From: Bacteroidaceae bacterium
Lineage (GTDB): Bacteria; Bacteroidota; Bacteroidia; Bacteroidales; Bacteroidaceae
Assembly (NCBI GenBank): GCA_017503065.1
Contig: JAFVTT010000028.1
Coordinates: forward strand, 1 to 64,000
Direction: 5' to 3'
DNA: 64,000 bases
Below, one piece after another: positions 1 through 64,000 of this stretch. Made by a program: the position numbers and the translations under genes. Under the pieces are notes generated by a model that saw only the letters and a list, made by a program, of their open reading frames with translations, had not been told where the DNA came from and made no database searches. Numbering within the stretch: the stretch's first letter is position 1; every line of letters starts with the position of its first letter.

Positions 1-49
1 CACAACCTTGCCAAGGTTGGGGTCGCGAGTTCGAGCCTCGTTTTCCGCT
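1..49 (+). tRNA. tRNA-Gly (GCC), 3' part
   Basis: The window starts inside this tRNA. The anticodon arm is visible as a five-pair stem (3-7 with 15-19) around loop TTGCCAA with anticodon GCC at 10-12. A T arm with GTTCGAG and the 3' acceptor strand TTTCCGC ending near 49 follow. The 5' half lies outside the window. It is followed after eight bases by tRNA-Leu on the same strand, so the two are probably cotranscribed. Confidence 0.9.
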
Positions 50-57
50 CATAAGTT

Positions 58-139
58 GCCCAAGTGGCGGAATTGGTAGACGCGCACGTTTCAGGTGCGT
101 GTGTCGAGAGGCGTGCAGGTTCGACTCCTGTCTTGGGCA
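58..139 (+). tRNA. tRNA-Leu (CAG)
   Basis: Acceptor strands GCCCAAG (58-64) and CTTGGGC (132-138) pair fully, with discriminator A at 139. The anticodon stem has loop TTCAGGT, which gives anticodon CAG, as in the E. coli tRNA-Leu that reads CUG. The long variable arm expected of tRNA-Leu is present, and GGTTCGACTCC forms the T arm. The final CCA is not encoded. Confidence 0.94.
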
Positions 140-148
140 CAGAATTAA

Positions 149-184
149 GAAGTTCGGTTTTCAATTACCGGACTTCTTTTTTTT
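149..184 (+). terminator. Rho-independent terminator after the tRNA pair
   Basis: A ten-base stem (149-158 with 167-176, one G-T pair) is followed directly by eight T. It ends the plus-strand tRNA-Gly/tRNA-Leu transcript. Confidence 0.88.
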
Positions 185-216
185 GTTCATCCTGCCACAG
201 TTTAGGACAAACAAAA

Positions 217-247
217 AGAGAGTTCATTGCTGAACTCTCTTTTTTTG
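217..247. terminator. Bidirectional terminator
   Basis: A perfect ten-base stem, AGAGAGTTCA (217-226) with TGAACTCTCT (231-240), has T runs on both sides when each strand is read 5' to 3'. On the minus strand it lies just downstream of tRNA-Thr and so ends the SRP RNA/tRNA-Thr transcript. Confidence 0.85.
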
Positions 248-256
248 CCATTTCTG

Positions 257-330
257 AGCCTCTTGTCGGATTCGAACCAACGACCCCGAGATTACAAATC
301 ACGTGCTCTGGCCAACTGAGCTAAAGAGGC
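257..330 (-). tRNA. tRNA-Thr (TGT)
   Basis: Reading the minus strand, acceptor strands GCCTCTT and AAGAGGC pair. The anticodon loop is in GATTTGTAATC with anticodon TGT, and the T arm has GGTTCGAATCC. The length of 74 without CCA is normal. The 5' end is only a few bases from the 3' end of the SRP RNA upstream on the same strand, so the two are probably processed from one transcript. Confidence 0.93.
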
Positions 331-332
331 GG

Positions 333-438
333 GTGGGTAAGCGATCTATATCGCGCCGCTACAACCAAGTACCCTTGCTGCGGTCAAGCCCTGGGGGAGT
401 TCCGAGGGAGCATGCCGTACAGGACTTACCCGTGTTTG
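333..438 (-). ncRNA. ffs: Signal recognition particle RNA (small bacterial type)
   Basis: On the minus strand this stretch contains the SRP domain IV signature: an apical region with CAGGGCTTGACCGCAGCA followed by AGGGTA, the form I associate with Bacteroidetes SRP RNAs. The two ends pair as GGGTAAG (425-431 complement) with CTTACCC (335-341 complement), as expected for a hairpin-shaped RNA of about 100 bases. A well-placed promoter lies just upstream. The RNA binds Ffh and targets ribosomes to the receptor FtsY, which is encoded at 30.2 kb. The exact ends are estimated from the closing stem and the promoter distance. Confidence 0.85.
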
Positions 439-444
439 CGAGTG

Positions 445-475
445 CAAAGGTATGACTTTATTTTGAATGTGCAAA
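445..475 (-). promoter_or_regulatory. Promoter of the SRP RNA/tRNA-Thr unit
   Basis: On the minus strand, TTTG (472-475 complement) is followed after 19 bases by TACCTTTG (445-452 complement). This is the Bacteroidetes housekeeping promoter form, and it predicts a transcript start near 438-440. Confidence 0.75.
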
Positions 476-547
476 GTTTTTGGTCGTTTTTTTTCAAAAA
501 AAGACGCGAATTCACGGTATACATTATATATTATTATTGCTTTTTTG

Positions 548-555
548 TAACTTTG
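548..555 (+). promoter_or_regulatory. Bacteroidetes -7 box, TAACTTTG
   Basis: TAACTTTG lies about 30 bases upstream of the glycosyltransferase start at 586. No convincing -33 TTTG is seen at the expected distance. Its position supports ATG 586 over the upstream in-frame ATG at 412, which is inside the SRP RNA. Confidence 0.55.
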
Positions 556-585
556 TCGCTTGTGAATATAATCGATACGAGAGAT

Positions 586-1560
586 ATGGAAAAGCAGAAA
601 GATATTTCGGTGATAGTGCCCCTGTGGAACGAGGACGAGAGTCTACGCCCCTTGCACGAGTGGATACAGAGGGTGATGAAGGAGAATGGCTTTGACTATG
701 AGATAATTTTTGTAAACGATGGCAGCACTGATGCATCGTGGAGAGTGATTGAGGAACTGCATGAGGAGAACCCTGACACGGTGCATGGCATCTGCTTCCG
801 CCGCAACTATGGCAAGAGCCCTGCCCTGTTCTGTGGTTTTGAGGCAGCCAAGGGCAAAGTGGTGATAACCATGGATGCCGACTTGCAGGATTCTCCCGAT
901 GAAATACCGGAACTCTACCGCATGATTGTGGAGGACGGGTATGACCTTGTTTCGGGGTTCAAGATGAACCGTAGGAAAGGCGACCCTTTGTCAAAGACCA
1001 TTCCCACGAAGTTGTTCAACGCTACGGCCCGTGCGGTAAGCGGAATACACAATCTGCACGATTTCAACTGCGGTTTGAAGGCCTACCGCCAGGAGGTGGT
1101 GAAGAACATTGAGGTATATGGTGAGATGCATCGCTATATCCCCTATCTGGCCAAAAATGCTGGTTTTGCCAACATCGGAGAGAAGCCTGTGCACCATCAG
1201 GCACGCCAGTTCGGCAAGTCTAAGTTTATGGGTTGGAACCGCTTTGTGAACGGCTATCTGGATTTGCTTAGCCTTTGGTTCCTGAACAGTTTCGGTTTAA
1301 AACCCATGCACATCTTCGGTTTCATAGGTTCACTGATGTTCTTCCTTGGTTTCATTGCGATACTGATAGTTGGCGGCACGAAGTTATACTGCCTGAGTAT
1401 GAACATACCTCATGCCCGCATCACGGACATGCCTTACTTCTACATTGCCTTGACGACAATGATCTTGGGCACACAACTGTTCGTGGCAGGATTCCTGGGC
1501 GAACTGATAAGCCGCAACTCCAGCGAGCGTAACAAGTACCAAATACGCACCACAATATGA
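586..1560 (+). CDS. Family 2 glycosyltransferase with two C-terminal membrane segments
   Basis: This protein of 324 residues has an N-terminal GT-A fold that starts with DISVIVPLWNE. It shows FVNDGSTD and the catalytic DxD region MDADLQDSPDEIPEL, as in dolichol-phosphate mannose synthase and GtrB-type enzymes. Two hydrophobic segments near the C-terminus (about residues 235-310) anchor it in the inner membrane. Such enzymes move a sugar from a nucleotide donor to a polyprenyl phosphate carrier; the sugar cannot be read from sequence. ATG 586 is chosen because it follows a TAACTTTG promoter box and precedes the conserved fold. The stop overlaps the next start as ATGA, so it is cotranscribed with the two envelope genes after it. 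Confidence 0.88.
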   Translation: MEKQKDISVIVPLWNEDESLRPLHEWIQRVMKENGFDYEIIFVNDGSTDASWRVIEELHEENPDTVHGICFRRNYGKSPALFCGFEAAKGKVVITMDADLQDSPDEIPELYRMIVEDGYDLVSGFKMNRRKGDPLSKTIPTKLFNATARAVSGIHNLHDFNCGLKAYRQEVVKNIEVYGEMHRYIPYLAKNAGFANIGEKPVHHQARQFGKSKFMGWNRFVNGYLDLLSLWFLNSFGLKPMHIFGFIGSLMFFLGFIAILIVGGTKLYCLSMNIPHARITDMPYFYIALTTMILGTQLFVAGFLGELISRNSSERNKYQIRTTI

Positions 1561-2063
1561 TGAATAAGAGTATCCTAACTCTCCTGGCATCTGTGTTGGT
1601 GCTCTTCTCCTCGTGTGACCTGCTGAACTGCACCCAGGCGGATGTAAGTCTGCTGAGAATTGAGATATACGATGCAGGAGGCAACAAGGTAATGCTGCCC
1701 GACACCCTCACAATCCGTGCGAGTGGAACGGAAACCATATTGGTGAACCGTGACGTGAACACACAGGAGATTCTCCTGCCCATGAGTTACCATGCTCCTG
1801 TAGACACATTCATCGTGAGATATTATGGCAAGTACTATTCTTTTGAGGACACGTTGTTCGTGGAGAAGACGAACGACGTGTTTTTCGAGTCGCCCGACTG
1901 CCCCACCGTGATGATGCACACCATACAAAGTGCATCCTGCACGGACGAATTCATGAGTTCGGTAGAGGTACTCAACGAGAAAGTAAACTTTGAAGAGGTC
2001 ACCCACCTGAAACTCTTCGTCCAGGGAGAACAATCCGCAAGCAGAATTTCGCATGAAGAGTAA
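1557..2063 (+). CDS. Lipoprotein, DUF6452-like
   Basis: This protein of 168 residues has a signal sequence ending in lipobox VLFSSC (Cys about residue 20). Nearby cysteines (DLLNCTQ, SPDCP, SASCTDE) could form disulfides in the periplasm. The pattern fits the uncharacterised Bacteroidales DUF6452 family, recalled rather than searched. It overlaps the glycosyltransferase stop by four bases and the next gene by eleven, so translation is probably coupled. It is likely an envelope lipoprotein whose partner is the DUF6048-like protein that follows. No enzymatic motif is visible. Confidence 0.75.
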   Translation: MMNKSILTLLASVLVLFSSCDLLNCTQADVSLLRIEIYDAGGNKVMLPDTLTIRASGTETILVNRDVNTQEILLPMSYHAPVDTFIVRYYGKYYSFEDTLFVEKTNDVFFESPDCPTVMMHTIQSASCTDEFMSSVEVLNEKVNFEEVTHLKLFVQGEQSASRISHEE

Positions 2064-2847
2064 TATTATTATCATCATATCCCTCGTCTTTTCCCTCTTT
2101 CCTCTGATGAACACTTATGGGCAGACGGAACAGGGTTCCGAGAAGATACTGACAGATACCATAGCCACCGCCACTGACACCACGGCCGTGACGGAAAGCA
2201 AGCCTACCGGCCGTCCTGGTGCCAAGAAATGGGAAGGACCTGAGGAGGAGAAGATATACTTCATCTCGGGTTTCAGTGTCAGTGCAGACATGGTAGGCCT
2301 GGTGATGAAGGCAGCAGGCAGTACCTTCTCCCAACTGGAGATTGCCGGACGCCTGAACATACGCGAGAAGATATTCCCCATCTTCGAACTGGGTTTGGCT
2401 GAGGGCAACCGTGTGGGCAATTCCAAGGACAACGTGTTCCACACATCGGCCCCCTACTTCCGCGTGGGATTTGATGTGAATGCCAACAAGAAGCGCAAGT
2501 CTAACCGCCTGATGGTAGGATTCCGTTTCGGTTACAGTTCTTTCGATTACGACTTCTCCGGTCCCTCCATAAAGGACCCTGTGTGGGGAGAGACCATACC
2601 GGTGGACATGAAGGACATACCGGCCAGTGCCATGTGGGGCGAAGCATGTCTGGGCTTTGAGGCCAAGATATGGAGTTTCCTGCGCCTGGGATGGAATGCT
2701 AGGTACAAGTTCCGCTTCTCGCAGAAGCACTACGAATTCGGCCAGCCTTGGTACATCCCCGGTTTCGGTCCCAACGGTGCCAACTGCTGGGGTGGCACGG
2801 TGAACGTGATATTCGACTTCGGCCGCACGATGAAGAAGGGTAAGTGA
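2053..2847 (+). CDS. Outer-membrane or periplasmic protein, DUF6048-like
   Basis: This protein of 264 residues has a signal peptide (MKSNIIIIISLVFSLFPL, cleavage near TYGQ). A Thr-rich stretch follows, then alternating aromatic and polar residues ending in VNVIFDFGR, typical of a small beta-barrel. The family is DUF6048 by recollection. Its start lies inside the preceding lipoprotein gene, and the glycosyltransferase, lipoprotein and barrel genes form a tight three-gene unit. A role in envelope glycoconjugate handling is only an inference from the first gene. Confidence 0.72.
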   Translation: MKSNIIIIISLVFSLFPLMNTYGQTEQGSEKILTDTIATATDTTAVTESKPTGRPGAKKWEGPEEEKIYFISGFSVSADMVGLVMKAAGSTFSQLEIAGRLNIREKIFPIFELGLAEGNRVGNSKDNVFHTSAPYFRVGFDVNANKKRKSNRLMVGFRFGYSSFDYDFSGPSIKDPVWGETIPVDMKDIPASAMWGEACLGFEAKIWSFLRLGWNARYKFRFSQKHYEFGQPWYIPGFGPNGANCWGGTVNVIFDFGRTMKKGK

Positions 2848-3195
2848 GGAGATTAAAACGGAAAACGGAACCAAAGGTCGACGCCCGGAGGGACTGAAGT
2901 CAAATCTGCGAGTAAGCGAGAGCAATCGAACTTGTTTGAATTGCCGAGCGGGAGCAGATTCAAGACCGCAAAGCGGGATTAAAACGGAAATCTGCGAGTA
3001 AGCGAGAGCAGAAGCATGGTAGGGACACGGCCCGTGTCCGATAACAAAAGCATAAGCGGACTCGGCATGCCGAGTCCCTACACCCCCTGCCTCAGGAGGA
3101 CAAAGAAGGTGAAAACGGAAAACTATTTATTTCCTCGAACTTCTTAAACTTCTTGAAGGTAACTCATAAACAAACTACACAGAAGCAAGCACAAC
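2848..3195. repeat. Intergenic region with a direct repeat and a REP-like pair
   Basis: This 348-base gap holds no gene. A 23-base direct repeat, containing CTGCGAGTAAGCGAGAGC, occurs at 2902-2924 and 2988-3010. A pair of facing palindromes occupies 3019-3081 (separate entry). The right end carries GGTGAAAACGGAAAACT (about 3108-3124), a dispersed motif also seen near 18,050 and 21,760. No clear promoter for apbE was recognised. Confidence 0.7.
3019..3081. repeat. REP-like palindrome pair A
   Basis: Two inverted units face each other: GTAGGGACACGGCCCGTGTC (starting 3019) and GACTCGGCATGCCGAGTCCC (ending near 3081), 16 bases apart. Each unit is itself a palindrome. The second differs from the first by paired changes (ACAC/GTGT to ACTC/GAGT) that keep the stem intact. 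The same family recurs at 21,200-21,276. Confidence 0.75.
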
Positions 3196-4206
3196 ATGAA
3201 ACTGAAGAAAAAACAAATAGCATTCCTCATATTCCTGATAGTAGGCACAGTATATGTGGCCATGCATCAGGAGCACACACCAAGCGCCACAACGAGGAAG
3301 TTCTCCGAACGCATATTCGGCACGGTGATGAACGTCACCTACACCAGCACCGAGGACCTGCACGACACCATCATGACATACCTCAAAGGGGTGGATGCCT
3401 CCCTGTCCATGTTCAACCCCAAGAGCACCATATCACGCATCAACCGTGGAGAGACGGACACTCTGGACACACATCTGGCAGAGATTCTGCCCATGGCACA
3501 AAGCATTTCCGATGCCACCGGAGGTGCCTTCGACATCACCGTGGCTCCGATGGTCAATGCCTGGGGCTTCGGTTTCAAAAGCGGACAACTGCCCACAGAC
3601 GTACAGGTGGACAGTCTCCGTGCCCTGGTGGACTACAAAAGCATCAGCATAGAAGAAGGCCTTATCCGCAAACATAATCCCGGCACCGTCATTGACCTGA
3701 GCGCCATAGCCAAGGGTTACGGCAGCGACCAGGTGGCCAACCTGCTCATGGAACGTGGCGTGAAGGACTTCATGGTGGAGATAGGCGGAGAGATTGTTAC
3801 CCGTGGCAACAATCCCAAGGGCGAGGCCTGGCACATAGGCATAAACCGCCCGGTGGAGGACAGCACCGGCATGAACAATGAAATCCAGGAAGTGATAGAG
3901 GTTCATAACCGTGCCATGGCAACAAGCGGAAACTATCGCAACTACTACACCACCGAAGACGGCAGGAAGGTGTCGCACACCATAGACCCCTCCACGGGCC
4001 GCCCCGTCCGACACAGTCTCCTGTCCAGCACCGTACTGGCACCCACATGTGCCATGGCCGATGCCTTTGCCACCAGTTTCATGGTAATGGGCATAGAGAA
4101 AGCCAGGGATATAGTCAATGCGCATCCCGAACTGCAAGTGTATTTCATCTACACGGACAGTACCGGCAACTACCGGACATGGCAGAACATAAAGACAGAA
4201 GAATAA
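3196..4206 (+). CDS. apbE: FAD:protein FMN transferase (ApbE family)
   Basis: This protein of 336 residues is anchored by an N-terminal hydrophobic segment (residues 8-22). ApbE attaches FMN through a phosphoester bond to Thr in Na+-translocating NADH:quinone reductase and RNF subunits outside the inner membrane. Family hallmarks are FGTVMNVTY, MFNPKSTISRIN, the glycine-rich GGAFDITVAPMVNAWGFG, DLSAIAKGYGSD, VEIGGE and the C-terminal HTIDPSTGRPV with VLAPTCAMADAFATS. The acidic metal-binding residues in the last motifs are present. Length is normal. The 34-base gap to the Crp-type regulator suggests one transcript. Confidence 0.94.
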   Translation: MKLKKKQIAFLIFLIVGTVYVAMHQEHTPSATTRKFSERIFGTVMNVTYTSTEDLHDTIMTYLKGVDASLSMFNPKSTISRINRGETDTLDTHLAEILPMAQSISDATGGAFDITVAPMVNAWGFGFKSGQLPTDVQVDSLRALVDYKSISIEEGLIRKHNPGTVIDLSAIAKGYGSDQVANLLMERGVKDFMVEIGGEIVTRGNNPKGEAWHIGINRPVEDSTGMNNEIQEVIEVHNRAMATSGNYRNYYTTEDGRKVSHTIDPSTGRPVRHSLLSSTVLAPTCAMADAFATSFMVMGIEKARDIVNAHPELQVYFIYTDSTGNYRTWQNIKTEE

Positions 4207-4240
4207 GCACAAGCACTCCAATAACACACCCTCTAAGCAC

Positions 4241-4894
4241 ATGACATCCTCCGACTTCTACCTACAAGCCACTGCATTACCCCTCTTGCAGGGTATCAGC
4301 GCCGAAAGCATCCTGCAGATGCAGGAACGCAAGGCCATGCGTATCGTCAGCATGGAACCGGAGGAGGGCGACATAATCCAGGAGGGGCAGCATTGCCGCA
4401 CTCTGACCATGCTCATGGAGGGCACGCTGGCATGCACCACTCAGGGCGAGGGCTGGACACTGGTGGAGGAGATACATGCTCCGGCCATCATCGAGGAGGA
4501 GGCCCTGTGGAGTCTCTCGCAGAGGTACAACCACACCTATCGCCCCATTAGCGAAGGCAGGTTGCTGGTAATTGACCGGCACCACGTTATGCAGACGATG
4601 CTTCACAACGAGGTCTTCCGCATCAACATGCTCACACGCATGTCCACACGTCTTGAAAGGACATACCAAAACGGACAGTTGCATCCCACAACAAGCATCC
4701 CGCAGAAGATTGAACGTTTCCTCCTGTCCATTGCCTCCACACAGACATGGCCCAAGCGTCTGCGCATAAAGATGACCACACTGGCGGAAATCGTCGGCGA
4801 GACACGCCTGCAAGTGTCAAGGGCATTGAGGCAGATGGAAGACGAGGGGCACATCTCCCTGACGCGCGAAAAAATAACGTTTTTAAAACGATGA
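4241..4894 (+). CDS. Crp/Fnr family transcriptional regulator
   Basis: This protein of 217 residues has an N-terminal cyclic-nucleotide-binding-like beta-roll (about residues 20-130) and a C-terminal winged helix-turn-helix (LAEIVGETRLQVSRALRQME, about residues 175-200). No cysteine cluster for an iron-sulfur cofactor is seen, so an Fnr-type oxygen sensor is unlikely. The ligand is unknown. It sits just downstream of apbE and upstream of the M3 peptidase; a role in controlling its neighbours is possible but not shown. Confidence 0.85.
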   Translation: MTSSDFYLQATALPLLQGISAESILQMQERKAMRIVSMEPEEGDIIQEGQHCRTLTMLMEGTLACTTQGEGWTLVEEIHAPAIIEEEALWSLSQRYNHTYRPISEGRLLVIDRHHVMQTMLHNEVFRINMLTRMSTRLERTYQNGQLHPTTSIPQKIERFLLSIASTQTWPKRLRIKMTTLAEIVGETRLQVSRALRQMEDEGHISLTREKITFLKR

Positions 4895-4974
4895 CTGCTT
4901 TAGCTTGATGAGCGCAGGCGAATAACGATTAACGTTCAACGATTTAAGTACAGATAAAAGACAACATACAACAG

Positions 4975-7008
4975 ATGGAAAATCCATTCTTCAACAAACG
5001 ATACGACACACCACACGAGGTGCCCCCATTCGACAAGATACAGTTCGAGCACTACGAACCTGCCATGATGGAAGGCATGCGACTGGAAACGGAGGCCATA
5101 GAGGCCCTGTGCAACAATCCCGAGGAACCTACCTTCGAGAACACCATCATGCCCAAGACGGGCGAGATGCTGGAGAATGTTACCAGCGTGTTCTTCAACC
5201 TGCTCTCGGCTTGCAACAGCCCCGAGATGGAGGAACTCTCTCAAAAGATGGCTCCTTTGCTCAGCGAGCACTCCAACCGTATCACCATGAACGAGCGTCT
5301 CTTCCAGCGCATAAAACACGTGTGGGAGAAGCGCCACGAACTGGACACCGAACAACAGATACTGATGGAGAAAATCTACGACGGTTTCCTGCGCACAGGT
5401 GCCAACCTGCCCAAGGAGAAGAAGGAGGAACTGGCAGAGTTGCGCAAAAAACTATCCCAACTATCCCTGCAATTCTCCCAAAACGAACTTCACGACACCA
5501 ACGCATGGACAATGCACCTTACCGCCGAGGAGGATTTGGAAGGCTTGCCCGAAAGTGCCGTTGCCGCTGCTCGCCAGGAGGCGGAGACACGTGGTTTGGG
5601 GGGTTGGGTAATCACCTTGCAGGCTCCCTCCTACGGTCCTTTCATGCAATATAGCCAACGACGCGACCTGAGGGAAAAGGTGTACCGTGCCATGAACTCC
5701 ATCTGCACGCACGAGAACGAGAACAACAACTTCGAGAATGTGCGCCAACTGGTTAACCTGCGCCAGCAACTGGCCCAAATCATGGGTCACAAGACCTATG
5801 CCGACTTCGTCCTGGAACGCCGCATGGCAAAGGATGTGGAGCACGTCACCGACCTCATGGACAAACTGCTGGAGGCATACCGTCCCGTGGCAGAAAAGGA
5901 GGTGGCAGAGATAGAGCAACTGGCACGTGAGAAGGAGGGCGCGGACTTTGTGCTCCAACCCTGGGACTTCTCGCACTACGGCTATCTGCTGAAGATGCAG
6001 CGCTACAACATAGATAGCGAAATGCTCCGTCCCTACCTCCAGTTGGAGAAGGTGCAGGATGGTGTCTTCGGTCTGGCAACACGTCTCTACGGCATCACCT
6101 TCGAGCGTGCCACGGACATCCCCGTGTATCACCCCGATGTGGTGGCTTACCGTGTGAAGGATGCCGACGGTTCGTTCCTGGCCGTGCTTCTGGCCGACTT
6201 CCATCCCCGTGCCAACAAGCAGTCGGGGGCATGGATGACCACATACCGCGAACAGTGGGTGGAGGACAAGACCGGCGAGAACGTGCGTCCCATAGTGTCC
6301 ATAGTGATGAACTTTACCAAACCCACCAAGGAACGCCCTGCCCTGCTCACTCTGGGCGAGGTGGAGACCTTCCTGCACGAGTTCGGTCATGCCCTGCATG
6401 CCATCTTCTCGCAGGTAAGGTACGAGGCCCTGTCGTGCACCAACGTATATTGGGACTTTGTGGAACTGCCCTCCCAGTTCATGGAGAACTATGCCACCGA
6501 GGCCGAGTTCCTGAACACCTTTGCACGCCACTACCAGACAGGCGAACCCATGCCCGAGGAACTTATCCAGCGCATACGCGAGAGCCGCAACTTCCAGTGC
6601 GGATATGCCTGTTGCCGACAGGTTAGTTTCTGTCTGCTGGATATGGCATACTACACCCTCAGCACTCCCCTCACTCAGGACATCCGCACCTTCGAGAGCC
6701 AGGCATGGGAAAGGGCCATGGTGCTGAAGACCCTGGACGACAGTTGCATGAGCGTGCGTTTCGGCCACATCATGTCTGGCGGATACTCTGCCGGCTACTA
6801 CAGTTACAAGTGGGCAGAGGTGCTGGATGCCGATGCCTTCAGCGTGTTCCAGCAGGAAGGCATCTTCAACCCCGACACGGCCGCGCGCTTCCGCAAGGAA
6901 ATCCTCTCACGTGGCTGCTCGGAGCATCCCATGACCCTCTACAAGAACTTCCGTGGCGAGGAACCAGGCATAGAGGCCCTGCTCCGCCGCAACGGAATAG
7001 GTAAATGA
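4975..7008 (+). CDS. dcp: M3 family zinc metallopeptidase (peptidyl-dipeptidase Dcp type)
   Basis: This protein of 677 residues has no signal peptide, so it is probably cytoplasmic. The zinc motif HEFGHALH is at about residues 468-475, and the third ligand Glu follows in WDFVELPSQFMENY. The C-terminal Tyr-rich GGYSAGYYSYKWAEVLDADAF is typical of the Dcp/oligopeptidase A group. It would cleave short peptides, removing dipeptides from C-termini. Start ATG follows an 80-base gap. A nine-base repeat array begins just after the stop. Confidence 0.92.
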   Translation: MENPFFNKRYDTPHEVPPFDKIQFEHYEPAMMEGMRLETEAIEALCNNPEEPTFENTIMPKTGEMLENVTSVFFNLLSACNSPEMEELSQKMAPLLSEHSNRITMNERLFQRIKHVWEKRHELDTEQQILMEKIYDGFLRTGANLPKEKKEELAELRKKLSQLSLQFSQNELHDTNAWTMHLTAEEDLEGLPESAVAAARQEAETRGLGGWVITLQAPSYGPFMQYSQRRDLREKVYRAMNSICTHENENNNFENVRQLVNLRQQLAQIMGHKTYADFVLERRMAKDVEHVTDLMDKLLEAYRPVAEKEVAEIEQLAREKEGADFVLQPWDFSHYGYLLKMQRYNIDSEMLRPYLQLEKVQDGVFGLATRLYGITFERATDIPVYHPDVVAYRVKDADGSFLAVLLADFHPRANKQSGAWMTTYREQWVEDKTGENVRPIVSIVMNFTKPTKERPALLTLGEVETFLHEFGHALHAIFSQVRYEALSCTNVYWDFVELPSQFMENYATEAEFLNTFARHYQTGEPMPEELIQRIRESRNFQCGYACCRQVSFCLLDMAYYTLSTPLTQDIRTFESQAWERAMVLKTLDDSCMSVRFGHIMSGGYSAGYYSYKWAEVLDADAFSVFQQEGIFNPDTAARFRKEILSRGCSEHPMTLYKNFRGEEPGIEALLRRNGIGK

Positions 7009-7014
7009 AAACCA

Positions 7015-7120
7015 ACTCGGAGTTTTCAGAATACTCGGAGTACTCAGATTACTCGGATTACTCAGAATACTCGGAATACTCAGAATACTCGGAATACTCA
7101 GAATACTCAGATTACTCAGA
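7015..7120. repeat. Nine-base tandem array I
   Basis: About eleven degenerate copies of a nine-base unit, ATACTCAGA/ATACTCGGA/TTACTCAGA, fill the gap between the M3 peptidase stop and the dCMP deaminase start, ending about 20 bases before that ATG. A second array of related units is at 17,051-17,118. Confidence 0.85.
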
Positions 7121-7140
7121 AACCACTCATACCCCCAAAT

Positions 7141-7566
7141 ATGACACAGACAAAGAACACAATCCTTGACCGCCGCTATCTGCGCATGGCCACCATCTGG
7201 AGTGAGAACAGTTACTGCCAGCGCCGGCAGGTGGGCGCACTCATAGTGAAGGACAAGATGATAATATCCGACGGCTACAACGGTACGCCAAGCGGTTTCC
7301 CCAACGTGTGCGAGGACGACAACAACGTCACCCACCCCTATGTGCTTCATGCCGAGGCCAACGCCATCACCAAGATTGCACGCTCGGGCAACAATTCGGA
7401 CGGTGCCACGCTCTATGTCACCGACTCGCCCTGCATAGAGTGTGCCAAACTCATCATACAGGCAGGCATCAAGCGTGTTGTCTACGGCAGGGAGTACCGT
7501 CTGACGGACGGTGCCGACCTTCTGCGCCGTGCGGGTATCACCGTGGAATTCCTTCCCGAGGAATAA
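7141..7566 (+). CDS. dCMP/cytidine deaminase family protein (ComEB-like)
   Basis: This protein of 141 residues has the zinc-dependent deaminase signature HAEANAI (about residues 76-82) and SPCIECAK (about residues 99-106). YNGTPSGF is typical of dCMP deaminases, which make dUMP for thymidylate synthesis. Length fits the short ComEB-like group. It is preceded by the nine-base array and followed after 67 bases by the S41 protease gene. Confidence 0.9.
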   Translation: MTQTKNTILDRRYLRMATIWSENSYCQRRQVGALIVKDKMIISDGYNGTPSGFPNVCEDDNNVTHPYVLHAEANAITKIARSGNNSDGATLYVTDSPCIECAKLIIQAGIKRVVYGREYRLTDGADLLRRAGITVEFLPEE

Positions 7567-7633
7567 GGCCATAGGCACACACAGGCACTATACAACAAGA
7601 GTACAACACTTACGACCCCATTACTCATTATAT

Positions 7634-9283
7634 ATGAAAAAGAACTCTCGCACGCCATTGCTCCTGGCCATAAGCATGGTCATTGGCATAGCCTTGGGCA
7701 CCTTCACTGCCACACGCTTTGGCGAAAGCAAACTGAACATCATCAGCACAGGCAGCAACAAGATTAACTACCTGCTCCAACTGATAGACTACAACTACGT
7801 GGACACCGTAGACGTGGACTCGCTGGTGGAGGTGGCACTGCCAAAAATCATATCCGAACTTGACCCCCATTCCGTCTACATCCCCGTGAAGGACGTGGAG
7901 GCCTCCAACGAGGACCTGAAAGGCTCGTTCTCCGGCATAGGCATCAGTTTCCGCATGGAGCAAGACTCCGTCACCGTGATGAGCGTAATACACGGCGGTC
8001 CTGCCGAGAAGGTGGGCCTGCTGGCAGGCGACCGCATTATCAGTGCCAACGGCAAGAACCTGTGCAAGATGCAGTCCACCGAGGTGATGAAGCACCTGAA
8101 GGGCGAAAAGGGCACAGAGGTGAAACTGGAAGTGATACGCCGCAAGGACAAGGACCCACTGACCTTCACCGTGGTGCGCGGCGACATCCCAGTGGAGAGT
8201 GTGGATGCCAGTTTCCTTGTGGACGACGAGATTGGCTACTTGCGTATAAAGAACTTCGGCGAGAACACCTTTGCCGAGATGCTTGCCACTCTGGCACACT
8301 TGCATTTCAACGGCATGAAATCGCTCATCATAGACCTGCGCGGCAACCGTGGCGGCTACATGCATCCCTCCATACAGATGGCCAACGAGTTCCTGGACGA
8401 AGACCAACTTATCGTCTACACCGAAGGCAGCAAGGTGAAGCGCGAGGACTACAGGTCCAACGGACTCGGTTCGTTCAAGCATCTGCCTCTGGTGGTGCTT
8501 GTGGACGAGATGAGTGCCTCATCCAGTGAAATCTTTGCCGGTGCCATACAGGACAACGACCGCGGCACCATCATCGGCCGCCGCTCCTTCGGCAAGGGAC
8601 TGGTTCAGCAACCCATGAAGTTCAACGACGGAAGCGAGGTGCGGCTGACCATAGCACGCTACCACACCCCCTCTGGCCGTTGCATACAGAAAGCCTACGA
8701 GAAGGGACATGGCGAGGACTATGAGAACGAACTCCTATTGCGCTACGAAAGGGGTGAGTTCTACGTGGAGGACTCCATACGCCAGGACGGTCCCCAATAC
8801 CTTACCTCCATAGGCCGTACTGTTTTCGGAGGCGGAGGCATACGCCCTGACATCTTCATACCGGACGACAGCACCGGAGTGACTTCCTACTATAAGGAGG
8901 CTGCCTTCAGCGGACTGATAGCACAGTTCTGTTTCGAGGTGGTGGACCAGAACCGCGAAACGCTCAACGAACTGGAGACCATGGAGGACAAGGTGAAGTG
9001 GATGGACAGGCAGAACATGCTGGAGAGTTTCGCACGCTACGGACAGAAGCACGGATTGCCGCGCCGCAACCTCATGCTGCAGAAAAGCCGCCGACTCTTC
9101 ATCCGCGCCATCTACTCGGGCATCATCTACAACAGCAGCGACATGAACGACTACCTGCGCTACCTCAACCAGGACGACCCCACCGTGCTGCGTGCCCTGG
9201 AGGTAATACGCGAGGGCAAGACCGTTCCTGCCAAACCCATAGAAACTGAAACAGAAGCAAAGGACAGCACATGCGTACAGTAA
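7634..9283 (+). CDS. S41 family C-terminal processing peptidase
   Basis: This protein of 549 residues has one N-terminal membrane anchor or signal ([18 protein letters not shown]), a PDZ domain (about residues 85-165, with GIGISF and [10 protein letters not shown]) and an S41 catalytic core. The Ser lies in [12 protein letters not shown] (about residues 293-304) and the general-base Lys in [10 protein letters not shown] (about residue 321). It would act in the periplasm on C-termini of envelope proteins. ATG 7634 is chosen because the signal sequence starts right there. An in-frame extension upstream overlaps the deaminase gene and has no homology. It overlaps dtd by 13 bases. Confidence 0.92.
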
Positions 9284-9723
9284 TTCAACGTGTCACATCG
9301 GCCTCCGTAAGCATCGAAGGAGAGGTGGTGGGCCAGATTGGCAAGGGCATGATGCTCCTGCTGGGCATCTGCCCCGAGGACACCACGGCGGATGCCGACT
9401 GGCTGGTGGGCAAGATAAGCAAACTGCGCATCTTCGACGATGCCAACGGAGTGATGAACCTCAGCCTTATGGACATCGGCGGCGAGGCACTGGTAGTCAG
9501 TCAGTTCACACTGATGGCATCCTACCGCAAGGGCAACCGCCCGTCCTACATACATGCCGCATCGCCCGACGTGGCCATACCGCTCTACGAATACTTTGTC
9601 CGCCAACTGGGCATCGCCCTCGGACGCGACATCCCCACCGGCCGCTTCGGTGCCGACATGCAGGTGGCCCTGACCAACGACGGACCTGTAACCATAACCA
9701 TGGATTCAAAGAACCCCGAATGA
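9271..9723 (+). CDS. dtd: D-aminoacyl-tRNA deacylase
   Basis: This protein of 150 residues carries the Dtd signatures: N-terminal [15 protein letters not shown], the catalytic SQFTLMAS, the KGNRPSY segment and C-terminal GPVTITMDS. The enzyme removes D-amino acids, and also glycine from tRNA-Ala, in the cytoplasm. Length is typical. It overlaps the S41 protease gene at its start and the dehydrogenase gene at its stop (ATGA), so these three genes are translated as a coupled unit. Confidence 0.95.
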
Positions 9724-10445
9724 AGAAAAGGATTGTCATAATGGGAGCCACCTCCGGCATAGGTCTGGAAGTGGCTCGCCTGTTTCACAGAGAGGGACAC
9801 CCCGTGGCCATAGCGGGACGGCGCCAAGAGAACCTGCAACGTATCTCCTCAGAACTTGGCAACTGCCCGTATGCTCAGATTGACGTCACCGCCCCCAATG
9901 CACCCGCCCTTCTGCAGGAACTCATCGGGCAACTTGGCGGAATGGACATCTATCTGCACGTAAGCGGTATAGGCAAGCAGAACCGCCAGTTGGACACCAC
10001 CATAGAACTTTCCACCGTGGAAACAAACGCCATGGGCTTCACACGCATGATAAACCATGCATGGCACTACTTCCGCACACAGGGAGGCGGACACATTGCC
10101 GCCGTCACCTCCATTGCCGGAACAAAGGGTATGGGTGCCGCACCCTCATACTCCGCCACCAAGCGCTATTGCAACACCTACCTACAGGCCTTGGCACAAC
10201 TGGCCGGCATGCAGGGACTTAAAATACGCTTCACCGACATACGCCCTGGCTTCGTGGACACCGAACTACTGTCCAAGGATTTCCACTATCCGATGCTCAT
10301 GCAGACGGAAAAGGTGGCACATGCCATCGTCAGGGGCATCCTGGCACAAAAGCGTGTCATCACCATCGACTGGCGTTTCCGCATACTGGTCTTCCTTTGG
10401 CGCATGATACCGTCCTGCATCTGGGAAAGGCTGAAGGTCGGGTAG
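9720..10445 (+). CDS. Short-chain dehydrogenase/reductase
   Basis: This protein of 241 residues has an N-terminal NAD(P) fold with GATSGIG, Arg residues in AGRRQ after the second strand (suggesting NADP preference), and the catalytic YSATK with the upstream Ser in AVTSIAG. The C-terminus has a hydrophobic stretch ([16 protein letters not shown]), suggesting membrane association or a lipid-like substrate. Substrate is unknown. The start overlaps the dtd stop as ATGA. Confidence 0.88.
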
Positions 10446-10511
10446 CCCCCATATACCTTATTATATATAGGCACATTATTATTCATCAACCCAACAAATA
10501 AATCTACAATC

Positions 10512-11150
10512 ATGAAAAAGACCTTATTGTTTCTCATGTCCATGTGGGCAATGGTGGCCCAGGCACAAGTGTGGGGCGACATCCAGGTGATGTACGACTA
10601 CGGCCACAACTTCGGAACCCTGACCACAGAAATCGGTCACAATCACAAGAGCGGCAATGGTTATGGCTTCGTGGATTTTGACTTCGGAGACAAGGCCAAC
10701 AACGGCATGTACTGGGAGTATGGCTATAATTTCAACATAAAAAAGGAGTTTTATGCCCATGTGGAATACAACGGAGGAGTTCTTTTCGATTCTGGCATCA
10801 CCTACGCCCACGGTATTTTGTTGGGTGGCGCATACCAGAAGATGATAAAGAAAACATTCCTTCAGGCACAACTCATGTACCGTATGGACGTGGACTACAT
10901 AGACGGCACCACCGGCCACGGTCTTCAGGGTACCGGCGTATGGAACACCTCCTTCTTCAAGGACAAGGTCTACTTCGGCGGTTATGTCGACCTCAACTAC
11001 AAGGGAACTATCGACAAGTTCGAGTTCAGCACGGAGGTGCAACTGCTTTACTGCTTCGACCGCTTTGCCGCCGGTACGGAGGTGGAAATAGAGAACTACT
11101 TTGGAGACGTGAAGGTATCCCCAAAGATGATGCTGAAGGTGAATCTGTGA
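10512..11150 (+). CDS. Outer-membrane beta-barrel protein, DUF5020-like
   Basis: This protein of 212 residues has a signal peptide (MKKTLLFLMSMWAMVAQAQ). Many alternating aromatic/polar strands follow, and the protein ends in MMLKVNL. The family is DUF5020, which resembles the nucleoside-channel Tsx barrel; this is recalled, not searched. It stands alone between the dehydrogenase gene and a hairpin at 11,184, so it is probably monocistronic. The solute it might pass is not known. Confidence 0.75.
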   Translation: MKKTLLFLMSMWAMVAQAQVWGDIQVMYDYGHNFGTLTTEIGHNHKSGNGYGFVDFDFGDKANNGMYWEYGYNFNIKKEFYAHVEYNGGVLFDSGITYAHGILLGGAYQKMIKKTFLQAQLMYRMDVDYIDGTTGHGLQGTGVWNTSFFKDKVYFGGYVDLNYKGTIDKFEFSTEVQLLYCFDRFAAGTEVEIENYFGDVKVSPKMMLKVNL

Positions 11151-11183
11151 TAACCGGGAAAAGCATTGTTTTACTCTCCCCTA

Positions 11184-11222
11184 CAACAAGGGCTTGTTCT
11201 CATTGAGAACGGGCCCTTGTTG
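11184..11222 (+). terminator. Probable terminator hairpin after the outer-membrane protein gene
   Basis: CAACAAGGG (11184-11192) pairs with CCCTTGTTG (11214-11222), and an inner TTCTC/GAGAA stem extends it. There is no strong T run, so it is a weaker call. Confidence 0.55.
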
Positions 11223-11405
11223 TCATTGAGGATACCCCACGTTGTCAGGGATGACAAATATCGGTCATCGGGGAGGTGTTTTGAATACCTGCGGGAGAAT
11301 ACATAAAAACTCCCCTATCATTGTCACCTTTTGCATGGATAAATCGTTATATTTGTGAGCATGTTCAAGAAAAAGATTCATTAACAAACAATAAAATCAA
11401 ACATT

Positions 11406-11858
11406 ATGGAAGACGTATTGAGAGAAGTTCTGCTGCCGATAAGCATTACGGTCGTCCTGCCCATCGTGATAGTATGGCTGAACATCAAGAGCAAGAAACA
11501 CGAATCTGACAACAGGACAGGAGTGCTGCTGGCGGCAATAGAGAAGAATTCCGACGTGGACATAGAGGAACTGATGCGGAAAATGAACATGCAGGACAAG
11601 TCGCATACCACACTGAAGGAGAGGCTGCTGAAGAAACTTCTGTGGGGAAGTATAGTCACAGCCGTTGGTACAGGTCTGCTGGGTTACGCCCTGTATATGG
11701 ATTTCCTGGGAGGCATGCAAACCACCACATTACAAGAATGGTACCTGTTTGGCGGCGTGACACTGCTCATCGGACTGGCCATCCTGCTTGTCTTCTTCAT
11801 CAGCAAGAGGATGCTGGCAAAGGAACTGGAGATGGAAAGCGAGAAGCAGCGTGACTGA
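11406..11858 (+). CDS. Small membrane protein, DUF6249-like
   Basis: This protein of 150 residues has an N-terminal transmembrane segment (residues 8-25) and two near the C-terminus (about residues 78-100 and 115-135). A charged cytoplasmic loop lies between them, with DVDIEELMRKMNMQ. It resembles the DUF6249 proteins found beside ECF sigma genes in Bacteroidales, by recollection. The next gene, an ECF sigma factor, starts nine bases after its stop, so it may sense or modulate the sigma factor. Confidence 0.68.
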   Translation: MEDVLREVLLPISITVVLPIVIVWLNIKSKKHESDNRTGVLLAAIEKNSDVDIEELMRKMNMQDKSHTTLKERLLKKLLWGSIVTAVGTGLLGYALYMDFLGGMQTTTLQEWYLFGGVTLLIGLAILLVFFISKRMLAKELEMESEKQRD

Positions 11859-11867
11859 CGGTGAAAC

Positions 11868-12347
11868 ATGAACAGAGAGGAGTTCATAGCACACATCAGA
11901 GGCGAGCAGGAACAACTGAGGCGTTTCCTGCTTGCCCTCTGCCTTGGCAACCGCGACGAGGCCGACGACATAGCGCAGGAAAGCCTTGTCAAGGCCTACC
12001 TTTCCTCCAGCGGCTATCAGGACAAGGGGAAGTTCACCTCGTGGCTCTACAGGATTGCCCACCACACTTTCCTTGACCACATGAAGAACCGCAAAAGCCT
12101 GCAACCGCTGGACACGGCATACGACATGGCGGACTCTTCCATGCCTGCCGACCGTTCTTTCCGATACCAGGAACTATATGCCGCACTGGACACCTTGCCG
12201 CCCAAGGAGCGCTCCTCCATACTGCTCTTCTACATAAAGGGCTACTCGGTGAAGGAAATCTGCCAGATAACGGACAGCAGCGAGGATGCCGTAAAGAAGC
12301 AACTTTCACGTGGACGCGAACATCTAAAAACGAAACTGAAACGATGA
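11868..12347 (+). CDS. ECF-type RNA polymerase sigma factor
   Basis: This protein of 159 residues has a sigma-70 region 2 (GNRDEADDIAQESLVKAYL, then FTSWLYRIAHHTFLDHMK) and a region 4 helix-turn-helix (LPPKERSSILLFYIKGYS, then EDAVKKQLSRGREHLK). It would direct transcription of a small stress regulon. It is flanked by two small membrane proteins with tight spacing: nine bases before, and an ATGA overlap after. The downstream gene is the likely anti-sigma factor. Confidence 0.93.
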   Translation: MNREEFIAHIRGEQEQLRRFLLALCLGNRDEADDIAQESLVKAYLSSSGYQDKGKFTSWLYRIAHHTFLDHMKNRKSLQPLDTAYDMADSSMPADRSFRYQELYAALDTLPPKERSSILLFYIKGYSVKEICQITDSSEDAVKKQLSRGREHLKTKLKR

Positions 12348-12763
12348 CAGACAAGGACAAGACTTTAGAACAGATATTCGGCGACTTCACCCCCGATCTG
12401 GGCAATGGAGATGCCTTCATGGCACGCCTGGACAGGAAACTGGATGCCGTGGAGTTCATCAAGGCAAGGCAGGAGAAGCAACTCCGCCAGTACCGCTATG
12501 CCGTGATGGCCGCCTTTGTGCTTGGAGTGGCGGTGAGCGGAGTGATGTTTGCCATCATCCTTAGCGAACCGGCCGACCTGCCTACATTCTCATTCGGCAT
12601 AGAGTCCCTGCCCTTCCTGCTTCTGGAGGAGAACAGCCGCATGCTCTCCCTGACGGGCCTTGCCATGCTGATGAGTGCCGGCATCATCGTCATAGTGAAC
12701 ATGTGGCAGGAACTGGCAAGCATGAAGGATATGCATGTAGGAGAAGCAGAAGCTTCAACTTAA
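12344..12763 (+). CDS. Probable anti-sigma membrane protein
   Basis: This protein of 139 residues has a cytoplasmic N-terminal part (about residues 1-48, including FMARLDRKLDAVEF). A first transmembrane segment (about residues 50-72) and a second (about residues 100-120) follow. The layout, translational overlap with the sigma gene (ATGA) and size suit an anti-sigma factor, although no zinc-binding HxxxCxxC motif is present. This role is inference from position and topology. Confidence 0.62.
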   Translation: MTDKDKTLEQIFGDFTPDLGNGDAFMARLDRKLDAVEFIKARQEKQLRQYRYAVMAAFVLGVAVSGVMFAIILSEPADLPTFSFGIESLPFLLLEENSRMLSLTGLAMLMSAGIIVIVNMWQELASMKDMHVGEAEAST

Positions 12764-12840
12764 CCCCAAATCGGTCAATAGACAGTTATGTGCTAACAGA
12801 GTCTATCATTATCGTAACGCTAATGACCGATTTGGGTTAA
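12761..12840. terminator. Large hairpin between convergent genes
   Basis: ACCCCAAATCGGTCAATA (12763-12780) is the near-perfect reverse complement of TAATGACCGATTTGGGTT (12821-12838), with 40 bases between that hold weaker inner pairing. It covers the stop of the anti-sigma-like gene and ends 12 bases short of the stop of the SMR gene from the other side, so it can end both transcripts. A decayed miniature element is the alternative. Confidence 0.6.
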
Positions 12841-12851
12841 TTGGTAGTGCA

Positions 12852-13175
12852 TCAATGTACCACCTTCAGGCCTACCACCGAGGCAATGAGGGTGAAGATG
12901 AAAATCATGCGCCATAGGGTGACCGGTTCCTTGAATACCAGTATGCCTATGAGCACAGTGCCTACTGCCCCGATGCCTGTCCAGATGGGGTAGGCCGTGC
13001 CTATGGGAATGGCCTTGATGGCTTTGGCCAGAAACACCATGCTGAGAATGTAGAACAACACAAAGGCAGCATACCATAGCATCTGCGCTTTGCCTGCGGC
13101 AATGTTCGCCTTGCCCAGGCAGAAGGTGAAACTACATTCGAAAATGCCTGCCAGAATCAGGATAATCCAGTGCAT
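12852..13175 (-). CDS. Small multidrug resistance (SMR) family exporter, SugE/Gdx-like
   Basis: This protein of 107 residues has four transmembrane helices. The membrane-embedded Glu is E13 in GIFECSF, the position of the essential Glu in SMR exporters. GTAYPIWTGIGAVG in helix 3 resembles the SugE/Gdx subgroup, which includes guanidinium exporters, more than EmrE. It would exchange protons for guanidinium or a quaternary ammonium cation. On the coding strand seven C end two bases before the ATG. No guanidine riboswitch is seen upstream: a small gene of the zeta-like pair lies 15 bases away. Confidence 0.88.
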   Translation of the reverse strand: MHWIILILAGIFECSFTFCLGKANIAAGKAQMLWYAAFVLFYILSMVFLAKAIKAIPIGTAYPIWTGIGAVGTVLIGILVFKEPVTLWRMIFIFTLIASVVGLKVVH

Positions 13176-13190
13176 TGGGGGGGCGCGGTA

Positions 13191-13436
13191 CTAAAATACT
13201 ATGGTATTGGGGTTTACCTCCACAACTTCTCCGTGTGGACAAGCAATCAGCGTGAAACCTTCCTTCTTGGCTCTGCTGACAAGACGTTGCTGGGCCAGGA
13301 TGATGCCGCTTTCTATTGTCATGCGCAGGCGTCGGATTTCATCCTCGTTGGGATATCCTTCAAATGCCATGCGTGCCTTTTCGCGCTCCGTGGGGGACAC
13401 GAGTTCGCGAATTTCCTGTATAATATTCTTATTCAT
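13191..13436 (-). CDS. Small protein paired with the zeta-like kinase
   Basis: This protein of 81 residues is charged and likely helical in its first half (EIRELVSPTEREKARMAFEG). The rest is GIILAQQRLVSRAKKEGF and ACPHGEVVEVNPN. No known domain was recognised. ATG 13436 is chosen because it overlaps the stop of the upstream kinase gene by eight bases, which suggests coupled translation. A longer reading from 13478 lies inside that gene. By size and coupling it could be an antitoxin-like partner, but this is inference. Confidence 0.65.
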   Translation of the reverse strand: MNKNIIQEIRELVSPTEREKARMAFEGYPNEDEIRRLRMTIESGIILAQQRLVSRAKKEGFTLIACPHGEVVEVNPNTIVF

Positions 13437-14046
13437 CTGTCTTCTCCTTTTTGTCCTCTGCGTCTGCGGGCGCACCATACATTTTCTTCATTTCCTCAAA
13501 TCGTAGGGCTTCGGTAACTTCCAGACGTTCGCCCTTGCGCCATCCGCTGGCTATGCGCTGGGTGGGGCATGTGTTGTTGTCGTAGAGCGACCAGAAGTCC
13601 ACCACGGGCATATAGAGTTGGAAGAAGTTCTTCAGACCGGCTTCGTATCTGCGGTAGATGACGTCCAGAGGTATGTTGTGTCCTCCCTGGCTCACGCGTC
13701 GTGCCACACGCTTTACAGCCTGATCGGGTGTGGGCAGGGAGAAGAAGAGCAGGGTAACGAAGTATCCTACGCTTTGTGCTTTCTTGATGAGTTTGATGTA
13801 GGAGCGTGTGGCCAAAGTGGTCTCGAAGGCGAAGTCCTGTCCGTCCTTCATCAGTTGCAGCACGCGCTCGATCATGAGTCGTCCGGCCTGTATGGCGGCG
13901 CCTTCGGGGTTGAAGGGTGAAAGGCCGCGTGCTATTTCGTCGGCATTGACAAACTCGCGGCATCCCAGCATTTCAGGCAGGACGGTGTAACTGGCCGTGG
14001 TTTTGCCGGCTCCGTTGCAACCTGCAATGATATAAAGGTTTTTCAT
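13429..14046 (-). CDS. Zeta-toxin-like P-loop kinase (COG4185 type)
   Basis: This protein of 205 residues has Walker A GCNGAGKTT at residues 9-17, then FVNADEIARGLSPFNPE and FAFETTLATRSYIKLI, the combination seen in zeta-type kinases and COG4185 ATPases. The true zeta toxin phosphorylates UDP-N-acetylglucosamine; whether this one does is not known. The C-terminus is highly charged (ADAEDKKEKTDE). It is the first gene of a coupled pair with the 81-residue protein, downstream of trmD by 20 bases. Confidence 0.8.
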   Translation of the reverse strand: MKNLYIIAGCNGAGKTTASYTVLPEMLGCREFVNADEIARGLSPFNPEGAAIQAGRLMIERVLQLMKDGQDFAFETTLATRSYIKLIKKAQSVGYFVTLLFFSLPTPDQAVKRVARRVSQGGHNIPLDVIYRRYEAGLKNFFQLYMPVVDFWSLYDNNTCPTQRIASGWRKGERLEVTEALRFEEMKKMYGAPADAEDKKEKTDE

Positions 14047-14066
14047 AGGTTGAGGTGGTATATAGG

Positions 14067-14777
14067 TTATTTCTTGTTACGTTTCTTGTTTGTGGCCGTT
14101 ATTCCCAACAGGTCGGGACGGCGTGCTTTGGTTCGCTTGAGGGATTGTTCCAGTTCCCATTCCTTTATTTTTGCTTCGTGTCCGGATAGGAGAATGTCGG
14201 GCACAGCCCCCCAGTCCTTGTACTCTCGCGGCCGCGTGTAGACGGGTGCTTCCAGCAGGTTGTCCTGAAACGAGTCGGACAGGGCCGACTGCTCGTCGCC
14301 TATGACTCCGGGGATTATGCGCACTATGGCATCGGTCATTACGGCTGCCGCCAGTTCTCCGCCCGTCAGCACATAGTCGCCGATGGACACCTCGCGGGTG
14401 ATGAGCCGCTCGCGGATGCGATAGTCAATGCCCTTGTAGTGTCCGCACAGGATGATGATGTTCTCCTTCAGGGAGAGTTCGTTGGCCATGGGTTGGTCAA
14501 ACTGTTCTCCGTCGGGTGCCGTGAAGATTATTTCGTCGTAGTGGCGCTCGCTCATCAGTTTGGAGATGCACAGGTCCACGGGTTCGCACTGGATGACCAT
14601 ACCGGCCGAACCGCCGAAAGGGTAGTCGTCCACACGGCGCCAGCGGTTGGTGGAGTAGTCGCGCAGATTGTGGACATGGATTTCCACCAGTCTTTTCTTC
14701 TGGCCACGTCCAACGATGCTTTCCTCGGTGAAGGGAAGCACCAGTTCGGGGCATACGGTAATGATGTCTATTCTCAT
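14067..14777 (-). CDS. trmD: tRNA (guanine-37-N1)-methyltransferase TrmD
   Basis: This protein of 236 residues starts [13 protein letters not shown] and contains the trefoil-knot SAM site with [12 protein letters not shown] and [11 protein letters not shown]. It methylates G37 next to the anticodon to prevent frameshifts. ATG 14777 is chosen over the ORF-extended start because the conserved fold begins there and the promoter box TAACTTTG (complement of 14787-14794) lies only ten bases upstream. That implies a leader of only a few bases. Confidence 0.95.
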
Positions 14778-14786
14778 AGTTGAGGG

Positions 14787-14957
14787 CAAAGTTACGAATA
14801 AGCGAGCGAAATACAAAATAAAGTCCCTTTAATTTTGAATTTCCGAGTGAAAGTAACTAAGAGCAATGCTCAAAGTTACGAATAAGCGAGCGAAGTACAA
14901 AATAAAGTTTGTTTTATTTTGGATTTACCGGGCGAAAGTAACTTAGAAACGCAGTTT
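14787..14957 (-). repeat. Tandem promoter-carrying repeat upstream of trmD
   Basis: Two copies of an 84-87-base unit (14787-14870 and 14871-14957) each start, on the plus strand, with CAAAGTTACGAATAAGCGAG, and a third partial copy begins at 14958. On the minus strand each unit ends in CTTATTCGTAACTTTG, which contains the -7 box TAACTTTG. The same unit lies upstream of yidC (56849-56914). Confidence 0.8.
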
Positions 14958-15049
14958 CAAAGTGACGCATTTATAGGGATAAAAGTAAGAAAAAGCCCTT
15001 TCTAATGACGGAAAACGGGACTTTTGCCTTGTTTCGTGCTTTTTTTTGC

Positions 15050-15057
15050 TACCTTTG
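15050..15057 (+). promoter_or_regulatory. Bacteroidetes -7 box, TACCTTTG
   Basis: TACCTTTG ends only four bases before the ATG at 15062. If the start site is about six bases after the box, the mRNA has almost no leader. Confidence 0.6.
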
Positions 15058-15061
15058 CATT

Positions 15062-16231
15062 ATGCAGAAGAGTAGGATTGCCATAGTTGGAGCCGGTGCG
15101 GCGGGATGTTTTGCCGCGCAAAGGATACAGGAATTGTGTCCCGATGTGGCGGTGGTGCTTTTTGAGGCCCAGGACCGCCCGCTGAAGAAGGTTGCCATAA
15201 CTGGCGGTGGCCGTTGCAACCTTACCAACTCGTTCCAGCAGGTAACAGACTTGCGCGAGGTGTACCCCAGAGGCCATCAGTTGATGAAGCGCCTCATGCA
15301 CTCGTGGAACCAGTGGGACACCATGTCGTGGTTTGAGGAGAGGGGCGTGCGCCTCGTCACCCAGGAGGACGAGTGTGTCTTCCCCCAAAGCCAAAGGGCC
15401 ATGGAGATTGTTGGAGTGCTGCGCCATGGGCTCGACATCCGTTGCGGGCACAGGGTAGGGTTGGACGACCTGCAGGGCTATGATGCCATAGTGGTCACCA
15501 CGGGAGGTTCACGCAATTTCTCGTGGCTGGAGTCCACTGGTGTCGAGATTGTGCCCCCTGTCCCCTCGCTCTTCCCCCTGCGTCTGGAACCCAGCGGACT
15601 GGAGCAGTTGAGCGGAGCCTTGGTGGAGGACAGCGTGGCCGCTATTGCCGGTACAAAGTTGCGTGCCCAGGGCATAACCCTCATCACGCACAACGGCGTT
15701 TCGGGCCCGTGCATCCTTCGTCTTTCCTCCTATGCCGCGCGTCATCTGTCGGAACAATCCTATCAGGCACCCCTGGTGATGAACTGGTTGGGCGATACCA
15801 CCGAGGCCGAGGCTCAGGACCTTCTGCACACCATGGCCAGGGAGAACGTGCAGAAACTTGTATGCAACACGCATCCCGGGCAACTTACATCCCGCCATTG
15901 GGAGTTTCTTGTATCCCGTGCAGGGATAGGGCGGGAAGTCAGATGGAGTGGGGTGGGGCGCAAGCAGATGAACCGCCTGGCCAGTGTGCTCACTTCCGAC
16001 AGGTATCAGATTACTGGCCGTGTGCCCCACAAGGAGGAGTTCGTTACGGCCGGAGGAGTAAGTCTGCGCAGTGTCGACTCCAACACCCTGGAGTGCAAAA
16101 GCCGGCCGGGACTGTACTTTGCCGGCGAGGTGCTGGATGTGGACGGCGTTACAGGCGGTTTCAACCTTCAGGCGGCATGGACAATGGCAGACGCCGTGGC
16201 GCGTGCCGTGGCAGATCGTTTCAACGGATAA
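15062..16231 (+). CDS. FAD-dependent oxidoreductase, HI0933/BaiN family
   Basis: This protein of 389 residues has the N-terminal FAD motif VGAGAAGCFAA (about residues 9-19), KKVAITGGGRCNLTN (residues about 43-57) and the C-terminal family hallmark GEVLDVDGVTGGFNLQ. These are cytoplasmic flavoproteins of mostly unknown substrate; BaiN relatives reduce bile acid intermediates, which is not evidence for that role here. ATG 15062 is kept because the FAD motif begins directly after it. The RNA methyltransferase gene starts 11 bases after the stop. Confidence 0.9.
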   Translation: MQKSRIAIVGAGAAGCFAAQRIQELCPDVAVVLFEAQDRPLKKVAITGGGRCNLTNSFQQVTDLREVYPRGHQLMKRLMHSWNQWDTMSWFEERGVRLVTQEDECVFPQSQRAMEIVGVLRHGLDIRCGHRVGLDDLQGYDAIVVTTGGSRNFSWLESTGVEIVPPVPSLFPLRLEPSGLEQLSGALVEDSVAAIAGTKLRAQGITLITHNGVSGPCILRLSSYAARHLSEQSYQAPLVMNWLGDTTEAEAQDLLHTMARENVQKLVCNTHPGQLTSRHWEFLVSRAGIGREVRWSGVGRKQMNRLASVLTSDRYQITGRVPHKEEFVTAGGVSLRSVDSNTLECKSRPGLYFAGEVLDVDGVTGGFNLQAAWTMADAVARAVADRFNG

Positions 16232-16242
16232 AACAACTTGCT

Positions 16243-17046
16243 ATGATAACAAGGATAACAGATATGGATGACCCAAGGGTGCAGGTGTTCAGCCGCCTCA
16301 CAGAGGCACAGTTGCGCAACCGCCTCGACCCTTCGCGTGGAGTGTTCATTGCCGAAAGTCCCAAGGTGATACGTGTGGCACTGGATGCGGGCTACATGCC
16401 TTTGTCGTTGCTATGCGAAGAAAGGCACATCCATGGCGATGCCAGTGACATCGTGGCACGCTTGCAGGAACAGGGGGCGGAGATATATACCGGCAGCCGT
16501 GAACTTCTGGCAAGCCTGACCGGCTACACCCTTACCCGAGGTGTCCTGTGTGCCATGCGCCGCCCTGCGGAATCTCCGCTGGAACAGGTGCTTGACAAGG
16601 TGCATCGTGTGGTTGTTATAGACGGTGTGGTGGATGCCACCAACATAGGTGCCATCTTCCGTAGCGCTGCGGCCCTGGGCATGGATGCCGTGCTGGTGAC
16701 GCGTTCCAGTTGCGATCCCTGGAACCGGCGTGCCATACGTGTGTCCATGGGCAGTGTGTTCCTTGTACCCTGGACATGGCTGGAGGACTACTCGCAACTG
16801 CGCGAACTGGGTTTTGCCACCTGTGCCATGGCCCTGGAGGACAGAAGTATAGGCATAGACGACCCCATCCTGCATGCCCAGGACCGGCTGGCCATCATCA
16901 TGGGTACGGAGGGCGAAGGTCTGCCCGACGAGACCATAAAGGCCGCCGACTATGTGGTAAAGATTCCCATGGCCCACGGTGTGGATTCGCTGAATGTGGC
17001 GGCCGCAGCAAGCGTGGCGTTCTGGGAACTGAGAAAGAGAGGGTGA
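16243..17046 (+). CDS. TrmH/SpoU family RNA 2'-O-methyltransferase
   Basis: This protein of 267 residues has an N-terminal substrate-binding domain (GVFIAESPKVIRVAL, residues about 32-46) and the SPOUT knot motifs NIGAIFRSAAALGMDAVLV, IIMGTEGEGLPDE and IPMAHGVDSLNVAAA. It methylates a ribose in rRNA or tRNA; the site cannot be told from sequence. It follows the flavoprotein gene closely, so the two are probably cotranscribed. Confidence 0.92.
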   Translation: MITRITDMDDPRVQVFSRLTEAQLRNRLDPSRGVFIAESPKVIRVALDAGYMPLSLLCEERHIHGDASDIVARLQEQGAEIYTGSRELLASLTGYTLTRGVLCAMRRPAESPLEQVLDKVHRVVVIDGVVDATNIGAIFRSAAALGMDAVLVTRSSCDPWNRRAIRVSMGSVFLVPWTWLEDYSQLRELGFATCAMALEDRSIGIDDPILHAQDRLAIIMGTEGEGLPDETIKAADYVVKIPMAHGVDSLNVAAAASVAFWELRKRG

Positions 17047-17050
17047 ACGT

Positions 17051-17118
17051 TGAGTACTCTGAGTACTCTGATTACTCTGAATACTCCGAGTACTCTGAAT
17101 AACTCCGATTACTCCGAA
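17051..17118. repeat. Nine-base tandem array II
   Basis: Seven or eight degenerate copies of GTACTCTGA/ATTACTCTGA-type nine-base units lie between the RNA methyltransferase stop and the HAD start, ending about 12 bases before the ATG. It resembles array I at 7015 in unit length, core (TACTC) and position. Confidence 0.8.
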
Positions 17119-17129
17119 AACCTTTAATT

Positions 17130-18059
17130 ATGAAGAACAGTTTTCTGTTTTCACCTTTCACTTTTCCGTTTTTACTGGCCCTTGATGTGGACGGCACCCT
17201 TGCCAGGCCTGACGGAACAATATCCCGGCGCACGGTGAATGTCGTTAAAGCACTCCAACGCTCGGGGGCAGTACTGTGCATAGCCTCGGGGCGCCCTCCC
17301 TTGGGCATACGTCCTGTGGCAGAACTCTTGGGCATGGACGAGTTCGGGGGATATATAATAGGTTATAATGGCGGTGTGCTGATGGATTACTCTACCGGCA
17401 AGGTGCTGTATACTGCCAGTTTGCCAGACGAAGCACTGCCTGTGGTGGTGGAGTGCGGTCGTCGTCCCGGTCATACCATGCTTACCTATGTTGGCGACGA
17501 AATATGTACCGAGAACGCTTCCGACCCTTTTGTGCAGGTGTCGCACCGGCGCAATGGCATGCCGGTTCGCGAGGTTACGGACTTCATGGATCTGCCACGT
17601 CCGTTGCCCAAGTGCATCATCACAGGCGACCCATGCGAAATGCCATCTTTGCAACGCGAGGTTTCTGCCCGTCTCTATGGCATTGCCGATGCCTATCTCA
17701 CCGAGGCCTATTTTCTGGAAGTCGTGCGCCGTGGCATAGACAAGGCAGATGCTCTTTCGCGCCTGCTTGACCATCTTGGATTTACTCACCACAATCTCAT
17801 TGCTGCCGGCGACGGTCACAACGATATGGGCATGATACGCCTTGCCTCCCTTGGCATAGCAATGGCCAATGCCCATCCCGATGTCCGTCAGGTGGCCGAT
17901 GTTGTCGCTCCACCAGCAGCAGAGGATGGTCTTGCACAGGTGTTGGAGGGAAAGACCCACCCCCAACCCTCCCTGAATGACGGACCCCCTCAATCCCCCT
18001 GCAGGGGGACGAGCGAAGCGGAGGGGGTGGATTTTAACGAACGGAAAGGTGAAAAGTGA
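17130..18059 (+). CDS. HAD superfamily phosphatase (Cof type)
   Basis: This protein of 309 residues has HAD motif I DVDGTLARPDG (Asp nucleophile about residue 19), a cap domain, and motif IV GDGHNDMGMI. It would dephosphorylate a small phosphate ester. The first residues (SFLFSPFTFPF) are encoded by a repeat at 17147-17172. The last about 35 residues (after AQVLEG) are encoded by intergenic-type repeat DNA, including one arm of a 26-base perfect inverted repeat. The family core therefore probably ends near residue 274. A truncated paralog lies at 63,151. Confidence 0.85.
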   Translation: MKNSFLFSPFTFPFLLALDVDGTLARPDGTISRRTVNVVKALQRSGAVLCIASGRPPLGIRPVAELLGMDEFGGYIIGYNGGVLMDYSTGKVLYTASLPDEALPVVVECGRRPGHTMLTYVGDEICTENASDPFVQVSHRRNGMPVREVTDFMDLPRPLPKCIITGDPCEMPSLQREVSARLYGIADAYLTEAYFLEVVRRGIDKADALSRLLDHLGFTHHNLIAAGDGHNDMGMIRLASLGIAMANAHPDVRQVADVVAPPAAEDGLAQVLEGKTHPQPSLNDGPPQSPCRGTSEAEGVDFNERKGEK

Positions 18060-18063
18060 AAAC
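17147..18063. repeat. Inverted repeats at both ends of the HAD gene
   Basis: GTTTTCACCTTTCACTTTTC (17147-17166, continuing CGTTTT to 17172) near the start codon is close to the reverse complement of 18040-18063 over the stop codon, with about two mismatches in 24 bases. Related strings occur near 2856, 3108 and 21,760 without the gene. Confidence 0.6.
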
Positions 18064-18340
18064 TATCCACTCCCTACTGGCTTCACCTCTGCGCTCTCTT
18101 CGCGCGAAGCTGCGACACTCCAGCGCCAGCGTAACAGGACAGGAATCTTTGCGCTCTCTGCGTTCTTTGCGTGAGGAAATGATGTCCGTGTGATGATTTA
18201 TATATTTCACGCAAAGACCGCAAAGAACGCAGAGTTTTTCATTTTATACCACGCTGGCGCTGGAGAGGTCGCAAGCTACGCTACGACAGGAGAACGCAGA
18301 GGCTGGACGATTCATCCACCCCCTCCGCTTCGCTCGTCCC
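18006..18340. repeat. Nested palindromic element
   Basis: Three nested inverted repeats share one centre. The outer arms (18006-18031 and 18315-18340) are perfect over 26 bases and contain GAGCGAAGCGGAGGGGGT. The middle arms, CTCCAGCGCCAGCGT (18118-18132 and 18251-18265), are perfect over 15. The inner arms, built of CTCTGCGTTCTTTGCGTGA (18147-18174 and 18207-18234), are nearly perfect. The left end overlaps the HAD coding end. A third copy of the inner motif is at about 21,699-21,734. Confidence 0.8.
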
Positions 18341-18497
18341 ACCTGTCTCAGGGGGACAGTCAGTTACAACAGCTAATGCTATCATCTGCTCTCCCCCCTC
18401 ACAGGGTTGGGTTGGTCTTCCATTCTGAGGGGACTGATGGGGGGGGAGTGTTTGAGAGTTTTTTTTGTAGTTAAGGCCTTTTATTTGTGCTAAATAC

Positions 18498-18528
18498 TTG
18501 TGTATATGATAAAAAGTATATACCTTTG
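18498..18528 (+). promoter_or_regulatory. Promoter of the secreted-protein gene
   Basis: TTG at 18498-18500 and TACCTTTG at 18521-18528 are separated by 20 bases, the Bacteroidetes form. The start would be near 18,534, leaving a leader of about 300 bases. Confidence 0.7.
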
Positions 18529-18529
18529 C

Positions 18530-18834
18530 GTCGCAAAAAGCCTAATCTGACAACAAATTCATGCTAACAAATCGTCACACCACCACAAAAATAGCCACCA
18601 AATTCCTTGGTGGTTCCGATATTTTTGTTAGCAAGCAAGCAAGCAAGCCCTTATAGTAGACTTTGTTGCTCGAGCAGTTCGCTCGGGCGTATCTTTTAGC
18701 TCATCCTCCTTGGAATGCGTAAAGCGTTCCAAGGAGGATGAGCTGCTATATAGCCTCTGCTGATATTACACCTTATTTATATATATAAGAACAGACAATA
18801 ATCAAATCAATAATAAATCAAAACAATTTAAACA
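18530..18834 (+). promoter_or_regulatory. Structured 5' leader RNA
   Basis: Three features stand out. GCTAACAAA (18563-18571) pairs with TTTGTTAGC (18624-18632) and encloses CCACCAA/TTGGTGG (18595-18613). A (GCAA)4 run follows at 18631-18648. A 21-pair stem (arms 18698-18718 and 18724-18744, one G-T pair, loop GTAAA) lies 90 bases before the start codon and has no T run. The leader matches no riboswitch class I recognise. Confidence 0.6.
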
Positions 18835-21189
18835 ATGAAAAAACTTTTACTTTCTTTAGTTGCTCTGCTGGCCACTCTGGGGGCATGGGCACAGACAGTC
18901 GAGATTGTTGTTTCAACTTCGACGAGTGCTCCTGAACATCAATATGAGATTAAGAGCGCAAATAATTTGTGGATGACGGCTTATACCTCTCCATCAAACA
19001 CAATGCCTGGCCGTTTCGCTTTTTTTGGTGGCACAGATGCTGCTTATAAAATCTACAGCGTTGACAAAAAACAATGGGTTTCCTATACGCAATCTGACAG
19101 TTACAACGCAGGTACAGGTAAAGCTAAGTTTGTAGACAGTCAAGAAGATGCAATGTCCTGGAATGTGACTAAAGTAGGAGACTATTATCAGTTTGCCCCT
19201 TACAAAACAGATGGTACTGTAGCTTCTATATATTGGAACTGGCATGGAGGCGTAAGCTCTAATCCTGTAAATAACACATCGGTGACAATTGGTTTTTATA
19301 CAAAGGGGGCTATTGCTGGCAATACTGGTGACAACGGTAGTCGCTGGACACTTTCCAACGCAGTATCTGCAGACGAAGAGGCATATTTAGCTGCAAAAGG
19401 ATTGCTGGGCACTGGCATCGGTTATCCGAACACCACAAGTGAGGCTTATGCAGCACTTAATGCTTTGACAGAGAATTCAACAGCTAAGGCCGTAGAACTC
19501 GCCAAGAACGCTTATCTGAATTGCACCGATATCGAAATGCCTGTAGATGGGGGGGTATACCAATTCACATTTGTTGATAATAAGGGCAGTAAAGAGTTTA
19601 AGATGTCAGCCAATGGCAACACATTGTCTGCAAATGGCGGAACCTCCAGCAACTTCTATTGCCGTAAATATACCAATGTAAATGATGAAGTTCGTTATGC
19701 CTTCATCAGTATGGATGGTAAGTTCTTGGCTTATAATACTTTGACAGACAACTATATCATCCATAAGTCAGGAGAAGTCACTACGGAACGTTTGCTAAAT
19801 GATTTTGCCATTGAAGCGATGGCACTAAAAAGTAACGGATATATTACATCAGGTCAGGAGCAACGCGTAGGTCTGCTTTGTGCAACATGCCCTGACCGCG
19901 GCGAAACTAATACTGACAATGGTTGTCTCATAGTGAAAATAAGTGATGGTACATTTAACAACTCCAGTTCACCATACGATAATGGCTCTTACACTTCTGC
20001 CATCAAGATGGTCGCTGTACAGGATGCTGAGATTACTGATGCGGTTCGCATTTCCTCTAGTACTATTGACGCAATTATTAATGGTAAGAAAAGGATTGGA
20101 GAAGGTTTAGGTTTGTACACCTATACCTATGGTGAAAATACAGGTAATGATTTTGCGACTTTTGAGTCTCTGGTTAGAGCAACAACAAGTGTGATTGAAG
20201 CAGGAGACTATTCTTTTGCAATAAACCTCCCAGAACAAGGCAACTTCTACAGATTAAAGAATAATGCAAGCAGTTGGTATGCTTCATCAGACTTGCGCAC
20301 AGGTGAGACGAGTCATCAAAATAAACTGTACATGAAGGAAGATGGTACAACAGCCAGCACAATTTGGTATTTGACAGCAGACTACAAACTATTGTCATTT
20401 ACAAAAGGACAATATCTTGCCGATATGAACAGTGATTGGGCCTTTGAGACTGTAGGTAGCGAAGGTAATGTTGTCAGTTTCAAAGAATCTGCAATTGTCG
20501 GCAAGTATCAGATACTTCCTTCAAGCGGTCGCGCCCTTTATGGAGACAAAGTAAGAGTTGATGCGGCTCCTTCTAGCAATAATTCAGGAAATTATGCGTG
20601 GATTATTGAAGAGGTAACAACACTCCCCGTAACAATCACCTCTGCAGGTTATGCTACCTTCTACTGCCCCGTTGCTGTTAGTCTGCCTGCAGAAGGTTTG
20701 AAGGCATATTATGTTTCAAGCACAACAAATGACAAGGCCCAGATGACAGAGATAACAGGTGTGATTCCTGCAAACACAGGCGTTATCCTGCAGGGCGAAG
20801 CAAACACATACAACCTGACTATCGGTGGCGAGGCTGCTGACGTTGAGAGCAAGTTGAACGGAACAGTTGCGTCTGAATATATCAGCACACCATCTTATGT
20901 TCTCTCTGCACAGGGTACACCCGCAGTTGTAGGTTTCTACAAGGCTATCATGAACCAGCAGGATAACACCTCGTTCCTGAACAACGGTTTCAAGGCCTAC
21001 CTGCCTGCAAGTGCTGTTCCTGCAGGTGCCCGTTTCCTGAGTTTCGACTTCGGCACCGAGACCGGCATTGAGAGCATTGAAGGTGAAAACGGAAATGTGA
21101 AAGCTGAGATCTACGACCTGGCAGGCCGTCGCGTTCAGAACGCACAGAAGGGTTTGTATATCGTTAACGGTAAGAAAGTGATTAAGTAA
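18835..21189 (+). CDS. Large secreted protein with C-terminal sorting-like domain
   Basis: This protein of 784 residues has a signal peptide (MKKLLLSLVALLATLGAWAQ). The long middle part has no recognised family and is rich in Asn, Ser and Thr. The C-terminal part contains SAGYATFYCPVAVSLP with GVIPANTGVIL, a module common in Prevotella secreted proteins. The last residues, IYDLAGRRVQ then GLYIVNGKKVIK, look like a type IX-type sorting tail. The first three quarters are visibly AT-richer than the C-terminal quarter, as if a variable passenger was joined to a fixed module. It is probably exported or cell-surface. The leader is described separately. Confidence 0.78.
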   Translation: MKKLLLSLVALLATLGAWAQTVEIVVSTSTSAPEHQYEIKSANNLWMTAYTSPSNTMPGRFAFFGGTDAAYKIYSVDKKQWVSYTQSDSYNAGTGKAKFVDSQEDAMSWNVTKVGDYYQFAPYKTDGTVASIYWNWHGGVSSNPVNNTSVTIGFYTKGAIAGNTGDNGSRWTLSNAVSADEEAYLAAKGLLGTGIGYPNTTSEAYAALNALTENSTAKAVELAKNAYLNCTDIEMPVDGGVYQFTFVDNKGSKEFKMSANGNTLSANGGTSSNFYCRKYTNVNDEVRYAFISMDGKFLAYNTLTDNYIIHKSGEVTTERLLNDFAIEAMALKSNGYITSGQEQRVGLLCATCPDRGETNTDNGCLIVKISDGTFNNSSSPYDNGSYTSAIKMVAVQDAEITDAVRISSSTIDAIINGKKRIGEGLGLYTYTYGENTGNDFATFESLVRATTSVIEAGDYSFAINLPEQGNFYRLKNNASSWYASSDLRTGETSHQNKLYMKEDGTTASTIWYLTADYKLLSFTKGQYLADMNSDWAFETVGSEGNVVSFKESAIVGKYQILPSSGRALYGDKVRVDAAPSSNNSGNYAWIIEEVTTLPVTITSAGYATFYCPVAVSLPAEGLKAYYVSSTTNDKAQMTEITGVIPANTGVILQGEANTYNLTIGGEAADVESKLNGTVASEYISTPSYVLSAQGTPAVVGFYKAIMNQQDNTSFLNNGFKAYLPASAVPAGARFLSFDFGTETGIESIEGENGNVKAEIYDLAGRRVQNAQKGLYIVNGKKVIK

Positions 21190-21199
21190 TTTGCCAATG

Positions 21200-21276
21200 G
21201 TAGGGACACGGCATGCCGTGTCCGCCAAAGGTAATAATATCAACATGTATGCGGACACGGCGTGCCGTGTCCCTAC
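21200..21276. repeat. REP-like palindrome pair B
   Basis: GTAGGGACACGGCATGCCGT (starting 21200) faces its inverse GGACACGGCGTGCCGTGTCC (ending near 21276), with 27 bases between. It sits between the secreted-protein gene and the 56-residue peptide gene and is of the same family as 3019-3081. Confidence 0.78.
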
Positions 21277-21298
21277 AGGCAAAAACAAACATAAAAAT

Positions 21299-21469
21299 AT
21301 GAAGAAGACATATATCACTCCCTCTGTGGAGACAATAAAGGTAAGTGCCGTGAACATGATGGCTACGAGTTTGCAGATTAGCAATACAGAGGTTGATACT
21401 GTTTCCGAACAGCTTGGCCGTGAGGACAATGGTCCTTCTGCTCCCGGTGTTTGGGACAGCGAATGGTAA
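21299..21469 (+). CDS. Short peptide of unknown function
   Basis: This peptide of 56 residues begins MKKTYITPSVETIKV and ends acidic (REDNGPSAPGVWDSEW). It resembles abundant short Bacteroidales proteins of the form MKKxYxxPxxExI, which have no assigned role. The start at 21299 is preferred over a longer in-frame reading from 21191 because that upstream part would be REP-like DNA. A strong terminator follows directly. It could be cotranscribed with the secreted-protein gene. No signal peptide is evident. Confidence 0.7.
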   Translation: MKKTYITPSVETIKVSAVNMMATSLQISNTEVDTVSEQLGREDNGPSAPGVWDSEW

Positions 21470-21476
21470 TATATCA

Positions 21477-21508
21477 AACCGCCGGGGTACGAACCCCGGC
21501 GGTTTTGT
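21477..21508 (+). terminator. Strong Rho-independent terminator
   Basis: ACCGCCGGGGT (21479-21489) pairs fully with ACCCCGGCGGT (21494-21504), with loop ACGA, A residues before and T residues after. It ends the peptide gene transcript. Confidence 0.88.
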
Positions 21509-21510
21509 TT

Positions 21511-21692
21511 CAAGTTTCAGGTTTCAAGTTTCAGGTTTGAGGTTTCAGGTTTGAGGTTTCGGGTTACAAGTTTCAAGTTTCAAGTTTCAGGTTTCAAGTT
21601 TCAGGTTTGAGGTTTCAGGTTTGAGGTTTCGGGTTACAAGTTTCAAGTTTCAAGTTTCAGGTTTCAAATTTGAGGTTTGAGGTTTCAGGTTT
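21511..21692. repeat. Heptamer array (GTTTCAA/GTTTGAG)
   Basis: About 26 degenerate copies of a seven-base unit, GTTTCAA, GTTTCAG or GTTTGAG. A higher-order period of 70 bases is seen: GGGTTACAAG occurs at 21561 and 21631. The rest of this 415-base gap holds a copy of the CTCTCTGCG motif at about 21699-21734 and a GGAAAAGGGAAATAGG tract at about 21,760; no promoter for the nuclease gene is convincing. Confidence 0.82.
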
Positions 21693-21884
21693 AGACTGGG
21701 AATCTTTGTGCTCTCTGCGCCCTCTGCGTGAGAAAGGTTAGCAGGCGTGTGTGGCGAACGGAAAAGGGAAATAGGAAAACTGGAAGGGTGGCGGTCGTGG
21801 CGTTTTTTTATGAAATACGCCAATATGTTTGTCTGTTCAGAATATAAATAGTATCTTTGTAATAGGATTTTACCTTATAATATT

Positions 21885-22664
21885 ATGAAAATACTGTGTA
21901 GACTCTTTTTTTCTGCCTTGCTCCTGTCTGTTTGCATACAGGATGTCCTTGCCTGGGGGCAAAAGGGGCATGACGTGACGTGTGAAATAGCCGAGCGCCA
22001 TTTGAACTGCAAGGCCAGAAGGGCGGTGAAGAAACTGCTGGAGGGCAAGAGCATGGTGTATTGGAGCAACTGGCTGGACAATGCAAGCCATACGCCGGAG
22101 TATGCCTATACCAAGACATGGCACTACAAGAATATAGATGCCGGTGTCCGTTTCGAAGATGCCGAACTGGAACCAAAGGGAGATGTGGTTACTGCCATTT
22201 ACAGGCAGATAGAGGTGCTTTCCGACAAGAAGGCGCCAACGGACGACAAGCGCGTGGCATTGAGAATGCTTGTGCATCTGGTGGGAGACCTGCATCAGCC
22301 CATGCACATGGGACACAAGTCGGACCTGGGCGGCAACCAATGGATGGTGTCTTTCTTCGGCAGTGAGAAGAACCTGCATGGCATTTGGGATACCGATGTG
22401 CTGGAAAGAGGACATAAATGGAGCTACGAGGAATGGGCTACTGAAATAGACTGTGTGAACAGGGCCGAGAGAAAGGCCATTTGCCGTGGCACAATAGAAG
22501 ATTGGGCACGCGAGACATTTGCTGTGGCCACCGATGTCTATGATTCCACCCCCCAACAGTCAAAGTTGTCCTACGACTATCTGGCACAGTGGACACCAGT
22601 GGTGGAGCAGCAGTTGCTTCGTGGCGGACTGAGACTGGCATATTTGTTGAACAAGATATTGTAG
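21885..22664 (+). CDS. S1/P1 family zinc nuclease
   Basis: This protein of 259 residues has a signal peptide, and the mature protein begins WGQKGHDV: the N-terminal Trp that binds zinc in this family. Further ligands lie in HLVGDLHQPMH (about residues 130-140) and GGN with NLHGIWDTDV. These enzymes cut single-stranded DNA and RNA and remove 3' phosphates, probably in the periplasm here. Length is typical. The gene stands alone between repeat tracts. Confidence 0.93.
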   Translation: MKILCRLFFSALLLSVCIQDVLAWGQKGHDVTCEIAERHLNCKARRAVKKLLEGKSMVYWSNWLDNASHTPEYAYTKTWHYKNIDAGVRFEDAELEPKGDVVTAIYRQIEVLSDKKAPTDDKRVALRMLVHLVGDLHQPMHMGHKSDLGGNQWMVSFFGSEKNLHGIWDTDVLERGHKWSYEEWATEIDCVNRAERKAICRGTIEDWARETFAVATDVYDSTPQQSKLSYDYLAQWTPVVEQQLLRGGLRLAYLLNKIL

Positions 22665-22830
22665 TTTGTTTAAGGTTTCAGGTTTCAAGTTTAAGGTTTC
22701 AAGTTTAAGGTTTAAGGTACATAGTAATCCGCCCTGACGAAACCAGTAACCAGTAACCTGGCACTTGAAACCTTAAACTAGAAACCTTAAACTTGACACT
22801 TGAAACCAGAAACTTGAAACCTTGAAACCA
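22664..22830. repeat. Facing heptamer arrays upstream of serB
   Basis: Left array 22664-22717 is made of GTTTAAG/GTTTCAG units; right array 22763-22830 is made of the reverse complements (CTTGAAACC, CCTTAAAC). The two can pair and would form a large hairpin in the serB leader. Confidence 0.75.
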
Positions 22831-22841
22831 ACTATACTACA

Positions 22842-24071
22842 ATGAATAAAGAAGAATTGATGCTGGTACGCATCACTGGAGTTGACCGTCCGGGACTTAC
22901 GGCAGAGATAATGGACATCCTTTCCGGTCATGATGTTCATATTCAGGATATAGGTCAGGCGGTGATACATGCCACTTTGAGTCTGGGTATACTGATCAGG
23001 GTGGACGAGGAACGCAGTGGCCGGGTGATGAAGGAACTTCTGTTCAAGACCAGCGAGATGGGCTTTAACATCAAGTTTGCACCTGTCACCATGGAGGAAT
23101 ATGAAGCCTGGGTGTCCCGCCAGGGCAAGAACCGCTACATCCTCACTATACTGGGCCGTCGCCTTGAGGCACGCCAGATAGGTGCCGTTACCCATCTGGT
23201 GGTGAAACAGGGTCTGAATATCGATGCTGTACGACGCATGTCGGGCCGTCAGAGCATCGAGCGTCCGGCAGAGAAGACCAGGGCATGCATACAGTTTTCC
23301 CTGCGCGGTACTCCGCACGACAGGGAGCAGATGCAGGCAGACCTGTTGCGCCTGTCCGCCGAGATGGAGATAGACTGTTCGTTCCAGCGCGACAATATGT
23401 ACCGCAGAATGCGCCGCCTGATATGCTTCGATATGGATTCCACCCTCATTCAGGCCGAGGTAATAGACGAACTGGCACGCCGTCATGGCGTATATGACGA
23501 GGTGGCTGCCATCACGGAACAGGCCATGCGCGGAGAGTTGGACTTCCGCGAGTCCTTCAAGCGCAGATGCCAGTTGCTCAAGGGTCTTGACGTCAGTGTG
23601 ATGCAGGACATAGCGGAGAAGCTGCCCTTTACGGAAGGAGTGGACAGGCTTATGTATGTACTGAAGAGTTACGGTTACAAGATAGCCATCCTGTCAGGCG
23701 GCTTCACCTTCTTCGGCGAGTACATACAGAAGAAATACGGTATTGACTACGTGTATGCCAACGAACTGGAGGTGGACGAGACAGGGCACCTGACCGGAAA
23801 CTACGTTGGCGAGGTGGTGGACGGAAAGCGCAAGGCAGAACTGCTCCGTCTGATAGCACAGGTGGAAAAGGTGGACATGGAGCAGACCATTGCCGTGGGC
23901 GATGGTGCCAATGACCTGCCCATGCTTGCCGCCGCAGGTTTGGGAATAGCCTTCCACGCCAAACCACGTGTGGTGGCCAATGCGCGCCAGTCTATCAATA
24001 CCATAGGTTTGGACGGTGTACTGTATTTCCTGGGCTTCAAGGACAGTTATCTTGATGCCAAGGCACAGTGA
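22842..24071 (+). CDS. serB: Phosphoserine phosphatase with N-terminal ACT domains
   Basis: This protein of 409 residues has two N-terminal ACT-like domains (about residues 1-180, starting LVRITGVDRPGLTAEIMD) and a C-terminal HAD phosphatase. DMDSTLIQAEVIDELA is at about residue 197, followed by LSGGFTFF and VGDGANDLPMLAAAGLG. It makes L-serine from phosphoserine, and the ACT domains suggest allosteric control by serine. Size and order are typical of SerB. A 22-base tandem repeat follows the stop. Confidence 0.95.
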   Translation: MNKEELMLVRITGVDRPGLTAEIMDILSGHDVHIQDIGQAVIHATLSLGILIRVDEERSGRVMKELLFKTSEMGFNIKFAPVTMEEYEAWVSRQGKNRYILTILGRRLEARQIGAVTHLVVKQGLNIDAVRRMSGRQSIERPAEKTRACIQFSLRGTPHDREQMQADLLRLSAEMEIDCSFQRDNMYRRMRRLICFDMDSTLIQAEVIDELARRHGVYDEVAAITEQAMRGELDFRESFKRRCQLLKGLDVSVMQDIAEKLPFTEGVDRLMYVLKSYGYKIAILSGGFTFFGEYIQKKYGIDYVYANELEVDETGHLTGNYVGEVVDGKRKAELLRLIAQVEKVDMEQTIAVGDGANDLPMLAAAGLGIAFHAKPRVVANARQSINTIGLDGVLYFLGFKDSYLDAKAQ

Positions 24072-24095
24072 ACACCCCAATTTATCATTACTGAC

Positions 24096-24184
24096 CGTTC
24101 GCCGAATCATTACCGATGGTTCGGCGAACGATTACTGATGGTTCGGCGAACGATTACTGATGGTTCGGCGAACGATTACTGATG
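24096..24184. repeat. 22-base tandem array A
   Basis: Three clean copies and a degenerate first copy of a 22-base unit containing GTTCGGCGAACGATTACTGA lie between the convergent serB and TPR protein genes. Each unit contains the palindrome GTTCG-G-CGAAC, so it may also help terminate transcripts. Confidence 0.82.
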
Positions 24185-24227
24185 ACAAATTCATGCTGTC
24201 GGTAATCTGCGGTTTGGCAGTTTGTAA

Positions 24228-25796
24228 TCACAATGCAATGGTGTCGCGCATCAGGCTGATGTCGTCGGCACTGAGCCCGAGACCTATCAAGGTGTCGCGG
24301 TCGTTGTCGAAGGCGCGGAGTTCGTCCTTGTGTACGGACAGGTATTTGTGGTAAAGTTTTGATGCCTCCACGGGGTCACCGTTCAGCCAGGCGCAGTGGC
24401 CGGCATTCAGCAGGTCCTCCCAACTGGGCCCCCCCTCCCATTCCATCAGCTTCTGGTAGTAGCGTTTGGCACGTGCCATGTTGCCCGTCATCATGGAACA
24501 CCATGCTATGGCGCGGGCAGAACCATGCAGGTAGTTCTCCGTTACTTCCAGGTGGAAGAAGCGTTGCAGTGCTTCTTCGTAGCGTTTCTCCTGTATAAGT
24601 CCCAGTCCCACTTCCTGCACCATGCGCATGTTGTCGGGATGTCTTTTCTCCAGTTCCATGAGGCATTCCAGACGTTCGGTGCTCTCGCCAATGTACTTGT
24701 CGCAATGTGCCAGCAGTTCCAGTGCCTCGTCGGTCTGTCCGTTGCGGTGCATCCACGAGCGAAGGTATGTGGCCGGGTGGCTGTAGAAAGAGTTCTTGAT
24801 GAACAGCTTGGCGCTCTCCCAAAGGAACTTGTCCGTTATCATGGGTGCAAGTATGCTGTGGTCGCTGAGGAAGGGACCGAGGCGGAAGGGGTTTACGGTC
24901 TGGTCTTTCCACAGGGAGAACTGGAAGAAACGGAACAGAGTCTGGAACGTGTAGCGGTATGCGTTCCTTTCACGTTCGTTGTGAAGGTGGATTTTCATCT
25001 CCTCCTCCGATAGTTTGTCAAGCACCTGTTGCGGAATCTGCCTGGTAAGGGAGTCTGCCGCGGCAATCTTGTCTACAACGGAGGCAAAGGCATATTTGTC
25101 GAGGTCGCACATCTCGGCATGCCCGAACAGGGTTTCCGCTATCTTCTTCCTGTCGCCGAGGCTCTGCAAATGGGGGTGGTTGATGTCGAAGTCCATGAAC
25201 CAGTTCTTCAGTTCCTTGAAGAACTCCACTCTGTGCAGGGTAGCGAAGTTGCCTATATTCATGTCTATGCCGTCCTGCATCATGCTGTTCAGTTTCTGCG
25301 CGAAGGACATCATACGCTTGTTGCCCTCCTCGGCAATTTCCATGCGTATGTCCTCGTCGTCCTCCATGCCCAGCTTTTCACGCATGATCTGCTGCTCCTT
25401 GTGTATCTTGTCCAAGACCTCTTCATGCAGTTTCTTCTGCATCTTCAGGCCAGTGATGGAGGTGAGCAGGAATTTCTGTACCTCTATGAACTCCTCCTTC
25501 AGTTGCTCGTTTTCCGCCCATTGTGTGAAGGCATCTGTAAAGAATTCTGGTAACTTGTCTCCGTATCTGATTACCATCAGTATGGCACCGCTCAGGGCAA
25601 CGGCACGAATCTGCCGCTCCTCGTGTTCCACCCATTTCATCAGCATCTTTGTCTGCAGTTCGGGGAAAAACGAACTGTCTTTTCCGTCCCACATCCAAAT
25701 GTTCATGAATGTTACAAGGGCGGCATACTTCGATGGCTTGCCATTGCGGACGTGCCAATCTATAAAAAGGTATGACAGTAATACGGAAAGTGGCAT
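24228..25796 (-). CDS. Uncharacterised TPR-like protein
   Basis: This 522-residue protein is mostly helical. The C-terminal half shows tetratricopeptide-like pairs (GLIQEKRYEEALQRFFHLEV, LNAGHCAWLNGDPVEASKLY). A very charged helical section (about residues 110-190, EEVLDKIHKEQQ, GMEDDEDIRMEIAEEGN) precedes them. No enzyme motif is seen. An in-frame stop lies about 57 bases upstream with no other ATG between, so the start is firm. Its gene follows a binding-protein-like lipoprotein gene by 22 bases on the same strand; the connection is not understood. Confidence 0.72.
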   Translation of the reverse strand: MPLSVLLSYLFIDWHVRNGKPSKYAALVTFMNIWMWDGKDSSFFPELQTKMLMKWVEHEERQIRAVALSGAILMVIRYGDKLPEFFTDAFTQWAENEQLKEEFIEVQKFLLTSITGLKMQKKLHEEVLDKIHKEQQIMREKLGMEDDEDIRMEIAEEGNKRMMSFAQKLNSMMQDGIDMNIGNFATLHRVEFFKELKNWFMDFDINHPHLQSLGDRKKIAETLFGHAEMCDLDKYAFASVVDKIAAADSLTRQIPQQVLDKLSEEEMKIHLHNERERNAYRYTFQTLFRFFQFSLWKDQTVNPFRLGPFLSDHSILAPMITDKFLWESAKLFIKNSFYSHPATYLRSWMHRNGQTDEALELLAHCDKYIGESTERLECLMELEKRHPDNMRMVQEVGLGLIQEKRYEEALQRFFHLEVTENYLHGSARAIAWCSMMTGNMARAKRYYQKLMEWEGGPSWEDLLNAGHCAWLNGDPVEASKLYHKYLSVHKDELRAFDNDRDTLIGLGLSADDISLMRDTIAL

Positions 25797-25818
25797 AGGA
25801 CGCTGACAGGAGGGTGTG

Positions 25819-26598
25819 TTATGTTGTAGTGGTGTCTGTTGTCTGTTTCAGAGCCTCGAGGTAGACTTTCTTCAAGAGCAAGGCCTGCCTTTGGCGAATG
25901 GAGTCGTTCTGTGCATCGGGGCTGATGAAGAAGCCCATGCCGCTGACAATAGTATCCCTGAGGGTATGGTGCCCAAGGGTGATGAGAGAATCTGCCCAGG
26001 GCTGGGGCAGGATGGCGGCATCTATAAGGCCGTCCTTCACCATGCTGAATCTTATGGGAAGGCTGTTGACCTGTGCATGGTACACGTCCATCTCCTCTAT
26101 GCCGGTGGAATCGGTAATCCCGTTCATCCATCTCTCCAGTTGGCTCCAGCGCGTAAGGCCTACCATATTGGTCTTCAGGTCTGTGATGTCTGCTATTCCC
26201 TTGTCCTTGTTGGCGATAAGTTTCAGGCCTACGGGTATAGGCAGTAACATTTCAGGACGAACGGAGTCCGCCAGAATACGGCAGATGCGCAGGGAGTCCT
26301 CGAAATAGACATGCGCCATGTCCGAAAGTACGGCGGTGTCTATGTCCATCATGGCATCGTAGGGCACCAGTTCCATGTCCAATCCCATACGTGCCGCCAG
26401 TCCGCTTTCCTGTGCATGGCGAAGTACGTGGCATTCCTTTACCGGAAGTATGGCGATACGCAAGGATAGGGAATCCTGTGTTTCGGAGCCGTCAGAGAAG
26501 AATAGGGTGGTGGTGTCCTTACCTTCCCTGCATGAAGAGAATGTAAGGATGGCGGTGCAGATTACGGTATGGATGAAAAGTCTTGTGATGCGAAGCAT
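25819..26598 (-). CDS. Lipoprotein resembling a periplasmic substrate-binding protein
   Basis: This protein of 259 residues starts MLRITRLFIHTVICTAILTF, with lipobox FSSC (Cys 23). It shows solute-binding-like features (LRIAILPVKECHVLRHA, then VGLTRWSQLERW and DGLIDAAILPQPWADSLI), similar to NMT1/SsuA-type proteins. No permease or ATPase gene is adjacent. ATG 26598 is preferred to the extended start at 26670, which would place a long tail before the signal peptide and run into the Pgk terminator. The ligand is unknown. Confidence 0.72.
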   Translation of the reverse strand: MLRITRLFIHTVICTAILTFSSCREGKDTTTLFFSDGSETQDSLSLRIAILPVKECHVLRHAQESGLAARMGLDMELVPYDAMMDIDTAVLSDMAHVYFEDSLRICRILADSVRPEMLLPIPVGLKLIANKDKGIADITDLKTNMVGLTRWSQLERWMNGITDSTGIEEMDVYHAQVNSLPIRFSMVKDGLIDAAILPQPWADSLITLGHHTLRDTIVSGMGFFISPDAQNDSIRQRQALLLKKVYLEALKQTTDTTTT

Positions 26599-26644
26599 GA
26601 GGGATGGGTGTGCGCAGTATGCGCTCTGTATTTGCCTTGTTTTG

Positions 26645-26678
26645 AAAAACGAGGGACGCACTGGATGCACGTCCCTCG
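26645..26678 (-). terminator. Rho-independent terminator of pgk
   Basis: On the minus strand CGAGGGACG pairs with CGTCCCTCG (complements of 26670-26678 and 26650-26658), followed by five T. It lies 38 bases after the pgk stop. Confidence 0.85.
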
Positions 26679-26715
26679 CCTGATATAGATGTATCTCGGT
26701 TTTCGTGTCTTCTGA

Positions 26716-27963
26716 TTATCCCTTGATAGCGGCTACGCCGGGGAGAACCTTACCTTCGATAGCTTCCAGAAGAGCGCCGCCACCGGTAGAGATGTAAGAT
26801 ACCTTGTCGGCCAGACCGAACTTGTTCACGCAAGCTACAGAGTCACCGCCACCGATCAGAGAGAATGCACCCTCGGCAGTTGCCTCGGCAATGGCGTTGC
26901 CGATAGCGCGTGAACCACCGGTGAAGGTCTCCATCTCGAATACGCCGGCAGGACCGTTCCACAGGATGGTCTTGCAACCCTTGATGGCCTCGGCAAACAG
27001 TTTCTGAGCCTCGGGACCTGCATCCAGACCTTCCCAGCCCTCGGGAATCTCGTTAGAGGGGCATACCTGAGTGTTGCAGTCGTTCTTGAAGTCGTCGCCA
27101 CAGAGAGCATCGGGAGCCATAACCAGCTCAACACCGTTCTTCTTGGCCAGTTCCTCAACGCCGAGAGCCACATCCAGCTTGTCCAGCTCGCAGATAGAGT
27201 TACCTACGTTGCCGCCGTGAGCCTTTACGAAGGTATAGGTCATGCCACCGCAGAGGATGAGCTTGTCCACCTTGCCCAGCAGGTTCTCGATGATGCCGAT
27301 CTTTGAAGAAACCTTGGAACCACCCATGATGGCGATGAAGGGACGCTTTATGTTTGACAGAACGTTGTCAACAGCCTCAACTTCCTTCTCCATCAGGTAA
27401 CCCAGCATCTTGTTGTCAGCGTCGAAATAGTCGGCGATGACAGCAGTAGAAGCGTGCTTGCGGTGAGCGGTACCGAATGCATCCATTACGTAGCAGTCGG
27501 CATAACTTGCCAGAGTCTTGGCGAACTCAGCCTGACGGCCCTTCATTTCCTTCTTGGCAGCGTCGAACTCGGGAGTACCCTTCTCAACACCTACGGGCTT
27601 GCCTTCCTCCTCGGGATAGTAGCGCAGGTTCTCCAGCAATAGAGCCTCGCCCATCTTCAGGGCAGCGGCAGCGTCGGCAGCCTTGGCGCAGTCCTCGGCG
27701 AATGCAACGGGGCAACCCAGAGCAGCCTCAACGGCAGCACGGATCTGACCCAGAGAGAGCTTGGGGTTAACCTTGCCCTTGGGCTTGCCCATGTGGCTCA
27801 TGATGATGGCAGCACCGCCATCGGCGATAACCTTCTTCAGAGTGGGGAGCGCACCGCGGATACGGGTATCGTCGGTGATGTTACCATTCTCGTCCAGGGG
27901 TACATTGAAGTCTACACGAACGATTGCCTTCTTGCCGGCAAAGTTGTACTGATTGATTGTCAT
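26716..27963 (-). CDS. pgk: Phosphoglycerate kinase
   Basis: This protein of 415 residues starts [21 protein letters not shown] and carries the PGK motifs [42 protein letters not shown] and GGGDSVACV. It catalyses the ATP-forming step of glycolysis between 1,3-bisphosphoglycerate and 3-phosphoglycerate. ATG 27963 is chosen because the conserved N-terminus begins there; the longer reading from 28008 runs into the promoter region. It has its own terminator and so is probably monocistronic. Codon use is strongly biased, as expected for a highly expressed gene. Confidence 0.97.
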
Positions 27964-28024
27964 AACTTGAATGTTTATTTGTTTGTTGTTAAACGAAATT
28001 GCATACAAAGTTACCTAAAAGGAT

Positions 28025-28675
28025 TTACATCTGCAAACCTTTTGAAGAGAAATGTTTGCAAATGGTGGTTAAACCGCACTTTTCACAATGCGGTGTGCGT
28101 GATTGGCATACATACCTGCCGTGCAATATGAGCCAATGGTGGGCCAATGGGATTATTTCTTCTGGAATGTGGCCAGTCAACTGCTTCTCTACGGACAGAG
28201 GTGTAGTACACGTCTTCGTGACCAGTCCTATCCTATGGCTGACTCTGAACACGTGGGTATCCACTGCCATGCGTGCCTTCTGGAAGATGACTGCCTGTAT
28301 GACGTTTGCCGTCTTGCGCCCCACGCCGGGCAGTTTCTCCAGTTCCTCGCCGGTGGACGGTACGATGCCCCCGTAATCTCTGACGAGCATCTGCGCCATG
28401 CCTACAAGGTGCTTTGCCTTGTTGTTGGGGTAGGACACACTCCTTATATATTTATATATAATGTCGGGAGTTGCCTGTGCCATGGCCTCGGGGGTGGGGT
28501 AGTCCCGGAAGAGAGGCGGTGTTATCTGGTTGATGCGCTTGTCCGTGCACTGTGCGCTGAGTATGACGGCAACCAGCAGTTCGAAGGGCGTACTGTAGTC
28601 CAGTTCCGATTCCGCCACGGGCATCGTCTCCTGAAAGTATCGGATGAGAAAATCGTATCTGTCCTTAGTCTTCAT
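28025..28675 (-). CDS. nth: Endonuclease III
   Basis: This protein of 216 residues has the helix-hairpin-helix LPGVGRKTANV with catalytic Lys 121, Asp 139 in VDTHVFRV, and a C-terminal four-cysteine iron-sulfur cluster (Cys 190, 197, 200, 206), the same spacing as E. coli Nth. It removes oxidised pyrimidines from DNA and cuts the abasic site. It overlaps the M64 peptidase gene by 11 bases, so translation is likely coupled. Confidence 0.96.
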   Translation of the reverse strand: MKTKDRYDFLIRYFQETMPVAESELDYSTPFELLVAVILSAQCTDKRINQITPPLFRDYPTPEAMAQATPDIIYKYIRSVSYPNNKAKHLVGMAQMLVRDYGGIVPSTGEELEKLPGVGRKTANVIQAVIFQKARMAVDTHVFRVSHRIGLVTKTCTTPLSVEKQLTGHIPEEIIPLAHHWLILHGRYVCQSRTPHCEKCGLTTICKHFSSKGLQM

Positions 28676-29960
28676 GGCAGAGGAAATTTACAAGTCTTTC
28701 TATAGCCCTTTGGCACACGGGGCAGAAGTCCGGGGCCTGGTTGGTGTGCATGCGGCAATCCTGTGCGGGGCGGTACACACCCTTGGACTGGTAACCGCCA
28801 CCTTCGTAGACACCCACCTTGGTGTATCTGTCCTTTCCATCGGCCTCTGTCGGAATCTTGGTCCCTGCCGGAAGCATGTCCTTCCACTTGCTGCCGAAGT
28901 CGGTAAGGGTGGTCAGATTCTGTTCCCATGGCTCTATGCCGGCAGGATATATGGTCACGTACTGGTCGTCATAGAAATATTCGTCCGCCAGCCCGGCAAA
29001 GGAATGTCCGAACTCATGCACTATAACCGATTTGTAGGCAGGGCCTCGTGAAGCGCTCAGCATGTAGTTGTTGTATATTCCTCCGCCACCGTACTCGTCG
29101 GTGTTGGCAAGGATGACGATACTTTCGCATGGTATACCGTCCAGGATGTCATAAAGTTTCTTGATGTTGGAGGTGGTAAGGTAGCGTTCGCTATAGAACG
29201 TGTCGAAGTGGCTGCCAACTGCCGTGCACTTCCAGTCGTTGTTCTTGGGGACGCTCACGCCGGAATGTTCCGACGGAACCTCCACGGCAATGAAATTGAA
29301 CCTGTCCTTCAGTTGGCCGAAAGGCTTGTGGCGGAAGATGGATTCCATGCTCTCCATGCAGTCCTTGTTGAACTGCTCCATTTCGTCTTTGGTGTAGCCT
29401 TCGGGAATGAATACGATGTCTATCTTCTCCTTGCTGTTGCCCGCCTTGTGCAGATAACGGTACGGCAGGGTCTCCTTCTCGGCATGCTTGCTTATCAGCC
29501 TGTCGGCAGGGTCGATGGTATGCTTCAAGTAAGACTTTGTGCCATTGTGCATATTCTTCAGTTCCACAGTGACTTGTACTTTCTCTTTAGGCATTGGAAT
29601 CAGGAACGAGTTTTCAAAACTTTTTGCCACTCGTGTAGCCTCTTCGGTACTCTGCCATTCCTGGAAGAGAGTGGAGAAACTGTGCATGTAGATGGTGTCC
29701 GAACCGGTAATGTCCGTGACAGTGATTGTGCCATTTCCCTGCAGCGGAAGGGTGTTCATGTTGATGCGCCTGCCGTACCAGCCCTTGAAGGACTTCATCC
29801 TGTCCAGATAGATCGCCTGGGATTTGTCGTTTCCGGCAAAGGTGTAGTCAAGTCTCAGCGTGGCATCCTCGAAGTGTTGTCCGAACTCCTGTGCCGAAGC
29901 CTCGTGGCATGTGCCTGTCAGGCTCAATGCAAGGCTTATGGAAAGTAAATATTTCTTCAT
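28665..29960 (-). CDS. M64 family metallopeptidase (IgA peptidase-like)
   Basis: This protein of 431 residues has a signal peptide ending near EASAQ. The zinc motif HEFGHSFAGLADEY carries the two His, catalytic Glu and third-ligand Asp of family M64. KIDIVFIPEGYTKDEM and TDEYGGGGIYNNY also match the family. It is exported and likely cleaves host or dietary protein; the family's IgA label does not prove that substrate. Cys residues near the end may form a disulfide. It sits upstream of nth on the same strand with an overlap. Confidence 0.92.
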   Translation of the reverse strand: MKKYLLSISLALSLTGTCHEASAQEFGQHFEDATLRLDYTFAGNDKSQAIYLDRMKSFKGWYGRRINMNTLPLQGNGTITVTDITGSDTIYMHSFSTLFQEWQSTEEATRVAKSFENSFLIPMPKEKVQVTVELKNMHNGTKSYLKHTIDPADRLISKHAEKETLPYRYLHKAGNSKEKIDIVFIPEGYTKDEMEQFNKDCMESMESIFRHKPFGQLKDRFNFIAVEVPSEHSGVSVPKNNDWKCTAVGSHFDTFYSERYLTTSNIKKLYDILDGIPCESIVILANTDEYGGGGIYNNYMLSASRGPAYKSVIVHEFGHSFAGLADEYFYDDQYVTIYPAGIEPWEQNLTTLTDFGSKWKDMLPAGTKIPTEADGKDRYTKVGVYEGGGYQSKGVYRPAQDCRMHTNQAPDFCPVCQRAIERLVNFLCHED

Positions 29961-30185
29961 GATGTATGTTGTTTGTCGTCACGTCTCCTTCATGGTAGTC
30001 CCTGCATATCGCCTGCATGCTACCGCCCGGCAAATGTACGAAAAATAATTGTTATCTCTTTTAGTTTTTTGCTAATAACAGATAATTTCATCGCGGTGTG
30101 CGTTTGTTTTCCCCGTTTTCATCAATAAATGCGCCTGTTTCAAGAATTTGTAAGCCTTTAGTGCCATTAAATGAGGAAAAATTAC

Positions 30186-30193
30186 TATCTTTG
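30186..30193 (+). promoter_or_regulatory. Bacteroidetes -7 box, TATCTTTG
   Basis: TATCTTTG lies 31 bases before the ftsY ATG and supports the start at 30,225 rather than the longer reading at 30,171. Confidence 0.65.
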
Positions 30194-30224
30194 CGCAATA
30201 TTTAAGTATATAAGTAGAAAGATA

Positions 30225-31175
30225 ATGGGATTGTTTTCATTTTTCAGTAAGGAAAAGAAGGAGACTCTGGACAAAGGGCTCGAGAAGACCAAAAGCGGTT
30301 TCTTCGACAAGATAGCAAGAGCCGTGGCAGGTCGCGACAAGGTTGATGATGAGGTGCTGGACAACCTGGAAGAGGTATTGGTAACAAGCGATGTGGGTGT
30401 GGACACCACACTTCGCATAATAGAGAGAATAGAGCAGCGAGTTGCCCGTGACAAGTATGTCGGTACCGGCGAATTGAACCGCATACTTCGTGACGAGATT
30501 GCCCAGCTCCTGACAGAAAACAACACCGAAGATACCGAAGGTTTCACGCTTCCCGAGGGCAAGCGCCCCTACGTAATTATGGTAGTTGGCGTGAACGGTG
30601 TGGGCAAGACCACCACAATAGGCAAATTGGCATACCAGTTCAAACAGGCCGGTATGAAGGTTGTCCTTGGCGCAGCCGACACCTTCCGTGCAGCCGCCGT
30701 GGAGCAGATTGTCATTTGGGGAGAAAGGGTAGGAGTGCCCGTGGTGAAGCAGCAGATGGGCAGTGACCCTGCTTCAGTTGCCTTCGATACCCTTCAAAGT
30801 GCCATGTCGCAGGGGGCTGACGTTGTGATCATAGACACCGCAGGCCGTCTTCACAACAAGAAGGGGCTGATGGACGAACTTACCAAGATAAAGCGTGTGA
30901 TGCAGAAACTTATGCCCGAAGCTCCGAACGATGTAATGCTTGTTTTGGACGGAAGCACCGGACAGAATGCATACGAGCAGGCAAAGCAGTTTACCGCGGC
31001 TACCGAGGTGACAAGCATGGCCGTGACCAAGCTGGACGGCACGGCAAAGGGCGGCGTGGTAATAGGCATATCCGACCAGTTCAAGATACCTGTGCGCTAT
31101 ATCGGTTTGGGTGAGGGCATGGAAGACCTACAGCCCTTCAACCGTGTGGAGTTCGTAGACTCTCTGTTCAAATAG
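30225..31175 (+). CDS. ftsY: Signal recognition particle receptor FtsY
   Basis: This protein of 316 residues has an NG GTPase domain with GVNGVGKTTTIGKLA, DTFRAAAVEQ, DTAGRLHNKKGLMDEL, TKLDGTAKGG and the C-terminal GLGEGMEDLQPFN. It lacks the long acidic A domain of E. coli FtsY. Its N-terminus (MGLFSFFSK) is short and amphipathic for membrane contact. It works with SRP RNA (encoded at 333-438) and Ffh. It is the first gene of a run with rimO and two HU-type genes. Confidence 0.96.
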   Translation: MGLFSFFSKEKKETLDKGLEKTKSGFFDKIARAVAGRDKVDDEVLDNLEEVLVTSDVGVDTTLRIIERIEQRVARDKYVGTGELNRILRDEIAQLLTENNTEDTEGFTLPEGKRPYVIMVVGVNGVGKTTTIGKLAYQFKQAGMKVVLGAADTFRAAAVEQIVIWGERVGVPVVKQQMGSDPASVAFDTLQSAMSQGADVVIIDTAGRLHNKKGLMDELTKIKRVMQKLMPEAPNDVMLVLDGSTGQNAYEQAKQFTAATEVTSMAVTKLDGTAKGGVVIGISDQFKIPVRYIGLGEGMEDLQPFNRVEFVDSLFK

Positions 31176-31197
31176 TATCCCCCAAGTTCTGCCCGCG

Positions 31198-32502
31198 ATG
31201 AAGATAGACATTATTACCCTTGGATGCAGCAAGAACCTGGTGGACAGCGAAAGGCTCATGCGCCAGTTGGAGGCCGTTGGTTACGAGGTGACACATGATG
31301 CCGAAGAACTTGCCGGAGAGATTGCCGTGGTGAATACCTGCGGTTTTATCGCCGATGCACAGGAGGAAAGCATAAACATGATTCTTGAACTTGCCCAGCG
31401 CAAGACGGAAGGCGACCTGAAGAAACTCTATGTGATGGGTTGCCTAAGCGAGAGGTTCATGGATGAACTAGGCAAGGAAATCCCGGAGGTTGACCGATAT
31501 TATGGCAAGTTTGACTGGACACGACTGCTTGCAGACTTGGGGCATGAATACGACGAAAGTATCGGCAACGAACGTCATATCACCACACCGTCGCACTATG
31601 CATATCTGAAGATTTCAGAGGGATGTAACCGTAAATGCGCCTATTGCGCCATTCCCATCATTACCGGCGCACACCGCTCGCGTCCCATGGAAGAGATACT
31701 GGCTGAGGTACGTCATCTCGTTTCCCAAGGAGTGAAGGAATTTCAGGTTATTGCCCAGGAACTGACGTTCTATGGCCTGGACCTCTACAAAGAGCGGCGC
31801 ATAGCGCAGCTTGTGCAGGCAATGGCAAATGTTCCCGGTGTGGAGTGGATACGTCTGCACTATGCCTATCCTACGGACTTCCCCATGGAGCTGCTTGACG
31901 TAATGCGTGAGAACGATAACGTCTGCAAGTATCTGGACATTGCCCTGCAACATATTTCTGACAATGTGCTTGATGCCATGCACAGGCATATCACCAAGGA
32001 AGAGACCTATATACTGATTGAGAACATCCGCAAGCAGGTACCGGGCATACATCTCCGCACCACGCTGATGGTGGGTTTTCCCGGTGAGACAGACGAAGAC
32101 TTTAAGGAACTTTGCGACTTTGTAAGTTGGGCACGCTTCGAGCGTATGGGGGCCTTTGCCTACAGTGAGGAGCAGGGAACTCCCAGTGCCAGATTGTACG
32201 AGGACAACATTCCCGAGGACGTAAAGCAGGAGCGCCTGTCCAGACTTATGCGCCTCCAGCAGAGGATTTCCGCAGAGATTCAGGAGGAGAAGGTTGGCAG
32301 GGAAATGCGTGTTGTCATAGACCGCGAGGAAGGTGAATGGTATGTGGGACGTACGGAGTTCGACTCGCCTGAGGTGGACCCCGAAGTCCTCATTCCTTCG
32401 TCGTCGGCAGACATGCTTCCGGGCACCTTCTGCAATGTCCGCATCGTAAGGGCAGACGACTTCGACCTTTATGGGGAGGTGATTGGAGAAGAATCAAATT
32501 AA
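31198..32502 (+). CDS. rimO: Ribosomal protein S12 methylthiotransferase RimO
   Basis: This protein of 434 residues is a radical SAM enzyme. The catalytic cluster cysteines are 143, 147 and 150 (EGCNRKCAYC), and the second cluster uses Cys 10, 48 and 82 in the UPF0004 domain (GCSKNLVDSE, NTCGF, GCLSE). A TRAM domain ends the protein. It adds a methylthio group to an Asp of S12. The gene follows ftsY by 22 bases and precedes the HU gene by 18. Confidence 0.96.
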   Translation: MKIDIITLGCSKNLVDSERLMRQLEAVGYEVTHDAEELAGEIAVVNTCGFIADAQEESINMILELAQRKTEGDLKKLYVMGCLSERFMDELGKEIPEVDRYYGKFDWTRLLADLGHEYDESIGNERHITTPSHYAYLKISEGCNRKCAYCAIPIITGAHRSRPMEEILAEVRHLVSQGVKEFQVIAQELTFYGLDLYKERRIAQLVQAMANVPGVEWIRLHYAYPTDFPMELLDVMRENDNVCKYLDIALQHISDNVLDAMHRHITKEETYILIENIRKQVPGIHLRTTLMVGFPGETDEDFKELCDFVSWARFERMGAFAYSEEQGTPSARLYEDNIPEDVKQERLSRLMRLQQRISAEIQEEKVGREMRVVIDREEGEWYVGRTEFDSPEVDPEVLIPSSSADMLPGTFCNVRIVRADDFDLYGEVIGEESN

Positions 32503-32520
32503 CGAATCCGATTATAAAAA

Positions 32521-32793
32521 ATGAACAACAAGGAGTTTATTGCAGAGTTGGCACGACGCACAAAGTCAAATGCCAAGGAAACGCAACAGAGAATGAATGT
32601 GCTGGTGCAGGAAATCACAGAGCGCCTTTGTGACGAGGATTCGATTATGGTGTCCAACTTCGGTTCGTTTGAGACCAAGAAGCGTTTGGAGAGAGTGCTT
32701 GTATCCCCGACTACAGGCCAGCGCATGTTGGTGCCGCCAAAGATTGTGGTAGGTTTCAAGCAAAGCAACACCTTGAAGAGTAAGATAAAGTAA
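32521..32793 (+). CDS. HU family DNA-binding protein
   Basis: This protein of 90 residues has the HU fold (MNNKEFIAELARRTKSNAKE) and the beta-arm region VSNFGSFETKKRLERVL. It would bend and compact DNA as a dimer. It directly precedes a second HU-type gene of unusual architecture; the stop and the next ATG are 16 bases apart, with AGGAGG between. Confidence 0.93.
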   Translation: MNNKEFIAELARRTKSNAKETQQRMNVLVQEITERLCDEDSIMVSNFGSFETKKRLERVLVSPTTGQRMLVPPKIVVGFKQSNTLKSKIK

Positions 32794-32809
32794 GGAAGGA
32801 GGAATATTG

Positions 32810-34129
32810 ATGAACAGTAAGTTGGGCATTCAGGATTTGGCTTCGGCATTCTCCGAGCGCTATGGCATGGACCAAAAGTCTTCCGTGGCTTTTGTCAAGG
32901 CTGTGTTTGATATAGTGGAGGAGTATGTCGCGATAGACAAATTGGTAAAGATAAAGGGATTCGGTACTTTCAAACTAATCAGTGTGTCTGACAGGGAGAG
33001 CGTGAATGTGAACACCGGCGAACGCATCGTTATTGCGGGACATACCAAGCTTACCTTTACCCCAGAGGCTTCGCTTAAGGATGCGGTGAACCGACCGTTT
33101 TCTGATTTTGAGACTACGCCCCTCAACGAAACAACATCGATTGAGGAGATGGAGAAGATACCTGTGCAGGAAGACGATGATTCTGCTGATGGTATGTCGG
33201 AACCGGAACCGTCCCAGTCTTTCCTGGAAGTCATAGAAGAAACGGCAATAGAAGAGGCTGGCTTGCAACATACTGATGCAATGGCAGATTTGTCCGAACC
33301 GGCCGTTGCCGCTTCTGATGCCGGAACTTATGAAGAACAGGAAGAACATCAAATTCGTGCGTCCGATGCTACGGCTAAAGAAGATGATGCGGCTTTGTCT
33401 TCAGGGGACGGCGAACCTGCTGCAGCGGACAATGCCATCATTTCTCCAGAAGCTCCAGAATCGAAAATCAATATCGACGGATTTTCTGACGATACTCCCG
33501 AAGCAAGGCCTTATGAGCGAAAGCCCAATGAAGAGAATCCTTCCTACCCAATGTCAGACGAACCAATGGACATGCCTGTGGTGGACGGGAAATGCAAGAA
33601 GCGCGGTTGGCTGTTTGTCCTTATGGCAGTTATCCTCATGGCTTTGTCATATATGGCCGGATACTATCGTGTCTTGGATATGATAGATTTCAGCATGTAT
33701 CCAGAAACCACAGAGGCGGAACGTACAGTTGAAACAGACAGTACCCCAGAGGAACCGGCCAACAATCCTGTTGCAGAAGTGCATGACTCAATAGCCAATA
33801 ACGATACCGTACAGACGGATACTTTGGGTGCCCTGCAAGTTCCTGCGGCTAACAAGCAGCAAACTGACAGCCAGGAAGATCCTGCTGAGATAGCGAAGTA
33901 TTTTCCTCAGGTTCCAGGAGGCGATTATTGGATAGTTGGCGATGCCGGATATGTTCATCATATGCAGGTAGGAGAAACACTGTATAGGATTGCACGCAAG
34001 GAACTCGGAGACCAGAACCTTGTCCGCTATCTTATAGTGTTCAACAAGTTTGAAGATCCCAACATTATCCATACAGGTGACCCTATCAGGATACCCAAAC
34101 TAGTGAAGAAGGACATTCAGGCAAACTGA
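32810..34129 (+). CDS. HU-like domain, membrane segment and LysM domain fusion protein
   Basis: This protein of 439 residues has an N-terminal HU-like DNA-binding domain (about residues 1-95, with FVKAVFDIVEEYVAI, IKGFGTFKL and TGERIVIAGHTKLTF). A long acidic, low-complexity linker (about residues 95-260) and one transmembrane segment (about 265-285, WLFVLMAVILMALSYMAGYY) follow. The C-terminal LysM domain (about residues 381-435, VGETLYRIARKELGDQ) lies outside if the positive-inside rule is followed. The start at 32810 has AGGAGG eight bases upstream. It follows rimO and HU closely. It could link the nucleoid to peptidoglycan. Confidence 0.88.
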   Translation: MNSKLGIQDLASAFSERYGMDQKSSVAFVKAVFDIVEEYVAIDKLVKIKGFGTFKLISVSDRESVNVNTGERIVIAGHTKLTFTPEASLKDAVNRPFSDFETTPLNETTSIEEMEKIPVQEDDDSADGMSEPEPSQSFLEVIEETAIEEAGLQHTDAMADLSEPAVAASDAGTYEEQEEHQIRASDATAKEDDAALSSGDGEPAAADNAIISPEAPESKINIDGFSDDTPEARPYERKPNEENPSYPMSDEPMDMPVVDGKCKKRGWLFVLMAVILMALSYMAGYYRVLDMIDFSMYPETTEAERTVETDSTPEEPANNPVAEVHDSIANNDTVQTDTLGALQVPAANKQQTDSQEDPAEIAKYFPQVPGGDYWIVGDAGYVHHMQVGETLYRIARKELGDQNLVRYLIVFNKFEDPNIIHTGDPIRIPKLVKKDIQAN

Positions 34130-34156
34130 TGGCATAATATAAAATATTGCACTGGT

Positions 34157-34184
34157 ACAAGGCAGCCGTTTGTGGTTGCCTTGT
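34157..34184 (+). terminator. Possible terminator hairpin after the HU-LysM gene
   Basis: ACAAGGCA (34157-34164) pairs with TGCCTTGT (34177-34184) just after the stop. There is no T run, so termination is uncertain. Confidence 0.4.
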
Positions 34185-34262
34185 GTCCGTTATATATGTA
34201 TGTGATGTTAACTTGTTTTTAACACGCTTTATATATTGTATAGGACTTTTTAAAACTTTAGC

Positions 34263-34294
34263 TTTGCCTATGTGGCATATTCTTGCTACCTTTG
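34263..34294 (+). promoter_or_regulatory. Promoter of the Bat operon
   Basis: TTTG (34263-34266), 20 bases, then TACCTTTG (34287-34294): the canonical Bacteroidetes form, 34 bases before the MoxR ATG. Confidence 0.8.
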
Positions 34295-34328
34295 CATGCA
34301 GAACAATAAAAAGTACTTTTAAGATACT

Positions 34329-35321
34329 ATGAACTCTTTTGATATCCGTGCTCTCAACGAGCAGATAGAGCGCCAGAGCGCATTCGTTACCAACCTGCAG
34401 ACTGGAATGGCTCAGGTTATTGTGGGCCAGAAGCATTTGGTGGAATCTTTGCTGATAGGTCTTCTTAGCGATGGTCATGTACTGCTCGAAGGTGTGCCTG
34501 GTCTGGCAAAGACACAGGCCATCAAGACATTGGCTTCGCTTGTGGATGCGCAGTTCAGCCGAATCCAGTTCACTCCCGACCTGTTGCCTGCCGACGTTAT
34601 CGGTACGATGATTTATTCGCAGAAGGAGGAAAGTTTCCAGGTGGAGAAGGGTCCCGTATTTGCCAATTTCGTTCTGGCAGATGAAATCAACCGTGCTCCG
34701 GCCAAGGTGCAGAGTGCATTGCTGGAGGCCATGCAGGAGCGCCAGGTTACCATTGGCAAGGAAACCTTCCAACTGCCCAAGCCCTTCCTGGTGCTGGCCA
34801 CGCAGAATCCCATCGAACAAGAGGGTACATATCCTCTGCCTGAAGCACAGGTGGACCGTTTCATGCTTAAGGTTATTATCGATTATCCCAAACTGGAGGA
34901 AGAGAAACTGATTGTGCGCCAGAATATCAAGGGCGAGGCTCCTGCCATAACTCCGCTGATGAGTACACAGGAGATTATGGAGGCCCGTGCTGTGGTTCGT
35001 CAGGTTTACCTGGACGAAAAGATAGAGCAGTATATTGCCGATATTGTTTTTGCCACACGTTATCCCGAGAAGTACGCCCTCAAGGACATAAAGGATTATA
35101 TCGAATTCGGTGCCAGTCCCCGTGCAAGTATCAACCTTGCCTTGGCGGCAAGGGCGTATGCCTTCATCAAGCGTCGCGGATATGTCATTCCGGAGGATGT
35201 CCGTGCTGTGGCTCATGATGTCCTGCGCCATCGTATAGGCTTGTCCTATGAGGCAGAGGCCAACAACATTACTCCCGAGGAAATCGTAAGCAAGATAATC
35301 AACAAGATAGAGGTGCCCTAA
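34329..35321 (+). CDS. MoxR-type AAA+ ATPase of the Bat operon
   Basis: This protein of 330 residues has Walker A GVPGLAKTQ (about residues 56-64), Walker B LADEIN with RAPAKVQSALLEAMQERQV, and sensor motif LATQNPIEQEGTYPLPEAQ. MoxR ATPases act as chaperones for adjacent von Willebrand A proteins. It is the first gene of a nine-gene run that ends with the SIMPL protein. Confidence 0.95.
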   Translation: MNSFDIRALNEQIERQSAFVTNLQTGMAQVIVGQKHLVESLLIGLLSDGHVLLEGVPGLAKTQAIKTLASLVDAQFSRIQFTPDLLPADVIGTMIYSQKEESFQVEKGPVFANFVLADEINRAPAKVQSALLEAMQERQVTIGKETFQLPKPFLVLATQNPIEQEGTYPLPEAQVDRFMLKVIIDYPKLEEEKLIVRQNIKGEAPAITPLMSTQEIMEARAVVRQVYLDEKIEQYIADIVFATRYPEKYALKDIKDYIEFGASPRASINLALAARAYAFIKRRGYVIPEDVRAVAHDVLRHRIGLSYEAEANNITPEEIVSKIINKIEVP

Positions 35322-35355
35322 TCTGTTGTCTGGAACATCGTGCAAGTAAAAAAGC

Positions 35356-36225
35356 ATGGAAACAAGTGAATTGCTAAAGCGCGTCAGGCAGATAGAAATC
35401 AAGACGAAGGGCTTGTCCAACAATATCTTTGCCGGTGAATACCATTCTGCCTTCAAGGGCAGGGGTATGGCCTTTGCCGAGGTTCGCGAATACCAGTATG
35501 GCGATGACATCCGTGATATAGAATGGAATGTCACTGCCAGATTCAACAAACCCTTCGTAAAGGTCTTTGAGGAGGAACGCGAACTTACGGTAATGCTTTG
35601 TGTGGATGTGAGCGGCAGTCTTGAGTTCGGTTCGCATGTCCAGACAAAACGCAGGATGCTGACGGAAATTGCCGCCACACTGGCTTTTTCTGCCATTCAG
35701 AACAACGACAAGATAGGTGTGATATTCTTCTCGGACCGCATAGAAAAGTTCATTCCTCCAAAGAAGGGCCGCAAGCACATTCTCTACATCATACGCGAAC
35801 TGTTGGAGTTCAAACCCGAGAGCAACCGTACGGATGTGGGTTGTGCGGTGGAATATCTGACCTCTGTCATCAAGCGCAGATGCACGGCTTTCCTGTTGAG
35901 TGACTTTATAGATGACAAGGATTTCAGACAACCTCTAACGATAGCCAATCGCAAGCACGATGTCGTTGCAGTGCAGGTTTATGACCGTCGTGTGGCAGAG
36001 TTGCCGGATGTGGGCCTGATGCAAATACGTGATGCCGAGACAGGAGAGGAGATGCTTGTAGATACCAGCAGCAAGAAGGTGAGGAACCTGCATGCAGCAT
36101 GGTGGAGAGGACAGCAAAACCGCCTTAGAGATACATTTACCCGTAGTGGGGTGGACAATGTCAGTGTCCGTACCGACCATGACTATGTTGCGGCACTTAT
36201 GGGTCTGTTTAAGCAAAGGGTTTGA
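35356..36225 (+). CDS. DUF58 domain protein
   Basis: This protein of 289 residues has the DUF58 core (GMAFAEVREYQYGDDIRDIEW) and a von Willebrand-like fold with MLCVDVSGSLEFG and DDKDFRQPL. It has no membrane segment, so it is cytoplasmic or peripheral. In this operon type it pairs with MoxR and the Bat proteins. The spacing of 34 bases to moxR and 43 to the next gene indicates one transcript. Confidence 0.9.
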   Translation: METSELLKRVRQIEIKTKGLSNNIFAGEYHSAFKGRGMAFAEVREYQYGDDIRDIEWNVTARFNKPFVKVFEEERELTVMLCVDVSGSLEFGSHVQTKRRMLTEIAATLAFSAIQNNDKIGVIFFSDRIEKFIPPKKGRKHILYIIRELLEFKPESNRTDVGCAVEYLTSVIKRRCTAFLLSDFIDDKDFRQPLTIANRKHDVVAVQVYDRRVAELPDVGLMQIRDAETGEEMLVDTSSKKVRNLHAAWWRGQQNRLRDTFTRSGVDNVSVRTDHDYVAALMGLFKQRV

Positions 36226-36268
36226 ACCTTCCCGGTAAATTATCCGAAAACACCAATAGAAGTACGAG

Positions 36269-37390
36269 ATGTATTACTATATACAGGAAACATATAATAA
36301 ATTGAAGAGTGTGCAAGGCAGAGTGGCGGCAGTGTTTGCTGTTGCTTTGTTTGCTGTATCGGCACTTCATGCACAGGTAACGGTGACTGCCCGACTGGAT
36401 AGTCTGCAGTTCTATGTGGGACAGCAAGATGGTCTGGAACTGGAAGTCTCCATGCCGGCGGGCAAGAACTTGCAGTTGCCGGTGCTCAAGAAGGGTATGG
36501 AGATAATACCCAATATTGAAATCGTGGACATGGACGCTCCGGATACCGTCTACATGAATGAAGGCAAGCAGTGGCAGATTACACAGCGATATGTTATCAC
36601 CGCATGGGATTCCTCATTCTATTATTTGCCCCCTATGCAGGTGATGGTGGATTCTGTAGTGTATGAAAGTAAGGCTTTGGCGCTAAAGGTCTATACTCTT
36701 GATGTAGATACCCTTAATGCAGAAATATTCTTTCCACCACGCGAGATTCAGGAGTTGCCCTTCGCATGGGAGGATTGGGAGCAGATAGCGTATGCAGTGT
36801 TAGCCTTGTTACTCTTGGCCGTGCTGATTGTTGCCATGAGAATCCTGATAAAGAAGGGCAAGCCCATATTCCGCATAATCCGCCGTAAGAAGAAGATACC
36901 TGCACATCAGGTGGCTATCAGCGAAATAGAGCGCATCAAGGCCCAACGTACATGGGCACAGGAGGACAGCAAGGAGTATTACACGCTTCTTACGGATGCA
37001 CTAAGGACATACATACAAGAACGGTACGCATTTTCTGCAATGGAAATGACCAGTTCAGAAATCATCGAGCGCCTTACACAGGACGGAGACCAGAAGAGTC
37101 TCGATGAATTGCGCGAGATATTCCGTACTGCCGATTTGGTGAAGTTTGCCAAATGGAGTACCCAAATTAACGAGAACGACGCAAATCTGATGGCTGCTCT
37201 GCAATATGTTAACGAAACAAAGATAGAAGAGGACCCCAATGCCCAGCCGGAACCTGAAGTGGTGAAGGAAACCGACAAACAGCGTCAGATGCAGGTTATG
37301 GCCATGCGTGTGATAATTGTGATGGCTGCAATAGGCATTGCCTTCATACTCGGAACCGTGGCATGGCGTCTGTATGACATGTTCGTATAA
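36269..37390 (+). CDS. Membrane protein of the Bat operon
   Basis: This protein of 373 residues has a signal or first membrane segment (about residues 17-30, VAAVFAVALFAVSALHAQ). An extracytoplasmic beta-rich part follows, then a transmembrane helix (about residues 172-195), a charged cytoplasmic part (ending in EPEVVKETDKQRQMQ) and a last helix near the C-terminus. It lies between DUF58 and BatA, where Bat operons commonly carry an unnamed membrane protein. No catalytic motif was seen. Confidence 0.78.
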   Translation: MYYYIQETYNKLKSVQGRVAAVFAVALFAVSALHAQVTVTARLDSLQFYVGQQDGLELEVSMPAGKNLQLPVLKKGMEIIPNIEIVDMDAPDTVYMNEGKQWQITQRYVITAWDSSFYYLPPMQVMVDSVVYESKALALKVYTLDVDTLNAEIFFPPREIQELPFAWEDWEQIAYAVLALLLLAVLIVAMRILIKKGKPIFRIIRRKKKIPAHQVAISEIERIKAQRTWAQEDSKEYYTLLTDALRTYIQERYAFSAMEMTSSEIIERLTQDGDQKSLDELREIFRTADLVKFAKWSTQINENDANLMAALQYVNETKIEEDPNAQPEPEVVKETDKQRQMQVMAMRVIIVMAAIGIAFILGTVAWRLYDMFV

Positions 37391-37432
37391 GGTGGGGGCT
37401 GACATATAGAATAAAATCCGGTAATTATCATT

Positions 37433-38431
37433 ATGGAATTCAATAGTCCGTTTTATTTTCTGCTGCTACTTCTTCTCATACCTTATGTAATTTGGTATGT
37501 GTTAAATCATAAGAAGTCCACTCCATCAATAAGGATAAGTTCTACGGCAAGTTTTTACCGTACGCCAAGAACGTGGAGGATATGGCTGACGCACGTTCCC
37601 TTCCTTCTGACTATTGCTGGCTATACTGCAATGGTATGTGCCCTGGCTCGTCCGCAAACGGCGAATTCGTGGAGTAATACCAGTGTGGAAGGTATTGACA
37701 TCATGCTATGTATGGACGTTTCTACCAGTATGTTGGCAGAGGACTTGAAGCCCAACCGTGTTCAGGCTGCACGTAATGTGGCAATCGAGTTCATCAACGG
37801 CAGAAAAAACGATAACATAGGTCTTACGGTATTTGCCGGCGAAGCATATACGCAATGTCCGATGACTATGGACCACACGGCCTTGCTAAACCTCCTAAGT
37901 GGTATGGACTGCAATATGGCCATGCACGGAACATTGGAGGATGGAACAGCAATAGGTATGGGCATTGCAAATGCGGTGTCAAGGCTGAAGGAGTCCAAGG
38001 CCAAGAGCAAGGTCATCATCCTTCTTACCGACGGAACCAATAACAGAGGTGACATTTCGCCAGGTATGGCAGCTGATATTGCCAAGAGTTTCGGCATCAG
38101 AGTATACACAGTTGCGGTGGGAACAAACGGTACCGCACCCTATCCCATGTTCGTCAATGGCCATAAAGAATATGTGAATGTTCCGGTAGAGATAGATACC
38201 AAGACTTTGTCCATGATTGCGGACAAGACCGACGCCAAGACTTACAGAGCCACAAACACAGAAAAACTGTTTGAGGTTTATGAAGAGATAGATCAGCTGG
38301 AGCGTACCAAGATGAATGTACGCAAGTACTCGAAACGTTACGAGGCCTATCAGACCTTTGCGCTGATTTCTTTCGTTTCCCTGGCATTGGCACTCCTCTT
38401 GAAAGCGACAGTCTTAAAGAGGATTCCTTAA
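37433..38431 (+). CDS. batA: Aerotolerance protein BatA (von Willebrand A, membrane bound)
   Basis: This protein of 332 residues has N-terminal membrane segments (residues 5-22 and about 56-76), a von Willebrand A domain with the metal-binding motif MDVSTSM (about residues 100-106) and a C-terminal membrane helix. Bat proteins were named for oxygen tolerance in Bacteroides. BatB begins 12 bases after its stop. Confidence 0.94.
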   Translation: MEFNSPFYFLLLLLLIPYVIWYVLNHKKSTPSIRISSTASFYRTPRTWRIWLTHVPFLLTIAGYTAMVCALARPQTANSWSNTSVEGIDIMLCMDVSTSMLAEDLKPNRVQAARNVAIEFINGRKNDNIGLTVFAGEAYTQCPMTMDHTALLNLLSGMDCNMAMHGTLEDGTAIGMGIANAVSRLKESKAKSKVIILLTDGTNNRGDISPGMAADIAKSFGIRVYTVAVGTNGTAPYPMFVNGHKEYVNVPVEIDTKTLSMIADKTDAKTYRATNTEKLFEVYEEIDQLERTKMNVRKYSKRYEAYQTFALISFVSLALALLLKATVLKRIP

Positions 38432-38443
38432 AAACTTTGATTT

Positions 38444-39472
38444 ATGTTTAGATTTGAAACTCCTGAATATCTATACCTGCTGTTGCTGCTGCCCGTGTTT
38501 GCAGGAGCACACTATTTATGGACATTAAAGAAGAGACGCAATCTCAAGCGTTATGGCGATCCGGCATTGCTTAAATCGTTCATGAAGGACGTGTCCTATC
38601 TAAGAACAGAGCTAAAGTTCTGGTTTCTGCAGCTGTCCTTGCTTTTTCTGATAATCGCCCTTGCACGTCCGCAATACGGTACCAGGGTAGATACCCGTAA
38701 ACGCAGTGGCATAGAGGCAATCATTGCAATGGACATCAGTAACAGTATGCTTGCCGAGGATGTCCGCCCGAATCGCCTGGAGAAGGCAAAAATGATGGTT
38801 TCCAATCTTGTCGATAACATGACGGATGACAAGGTAGGGCTGATTGTCTATGCAGGCCAGGCCTATGTACAGCTGCCCATCACCAGTGATTATGTTTCTG
38901 CCAAGATGTTCCTTGAAACCATCTCTCCCTCAATGATAGAGATGCAAGGAACGGATATAGCCGCGGCAATATCCCTGGCTTCCAATAGCTTTACATCGCA
39001 GGAGGGAGTGTCACGCGCAATCTTCGTAATTACAGACGGAGAGGACAACGAGGGGGGGGCCGTTGAAGCTGCCAAAGCCGCCGCACAGAAGGGTATACAT
39101 GTCTATATGCTAGGTGTCGGAGAACCTGGCGGTGCTCCCATACCTATACCGGGAACCGGACAGTATATCATAGACAACGAGGGCAATACCGTCATTTCGC
39201 GTTTGAATGAAGACATGTGCCGTGAAATAGCAAATGCCGGCAACGGTAATTATATATATGTTGACAACAGCAGTTCTGCACAGAAGAAACTGGACAAATA
39301 TGTAGATAATCTTGGCAGAGTGGAGATGGAGTCGTCCATATTTTCCGAGTATGACGAGCAGTTTCAAAGTTTCCTGCTCATGTCAATGCTGTTCCTGTTA
39401 CTGGACGTCCTGCTTTTGGGGCGCAAGAACCATATACTGCAAAGATTTACATTCTTTACAAAAAATAAGTAG
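38444..39472 (+). CDS. batB: Aerotolerance protein BatB (von Willebrand A, membrane bound)
   Basis: This protein of 342 residues has two N-terminal membrane segments and a von Willebrand A domain with metal site AMDISNSM (about residues 98-105). A C-terminal helix (FLLMSMLFLLLDVLLLG) closes it. A run of eight G at 39052-39059 encodes part of DNEGGAVEA; slipped-strand loss or gain would shift the frame. It starts 12 bases after batA. Confidence 0.94.
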   Translation: MFRFETPEYLYLLLLLPVFAGAHYLWTLKKRRNLKRYGDPALLKSFMKDVSYLRTELKFWFLQLSLLFLIIALARPQYGTRVDTRKRSGIEAIIAMDISNSMLAEDVRPNRLEKAKMMVSNLVDNMTDDKVGLIVYAGQAYVQLPITSDYVSAKMFLETISPSMIEMQGTDIAAAISLASNSFTSQEGVSRAIFVITDGEDNEGGAVEAAKAAAQKGIHVYMLGVGEPGGAPIPIPGTGQYIIDNEGNTVISRLNEDMCREIANAGNGNYIYVDNSSSAQKKLDKYVDNLGRVEMESSIFSEYDEQFQSFLLMSMLFLLLDVLLLGRKNHILQRFTFFTKNK

Positions 39473-39489
39473 TACTACAGAAATACGTT

Positions 39490-40194
39490 ATGAAACGATA
39501 CCTTATACTTCTGTTTATTTGTATGACTTGTGCCGGTGCTCTGAAGGCACAGACTCTGCGCGATTACGTACGTAGAGGCAATAGGTTGATGTTGGATACC
39601 TTGGGAGGAAGTGACTTTTCCGAAAAGGCCATCGTGCAATACAAGAAGGCAATGGAGATAGACTCTACCTTCAGCATTACACGCTATAATCTGGGCAATG
39701 CATTGATAAAGCAAGGAAAGCCACAGGATGCCATGGCTGAATATCAGGCGGCAGCAAGGTATGAGAAGGACAAGAAACGTCTTTCTGACATATATCATAA
39801 TATGGGAGTCTTGCTGCAGGCTTCTAAAGAATATGCCCATGCCGTGGAGTGCTATAAGGAATCATTGCGTAATGACCCGTCAAACGATGAAACGCGTTAT
39901 AATTACGTGTTAGCCAAGTGGCACCTGAAGAATCAGCAGAACGAGAACCAGAACGGCGAGGACAATAAGGAAGAAAAGCAGGAACAGCAAAAGCAAGAAG
40001 AAAATAAAAAGGAAGAGCAAAAAAAACAGCAAAAGCAGCAGGAGCAGGAACAACAGCAGAATCAACCGGAAATGTCCAAGGAGAATGCAGAACGCCTTCT
40101 CCAGGCGGCAATGAGGAATGAAAAGGAGACTCAGGAGAAAATCCAGCGTCAGCAACAGGATACGCCTCGCAGACGTCTGCAGAAGCAGTGGTAG
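39490..40194 (+). CDS. batC: Aerotolerance protein BatC (TPR)
   Basis: This protein of 234 residues has a signal peptide (cleavage near LKAQ) and TPR units (about residues 45-140, including TRYNLGNALIKQGKPQDAM). A very long Gln/Lys/Glu-rich tract (about residues 145-205) and the typical short C-terminus RRRLQKQW follow. It is probably periplasmic and joins the other Bat proteins in a complex. Confidence 0.92.
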   Translation: MKRYLILLFICMTCAGALKAQTLRDYVRRGNRLMLDTLGGSDFSEKAIVQYKKAMEIDSTFSITRYNLGNALIKQGKPQDAMAEYQAAARYEKDKKRLSDIYHNMGVLLQASKEYAHAVECYKESLRNDPSNDETRYNYVLAKWHLKNQQNENQNGEDNKEEKQEQQKQEENKKEEQKKQQKQQEQEQQQNQPEMSKENAERLLQAAMRNEKETQEKIQRQQQDTPRRRLQKQW

Positions 40195-40265
40195 TTGTGG
40201 TCAGATGTTGTAGGTTTTCTAACTATACATTATTATAATATAAAAGCAATAAACATAGGACAGTT

Positions 40266-42077
40266 GTGAACAGGATACGTATTATTTTATTCTTGTTATT
40301 GACGGCCGTACTTTCCACATATGCCCAGACAGTTCGTCTTCAGGCACCTGATGTGTGTGAGGTGGGACGTCGGATCAATGTAAGTTATATAGTTGACACT
40401 CAGGATGTCGATGATATTCAGGTTGGAGAATTCCCTGGTTTTGAATTGCTGTATGGTCCGTCTACCAGCAGTCAGAGTTCATTCCAGATGATTAACGGAA
40501 AGACTACGCATTCCAGCACAATTACGTTTACATACGTACTTTTAGCCGAGAAGGAGGGCGACCACACTTTGCCGGCGGCAAGCGTGAAGGCAAATGGCAA
40601 GACTATACGTAGCGGCACTGCCACTATCCAGGTATTGCCATCTTCCAATGCTTCTCAAGGATCTTCTTCCGGACGTGGGTCTGCATCTCAGAGCACGCCA
40701 CATTCAGACGATGACTTAAGCGACAGGGATTTGTTTATTACAGCCACGGCAAGCAAGAGCAAGATTTACGAACAGGAAGCCGTTGTGCTGACATACAAGC
40801 TCTATACTTTGGTCAATATCCGACAACTTTCCGGTGACATGCCAGAACTGGACGGTTTCCATTGTCAGGAACTCAACAGCAAGGCGCAGATGTCGCTCAA
40901 GTACGAAAGATACAACGGACGGAACTATGGCACGGCCATTTGGCGCCAGTACGTACTTTTCCCGCAGAAGAGCGGAAAGATGACTATTCCAAGTATATCT
41001 TTCGATGCTGAGGTGGAAGTCACAAATCACAACGCTGATCCTTTTGATATATTTTTTGGAGGAGGGTCGCTTACCCAGATGTTGCGTAAGACGTTAAAGA
41101 CTCCAGAGATTGAGATAGATGTAAAGCCTCTGCCATCTCCTGCGCCTTCAAATTTCTCTGGAGCTGTGGGTAAGTTCTCAATGACCGCCAGTCTGACACC
41201 AGAGCAGTTGGATGCCAATGACGCTGCCTCCATGAGGATTATAGTGTCTGGCCAGGGCAATATGAAGCTTATGAAGGCTCCTGTAGTGGATGCACCAAAG
41301 GACTTTGAGGTATATACTCCAAAGGAAACGGATAAAACCTCCAATACTGCAGCAGGTGCTAAGGGCAACGTTGTTTTTGATTACGTGATTGTTCCGCGTC
41401 ATGGAGGCAAATATTCCATTCCTCCTGTTGAATATGTATACTTCAATCCAGAGACAGAAAAATATGTAACCCTTCGCACAGACTCCTTTCATCTGGCGGT
41501 GGCCAAGGGCAAACCTGTCGCCAGCGGAGCATCTGTCCGTGAGAAGGAGGACTTGCGGGTCCTGTCCTCCGACATACATTATATCAACACTCGCAGGGCA
41601 GACATACGTGAAAGTGTTGACGGGTTCTTTGGAACAACATCCTATATTATGATTCATGTAGGAGCAGCTTCACTCTTCCTGTTGTTGTTGGCTGTCTTTT
41701 ATCGTCAGGCCAAGGCAAATGCCGATATTGCCCGTAAGCGTGGCAAGCGAGCAGGCAAGGAGGCTGCAAAACGCTTGAAACTTGCACGTAAGCTGCTGAA
41801 GAACCATGAAGCAGGACCGTTCTATGAGGAGACTCTAAGGGCACTATTGGGTTATGCCGGTGATAAACTGAATATTCCCATGACTCATCTGGCAAAGGAG
41901 AACGTACGCGAGGCATTGGCCGCACGTGGCGTGGATGAATCATTGATACGCCAGTACATGGATGTTCTTGAGTCATGCGAATTTGCCCGTTTTGCTCCAG
42001 GCGATCCTATGGCAACAATGGATAAGATATATGAGTCTGCCACTTTGGCTATAAACAATTTGAACAAGAATCTTTAA
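40266..42077 (+). CDS. batD: Aerotolerance protein BatD
   Basis: This protein of 603 residues has a signal peptide, several extracytoplasmic immunoglobulin-like beta domains (VRLQAPDVCEVGRRINVSY onward), a transmembrane helix (about residues 460-480, IMIHVGAASLFLLLLAVFY) and a cytoplasmic tail that is strongly basic (KRGKRAGKEAAKRLKLARK). This is the usual BatD layout. It lies between batC and batE. Confidence 0.93.
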   Translation: MNRIRIILFLLLTAVLSTYAQTVRLQAPDVCEVGRRINVSYIVDTQDVDDIQVGEFPGFELLYGPSTSSQSSFQMINGKTTHSSTITFTYVLLAEKEGDHTLPAASVKANGKTIRSGTATIQVLPSSNASQGSSSGRGSASQSTPHSDDDLSDRDLFITATASKSKIYEQEAVVLTYKLYTLVNIRQLSGDMPELDGFHCQELNSKAQMSLKYERYNGRNYGTAIWRQYVLFPQKSGKMTIPSISFDAEVEVTNHNADPFDIFFGGGSLTQMLRKTLKTPEIEIDVKPLPSPAPSNFSGAVGKFSMTASLTPEQLDANDAASMRIIVSGQGNMKLMKAPVVDAPKDFEVYTPKETDKTSNTAAGAKGNVVFDYVIVPRHGGKYSIPPVEYVYFNPETEKYVTLRTDSFHLAVAKGKPVASGASVREKEDLRVLSSDIHYINTRRADIRESVDGFFGTTSYIMIHVGAASLFLLLLAVFYRQAKANADIARKRGKRAGKEAAKRLKLARKLLKNHEAGPFYEETLRALLGYAGDKLNIPMTHLAKENVREALAARGVDESLIRQYMDVLESCEFARFAPGDPMATMDKIYESATLAINNLNKNL

Positions 42078-42087
42078 GCTTTTTCAC

Positions 42088-42861
42088 ATGAAGTACATAT
42101 ATAATATAGTTGTTCTCCTATGTCTTGCCTGCATGCCATCCGCTGCCATGGACATATCCAAGGATTCCGTAGACCTGCTTAAAATTCAGGCAGACTCGGC
42201 ATATGCCAATGAGGACTTTGAGAATGCTGAGCGAATTTATCTTCAGTTGGCAGAACAAGGCGAGAGTGCAAACATATACTACAATCTCGGATGCACGTAT
42301 TATCGTCAGGACAACATATCAAAGGCTGTCCTTTGGTTTGAACGCGCCGCACAGCTGGACCCTTCTGACGATGACATACGCTTTAATCTTGCCATGGCAC
42401 GCGGCAAGACCGTTGACCGCATTATCCCGCGTCATGAAATGTTCTTCGTGTCGGCATGGAAAACTCTGATGCATAGCCAGTCGGTAACGGAATGGGCATA
42501 TTGGGCGATAGGGGCTTTTATCCTATGCCTTATGCTTGTGGCCCTGTATCTGTATTGTTCGGCCGTGACTCTGCGTAAGATTGGATTCTTTGGCGCGATT
42601 ATCGCTTTTCTCCTGTGTATCTTGTTTAACATACTGGCCTATAGCCTTCGCAACTATAACACCACACATACAGCCGGTATTGTAATGGAACCTGCTGTAA
42701 CAGTTAGAAGCACGCCAACAAAGTCTGGTACAGACCTGTTTGTCATCCACGAAGGTACCCGTGTGGAGATTAAGGACAACAGCATGCGTGATTGGGCTGA
42801 AGTTCAGATAGCCGACGGCAAGGTGGGATGGATAGAAAAGAGCACATACGAAGCCATTTAG
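42088..42861 (+). CDS. batE: Aerotolerance protein BatE (TPR and SH3-like)
   Basis: This protein of 257 residues has a signal peptide, a TPR part (about residues 30-105, AEQGESANIYYNLGCTYYRQ), two membrane helices (about residues 135-190) and a C-terminal bacterial SH3 domain (EGTRVEIKDNSMRDWAEVQI). It is the last bat gene, followed by the SIMPL gene after 78 bases. Confidence 0.92.
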   Translation: MKYIYNIVVLLCLACMPSAAMDISKDSVDLLKIQADSAYANEDFENAERIYLQLAEQGESANIYYNLGCTYYRQDNISKAVLWFERAAQLDPSDDDIRFNLAMARGKTVDRIIPRHEMFFVSAWKTLMHSQSVTEWAYWAIGAFILCLMLVALYLYCSAVTLRKIGFFGAIIAFLLCILFNILAYSLRNYNTTHTAGIVMEPAVTVRSTPTKSGTDLFVIHEGTRVEIKDNSMRDWAEVQIADGKVGWIEKSTYEAI

Positions 42862-42939
42862 CAATTCTCACCGGCAAAACCTTTTGTATCAAGTTCTGTG
42901 ATTAGAACAAGTTATCACCACAAAAAGAAGTATATTGTT

Positions 42940-43644
42940 ATGAGACATTATTATGTAGAGGCAATTATTTTGGCAATGGCAATAGTCATCTTCGGCACAA
43001 TCATCCGAAGTTCCCTTGACCGCTTTGCGGACAAAGAGCGGGTGGTGACAGTTAAAGGCCTGTCCGAACGTGAAGTCCCTGCTGACAAGGTAGTCTGGCC
43101 ACTTATATATAAGGAACTTGGCAATGAACCGGCAGAAATCTACCAGCGTATAGAAAAGAAAAATGCCACTGTAATAGACTTCTTGAAAAAGCATGGCCTT
43201 TCCGACGAAGAGATAATGCAAAACCCTCCCCAGGTGAAGGACCGGTTTGCAGATAGTTGGAGCCATGAAAATATAGTCGACCGCTACGTGGCCAGCAGTG
43301 TTATCATTGTAAGCAGCACGCATGTGGATTTGGTTCGTACTATTATGCAGAAGCAGGCAGAACTGATGAAAATGGGTATAGCCCTAATTACCGAGGAGTA
43401 TGGCAGCAACATGGTTAAGTATGAATTTGCCGGACTAAACGATATAAAACCGGAAATGGTGGAAGAGTCAACGAAAAACGCTCGTGCCACGGCAGAGAAG
43501 TTTGCCAAGGATTCTGACAGCGAATTGGGCAAGATACGTCGGGCCACCCAAGGGCAGTTCAGCATATCAAACAGAGACAACAATACACCCTACATTAAAA
43601 ATGTCCGCGTAGTTTCCACTATTGAATACTACATCAAGGACTGA
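42940..43644 (+). CDS. SIMPL (DUF541) domain protein
   Basis: This protein of 234 residues has an N-terminal membrane anchor (ILAMAIVIFGTIIRSS) and the periplasmic SIMPL domain (VVTVKGLSEREVPADKVVWPL). These proteins are conserved and of unclear function; some relatives protect from oxidative stress, which would suit the Bat neighbourhood. The start at 42940 is chosen because the hydrophobic anchor starts a few residues later; the longer reading from 42898 adds a charged tail. Confidence 0.87.
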   Translation: MRHYYVEAIILAMAIVIFGTIIRSSLDRFADKERVVTVKGLSEREVPADKVVWPLIYKELGNEPAEIYQRIEKKNATVIDFLKKHGLSDEEIMQNPPQVKDRFADSWSHENIVDRYVASSVIIVSSTHVDLVRTIMQKQAELMKMGIALITEEYGSNMVKYEFAGLNDIKPEMVEESTKNARATAEKFAKDSDSELGKIRRATQGQFSISNRDNNTPYIKNVRVVSTIEYYIKD

Positions 43645-43764
43645 TCAGTCCTATGAGGACGAGTCCGATGGTGGCGGCGCGGGCACTCAGGGATAGAACG
43701 GACGGTTAGCGGATGAGCGGTGAGCGGATTTGGTTCCGTTCACCGTTTCCCGTTTGTAAACGCT

Positions 43765-43850
43765 TCACGAGGCAATGGGCATCGTATCACGAGGCAATGG
43801 GCGATGCTTCACGAGGCGATGGACGATACTTCACGAGGTGATGCGGCGGA
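43765..43850. repeat. 22-base tandem array B
   Basis: Four copies, the last partial, begin at 43765, 43787, 43809 and 43831 with TCACGAGGCAATGGGC or a close variant. The exact 22-base period matches array A at 24,096 but the sequence differs. Confidence 0.85.
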
Positions 43851-43973
43851 CAATGTGGACAAAGTAGACAATATATGATGTTATGCTTGCGGAGTATTCG
43901 TCATGTTGGTTGATAATAACAAGATAATGACGAAAAAACACAAATAAGATAAAAACACAAGATATAGAGATAT

Positions 43974-44045
43974 GTTATAGCAAGATTTATGACAATGTTA
44001 TAGCAAAGATAATGACATTGTTATAACGTTATAGCACTGTTATAC
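43974..44045. repeat. GTTATAGC repeat cluster
   Basis: GTTATA units start at 43974, 43997, 44020, 44028 and 44039. The first two intervals are 23 bases, and the core of the third is the palindrome GTTATAAC. The role is unknown. Confidence 0.6.
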
Positions 44046-44198
44046 TTATATATATACGTGTATGCGTGTGTTTATTTTTGTAGTGTATCTTTATAAAATG
44101 GTATACTGATGCATAAAACAGGGGAGCACACAAAACTTGAAACCTTAAAACAGAAACTTGAAACCAGAAACTTGCCCCCCTAACCTTTATCCTACAAC

Positions 44199-44226
44199 AA
44201 AAAATCGGCCCCGAAACAGAGCCGAT
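44199..44226 (-). terminator. Terminator of the DUF2147 gene
   Basis: On the minus strand ATCGGC (complement of 44221-44226) pairs with GCCGAT (complement of 44204-44209) and runs into six T. It lies about 80 bases after the DUF2147 stop. Confidence 0.65.
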
Positions 44227-44306
44227 GATATAAAAAACGAATTGGTTTAATCGGAAGTGCTATGGGTAAGTCCGCCGTCTATTACCCTAAGGGGAAGAGT
44301 ATCTGA

Positions 44307-44762
44307 TTACTTGATCTTTTCCCAATAGAGGGTTTGGCCTATACCCATGATGGTAGCACGTAACTTCAATTTCTTTGCACTTTCGAACTTGGCTGTGGCA
44401 TTTACACGTATCCCCTTTGTTGGATCATAGATTTTTGCTCCGCTCCAGTCCTTGTCATCTGCGTCATACTTCAAACCACGGACAAGTACAACCTTGTCTA
44501 TGTCAACGTTACGAAGAGACTTGTCGGGGTTCTTGACATCCTTGCGCTTCTTTCCGTCCTTTCCAAGGGGGTGTTCTACCCAAAATACCTGTGCATCATA
44601 GGTGCCCTGAGCGTTTCTGGTGATACGGACTTTGCTCTTGCTGCCTCCACGGTCTGTAAGATACTCTCCGACAATGTTGTCGGCCTTGTCGTTGAATCCC
44701 TGTGCAAAAACAGGGCATACCGCCATGATTGCACATGTAAGCATCAAAATAATCTTCTTCAT
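44307..44762 (-). CDS. DUF2147 protein
   Basis: This protein of 151 residues has a signal peptide (cleavage near VFAQ) and the DUF2147 pattern (DNIVGEYLTDRGGSKSKVRI, AQVFWVEHPLGKDGKKRKD). DUF2147 proteins are exported small beta-structured proteins of unknown role. Its own TACCTTTG box (complement of 44790-44797) suggests a separate transcript from lolA/ftsK. Confidence 0.87.
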   Translation of the reverse strand: MKKIILMLTCAIMAVCPVFAQGFNDKADNIVGEYLTDRGGSKSKVRITRNAQGTYDAQVFWVEHPLGKDGKKRKDVKNPDKSLRNVDIDKVVLVRGLKYDADDKDWSGAKIYDPTKGIRVNATAKFESAKKLKLRATIMGIGQTLYWEKIK

Positions 44763-44849
44763 TTTCTTCTCGTTTTATTAAAATCCGTGCAAAGGTACGT
44801 TCATTTCTGCACACTTGCAAGGAAAATGAGAGAAAAAGAACCGAAAAAG

Positions 44850-45488
44850 TTATCTCATGTCAATAATTTCGTATTCCGGATATTCCTGGGCAGGAAAGTT
44901 AAAATGATTTGCTGACAGTCCGACTCCAGTCTTGAATCCGTTAATGCTTATACGTGTCCAATCCTTTTTATTACGGATCCGTATGCACATGGGGTCGTAT
45001 GTTTCACTGTCAATGCTGATAATGATGACGGAAGGTTCCTGACTGCTTTTCTTTGGTTTTAATGATACCTCCCATACCCTACGGCCACGCAATACCGCTT
45101 TCTTTGAGGAAAGATTGAAGCCTTGTTTGTATATCCCGATAAATGCCATGGGAGACGATACCTGCAGTTCCTCTGGAGTAGGGGAGGAGAGGTTTACTTC
45201 TCCATTGCCGACAATAAGGTTCCACTGGTCTTTCCCGTTAAACCATGTACATACGGCTGGAGTTTTCATTACATACTTTTCACCATAAATATCTATGGTT
45301 CCATTTATGGTTTCCTGCGGTCTGCTTCCCTGGAATGCTGTTGTTGTAAAGTTGGCACTTATACCACCAGAAGCCAGCATACGTTCTGCGGTGCGGTCAA
45401 GAATGCTACGGGCTGAAAGCTTTTCTTGTGCAACGGAGGAAACGCCAAATAACATGGCAGCTATCAGAATGAGGACAATCTTTTTCAT
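44850..45488 (-). CDS. lolA: Outer-membrane lipoprotein carrier LolA-like protein
   Basis: This protein of 212 residues has a signal peptide (cleavage near VAQ) and a LolA-like half-barrel (FTTTAFQGSRPQETINGTID, GKDQWNLIVGNGEVNL). It follows ftsK on the same strand, as in many Bacteroidales. It would carry lipoproteins across the periplasm. Identity to LolA is weak in parts, so the exact partner is not certain. Confidence 0.85.
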   Translation of the reverse strand: MKKIVLILIAAMLFGVSSVAQEKLSARSILDRTAERMLASGGISANFTTTAFQGSRPQETINGTIDIYGEKYVMKTPAVCTWFNGKDQWNLIVGNGEVNLSSPTPEELQVSSPMAFIGIYKQGFNLSSKKAVLRGRRVWEVSLKPKKSSQEPSVIIISIDSETYDPMCIRIRNKKDWTRISINGFKTGVGLSANHFNFPAQEYPEYEIIDMR

Positions 45489-45521
45489 ACCTTTCTATAC
45501 CTTATTTATATATTAATGGAA

Positions 45522-48062
45522 CTAACGCATATTGTCGATGCGGAATTGCAGGTCTTCTTCGCTGATGCACAATACCTCGCGAGGTTTGCTTCCATGTGCA
45601 GGACCTACTATGCCCGCCACTTCAAGCTGGTCCATAAGCCGTCCTGCACGGTTGTAGCCGATGGAGAACTTGCGCTGAATCATACTGGTTGAACCCTGTT
45701 GGGTCTGTACAACAAGTCGAGCGACCTCTTCGAACATAGGGTCAAGATTCTGCATATCCACATCCGGACCATCTCCTTCTTCACCCTCCATGGCAACGGG
45801 GGGCAGGGAGGCAGGACCAAGGTAGCTTTGCTGGCATGCAATGTATTTGGTGATGGCTTCCACTTCGGGAGTGTCTACAAAAGCACACTGAACGCGGACC
45901 GGTTCGTTGCCTCCGCCAAGCACCAGCATATCGCCCTTACCGACCAACTGCTGTGCACCAGCACGGTCAAGAATGGTACGGCTGTCCACCATGGCACTTA
46001 CCTTAAAGGCCATACGGCCAGGGAAGTTGGCCTTGATGGTACCTGTGATGATGTTGGTGGTAGGACGCTGGGTGGCTATAATCATGTGTATGCCTACGGC
46101 ACGGGCCAACTGGGCTATACGGCAAATGGGAAGTTCTATTTCCTTGCCTGCCGTCATGATGAGGTCGCCGAACTCGTCAATAATCACAACGATGTATGGC
46201 ATGAAGCGATGACCGTTCTCGGGATTGAGATGGCGTGACTTGAACTTCTCATTATATTCGCGCAGATTACGGCTACCGGCCTTCTTAAGAAGGTCGTATC
46301 GGTTGTCCATCTCCACACAAAGAGACTTTAGGGTCTGCACAACTTTCTGTACATCGGTGATAATGGGTTCGTCGCCCTCCGTTCCTTCTACCTGGGCCAA
46401 AAAATGGTTGATGATAGGTGAATAAACGCTGAATTCAACCTTTTTCGGGTCCACCATCACAAGTTTCAGTTCTGCCGGGTGCTTCTTGTAGAGCAGTGAT
46501 GTGATAATGGCGTTCAGACCAACAGACTTACCCTGACCGGTGGCACCTGCCACAAGGAGATGCGGCATCTTGGCCAAGTCCACCATATACAACTCGTTGG
46601 TAATGGTCTTTCCTAAGGCCATGGGTAGTTCGAATTGTGTTTCCTGGAACTTGCGGCTATTGATAATGCTTTCCATGGAAACAATTTGGGGACGTGCATT
46701 GGGAACCTCAATACCAATGGTGCCCTTGCCCGGAATGGGTGCAATGATACGTATGCCCAATGCAGAGAGGGACAGGGCAATGTCGTCCTCGAGATTTCTG
46801 ATTTTTGAGATTCGTACTCCAGGGGCCGGGGTAATTTCATACAAGGTGATGGTAGGGCCGACCGTGGCCTTAATGCTGGATATCTTGACACCAAAATCCG
46901 AAAGAACCTGAATAATCCTGTTCTTGTTCTGCTGCTGTTCTTCCATATCTATGGAGGTGTCGATGTCATAATGCTTCAGCAGGTCAATGGTAGGATACTT
47001 GTAGTTTTCAAGGTCTAACTTGGGGTCGTACGGTTCCAATTGACGTGATTCGTCAAGATGCGCTTCTTCCTCTTCCTTGCCCTTATGGACAATCATTGTC
47101 TTGCCGTCTTCATTGTATTCTATGAATTCATCGCTGGATCGAGAATCAGTATCATCATCATTAGCGGATACTATCTCTATATCTAAAGCATTACTTTCGG
47201 ATGCAGGCAGAGAAGTGTTGTTTTCCAATGAAATATCACTAAACTCAATTGTGGTAGAGGTTTCTTCTGGCGAAAGACCCGTATAGATGGATTCTGTGTC
47301 AACTCCTTCGGTTTCATTGCAAACATCCTCCATCTCTGTTTTTTCATCCTCTCTCTTAAACTTATTGCGAGCAGACTTGATATAATCTACCGGAGAAAGT
47401 ATCCTGCGGATAATCCTGATAGTCTCGTCAGAAAGATATATCAGGTATCCGATTGCGATAGACACAAGGATGATGAATGTTCCGATGGAACCAACCTTGG
47501 CTTCGAGGAACGTAACTTCTGTCATGCCTATTCCTCCCCCAAGACATATTGGGCTCCTAAACTGGGCCAGTATGGGCTGCAGGAGGAAATGCGAAAAAGC
47601 CGATGACCAAATCATCAGAATAGAGCAGTTCAGAAACCATTTCCAAAGCCTGACCTTATAGACCTGCATAATGCGCAGGGATGCCACAATAAGGAACAAG
47701 GGAATGAATATGGACGAAACTCCCCAACACTGGTCTATGAAGAATTTAGCCGTAGCTAACCCTAATGTCCCCATCCAGTTATGTGCACGGTCTCCCTCAA
47801 CCCAGGTAGAGTCTTCGGTAACGGTAAAGAGATGAGAGACAAGGCTCAGAAGTATAAAACTGCTGACCACAAATAACATCGCCCCTATGCAAAAGCGGGT
47901 GATTTCTGCCTTGGACATATTGTCGCTATCGTCAGAAGGTGTGTTATTGCTTGAGTTATTCCAGAAATTTCGGATTTTCTGGAATAGTGATATTTTAGAC
48001 TCGGTTTTAGCCTTTCCAAGTACTTTCTTTCCTGTTTTCTTGTCTGTTTTATTGTTTGCCAT
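45522..48062 (-). CDS. ftsK: DNA translocase FtsK
   Basis: This protein of 846 residues has four N-terminal membrane segments, a Glu/Asp-rich linker, the FtsK motor (Walker A GATGQGKSVGLNAI at about residue 505, DEFGDLI) and the C-terminal gamma domain (FSIGYNRAGRLMDQLEVAGI). It moves DNA at the division septum to resolve chromosomes. The start is ATG 48062: the longer reading begins at a TTG inside a TAAATTTG promoter box (complement of 48087-48094). Confidence 0.96.
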   Translation of the reverse strand: MANNKTDKKTGKKVLGKAKTESKISLFQKIRNFWNNSSNNTPSDDSDNMSKAEITRFCIGAMLFVVSSFILLSLVSHLFTVTEDSTWVEGDRAHNWMGTLGLATAKFFIDQCWGVSSIFIPLFLIVASLRIMQVYKVRLWKWFLNCSILMIWSSAFSHFLLQPILAQFRSPICLGGGIGMTEVTFLEAKVGSIGTFIILVSIAIGYLIYLSDETIRIIRRILSPVDYIKSARNKFKREDEKTEMEDVCNETEGVDTESIYTGLSPEETSTTIEFSDISLENNTSLPASESNALDIEIVSANDDDTDSRSSDEFIEYNEDGKTMIVHKGKEEEEAHLDESRQLEPYDPKLDLENYKYPTIDLLKHYDIDTSIDMEEQQQNKNRIIQVLSDFGVKISSIKATVGPTITLYEITPAPGVRISKIRNLEDDIALSLSALGIRIIAPIPGKGTIGIEVPNARPQIVSMESIINSRKFQETQFELPMALGKTITNELYMVDLAKMPHLLVAGATGQGKSVGLNAIITSLLYKKHPAELKLVMVDPKKVEFSVYSPIINHFLAQVEGTEGDEPIITDVQKVVQTLKSLCVEMDNRYDLLKKAGSRNLREYNEKFKSRHLNPENGHRFMPYIVVIIDEFGDLIMTAGKEIELPICRIAQLARAVGIHMIIATQRPTTNIITGTIKANFPGRMAFKVSAMVDSRTILDRAGAQQLVGKGDMLVLGGGNEPVRVQCAFVDTPEVEAITKYIACQQSYLGPASLPPVAMEGEEGDGPDVDMQNLDPMFEEVARLVVQTQQGSTSMIQRKFSIGYNRAGRLMDQLEVAGIVGPAHGSKPREVLCISEEDLQFRIDNMR

Positions 48063-48086
48063 AAGTTTAATATGGGATTTCTTTTG

Positions 48087-48094
48087 CAAATTTA
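48087..48094 (-). promoter_or_regulatory. Bacteroidetes -7 box of ftsK, TAAATTTG
   Basis: TAAATTTG on the minus strand lies 24 bases before the ftsK ATG and overlaps the in-frame TTG, which therefore cannot be the start. Confidence 0.6.
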
Positions 48095-48137
48095 GTGGAA
48101 AAAAACGTAAATAGTGGAATAAATGGCGATTTTTTCT

Positions 48138-48145
48138 TAATTTTG
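48138..48145 (+). promoter_or_regulatory. Bacteroidetes -7 box, TAATTTTG
   Basis: TAATTTTG lies 88 bases before the exonuclease ATG and faces the ftsK promoter across a short divergent region. Confidence 0.5.
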
Positions 48146-48233
48146 TATTCGAATAAGCGCTAATCCTAATGGCAATTAATGCCTGCCTATAAACCTCAAT
48201 AAGCGAAACAAGGTTCGTTCATCTTAGCTAAAA

Positions 48234-49019
48234 ATGAAGACACTAGTAAGCAGATACGACAAGAAATTGATTGGACAAATGCCAAAAGTTCTGTTTCAGG
48301 GACGAATTTTTGTTATACAGAGTAATGAAGAGGCAGCAAGAGCGGTTGAATTCCTTCTCAAACAAAAGATTCTGGGAATAGATACGGAAACCAAACCCGT
48401 ATTTAAAAAGGGTGTAGGTATGAATCCTGTTGCATTGCTACAGGTTTCAACGTATGACACATGCTTTTTGTTCCGGTTGAATCACATAGGATTCACTGAC
48501 GACCTGATACGTCTGATGAGTGACGAGACGGTGCTTAAGGTTGGTCTTTCGCTTAAGGATGACTTCATTCAATTGGGGAGACGCAAGCAATTCAATCCAG
48601 GCAAACACGCCGAACTGCAAACTATGGTAAGGGAGATGGGAATCGTTGACCAGTCGTTGCAGAAACTTTATGCCAATTTCTTCGGGCAACGTATCAGCAA
48701 GACGCAACAACTGACCAACTGGGAAGCGGATGTGCTTACGGAAGCCCAAAAAAGATATGCTGCAACAGATGCCTGGGCCTGCATTCAGATTTACGAAGAA
48801 ATCCAGCGTCTGGATGCAAATGGCTACATGCTGGAGATCATCCCAGAACCAGAAACAACAGAGATGCATGGACCAAGTGCAGAGGAAATAGAGACAAGGA
48901 GGAAACCAAAGGAGCAGAAGGACAAGAATGCCAGAAAGCGTAAAGCCCTGAAGGCCAAGGCCAACAGACGCAGGAATAAGGCAAGGAAAGAGAAGGAGAA
49001 ACTACAAAACATAGCATAA
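48234..49019 (+). CDS. 3'-5' exonuclease domain protein (RNase D-like)
   Basis: This protein of 261 residues has the DEDDy exonuclease fold: LGIDTETKP (the first Asp/Glu pair), VGLSLKDDF and YAATDAWACIQIY. The long C-terminal tail (about residues 215-261) is very basic (RKRKALKAKANRRRNKARK), suggesting RNA binding. The gene precedes rlmI by 21 bases and may work in RNA processing. Confidence 0.88.
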   Translation: MKTLVSRYDKKLIGQMPKVLFQGRIFVIQSNEEAARAVEFLLKQKILGIDTETKPVFKKGVGMNPVALLQVSTYDTCFLFRLNHIGFTDDLIRLMSDETVLKVGLSLKDDFIQLGRRKQFNPGKHAELQTMVREMGIVDQSLQKLYANFFGQRISKTQQLTNWEADVLTEAQKRYAATDAWACIQIYEEIQRLDANGYMLEIIPEPETTEMHGPSAEEIETRRKPKEQKDKNARKRKALKAKANRRRNKARKEKEKLQNIA

Positions 49020-49040
49020 TATTTACCTTATAATCAAATA

Positions 49041-50249
49041 ATGTCTAAGATTAAGACTATAGTACTGAAAAGAGGAAAGGAGGAAAGTCTCATAAGAAGA
49101 CATCCGTGGATTTTCTCGGGAGCAATACATCACACTGAAGGAGAGTTTCAGGAGGGGGATGTTGTTAGAGTCCTTACAGCCCAGGGCGATTTTATTGCCG
49201 TAGGACATTGGCAGATAGGCAGTATAGCAGTTAGAGTGCTGTCCTTCAAGGATGAAACAATAAACGGTGAATTCTATGAAAACAAGCTTTCCGTGGCTCT
49301 GGATGTAAGGCGAAGTATCGGTTTACTCCGAAATGGCAAAGGTCTTGGGGAACAAGACATAAACAACACCTATCGCCTTGTTCATGGTGAAGGTGACGGT
49401 CTGCCGGGTCTGGTAATTGACATGTACGACGGCACGGCAGTCATGCAGGCACACAGTGTTGGCATGCATGCAGATAGAATGCTTATTGGCAATTCTTTAA
49501 AAAAGATAATGGGTAAAGAACTCAGGGCCGTATATTATAAGAGCGAAACTACCTTGCCTTTCAAGGCAGACCTGGGACAGGAGAACGGTTTCCTGATAGG
49601 ACAATCCAATAATGACATAGCAATTGAAAACGGATTGAAATTCCATATAGACTGGCTGAAGGGACAGAAAACGGGATTCTTTGTAGACCAAAGAGATAAC
49701 AGGTCTTTGCTGGAGCAATACTCCAAGGGACGCCGTGTACTGAATATGTTCTGCTACACGGGTGGTTTCAGCGTATATAGTATGCGAGGAGGCGCAGAAC
49801 TTGTGCATAGCGTGGATAGTAGTGCAAAGGCTGTTGAACTGGTCAACAAGAACATCGCATTGAACTTTCCTGATGACAACAGGCACAAAGCCTTCGCTGC
49901 CGATGCCTTCAAATTCCTTGATGAAATGGCATCAAATTACGACCTTGTGATTCTTGACCCACCAGCATTTGCCAAGCATAGAGATGCATTGAAACAGGCA
50001 TTAAGAGGATATACCAAACTGAATGCAAAGGCGATGGAGAAGATGCCCAAGGGCAGCATCTTGTTTACGTTCTCATGTTCTCAAGCTGTAAACAAGGAGC
50101 AATTCCGTACCGCCATATTCTCTGCGGCTATGCAGACAGGCAGACAAATAAGGATACTGCATCAACTTCACCAGCCTGCCGACCATCCCATAAACATAAA
50201 CCATCCAGAAGGCGAATACCTGAAGGGACTGGTAGTTTATATTGAATGA
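49041..50249 (+). CDS. rlmI: 23S rRNA m5C1962 methyltransferase RlmI
   Basis: This protein of 402 residues has an N-terminal PUA domain (RHPWIFSGAIHHTEGEFQEG), an SAM fold (VLNMFCYTGGFSVYSMRGGA) and catalytic LDPPAFAKH and FTFSCSQAVN, where the Cys in SCS is the nucleophile site. It would methylate C1962 of 23S rRNA. It follows the exonuclease gene closely. Confidence 0.93.
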   Translation: MSKIKTIVLKRGKEESLIRRHPWIFSGAIHHTEGEFQEGDVVRVLTAQGDFIAVGHWQIGSIAVRVLSFKDETINGEFYENKLSVALDVRRSIGLLRNGKGLGEQDINNTYRLVHGEGDGLPGLVIDMYDGTAVMQAHSVGMHADRMLIGNSLKKIMGKELRAVYYKSETTLPFKADLGQENGFLIGQSNNDIAIENGLKFHIDWLKGQKTGFFVDQRDNRSLLEQYSKGRRVLNMFCYTGGFSVYSMRGGAELVHSVDSSAKAVELVNKNIALNFPDDNRHKAFAADAFKFLDEMASNYDLVILDPPAFAKHRDALKQALRGYTKLNAKAMEKMPKGSILFTFSCSQAVNKEQFRTAIFSAAMQTGRQIRILHQLHQPADHPININHPEGEYLKGLVVYIE

Positions 50250-50298
50250 CAATAAAAATAATATATAGCATCGTTTTAATCAAATAATCGGGATTTAT

Positions 50299-51576
50299 AT
50301 GAATACCAAAATCAGACTTACTATACTCAATTTCCTGGAATTTGCCGTATGGGGCGCATATCTGACAAGTATGGGAGGATATCTGGCAAGTGTAGGCCTA
50401 GGAGCATACATCGGGTATTTCTACTCCATACAAGGATTCGTGTCCATAATCATGCCAGCCCTTATGGGAATCGTTGCAGACAGATGGATACAGGCGCAAA
50501 AGGTATTGAGCCTTTGTCATTTTCTGGCAGGAAGCATGATGATTGCTGCAAGTCTGTATTGCATCCAGGTGGCAGATAATGTTGATTTCCCCACCTTGTT
50601 TGCATTGTATTCTGTAAGTGTTGCATTCTTTATGCCAACCATAGCTCTTGCCAACTCGGTTTCATATAATGCACTTGACAAGGCAGGACTGGATGCGGTT
50701 AAAGCCTTCCCGCCAATCCGAGTTTTCGGTACCGTGGGCTTCATCGTATCAATGTGGATTGTTGACCTGAGCGGTTGGCAGACCACTTCATTACAATTTC
50801 TTTGGAGTGGTATCCTATCCATTATCCTTGCCTTATACTCCCTGACAATGCCCAAATGCGCAACAAACGACAGCAAGACCAATAGCAGTATCGTGCAGGC
50901 ACTTGGATTGGAGGCTTTCAAACTGTTCAAGAACTACAGGATGGCCTTGTTCTTTATATTCTCAATGCTGCTTGGATGTTGCTTGCAGATAACAAACGGA
51001 TATGCAGGACCTTTCTTGCAGTCATTCGGTATAAACGAAGCATATCAGGGTACATTTGGGGTTGAACATTCCAATATATTGATTTCGCTTTCTCAGATGA
51101 GTGAAACTCTCTGCATATTGCTGATTCCCTTCTGTCTGAGTCGTTTTGGCATAAAGAAGGTTATGCTTATGTCTATGGTTGCCTGGGCGTTGAGATTCGG
51201 ATTCTTTGCTATAGGCAATCCTGGTGATGGAGTATGGTTGTTGATTCTCAGTATGATTGTATATGGTATTGCATTCGACTTCTTCAACATCAGCGGTTCA
51301 TTGTTTGTTGATAAGGAAACGGATATCAGCATTAGAAATTCTGCCCAGGGAGTCTTCATGATGATGACCAATGGATTTGGCGCCTCACTTGGAATGATTG
51401 TGGCCGGATGGGTAATGAACATGTACACGGTAAACGTAGACGGTCTGATGATTGACAAGAGCGGAACTGGCGGTTGGGCCGAGGCATGGACAATATTCGC
51501 AATATATGCTTTTGTCATTGCCGTTATGTTTGCCGTATTGTTCAGATATAAGCATTTACCAGAAAAGACAAGATAA
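50299..51576 (+). CDS. NHS-family nucleoside transporter (MFS fold)
   Basis: This protein of 425 residues has 12 predicted transmembrane helices. The start TKIRLTILNFLEFAVWGAYL and SYNALDKAG, with FPPIRVFGTVGFI, are typical of the NupG/XapB nucleoside:proton symporter family. The gene lies between rlmI and rsmE. Substrate choice among nucleosides is not told by sequence. Confidence 0.88.
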   Translation: MNTKIRLTILNFLEFAVWGAYLTSMGGYLASVGLGAYIGYFYSIQGFVSIIMPALMGIVADRWIQAQKVLSLCHFLAGSMMIAASLYCIQVADNVDFPTLFALYSVSVAFFMPTIALANSVSYNALDKAGLDAVKAFPPIRVFGTVGFIVSMWIVDLSGWQTTSLQFLWSGILSIILALYSLTMPKCATNDSKTNSSIVQALGLEAFKLFKNYRMALFFIFSMLLGCCLQITNGYAGPFLQSFGINEAYQGTFGVEHSNILISLSQMSETLCILLIPFCLSRFGIKKVMLMSMVAWALRFGFFAIGNPGDGVWLLILSMIVYGIAFDFFNISGSLFVDKETDISIRNSAQGVFMMMTNGFGASLGMIVAGWVMNMYTVNVDGLMIDKSGTGGWAEAWTIFAIYAFVIAVMFAVLFRYKHLPEKTR

Positions 51577-51587
51577 ATATACCTGCC

Positions 51588-52322
51588 ATGAAAGAAGTCC
51601 GTTTTTTCTATACTCCTGTCATTTCCGGTTCTTTGCCGGAAGACGAGGCAAAGCATGCGGTACGTGTGCTACGAATGAAGGAGGGTGATGAGATAAACCT
51701 GATGGATGGAAAAGGCACTTTCTACAGGGCAGAAATTACCACGGCATCCAACCACCATTGCCTGTACAGGATTATAGAAGAGGAAAAACAGGAACGTGCA
51801 TGGAGTGGCAGCATACATTTGGCCGTGGCACCCACCAAACTAAACGAACGGATAGAATGGCTTGTGGAAAAAGCCACAGAAATAGGGTGGGATAGGGTAT
51901 CATTCCTGAATTGCCAGTTTTCAGAACGTAGAAACATCAAGACAGAAAGAGTAGAGAAGATTGTGGTGTCCGCAGCAAAACAGTCCCATAAGGCATGGAT
52001 GCCAGATGTTGATGAAATGCAGACATTCAAAGACTTTGTAAAGCAATGGGGACTTCAAGAAGGAAACGTACAAGACGGAGTCCAGCGCTTTATCTGTCAT
52101 TGCAATGAAGGAAAGAAACCACACTTGAAGGATATGCTGAAGAATGGACAGGATTGTATTGTAATGATTGGGCCTGAGGGTGACTTTTCAACTGAAGAGG
52201 TAAAGTTTGCAGAAAAATATGGTTTTCAAAGCGTGTCCTTGGGTACAAGCAGGTTGCGCACAGAAACGGCTGCTTTAGTAGCCGTTCATCTGATGCAACT
52301 TAGTCAGGCAATTGCTGATTGA
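51588..52322 (+). CDS. rsmE: 16S rRNA m3U1498 methyltransferase RsmE
   Basis: This protein of 244 residues has an N-terminal PUA-like domain (HAVRVLRMKEGDEINLMDG) and a C-terminal SPOUT knot with IGPEGDFSTEEV and LGTSRLRTETAA. It methylates U1498 in the decoding centre of 16S rRNA. The start is 11 bases after the transporter stop, so these genes share a transcript. Confidence 0.95.
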   Translation: MKEVRFFYTPVISGSLPEDEAKHAVRVLRMKEGDEINLMDGKGTFYRAEITTASNHHCLYRIIEEEKQERAWSGSIHLAVAPTKLNERIEWLVEKATEIGWDRVSFLNCQFSERRNIKTERVEKIVVSAAKQSHKAWMPDVDEMQTFKDFVKQWGLQEGNVQDGVQRFICHCNEGKKPHLKDMLKNGQDCIVMIGPEGDFSTEEVKFAEKYGFQSVSLGTSRLRTETAALVAVHLMQLSQAIAD

Positions 52323-52397
52323 TAATTCTATACGCAATTCTTAATAAACAAGGTCTCATTATAATCCTGATTAAAGTCTTCCCAATACAACTATATT

Positions 52398-54671
52398 ATG
52401 GATTCTCTTATCAAATTGTATACATCATATGCAGGTTGCGAGCCAACGTTATGTGAGAAAATTGCAGGAGGCGGCAGCAACCGTGAATACTATAGGATAA
52501 CGGATAGCACTGGGGGTACCGTGATAGGTGCCGTTGGAACATCCCATGAAGAGAATGATACCTTTATATATTTAGCCAAGCACTTTGCAAAGATGGGGTT
52601 GCCAGTACCGCAGATATTAGCGGTAAGTGAAGACAGGATGGTTTACCTTCAAAGTGATTTGGGCAGTACAACACTTTACGATGCACTCAAGAAAGGACGT
52701 GAAAACTCCGAGGGATACGGTACCAATGATGTAGCACTGTTAGAACAGGCAATAAGGTTATTGCCACAAATACAGGTTTGCGGTGCAAAGGGACTCGATT
52801 TCAAACAATGTTATCCACAAGAGGCAATGGACGAACAGAATGTGATGTTCGACTTGAATTACTTTAAGTATTGCTTCCTGAAGACCACGGGAATCGATTT
52901 CAATGAGGTAAAGTTGGAAGATTCGTTTATAGAATTGGCCCATAATTTGGGGAAAGAGAGCAAACCTTATTTCCTATATAGGGATTTCCAGGCAAGAAAC
53001 TTGATGCTTGACAAGAACGGAACCCTTCATTTCATCGATTTCCAAGGGGGTAGGAGAGGTCCTTTGCAATACGATCTGGTTTCATTCCTCTGGCAGGCAT
53101 CTTCACACTTCAATGCAGATTTGAAACAGCATTTGATTGACGAATACATAATTGCGCTTAAAGAACACGAGGACATTGATGAAGGTGCCTTCAGAAGAAG
53201 CATACCGCAATGGGTGCTATTCCGTACACTTCAGGTTCTGGGCGCTTATGGTTTCAGAGGAAAGTATGAACAGAAGAAATATTTCCTGGACAGTATCCCA
53301 GCGGCTATAGATAATCTTCGGGAAGTCCTTGCCGAAGAAAGTTCTTGTCCCTATCCATACATGTATGACGTATTGAAAAGATTGGTTTCTTTGCCAGAAT
53401 TCACATGCATAAATGAGAAGAAAAAGATGCTCCCGTCAACTTCAGTTCATGACAATAAAGGGCAACTTAAAGTAAGGGTATTCAGTTTCTCGTATAAAAA
53501 AGGTATTCCCGAAGACAAGTCGGGAAACGGTGGTGGATATGTTTTCGATTGCCGGGCCACACACAATCCCGGCAGATATGAACCGTATAAGAAACTAACA
53601 GGTCTCGACCAACCGGTAATTGATTTTTTGGAGAATGCCGGTGAAATCATCACCTTCCTTAATAATATATATAGGTTGGCCGATGCTCACGTAGAGAGAT
53701 ATATGGAGCGAGGTTTTACTTCCTTGATGTTCTCTTTCGGGTGTACTGGAGGACAACATAGAAGTGTATACAGTGCTGAACATTTGGCCGATCATATCAA
53801 TGAGAAATATGGAATAGAGGTATCAGTGATTCATCGTGAACAAGGTATTGAAAGGATTATGCCAGCGAGAAGAAAGGCCATGATTTTTGCCGCCGGACTT
53901 GGCACGCGTTTGAAACCATTAACTGACACAAGACCTAAGGCTCTTGTAGAGATTGCAGGCAAACCGCTTATTGAGCACGTATTATATAAACTTGTTTCTG
54001 CCGGTTTCAACGACATAGTTGTCAATGTCCATCATTTTGCCGATATGATAGAAGAATGGGGACGGAAAATCGTTAATGAACCTTATTATAAGGATAAAAA
54101 CATTAGAATTACATTTTCCGACGAACGCGACGAACTTCTTGAAACAGGCGGTGGCATATTACATGCGTCGTCGTTATTGACGTGTAACAATCCAGAACAC
54201 AAGTTCTTGGTGCATAACGTTGATATTTTGTCTAATCTGTGTCTTGAAGAACTTTGGGCGCATTCAAGCGAATCTTCAGATGCGGTACTTGTCGTCTCAA
54301 AACGTAAGACCGCCAGATACCTGATATTCGACGATAATATGAAACTCGTTGGCTGGACAAACATTCAAACTGGCGAAGTCAAAACTCCGTTCAATGAAGT
54401 CCATGAAACTATAGCCAAACTGCAACCAAATGAGCTTGACATAGAAAAATACCATCTAAGAGCATTTGCAGGAATACATTATATAAAGACAAAACTGATT
54501 GATTTCATGCATTCTTGGCCAAGCAAATTCAGTATCATAGATTTCTATTTAAAGAACTGTGACTGCCATGAAATCAAGGGTTATACACTTGAAGATTTAA
54601 AACTGATAGATGTCGGAAAACTCCACACATTAGAAGACGCAAATAACTTTGCCACCATTTTACAAGAATAG
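52398..54671 (+). CDS. Three-domain fusion: sugar kinase (AmgK-like), RapZ C-terminal domain, nucleotidyltransferase (MurU-like)
   Basis: This protein of 757 residues has three parts. Residues about 1-330 form an APH-type kinase (catalytic YRDFQARNLML near residue 195, then IDFQGG) resembling AmgK. Residues about 355-485 form a RapZ C-terminal domain (GGYVFDCRATHNPG, LTGLDQPVIDFL and CTGGQHRSVYSAE near residue 448). Residues about 490-757 form a nucleotidyltransferase (AAGLGTRLKPLTDTRPKAL, ETGGGILHA) resembling MurU. AmgK and MurU make MurNAc-1-phosphate and UDP-MurNAc in peptidoglycan recycling. In E. coli, RapZ senses glucosamine-6-phosphate. The middle domain may therefore regulate the two enzymes. 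Confidence 0.87.
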   Translation: MDSLIKLYTSYAGCEPTLCEKIAGGGSNREYYRITDSTGGTVIGAVGTSHEENDTFIYLAKHFAKMGLPVPQILAVSEDRMVYLQSDLGSTTLYDALKKGRENSEGYGTNDVALLEQAIRLLPQIQVCGAKGLDFKQCYPQEAMDEQNVMFDLNYFKYCFLKTTGIDFNEVKLEDSFIELAHNLGKESKPYFLYRDFQARNLMLDKNGTLHFIDFQGGRRGPLQYDLVSFLWQASSHFNADLKQHLIDEYIIALKEHEDIDEGAFRRSIPQWVLFRTLQVLGAYGFRGKYEQKKYFLDSIPAAIDNLREVLAEESSCPYPYMYDVLKRLVSLPEFTCINEKKKMLPSTSVHDNKGQLKVRVFSFSYKKGIPEDKSGNGGGYVFDCRATHNPGRYEPYKKLTGLDQPVIDFLENAGEIITFLNNIYRLADAHVERYMERGFTSLMFSFGCTGGQHRSVYSAEHLADHINEKYGIEVSVIHREQGIERIMPARRKAMIFAAGLGTRLKPLTDTRPKALVEIAGKPLIEHVLYKLVSAGFNDIVVNVHHFADMIEEWGRKIVNEPYYKDKNIRITFSDERDELLETGGGILHASSLLTCNNPEHKFLVHNVDILSNLCLEELWAHSSESSDAVLVVSKRKTARYLIFDDNMKLVGWTNIQTGEVKTPFNEVHETIAKLQPNELDIEKYHLRAFAGIHYIKTKLIDFMHSWPSKFSIIDFYLKNCDCHEIKGYTLEDLKLIDVGKLHTLEDANNFATILQE

Positions 54672-54759
54672 ACATTATGTTTACTGATGCGCTTGTTGGC
54701 TATATGCGAATGAATATGAAATTACACCACATTCTCCTGGTTTGACTAAGAAAAGGGAT

Positions 54760-55404
54760 TTATTCTTGTTGTAGCATTCCGTTAATATCTCCAATGTATT
54801 GCAGGAGTTCTTCGCGTCCCATTCGATTTTCGCTACTAGTAACAAAATATGGTGGCAGTTCCTCCCATTGTCTGGATAGTTCCTTGAGATAATGCTGGAC
54901 ATTGCCGCCAAGACGCCCCTTGCTGACTTTGTCTGCCTTAGTGAAGACTATTGCAAATGGAACACCGTTCTCGCCAAGCCACTCAATAAATTCAAGGTCT
55001 ATCTTTTGGGGTTCATGGCGCACGTCAATAAGCAGGAAAAGCAATGTCATCTGCTCACGTTCAAGGATATACGAACTTATCATACGCTCGAATTCTTCCT
55101 GTGCCTTTTTCCCACGCTTTGCATAACCATATCCTGGCAGATCAACCAGATACCACGGTCTGTCTGCAAGAGCAGAAGGCGTCTTGCCATCAATGGTCTT
55201 ATTGATGATAAAATGATTGATAAGTATGGTCTTGCCTGGTGTGGCAGATGTTTTGGCTAACTTACCATTGTCAGCAAGCATGTTTATAAGCGAACTCTTT
55301 CCAACATTGCTTCTGCCTATAAAAGCATATTCAGGCATTTTCTCCTGGGGACACTGGTCAACACGGGCACTGGAAATGAGGTACTCAGCGGTTTTTATAG
55401 TCAT
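54760..55404 (-). CDS. engB: Ribosome biogenesis GTPase EngB (YihA/YsxC)
   Basis: This protein of 214 residues has GTPase motifs GRSNVGKSS (G1), DLPGYGYAK (G3) and FTKADK (G4). It helps 50S subunit assembly. The gene ends 88 bases from the convergent fusion gene and begins six bases after the DUF3078 protein gene ends on the same strand. Confidence 0.96.
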
Positions 55405-55410
55405 GATTTT

Positions 55411-56739
55411 TTACCAATTATAATTAAATCCTACAGAAAGCATTTCCTTTATCATGAAGAAACTGCCATCCTCGCTTTTGTATCTTGCACTACTGTCATC
55501 GAACTTAGGATATACGAACAGTCTGGCAGATAAGTACTTGTTGATTGTTAGATTGAATGTATTTTCCCATTCAATATTCGTGTAATCAAAATTGCTTATC
55601 CAGTACATTCTGGCATTCCATGATAAGTTCTTAAGTATCTGCCAACATGCATTTACCGTTATACTTGGACCGAAGTTGTGGTATGCATGGCGGCCTGCCT
55701 CAATACCATGTTTTGTGGCAAGGTCAACATTGCTGACATATCGCATATTATATGAACATGGGGCAAGATACACATTGCCACGGAACTTGTTGTTCTTGGT
55801 TGCGAACTTGTAGTCAAGACCCACAGACACCGTAAGGTTCAATGGCGAGAGGAAGTTGGTTCGTATATTATCTGAATTAGATTCATACAAAGGCACCAAC
55901 TGGGTATAGGCTTGAACTTGAGTGGTATAGTACAACGTCTTATATGCCTTGTATCCAAGTTTGGTGGTCAAACGAAGAAGGTTGTCTGTGGGTTTCATTG
56001 CATGACGAGTTTCCGCTTTACCTGTAGTTTGGAATCCAAGCCTTGCTTCTAAGCGATTTTCCCATTGTATATTCTGTTTGTTATCGTAATTGGCATTCAA
56101 GGTCAACAAACTAAGGAAGGAATAATAGTTTTCACCCCCTTGATACCAGTTGTCTGAAAAATAGTTTTGGCTGAATTGCAAAGAGCCCGAACCAGAAAAC
56201 TTCCAGAAGTTTGGTTTTCTAGTTACTAACTCTACCCCTTCGTCCACATCGGGTCCTAAATCCACATTGACGACCTTATCTGTAAGTTTGGTTTCTGTTG
56301 TTAAAGAGCCATGCACATCATCACGCAATGTTCCGGCCTTCTCCACCTGGTCATCTGTCTGGACAACAAGACCTGGATTATTCACATACATGTTTGCAAA
56401 CGCATCGTTTACCATATGCATGCGCAAAAGATTAGGGTCAGCATAAATATCCGTTTCCATCACCGAGAACTGTTGAAGAACGGAAGAAGAATAAAAAGTA
56501 GGAGGCAACACCATACGAAGACTGTACGCATCAAGCATTTTTTCATAGGGAGATTTAGCAATCTTAGTATCATACTGAACAGCCAGCCTTGTCAGGGTCT
56601 TTCCATATACATCCGCGATAGAGTCTACGCGATATCTCCATACAACTCTCTTCTTAAGTTCCGTACTGTCTTCTTTAAGTCCTGCGGAAACTGTCAATGA
56701 TATAATCAGGGAAAATACGAATATTATATGTCTATGCAT
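55411..56739 (-). CDS. DUF3078 outer-membrane protein
   Basis: This protein of 442 residues has a signal peptide (cleavage near TVSA), a helical N-terminal part, and DUF3078 beta-barrel strands (FWKFSGSGSLQFSQNYFSDN, WENRLEARLGFQTTG) ending in Trp (SVGFNYNW). It sits upstream of engB on the same strand, a few bases apart. A TAACTTTG box (complement of 56762-56769) is 22 bases before the ATG. Function is unknown. Confidence 0.88.
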   Translation of the reverse strand: MHRHIIFVFSLIISLTVSAGLKEDSTELKKRVVWRYRVDSIADVYGKTLTRLAVQYDTKIAKSPYEKMLDAYSLRMVLPPTFYSSSVLQQFSVMETDIYADPNLLRMHMVNDAFANMYVNNPGLVVQTDDQVEKAGTLRDDVHGSLTTETKLTDKVVNVDLGPDVDEGVELVTRKPNFWKFSGSGSLQFSQNYFSDNWYQGGENYYSFLSLLTLNANYDNKQNIQWENRLEARLGFQTTGKAETRHAMKPTDNLLRLTTKLGYKAYKTLYYTTQVQAYTQLVPLYESNSDNIRTNFLSPLNLTVSVGLDYKFATKNNKFRGNVYLAPCSYNMRYVSNVDLATKHGIEAGRHAYHNFGPSITVNACWQILKNLSWNARMYWISNFDYTNIEWENTFNLTINKYLSARLFVYPKFDDSSARYKSEDGSFFMIKEMLSVGFNYNW

Positions 56740-56761
56740 AATTGTAGATTAACTAATGGTG

Positions 56762-56769
56762 CAAAGTTA
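56762..56769 (-). promoter_or_regulatory. Bacteroidetes -7 box, TAACTTTG
   Basis: On the minus strand TAACTTTG lies 22 bases before the DUF3078 gene's ATG. Confidence 0.65.
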
Positions 56770-56831
56770 CAATAATATTTTCATATTATATATATATAAG
56801 CAAATTAATAGACTTTTTCTTATGTTAATTC

Positions 56832-56914
56832 GTAACTTTGACACCTATCTAAGTTACTTTCGCTCGGAAAAAACAAAATTCTTTTGCATTTTCACTCACT
56901 TATTCGTAACTTTG
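56832..56914 (+). promoter_or_regulatory. Two promoter boxes of yidC
   Basis: TAACTTTG occurs at 56832-56839 and again at 56907-56914. The second has TTTG at 56883-56886 with a 20-base spacer, the best match to the Bacteroidetes form. The stretch 56849-56914 is the dispersed promoter-carrying repeat seen upstream of trmD. Confidence 0.72.
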
Positions 56915-56947
56915 CACGCGTTTTGTGTGAAAATTAAACAATAACTT

Positions 56948-58807
56948 ATGGATAAGAACACTATTACGGGCTTTGTGCTCATTGCCTTGGTGCTGATTGG
57001 TTTCAGTTGGTACAGCCAGCCTTCCGAGGAGGAAATCGCCCAGATGAAGGAGATTGCACGCCAGGACAGCATCGTGCAGGTAAAGCAGGCACTGGAAGCC
57101 CAGAAGGCAGAGGAACAGAAGACTCTGGAACTGGCTATGAAGGCTCAGGACAGCACTTCGCTTTTCTTTGAGGCACGCAACGTGCAGGGCGAGGAGGTGA
57201 ACCTGAACAACGGTCTTGTGAACCTTACGCTGAACACCCGTGGCGGCAGCATACAGAGTGCAAGCCTCACACAGTACAAGAACCAGCAGAAGGAGGATGT
57301 AATGCTTCTGCGCAAGGGACTTAACAGCCTCAGTTACACGCTGACAGGCAAGGAGGACAACATCGACACTCGCGACTACACCTTCCAGGCCATCAACAAG
57401 ACGGACAGCACCGTTACCATGCGTCTGGGCAACGAGGCCTCACATCTGGACATCAACTACCACCTGGTGGCAAACAGTTATCTGGTGAAGATAAGCATGC
57501 AGGCAACAGGCATGGGCAGTGTCCTGCACCCAGGCACCCAGAGCATGAGCATCAACTGGCAGGATGTGGCCGCCCAGCAGGAAAAGGGCTTCGACTTCGA
57601 GCAGCAGTACTCTTCCCTGACCTACAAGGAGAAGAACGGCGACACCGACAAACTGTCTGAAACTGGCGAGGAGAACGAAACCATGGAGATGCCCCTTGAA
57701 TGGATTGCCTTCAAGAACCAGTTCTTCAGTTGCGTGCTCATTGCACCCGACCAGTTCGACGGAGCGGTGCTGAAGAGTTCGCCATGCCAGGAGAAGTCCG
57801 GTGACCTGAAGAAATATGCCGCACACATGAATTGCGCCTTTGACCCCAGCGGCGTGCAGAGTACAGACCTGAATCTCTACCTGGGTCCCAACGACTTCCA
57901 CCTGCTGAAGGAGCACGACGACCTCGTAGCATCTGGCAAGGACCTTGAACTGGAGAACCTCGTATACCTTGGCTGGCCTCTGTTCCGCATCATCAACCGT
58001 TGGATCATTCTGCCCCTGTTCGACTTCCTTTCCGGTTTCGGCATGAACATGGGCATCGTACTGCTCCTGCTCACCATCATCGTGAAGATATTCGTCTACC
58101 CCACCACCAAGAAGAGTTATCTGAGCAGTGCCCGCATGCGAGTCCTCAAGCCTCAGGTGGATGCTCTGAATGCCAAGTATCCCAAGCCCGAGGATGCCAT
58201 GAAGAAGCAGGCAGAGATGATGCAGTTGTATAGAGAATACGGCGTAAGTCCCATGGGTGGATGCCTGCCCATGCTTATACAGATGCCCATCTGGATTGCC
58301 TTGTTCAACTTCGTGCCCAACGCCATTGCCCTGCGTGGCGAGAAGTTCCTTTGGGCTGACGACCTGTCTGCCTACGACGAACTGCTCAGTTGGGATGCCG
58401 ACCTGTGGCTCATTGGCGACCACCTGAGTATCTTCTGCCTGCTCTTCTGCGCCACCAACATCATCAACACATGGATCTCCATGCGTCAGCAGAAGGACCA
58501 GATGTCCAGCGAACAGGCCCAGCAGATGAAGATGATGCAGTACATGATGTACATCATGCCACTGATGTTCTTCTTCATGTTCAACAACTACTCCAGCGGC
58601 CTTTGCTACTACTACTTCCTGTCCGGTCTCACCAGCATCCTCATCATGTGGTACCTGCGCAAGACCACCGACGACAAGAAACTTCTTGCCAAGTTGGAAG
58701 AGTACCGTGCCAAGCACAAGAACGATCCCAAGAAGACCGGTGGCATGGTAGCACGTCTGGAGGCTCTGCAGAAGCAGATGGAGGAGCAACAGAAGAACAG
58801 GAAGTAA
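56948..58807 (+). CDS. yidC: Membrane protein insertase YidC
   Basis: This protein of 619 residues has an N-terminal membrane anchor (FVLIALVLIGFSWYSQP), a large periplasmic P1 domain (about residues 60-340) and the insertase core with five helices (about residues 350-580). The core carries PMGGCLPMLIQMPIWIALF and a short positively charged C-terminus. It inserts proteins into the inner membrane alone or with SecYEG. Length and order are normal. It is followed by the DPP-type peptidase gene after a 150-base gap. Confidence 0.96.
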   Translation: MDKNTITGFVLIALVLIGFSWYSQPSEEEIAQMKEIARQDSIVQVKQALEAQKAEEQKTLELAMKAQDSTSLFFEARNVQGEEVNLNNGLVNLTLNTRGGSIQSASLTQYKNQQKEDVMLLRKGLNSLSYTLTGKEDNIDTRDYTFQAINKTDSTVTMRLGNEASHLDINYHLVANSYLVKISMQATGMGSVLHPGTQSMSINWQDVAAQQEKGFDFEQQYSSLTYKEKNGDTDKLSETGEENETMEMPLEWIAFKNQFFSCVLIAPDQFDGAVLKSSPCQEKSGDLKKYAAHMNCAFDPSGVQSTDLNLYLGPNDFHLLKEHDDLVASGKDLELENLVYLGWPLFRIINRWIILPLFDFLSGFGMNMGIVLLLLTIIVKIFVYPTTKKSYLSSARMRVLKPQVDALNAKYPKPEDAMKKQAEMMQLYREYGVSPMGGCLPMLIQMPIWIALFNFVPNAIALRGEKFLWADDLSAYDELLSWDADLWLIGDHLSIFCLLFCATNIINTWISMRQQKDQMSSEQAQQMKMMQYMMYIMPLMFFFMFNNYSSGLCYYYFLSGLTSILIMWYLRKTTDDKKLLAKLEEYRAKHKNDPKKTGGMVARLEALQKQMEEQQKNRK

Positions 58808-58959
58808 GCCCTATATATATAATAAGGTATAGGACTGACGTCAGAAACTACCGCACACACACGTTTGGAAATTGGGAATTAGAGTATCAAGCCCTCGGAC
58901 TTCTTCCTCTGGTTCCCGATTTCTGCTTATAAAAGCACCTAACCAAGCAAACCAACAAT

Positions 58960-61143
58960 ATGATCAAACTATTAACCCTTTCCCTTATGTCGCTCTCACT
59001 TGTGGCATGCACACCATCGGCAGAGAACACCTCGGATACCGCCGGCATAGGCCGAACCACCGAGTTTGCCGATTCTTCACACCAGTTCACCCCCGAGGTA
59101 ATGTGGCAGATGGGCCGCATAGGAGGCTATCACCTTTCTCCCGAGGCCCGGAAGTCCGTCTACGGAGTAACATACTACAGCGTGGAGAAGAACCGCAGCC
59201 GTTCCGTCATCTATGCCTCCACACCCTCGGCAGATAGCGAAGCGGCATTGCTTACATCACCGTCCGCTTCCGAGTATGCCCCCTCCTTCCTTCCCGGCAC
59301 CGACAAGATTGTATTCCTTGCCCCCGAGGAAAACGGTTCCGGCGCAATGCAGATATGGAGCATGAATGCCGACGGTACCGGCCGCAAACAGGTTTCCTTC
59401 GAAGCCGAAGGCGTGGACGACTATCTGTTCTCGCCCTGCGGCAACAAAGTCATCCTCATAAAGGGTGTGGCTCACGAAGCAAGCATCCAGAAGAACGACG
59501 AGGACCTTGCCATGTCCACAGGCATCGTGGCCAACGACCTGATGTACAAGCATTGGGACCATTACACCAAGTCTGCCCCCCACCCCTTCGTGGCCGATTT
59601 CGACGGCAACAAGGTAAGCGGTGCCAAGGACCTTCTGGAGGGCGAGCCATACGAAAGCCCCATGCTCCCCTTCGGCGGCGCCGAACAACTGGCATGGAGC
59701 CCCGACGGCAAGCAGCTGGCATACACCTGCCGCAAGCTCTCTGGCATTGACTACGCCATCAGCACCGATAGCGATATTTTCCTTTATGACCTGGAGAGCG
59801 GAGAGACCAAGAACCTCTGCAAGCCCGAAGGCTATGTGCGCCCTGCTTGCGACCCCACACGCTCGCTCAAGCACCAGGCAGTGAACCAGTTCCAGGAGGA
59901 TGTGAATGCCGGCTACGACCAAAATCCCCAGTTCTCGCCCGATGGCAAATTCATTGCATGGAGCAGCATGGAGCGCGACGGATACGAAAGCGACCGCACA
60001 CGCCTTTGCATCTACGAGTTTGCCACAGGCAAGAAGACATACGTAACCGAGAGTTTTGAGAGCGGTGTCAACGAGTTTGCATGGGCAAGCGACAACAACA
60101 CCCTGTACTTCTCTGGCGTTTGGCATGGCAAGACCAACCTCTATGCCACCAACCTTTCAGGCGAGGTAAGGCAGATTACCGACGAGGTGGCCGACTATGT
60201 CCTACTTGGCGTTCATCCCCAGGGAGACAAACTCCTGGCCAAGCGTCACTCCATGAGCCGTGCCGACGAGGTGTTCTTCGTAAACATTGCGGACGGCAAG
60301 ACCGAGCAGATTACCAGGGAGAACGAGCCCTTCTATGCCCACTTCCAGTTCGGCGAGGTTCGCGAGCGCTGGATAAAGACCACCGACAACAAGGACATGC
60401 TGGCATGGGTAATACTGCCCCCCAACTTCGACGAGACAAAGAAATACCCCACCCTGCTCTTCTGCGAGGGCGGGCCCCAGTCGCCCGTTAGCCAGTTCTG
60501 GAGTTTCCGCTGGAACTTCCAGGTGATGGCTTCTCAGGGCTATGTGGTCATCGCCCCCAACCGCCGAGGCCTGCCCGGCTTTGGCATGGAGTGGCTTGAG
60601 CAAATCTCCGGCGACTACTCCGGCCAGTGCATGAAGGACTACCTCTCTGCCATAGACGACATTGTCAAGGAACCCTGGGTGGATGCCGACAGACTTGGTG
60701 CCGTAGGTGCAAGTTTCGGAGGATACAGCGTTTACTGGCTTGCCGGCAACCACGAGAAGCGTTTCAAGGCATTCATCGCCCACGACGGTATCTTCAACAC
60801 CCAGCAGCAGTATGTGGAAACGGAGGAAATGTGGTTCCCCAACTGGGACATGGGTCAGGCTCCCTGGTACAAGGACGCTCAGGGCAAGCGTGCCAAGGTG
60901 TTCGAGACCTCTCCCCATCTCTACGTCGACCGCTGGGACACCCCCATCCTCTGCATCCACGGACAGAAGGACTTCCGCATAGAGTACACCCAGGCAGAAA
61001 GTGCCTTCACCGCCGCACGCACACGTGGCATACCTGCCCAGCTGCTCCTCTTCCCTGATGAGAACCACTGGGTACTGAAGCCCCAGAACGGCATCCTCTG
61101 GCAGCGCACCTTCTTCCGCTGGTTAGACAAGTGGCTGAAATAA
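58960..61143 (+). CDS. Dipeptidyl-peptidase-type S9 serine peptidase, lipoprotein
   Basis: This protein of 727 residues has a lipobox (LSLVAC, Cys 17), a beta-propeller domain and an alpha/beta hydrolase domain. The Ser lies in GASFGGYS (near residue 585), the Asp in GQKDFR (near 670) and the His in ENHWVL (near 702). It resembles periplasmic or surface-anchored dipeptidyl peptidase 5 (DPP5) of oral Bacteroidales, which releases dipeptides. The gene is followed by an MFS transporter. Confidence 0.9.
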   Translation: MIKLLTLSLMSLSLVACTPSAENTSDTAGIGRTTEFADSSHQFTPEVMWQMGRIGGYHLSPEARKSVYGVTYYSVEKNRSRSVIYASTPSADSEAALLTSPSASEYAPSFLPGTDKIVFLAPEENGSGAMQIWSMNADGTGRKQVSFEAEGVDDYLFSPCGNKVILIKGVAHEASIQKNDEDLAMSTGIVANDLMYKHWDHYTKSAPHPFVADFDGNKVSGAKDLLEGEPYESPMLPFGGAEQLAWSPDGKQLAYTCRKLSGIDYAISTDSDIFLYDLESGETKNLCKPEGYVRPACDPTRSLKHQAVNQFQEDVNAGYDQNPQFSPDGKFIAWSSMERDGYESDRTRLCIYEFATGKKTYVTESFESGVNEFAWASDNNTLYFSGVWHGKTNLYATNLSGEVRQITDEVADYVLLGVHPQGDKLLAKRHSMSRADEVFFVNIADGKTEQITRENEPFYAHFQFGEVRERWIKTTDNKDMLAWVILPPNFDETKKYPTLLFCEGGPQSPVSQFWSFRWNFQVMASQGYVVIAPNRRGLPGFGMEWLEQISGDYSGQCMKDYLSAIDDIVKEPWVDADRLGAVGASFGGYSVYWLAGNHEKRFKAFIAHDGIFNTQQQYVETEEMWFPNWDMGQAPWYKDAQGKRAKVFETSPHLYVDRWDTPILCIHGQKDFRIEYTQAESAFTAARTRGIPAQLLLFPDENHWVLKPQNGILWQRTFFRWLDKWLK

Positions 61144-61159
61144 TATCGTCTTTCTATAT

Positions 61160-61195
61160 TATCTAGACCATCTAGAATATCTAGAATATCTATAA
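61160..61195. repeat. Nine-base tandem array III
   Basis: Four nine-base units of the type TATCTAGAA end 20 bases before the MFS ATG. The unit differs from arrays I and II in sequence, but the period and the position just before a start codon are shared. Confidence 0.75.
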
Positions 61196-61215
61196 AAAAC
61201 TAACACAAAACATAA

Positions 61216-62607
61216 ATGACTACAGCAATCAAGCAAACTCTCCGCGATTCATGGGCAGCCCGTTGGACGGCACTCATAATCGTCAGCTTCACCATGATGT
61301 GGGGCTACTTCCTGACCGATGCCATGTCTCCACTGATGGACATGCTCGGCATTTCCATTGAACAAGGCGGCATGGGTTGGAGTGCCAGCGACTTTGGCAA
61401 CTTCAACTGGGCCTACATGTGGTTCAACGTATTCTTCTTTGCCCTCCTCTTCGGCGGCATCATCCTGGACAAGATAGGCGTACGCCTTACGGGTATAGCC
61501 TCCTGTCTGTTCATGGTGGCAGGTGCCTGCATCAAGTACTATGCCGTAGAGTTCATCGAACCCGGCGGCGAGGCCATCTTCCTCGGCCTTAACAAGCAGG
61601 TGCTGACCGCATGTGTGGGCTATGCCATCTTTGCCGTGGGTACTGAGAACTGCGGCATCACCGTAACCAAGGTAATCGCACGCTGGTTCCGTGGCTACGA
61701 AACAGCCCTGGCAATGGGCATCCAGGTTGCCGTGGCACGTTTGGGAACGGCCCTGGCCTTGGCGGTAGGCCCCATCCTTGCCAAGAACTTCCAGGTATCC
61801 ACTCCCCTGTTGCTGGCACTGGTACTTCTGGTTGTCGGACTCTTGGCATACCTCGTGTTCTGCGTAATGGACAGCCGTCTGGACAAGCAGGAAGGCGAGG
61901 CCGTAAGTTCCGAAGGCGACGACGAGACCTTCAAGTTGGGCGACCTCACCATCATCCTCAAGAGCAAGGGATTCTGGCTCATTGCCCTACTTTGCCTCTG
62001 CTTCTATTCTGCGGTATTCCCCTTCCTGAAGTATGCCACCTCGCTGATGATAAACAAGTACAATGTGGACCCCACCCTGGCTGGTTTCCTGCCCTCCATA
62101 CTTCCCTTCGGCAACCTGCTCATGACACCCATCTTCGGCGGTATCTATGACAAGTATGGCAAGGGTGCCACCATCATGGTAATAGGTTCCGTGCTCCTTA
62201 TCCTTGTGCATCTGCTCTTTGCCATGCCTCTGCTCAACTACTGGTGGTTTGCCGCCATCATCATGGTGTTGCTTGGCGTAGCCTTCTCGCTGGTGCCCAG
62301 CGCCATGTGGCCATCAGTGCCCAAGATTATCCCCTTGCGCCTTCTGGGTTCCGCCTATGCTTTGATTTTCTGGGTACAGAACATCGGTCTTGGCAGCGTG
62401 CCCCTGCTCATCGGCAATGTGCTGAGCGAGTACTGCATCGTTGGTACCGTGGTTCGCGACGGCAACGAGGTTATCCTGTACGACTACACCCTGCCCATGC
62501 TCATCTTTGCCATGTTCGGTGTCATTGCCCTGGGTCTTGCCCTGTGGCTCAAGTACGAAGACGGCAAGAAGGGCTACGGCCTGGAGAAAGCCAACATTGA
62601 AAAGTAA
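61216..62607 (+). CDS. MFS transporter
   Basis: This protein of 463 residues has 12 predicted helices. Family features include FGGIILDKIGVRLTGIAS (loop 2-3) and GGIYDKYGKG in the second half. It resembles MFSD1-like carriers, some of which move dipeptides. Its position right after a DPP-type peptidase suggests uptake of released dipeptides (inference). The C-terminal YEDGKKGYGLEKAN is duplicated at 63,864-63,932. Confidence 0.86.
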   Translation: MTTAIKQTLRDSWAARWTALIIVSFTMMWGYFLTDAMSPLMDMLGISIEQGGMGWSASDFGNFNWAYMWFNVFFFALLFGGIILDKIGVRLTGIASCLFMVAGACIKYYAVEFIEPGGEAIFLGLNKQVLTACVGYAIFAVGTENCGITVTKVIARWFRGYETALAMGIQVAVARLGTALALAVGPILAKNFQVSTPLLLALVLLVVGLLAYLVFCVMDSRLDKQEGEAVSSEGDDETFKLGDLTIILKSKGFWLIALLCLCFYSAVFPFLKYATSLMINKYNVDPTLAGFLPSILPFGNLLMTPIFGGIYDKYGKGATIMVIGSVLLILVHLLFAMPLLNYWWFAAIIMVLLGVAFSLVPSAMWPSVPKIIPLRLLGSAYALIFWVQNIGLGSVPLLIGNVLSEYCIVGTVVRDGNEVILYDYTLPMLIFAMFGVIALGLALWLKYEDGKKGYGLEKANIEK

Positions 62608-62626
62608 AACCTATATTATATAAATC

Positions 62627-63022
62627 ATGAATAAGTTATATTTCATAATCGCTTTAATGACCTCCCTTGTGTTGGCATCATGTGAAGAAAAAGCAGATGG
62701 AGATTGGCCTCCAATCAAAGTAAACAAGGAAAAATTGTATTTCCCTAAAGAAGGTGGAGAAGAAACTATTTCCAGTCTAAACTACAAGAGCTGGTGGATT
62801 AGCGATCGCTATAACCCAGAGTTCACGACTTTCAAAGGTGAAGATGGCCACACATACGAAAAACTTGATGGAGGATGGTATACGGTAACTATGCGTCGAA
62901 AGCCATATAGTAATAGCGCTGTTATTCAAGTGCAGAAGAACGACACGGAAACTCCGCGCCAGGCAATATTTGATATGACTGTAGGTGATTCGTTCAAGTC
63001 AATTTGGATTAACCAGGAATAA
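62627..63022 (+). CDS. Small lipoprotein with BACON-like domain
   Basis: This protein of 131 residues has a signal peptide and lipobox (LVLASC, Cys 19). One beta-sandwich domain follows (LYFPKEGGEETISSL, VQKNDTETPRQAIFDM, VGDSFKSIWINQE), matching the strand pattern of BACON domains. Such domains bind glycans or occur in surface proteins. It begins 20 bases after the MFS stop and is followed by a strong terminator. Confidence 0.78.
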   Translation: MNKLYFIIALMTSLVLASCEEKADGDWPPIKVNKEKLYFPKEGGEETISSLNYKSWWISDRYNPEFTTFKGEDGHTYEKLDGGWYTVTMRRKPYSNSAVIQVQKNDTETPRQAIFDMTVGDSFKSIWINQE

Positions 63023-63039
63023 AAGCATCCTTTCATAGG

Positions 63040-63080
63040 AAAGGACCGGACTTTGAATGCAAGTCTGGTCCTTTTCTTTT
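63040..63080 (+). terminator. Rho-independent terminator of the lipoprotein gene
   Basis: AAAGGACCGGACTT (63040-63053) pairs with AAGTCTGGTCCTTT (63061-63074), one G-T pair, and a T-rich run follows. Confidence 0.85.
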
Positions 63081-63150
63081 TTATACAAGGAAAGAGGATA
63101 TATACACTCAAAAATGCCCTCACGAGGGCGAGGGGGTGACAATACTATTG

Positions 63151-63867
63151 TCAAGGGTGCGACAATACTAAGGACGGACCGGTGCTCTCGGGGAGGCAGT
63201 CTTCCAGCACTTGGGCAAGTCCGTCGTCGGCATTGGAGGGGGCAACGACATCCGCTACCTGACGCACATCGGGATGTGCATTGGACATTGCTATGCCGAG
63301 GGCGGCCAGACGAATCATCCCCATGTCGTTATGTCCGTCACCTGCCGCAATGAGGTTTCCGTGCGACAATCCAAGATGTTCCAACAAGCGTACAAGTGCA
63401 TCGGCCTTGTCCGTAGCACGAGGCACCACCTCCAGAAAATAGGCCTCGCTCAGGTAAGCGTCTGCCATGCCGTAAAGACGGGCGGTTACCTCCCGTTGCA
63501 ATGCCGGCATCTCGCATGGATCGCTGGTGATGATGCATTTGGGCAAAGTTGCCTTGGGAAGGTCGGTGAGAATATCTGCAACCTCTCTTACCGGCATGCC
63601 ATTGCGCTGGTGCGAAATATGCACGTAGGGGTCTGTTGCATCTTCTGTGCATATCTCATCATCCACGTATGTCAACACCGTATGTCCCGGACGACGCGAG
63701 CACTCTGCAATTACAGGCAACGCCTCCGATGGCAAGGTGGCTGTATAAAGCACCTGACCCGTTGCATAGTCCATCAGCACACTACCGTTGAAACCTATGA
63801 TATAGCCTCCGAACTCGTCCATCCCCAGAAGTTCCGCCACAGGACGTATGCCCAAGGGAGGGCGCCC
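63151..63867 (-). pseudogene. Truncated copy of the HAD phosphatase gene
   Basis: The reading begins, on the minus strand, inside GRPPLGIRPVAEL and runs to a stop at 63151. It is closely similar to residues about 51-270 of the HAD protein at 17,130 but lacks the first about 50 residues, including the DVDGTL catalytic motif. No ATG begins the reading; the codon used would be TTG. It keeps GDGHNDMGMI and an unrelated short C-terminus (CLPESTGPSLVLSHP). It is therefore a 5'-truncated gene without catalytic Asp, most likely inactive. Confidence 0.82.
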
Positions 63868-63932
63868 TGTGGCTCAAGTATGAAGACGGCAAGAAGGGTT
63901 ACGGCCTGGAGAAAGCGAACATAGCAAAGTAA
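63864..63932 (+). pseudogene. Orphan copy of the MFS gene's 3' end
   Basis: These 69 bases encode, on the plus strand, the MFS C-terminal tail LWLKYEDGKKGYGLEKAN-I-A-K and stop, matching 62539-62607. Most differences are synonymous (GGT for GGC, GCG for GCC), and the last residues differ (I-A-K in place of I-E-K). The join to the truncated HAD copy is at GCCC (63864-63867), present in both parents. The rest of the second MFS gene is missing. Confidence 0.85.
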
Positions 63933-64000
63933 AATATATTTTGACACTATAGCAAAAAAATAAACAAACTCTTTAATAAAAAATACCTATTAGCGGAATT

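Follow-up and report, generated by a model that had tools for sequence, protein, structure and literature searches.

A RapZ C-terminal domain joined to AmgK-like kinase and MurU-like nucleotidyltransferase parts in a putative muramic acid salvage protein of Bacteroidota

Within the window, the whole 64,000 nt stretch of contig JAFVTT010000028.1, from a gut bacterium of the Bacteroidaceae, that was analysed, one open reading frame (52398..54671, + strand, ATG to stop) encodes a protein of 757 aa in which an AmgK-like kinase, a RapZ C-terminal domain (RapZ-C) and a MurU-like nucleotidyltransferase are joined. The initial annotation had described a 757-residue frame with three fused parts, and our analysis bore this out, all three of the motifs it quoted being found. 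The arrangement links RapZ-C to muramic acid salvage of the AmgK/MurU kind in Bacteroidota. Among 247 Bacteroidota genomes RapZ-C was found in 27, and kinase and transferase were present in all of these (27/27), in one to three genes; RapZ-C is therefore a stable third partner of the salvage system in Bacteroidota, sometimes free-standing, and this is the wider and newer point. As an overall reading we tentatively favour, at a little below an even chance, a muramic acid salvage protein whose RapZ-C would adjust salvage to the cell-wall sugar supply. In the open-licence literature searched, no description was found of AmgK, MurU and RapZ together, of RapZ-C homologues in Bacteroidetes or of the fusion.

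Pfam profile searches, the check that the initial annotation had suggested, placed all three parts above their gathering scores: APH (residues 20-250, 50.5 bits), the RapZ C-terminal domain PF22740 (residues 357-482, 113.6 bits with a gathering score of 27, covering profile positions 1-120 of 121) and NTP_transferase (residues 493-632, 54.5 bits). The only Pfam matches in the protein were APH, PapZ_C, NTP_transferase and NTP_transf_3. The kinase part spans residues 1-335 (52398..53402, +) and has an APH fold with the catalytic Asp and Asn present; its loop YRDFQARN (residues 194-201; 52977..53000, +), in which Asp196 and Asn201 are invariant in 14 kinases, is presumably catalytic as in other members of the APH family. 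A linker (residues 336-356; 53403..53465, +), with pLDDT below 50 at residues 337-351 of the AlphaFold model, leads into RapZ-C (residues 357-482; 53466..53843, +). This domain carries a glycine-rich stretch, KSGNGGG (residues 374-380; 53517..53537, +), the first five residues of which face a gap in E. coli RapZ, and a phosphate loop of the form C-X5-R-S, CTGGQHRS (residues 449-456; 53742..53765, +). The transferase part (residues 490-757; 53865..54668, +) has a minimal sugar nucleotidyltransferase fold. It contains the nucleotide-binding signature AAGLGTRLKPLTDTRPK (GxGxRLxPLTxxxPK; residues 498-514; 53889..53939, +) and LETGGG (residues 581-586; 54138..54155, +), a motif common to MurU structures. 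NVD (residues 607-609; 54216..54224, +) and DVG (residues 738-740; 54609..54617, +) are two candidate metal ligands; Asn and Asp of the former and Asp and Gly of the latter are invariant in 13 transferases. The AlphaFold model (mean pLDDT 88.3, pTM 0.54) predicts the single domains with confidence and their mutual arrangement without it.

Upstream lies an rsmE-like gene on the same strand, ending at 52322, and on the other side a YsxC-like GTPase gene (54760-55404) on the opposite strand, both names being our reading of the sequence. No recycling genes were recognised adjoining the frame, which counts against the salvage reading. The closest relative, 97% identical, comes from a MAG of the Bacteroidaceae whose label reads roe deer colon.

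The fusion is real and is no assembly artefact, since all 120 homologues among the matches listed (of 8000 scored) contain the same three domains in 673-812 aa, and 20 of 38 related genome-contig loci encode them as one ORF. As the query is itself a fusion, this set of homologues is skewed towards fused proteins. Of the remaining related loci, 12 have a kinase-RapZ-C gene with a transferase gene, while in 6 all three genes are separate and that of the transferase is convergent. The initial annotation had left open whether other Bacteroidales are known to carry the fusion; the 20 triple fusions show that it does occur elsewhere. At L032-L036 and L038 the kinase, RapZ-C and transferase genes overlap, the convergent transferase gene overlapping that of RapZ-C by 26-29 bases.

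Near RapZ-C in the 27 genomes, the commonest form was kinase-RapZ-C with an adjacent separate transferase gene (16), followed by kinase-RapZ-C with no transferase gene closer than about 1.5 kb (5), three neighbouring but unfused genes, the free RapZ-C being 133-135 aa long (4), one triple fusion and one RapZ-C alone. All six loci without a nearby transferase had a matching one elsewhere in the genome (6/6, E 3e-57 to 1e-102), and the genome with the lone RapZ-C also had a kinase elsewhere. In a sample of 399 genomes from the family of G235, which also holds the window's nearest relative, G002, RapZ-C was found in 349; the best 30 loci by score comprised 15 with kinase-RapZ-C plus transferase, 13 with no transferase in the short locus and 2 with separate genes. 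A tree of 94 rows calls for at least 3 changes to account for the triple form and for 8 to account for all three forms, so the parts have been fused or separated repeatedly. Outside the triad, gene neighbours recurred in 5 of 20 loci at most (BLAST clusters, E 1e-8, 60% coverage). Genome completeness is not given and absences may include missing contigs; in G010, G100 and G215 the locus lies on a contig that spans nearly the whole genome. A second, distant triple fusion is found in G549 (L165:2298-4472, - strand), 44-62% identical by domain, and sits inside a 1019-codon open frame with the kinase part beginning at codon 295. In G185, RapZ-C, kinase and transferase lie on three different contigs (L075, L092 and L112).

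That the outer domains are of the AmgK and MurU kind was supported by family models, fold comparison, complementarity with MurQ and a gene row containing NamZ. The reading is probably right and well supported, though unproven, on grounds of homology, fold and genome patterns. NCBIfam AmgK models were the best of their kind for the kinase part (56 of 550 and 31 of 500 bits, score of cut-off) and MurU models for the transferase part (110 of 370 and 107 of 250 bits). These equivalog cut-offs are far from reached, and the outer parts are therefore called AmgK-like and MurU-like rather than certified equivalogs. The kinase occurs in 66 of 70 genomes without MurQ and in 12 of 177 with it, presence being set at E <=1e-50, a threshold of our own which 177 genomes pass, the curated cut-off being passed by 171. 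The outer domains might instead activate a compound other than MurNAc, such as choline (LicA/LicC type), heptose, mannose or GlcNAc. AmgK accepts GlcNAc as well, and the best single phmmer match of the transferase was LicC 1jyk (53.9 bits), ahead of MurU (51.9) and a plant mannose-1-phosphate guanylyltransferase (51.3). However, the LicC alignment covers 80 residues only, while that of MurU covers 122-140 and includes LETGGG; MurU is moreover the best NCBIfam match and, in the fold comparison, among the best transferase matches with the highest identity. A human GMPPA/GMPPB chain, with a Z equal to that of MurU at 21% identity, counts against the MurU assignment, as does the nearly equal phmmer score of the plant enzyme. 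With MurQ complementarity and the NamZ row also opposing it, a substrate other than MurNAc seems very improbable, and choline was rejected on alignment length, motif, family and fold.

In that row (L093:3106-7710, and also L094-L097) the kinase, a MurU-like transferase, a NamZ exo-muramidase and a sodium:solute symporter are encoded together without RapZ-C, which looks like an operon for MurNAc uptake and salvage. The L093 transferase bears a hexapeptide tail, and AnmK and strong MurQ matches were not found in the genomes of L093-L097.

In Pseudomonas, AmgK and MurU are two separate proteins without RapZ-C. The window protein resembles them in its APH-type kinase, minimal sugar nucleotidyltransferase and MurU signature motifs, yet its parts score far below the equivalog cut-offs given above. 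The AmgK and MurU of Tannerella forsythia, also of the Bacteroidales, share phylum and pathway with the window protein. A fused form may exist in T. forsythia, and part of the fusion may already be known there. In PMC7670621, T. forsythia, which is without MurA/MurB, is assigned AmgK and MurU, and in an excerpt of a preprint (PMC13041923) E. coli expressing the two T. forsythia proteins is the positive control for MurNAc-probe labelling. The published T. forsythia K1058 primer sequence had no match in the 399 genomes of the G235 family, which, since it holds G002, was an unsuitable place for this search.

AmgK and MurU act in succession to make UDP-MurNAc in peptidoglycan recycling. The N-terminal kinase would phosphorylate C1 of MurNAc (probably of GlcNAc too), and the C-terminal transferase would join the product with UMP to give UDP-MurNAc, bypassing MurA/MurB. 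These two reactions are likely from homology, fold and genome patterns. RapZ-C may hold an amino-sugar phosphate by its phosphate group in the CTGGQHRS loop and, being a stable partner of the two enzymes, would tune salvage to how much cell-wall sugar is available. The window's own clade of 38 genomes has no AnmK (0/38); MurQ passes the cut-off in 14 (16 at E 1e-50) and PF01869 does so in 3/38. That this clade is without AnmK and often without MurQ counts against the salvage reading.

We know of no role for the RapZ C-terminal domain other than in an RNA adapter and sensor, and with the triple fusion a single natural protein is at hand in which to study what its pocket binds or does. Structural text on E. 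coli RapZ (PMC5737377, in part) places an anion on the loop, held by Thr248, Gly249, His252, Arg253 and His190. RapZ of E. coli binds GlcN6P, and portions of PMC7073468 describe its putative site as highly conserved among homologues and the RNA-binding part as restricted to Enterobacteriaceae. The window domain keeps the equivalents of Thr248, Gly249, His252 and Arg253. His190, however, is replaced by Gly in 29/29 Bacteroidota rows, and the glycine-rich insert adjoins this position. Because these rows were picked by a CTGG-HR pattern, loop invariance among them is circular and was taken from other rows instead; in 38 rows not picked by motif the loop is invariant, Cys included. Thirty rows, again picked by the loop motif and with E. 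coli among them, show no variation at Asp384, Arg386, Asn390, Pro391 and His479.

The proposal that the middle domain senses an amino-sugar phosphate therefore stands in part: the phosphate loop is kept, but the pocket is altered at His190 and by the insert, so that the ligand probably differs at least in part from the one bound by E. coli RapZ and may not be GlcN6P. A MurNAc-type 6-phosphate would be our guess. Sensing as the main role, argued by analogy with E. coli RapZ, is a possibility that we place short of even. As for the further proposal that the domain would control both activities in one chain, the free RapZ-C of 133-135 aa fits a separate partner or third enzyme at least equally well; free-standing genes agree poorly with a domain that exerts control through covalent linkage alone. 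The P-loop kinase-like N-terminal domain of RapZ is absent from the window protein by Pfam and by the full-length RapZ model, which matches at model positions 150-277 only, and unlike E. coli RapZ the domain is fused to sugar enzymes. Membership of the RNase adapters was rejected because the P-loop domain is missing.

A different role for RapZ-C has to be weighed against sensing, namely that of a third pathway enzyme, a cysteine-dependent MurNAc-6-phosphate phosphatase. Phosphatase, kinase and uridylyltransferase would then take MurNAc-6-phosphate to UDP-MurNAc in one chain or gene cluster, and in the triple fusion one protein would perform three successive steps. In Pseudomonas this phosphatase is MupP, and we know of no MurNAc-6-phosphate phosphatase assigned in Bacteroidota, for which RapZ-C would be a candidate. 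As a phosphatase it would take the same step as MupP, yet MupP is a HAD enzyme (PMC5371407, in part) and no HAD model in Pfam matches the window protein. Consistent with catalysis are the C-X5-R-S loop, which lies between a strand and a helix, the anion on this loop in E. coli RapZ (PMC5737377, in part), the invariant loop Cys in the 38 rows and the free-standing RapZ-C genes with unfused kinase and transferase genes next to them. Papers that mention HpaP of Xanthomonas together with YvcJ, as though it too were a RapZ homologue, credit it with ATPase and phosphatase activity. No cysteine phosphatase or PTP fold was among the fold matches listed.

Genome patterns bear on the same question, AnmK being the enzyme that yields MurNAc-6-phosphate. 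RapZ-C is present in all 8 of the 247 genomes that have AnmK but no strong MurQ (Fisher p 3e-9 among AnmK-positive genomes, kinship ignored); seven of the eight are in the tree, at 3 or 4 places (G022 joins G017, G100 and G215 with weak support). Among genomes with the kinase, RapZ-C occurs in 18/18 that have AnmK, the AnmK match of G221 being weak (E 1e-10), and in 9/60 that lack it. Eight of these nine have a PF01869 kinase over the cut-off, four of which (G121, G129, G235 and G193) were compared with solved structures. The best match was a MurNAc/GlcNAc kinase for G121 and G129 (113 and 125 bits) and a hexokinase for G193, while the G235 kinase scored 369.6 bits with T. forsythia MurK 8ow9 and 371.9 with the Bacteroides protein 1zxo, of unassigned function. 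Against this, PF01869 is over the cut-off also in 14/51 kinase genomes without RapZ-C, with stronger scores, which we read as another subtype; 50 of 51 kinases from such genomes fall by score into a single divergent class, which leaves the statistics dependent on few independent events. The window's clade, moreover, keeps the loop despite its lack of AnmK and the rarity of PF01869, which speaks against a phosphatase-only role. We regard the third-enzyme explanation, and catalysis by RapZ-C as such, as rather unlikely and less probable than sensing. To the same unlikely range belongs the wider idea that RapZ-C is, or descends from, a new cysteine-dependent sugar-6-phosphate phosphatase, the missing MurNAc-6-phosphate phosphatase of Bacteroidota, E. 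coli RapZ being a former enzyme turned sensor. RapZ-C could also be a mere dimerisation or assembly module that joins kinase and transferase to pass on MurNAc-1-phosphate, its pocket a relic. RapZ-C of E. coli dimerises (PMC5737377, in part), and the parts have been fused or separated several times, but a relic should drift, whereas the loop in 38 rows and the five further residues in 30 motif-picked rows are invariant; a purely structural role thus appears improbable.

A triad-type kinase with an adjacent transferase and without RapZ-C is encoded at L091:6090-7801 (G014), and no match to AnmK, strong MurQ or PF01869 was found in that genome. Free RapZ-C proteins of about 135 aa (P0122-P0241), the named ones being mostly from Chryseobacterium and Kaistella, appear in databases as RNase adapter RapZ, ATP-binding protein, UPF0042 nucleotide-binding protein or RapZ C-terminal domain-containing protein. 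Because PF22740 is the sole domain listed for them, the names RNase adapter and ATP-binding protein suggest misnaming.
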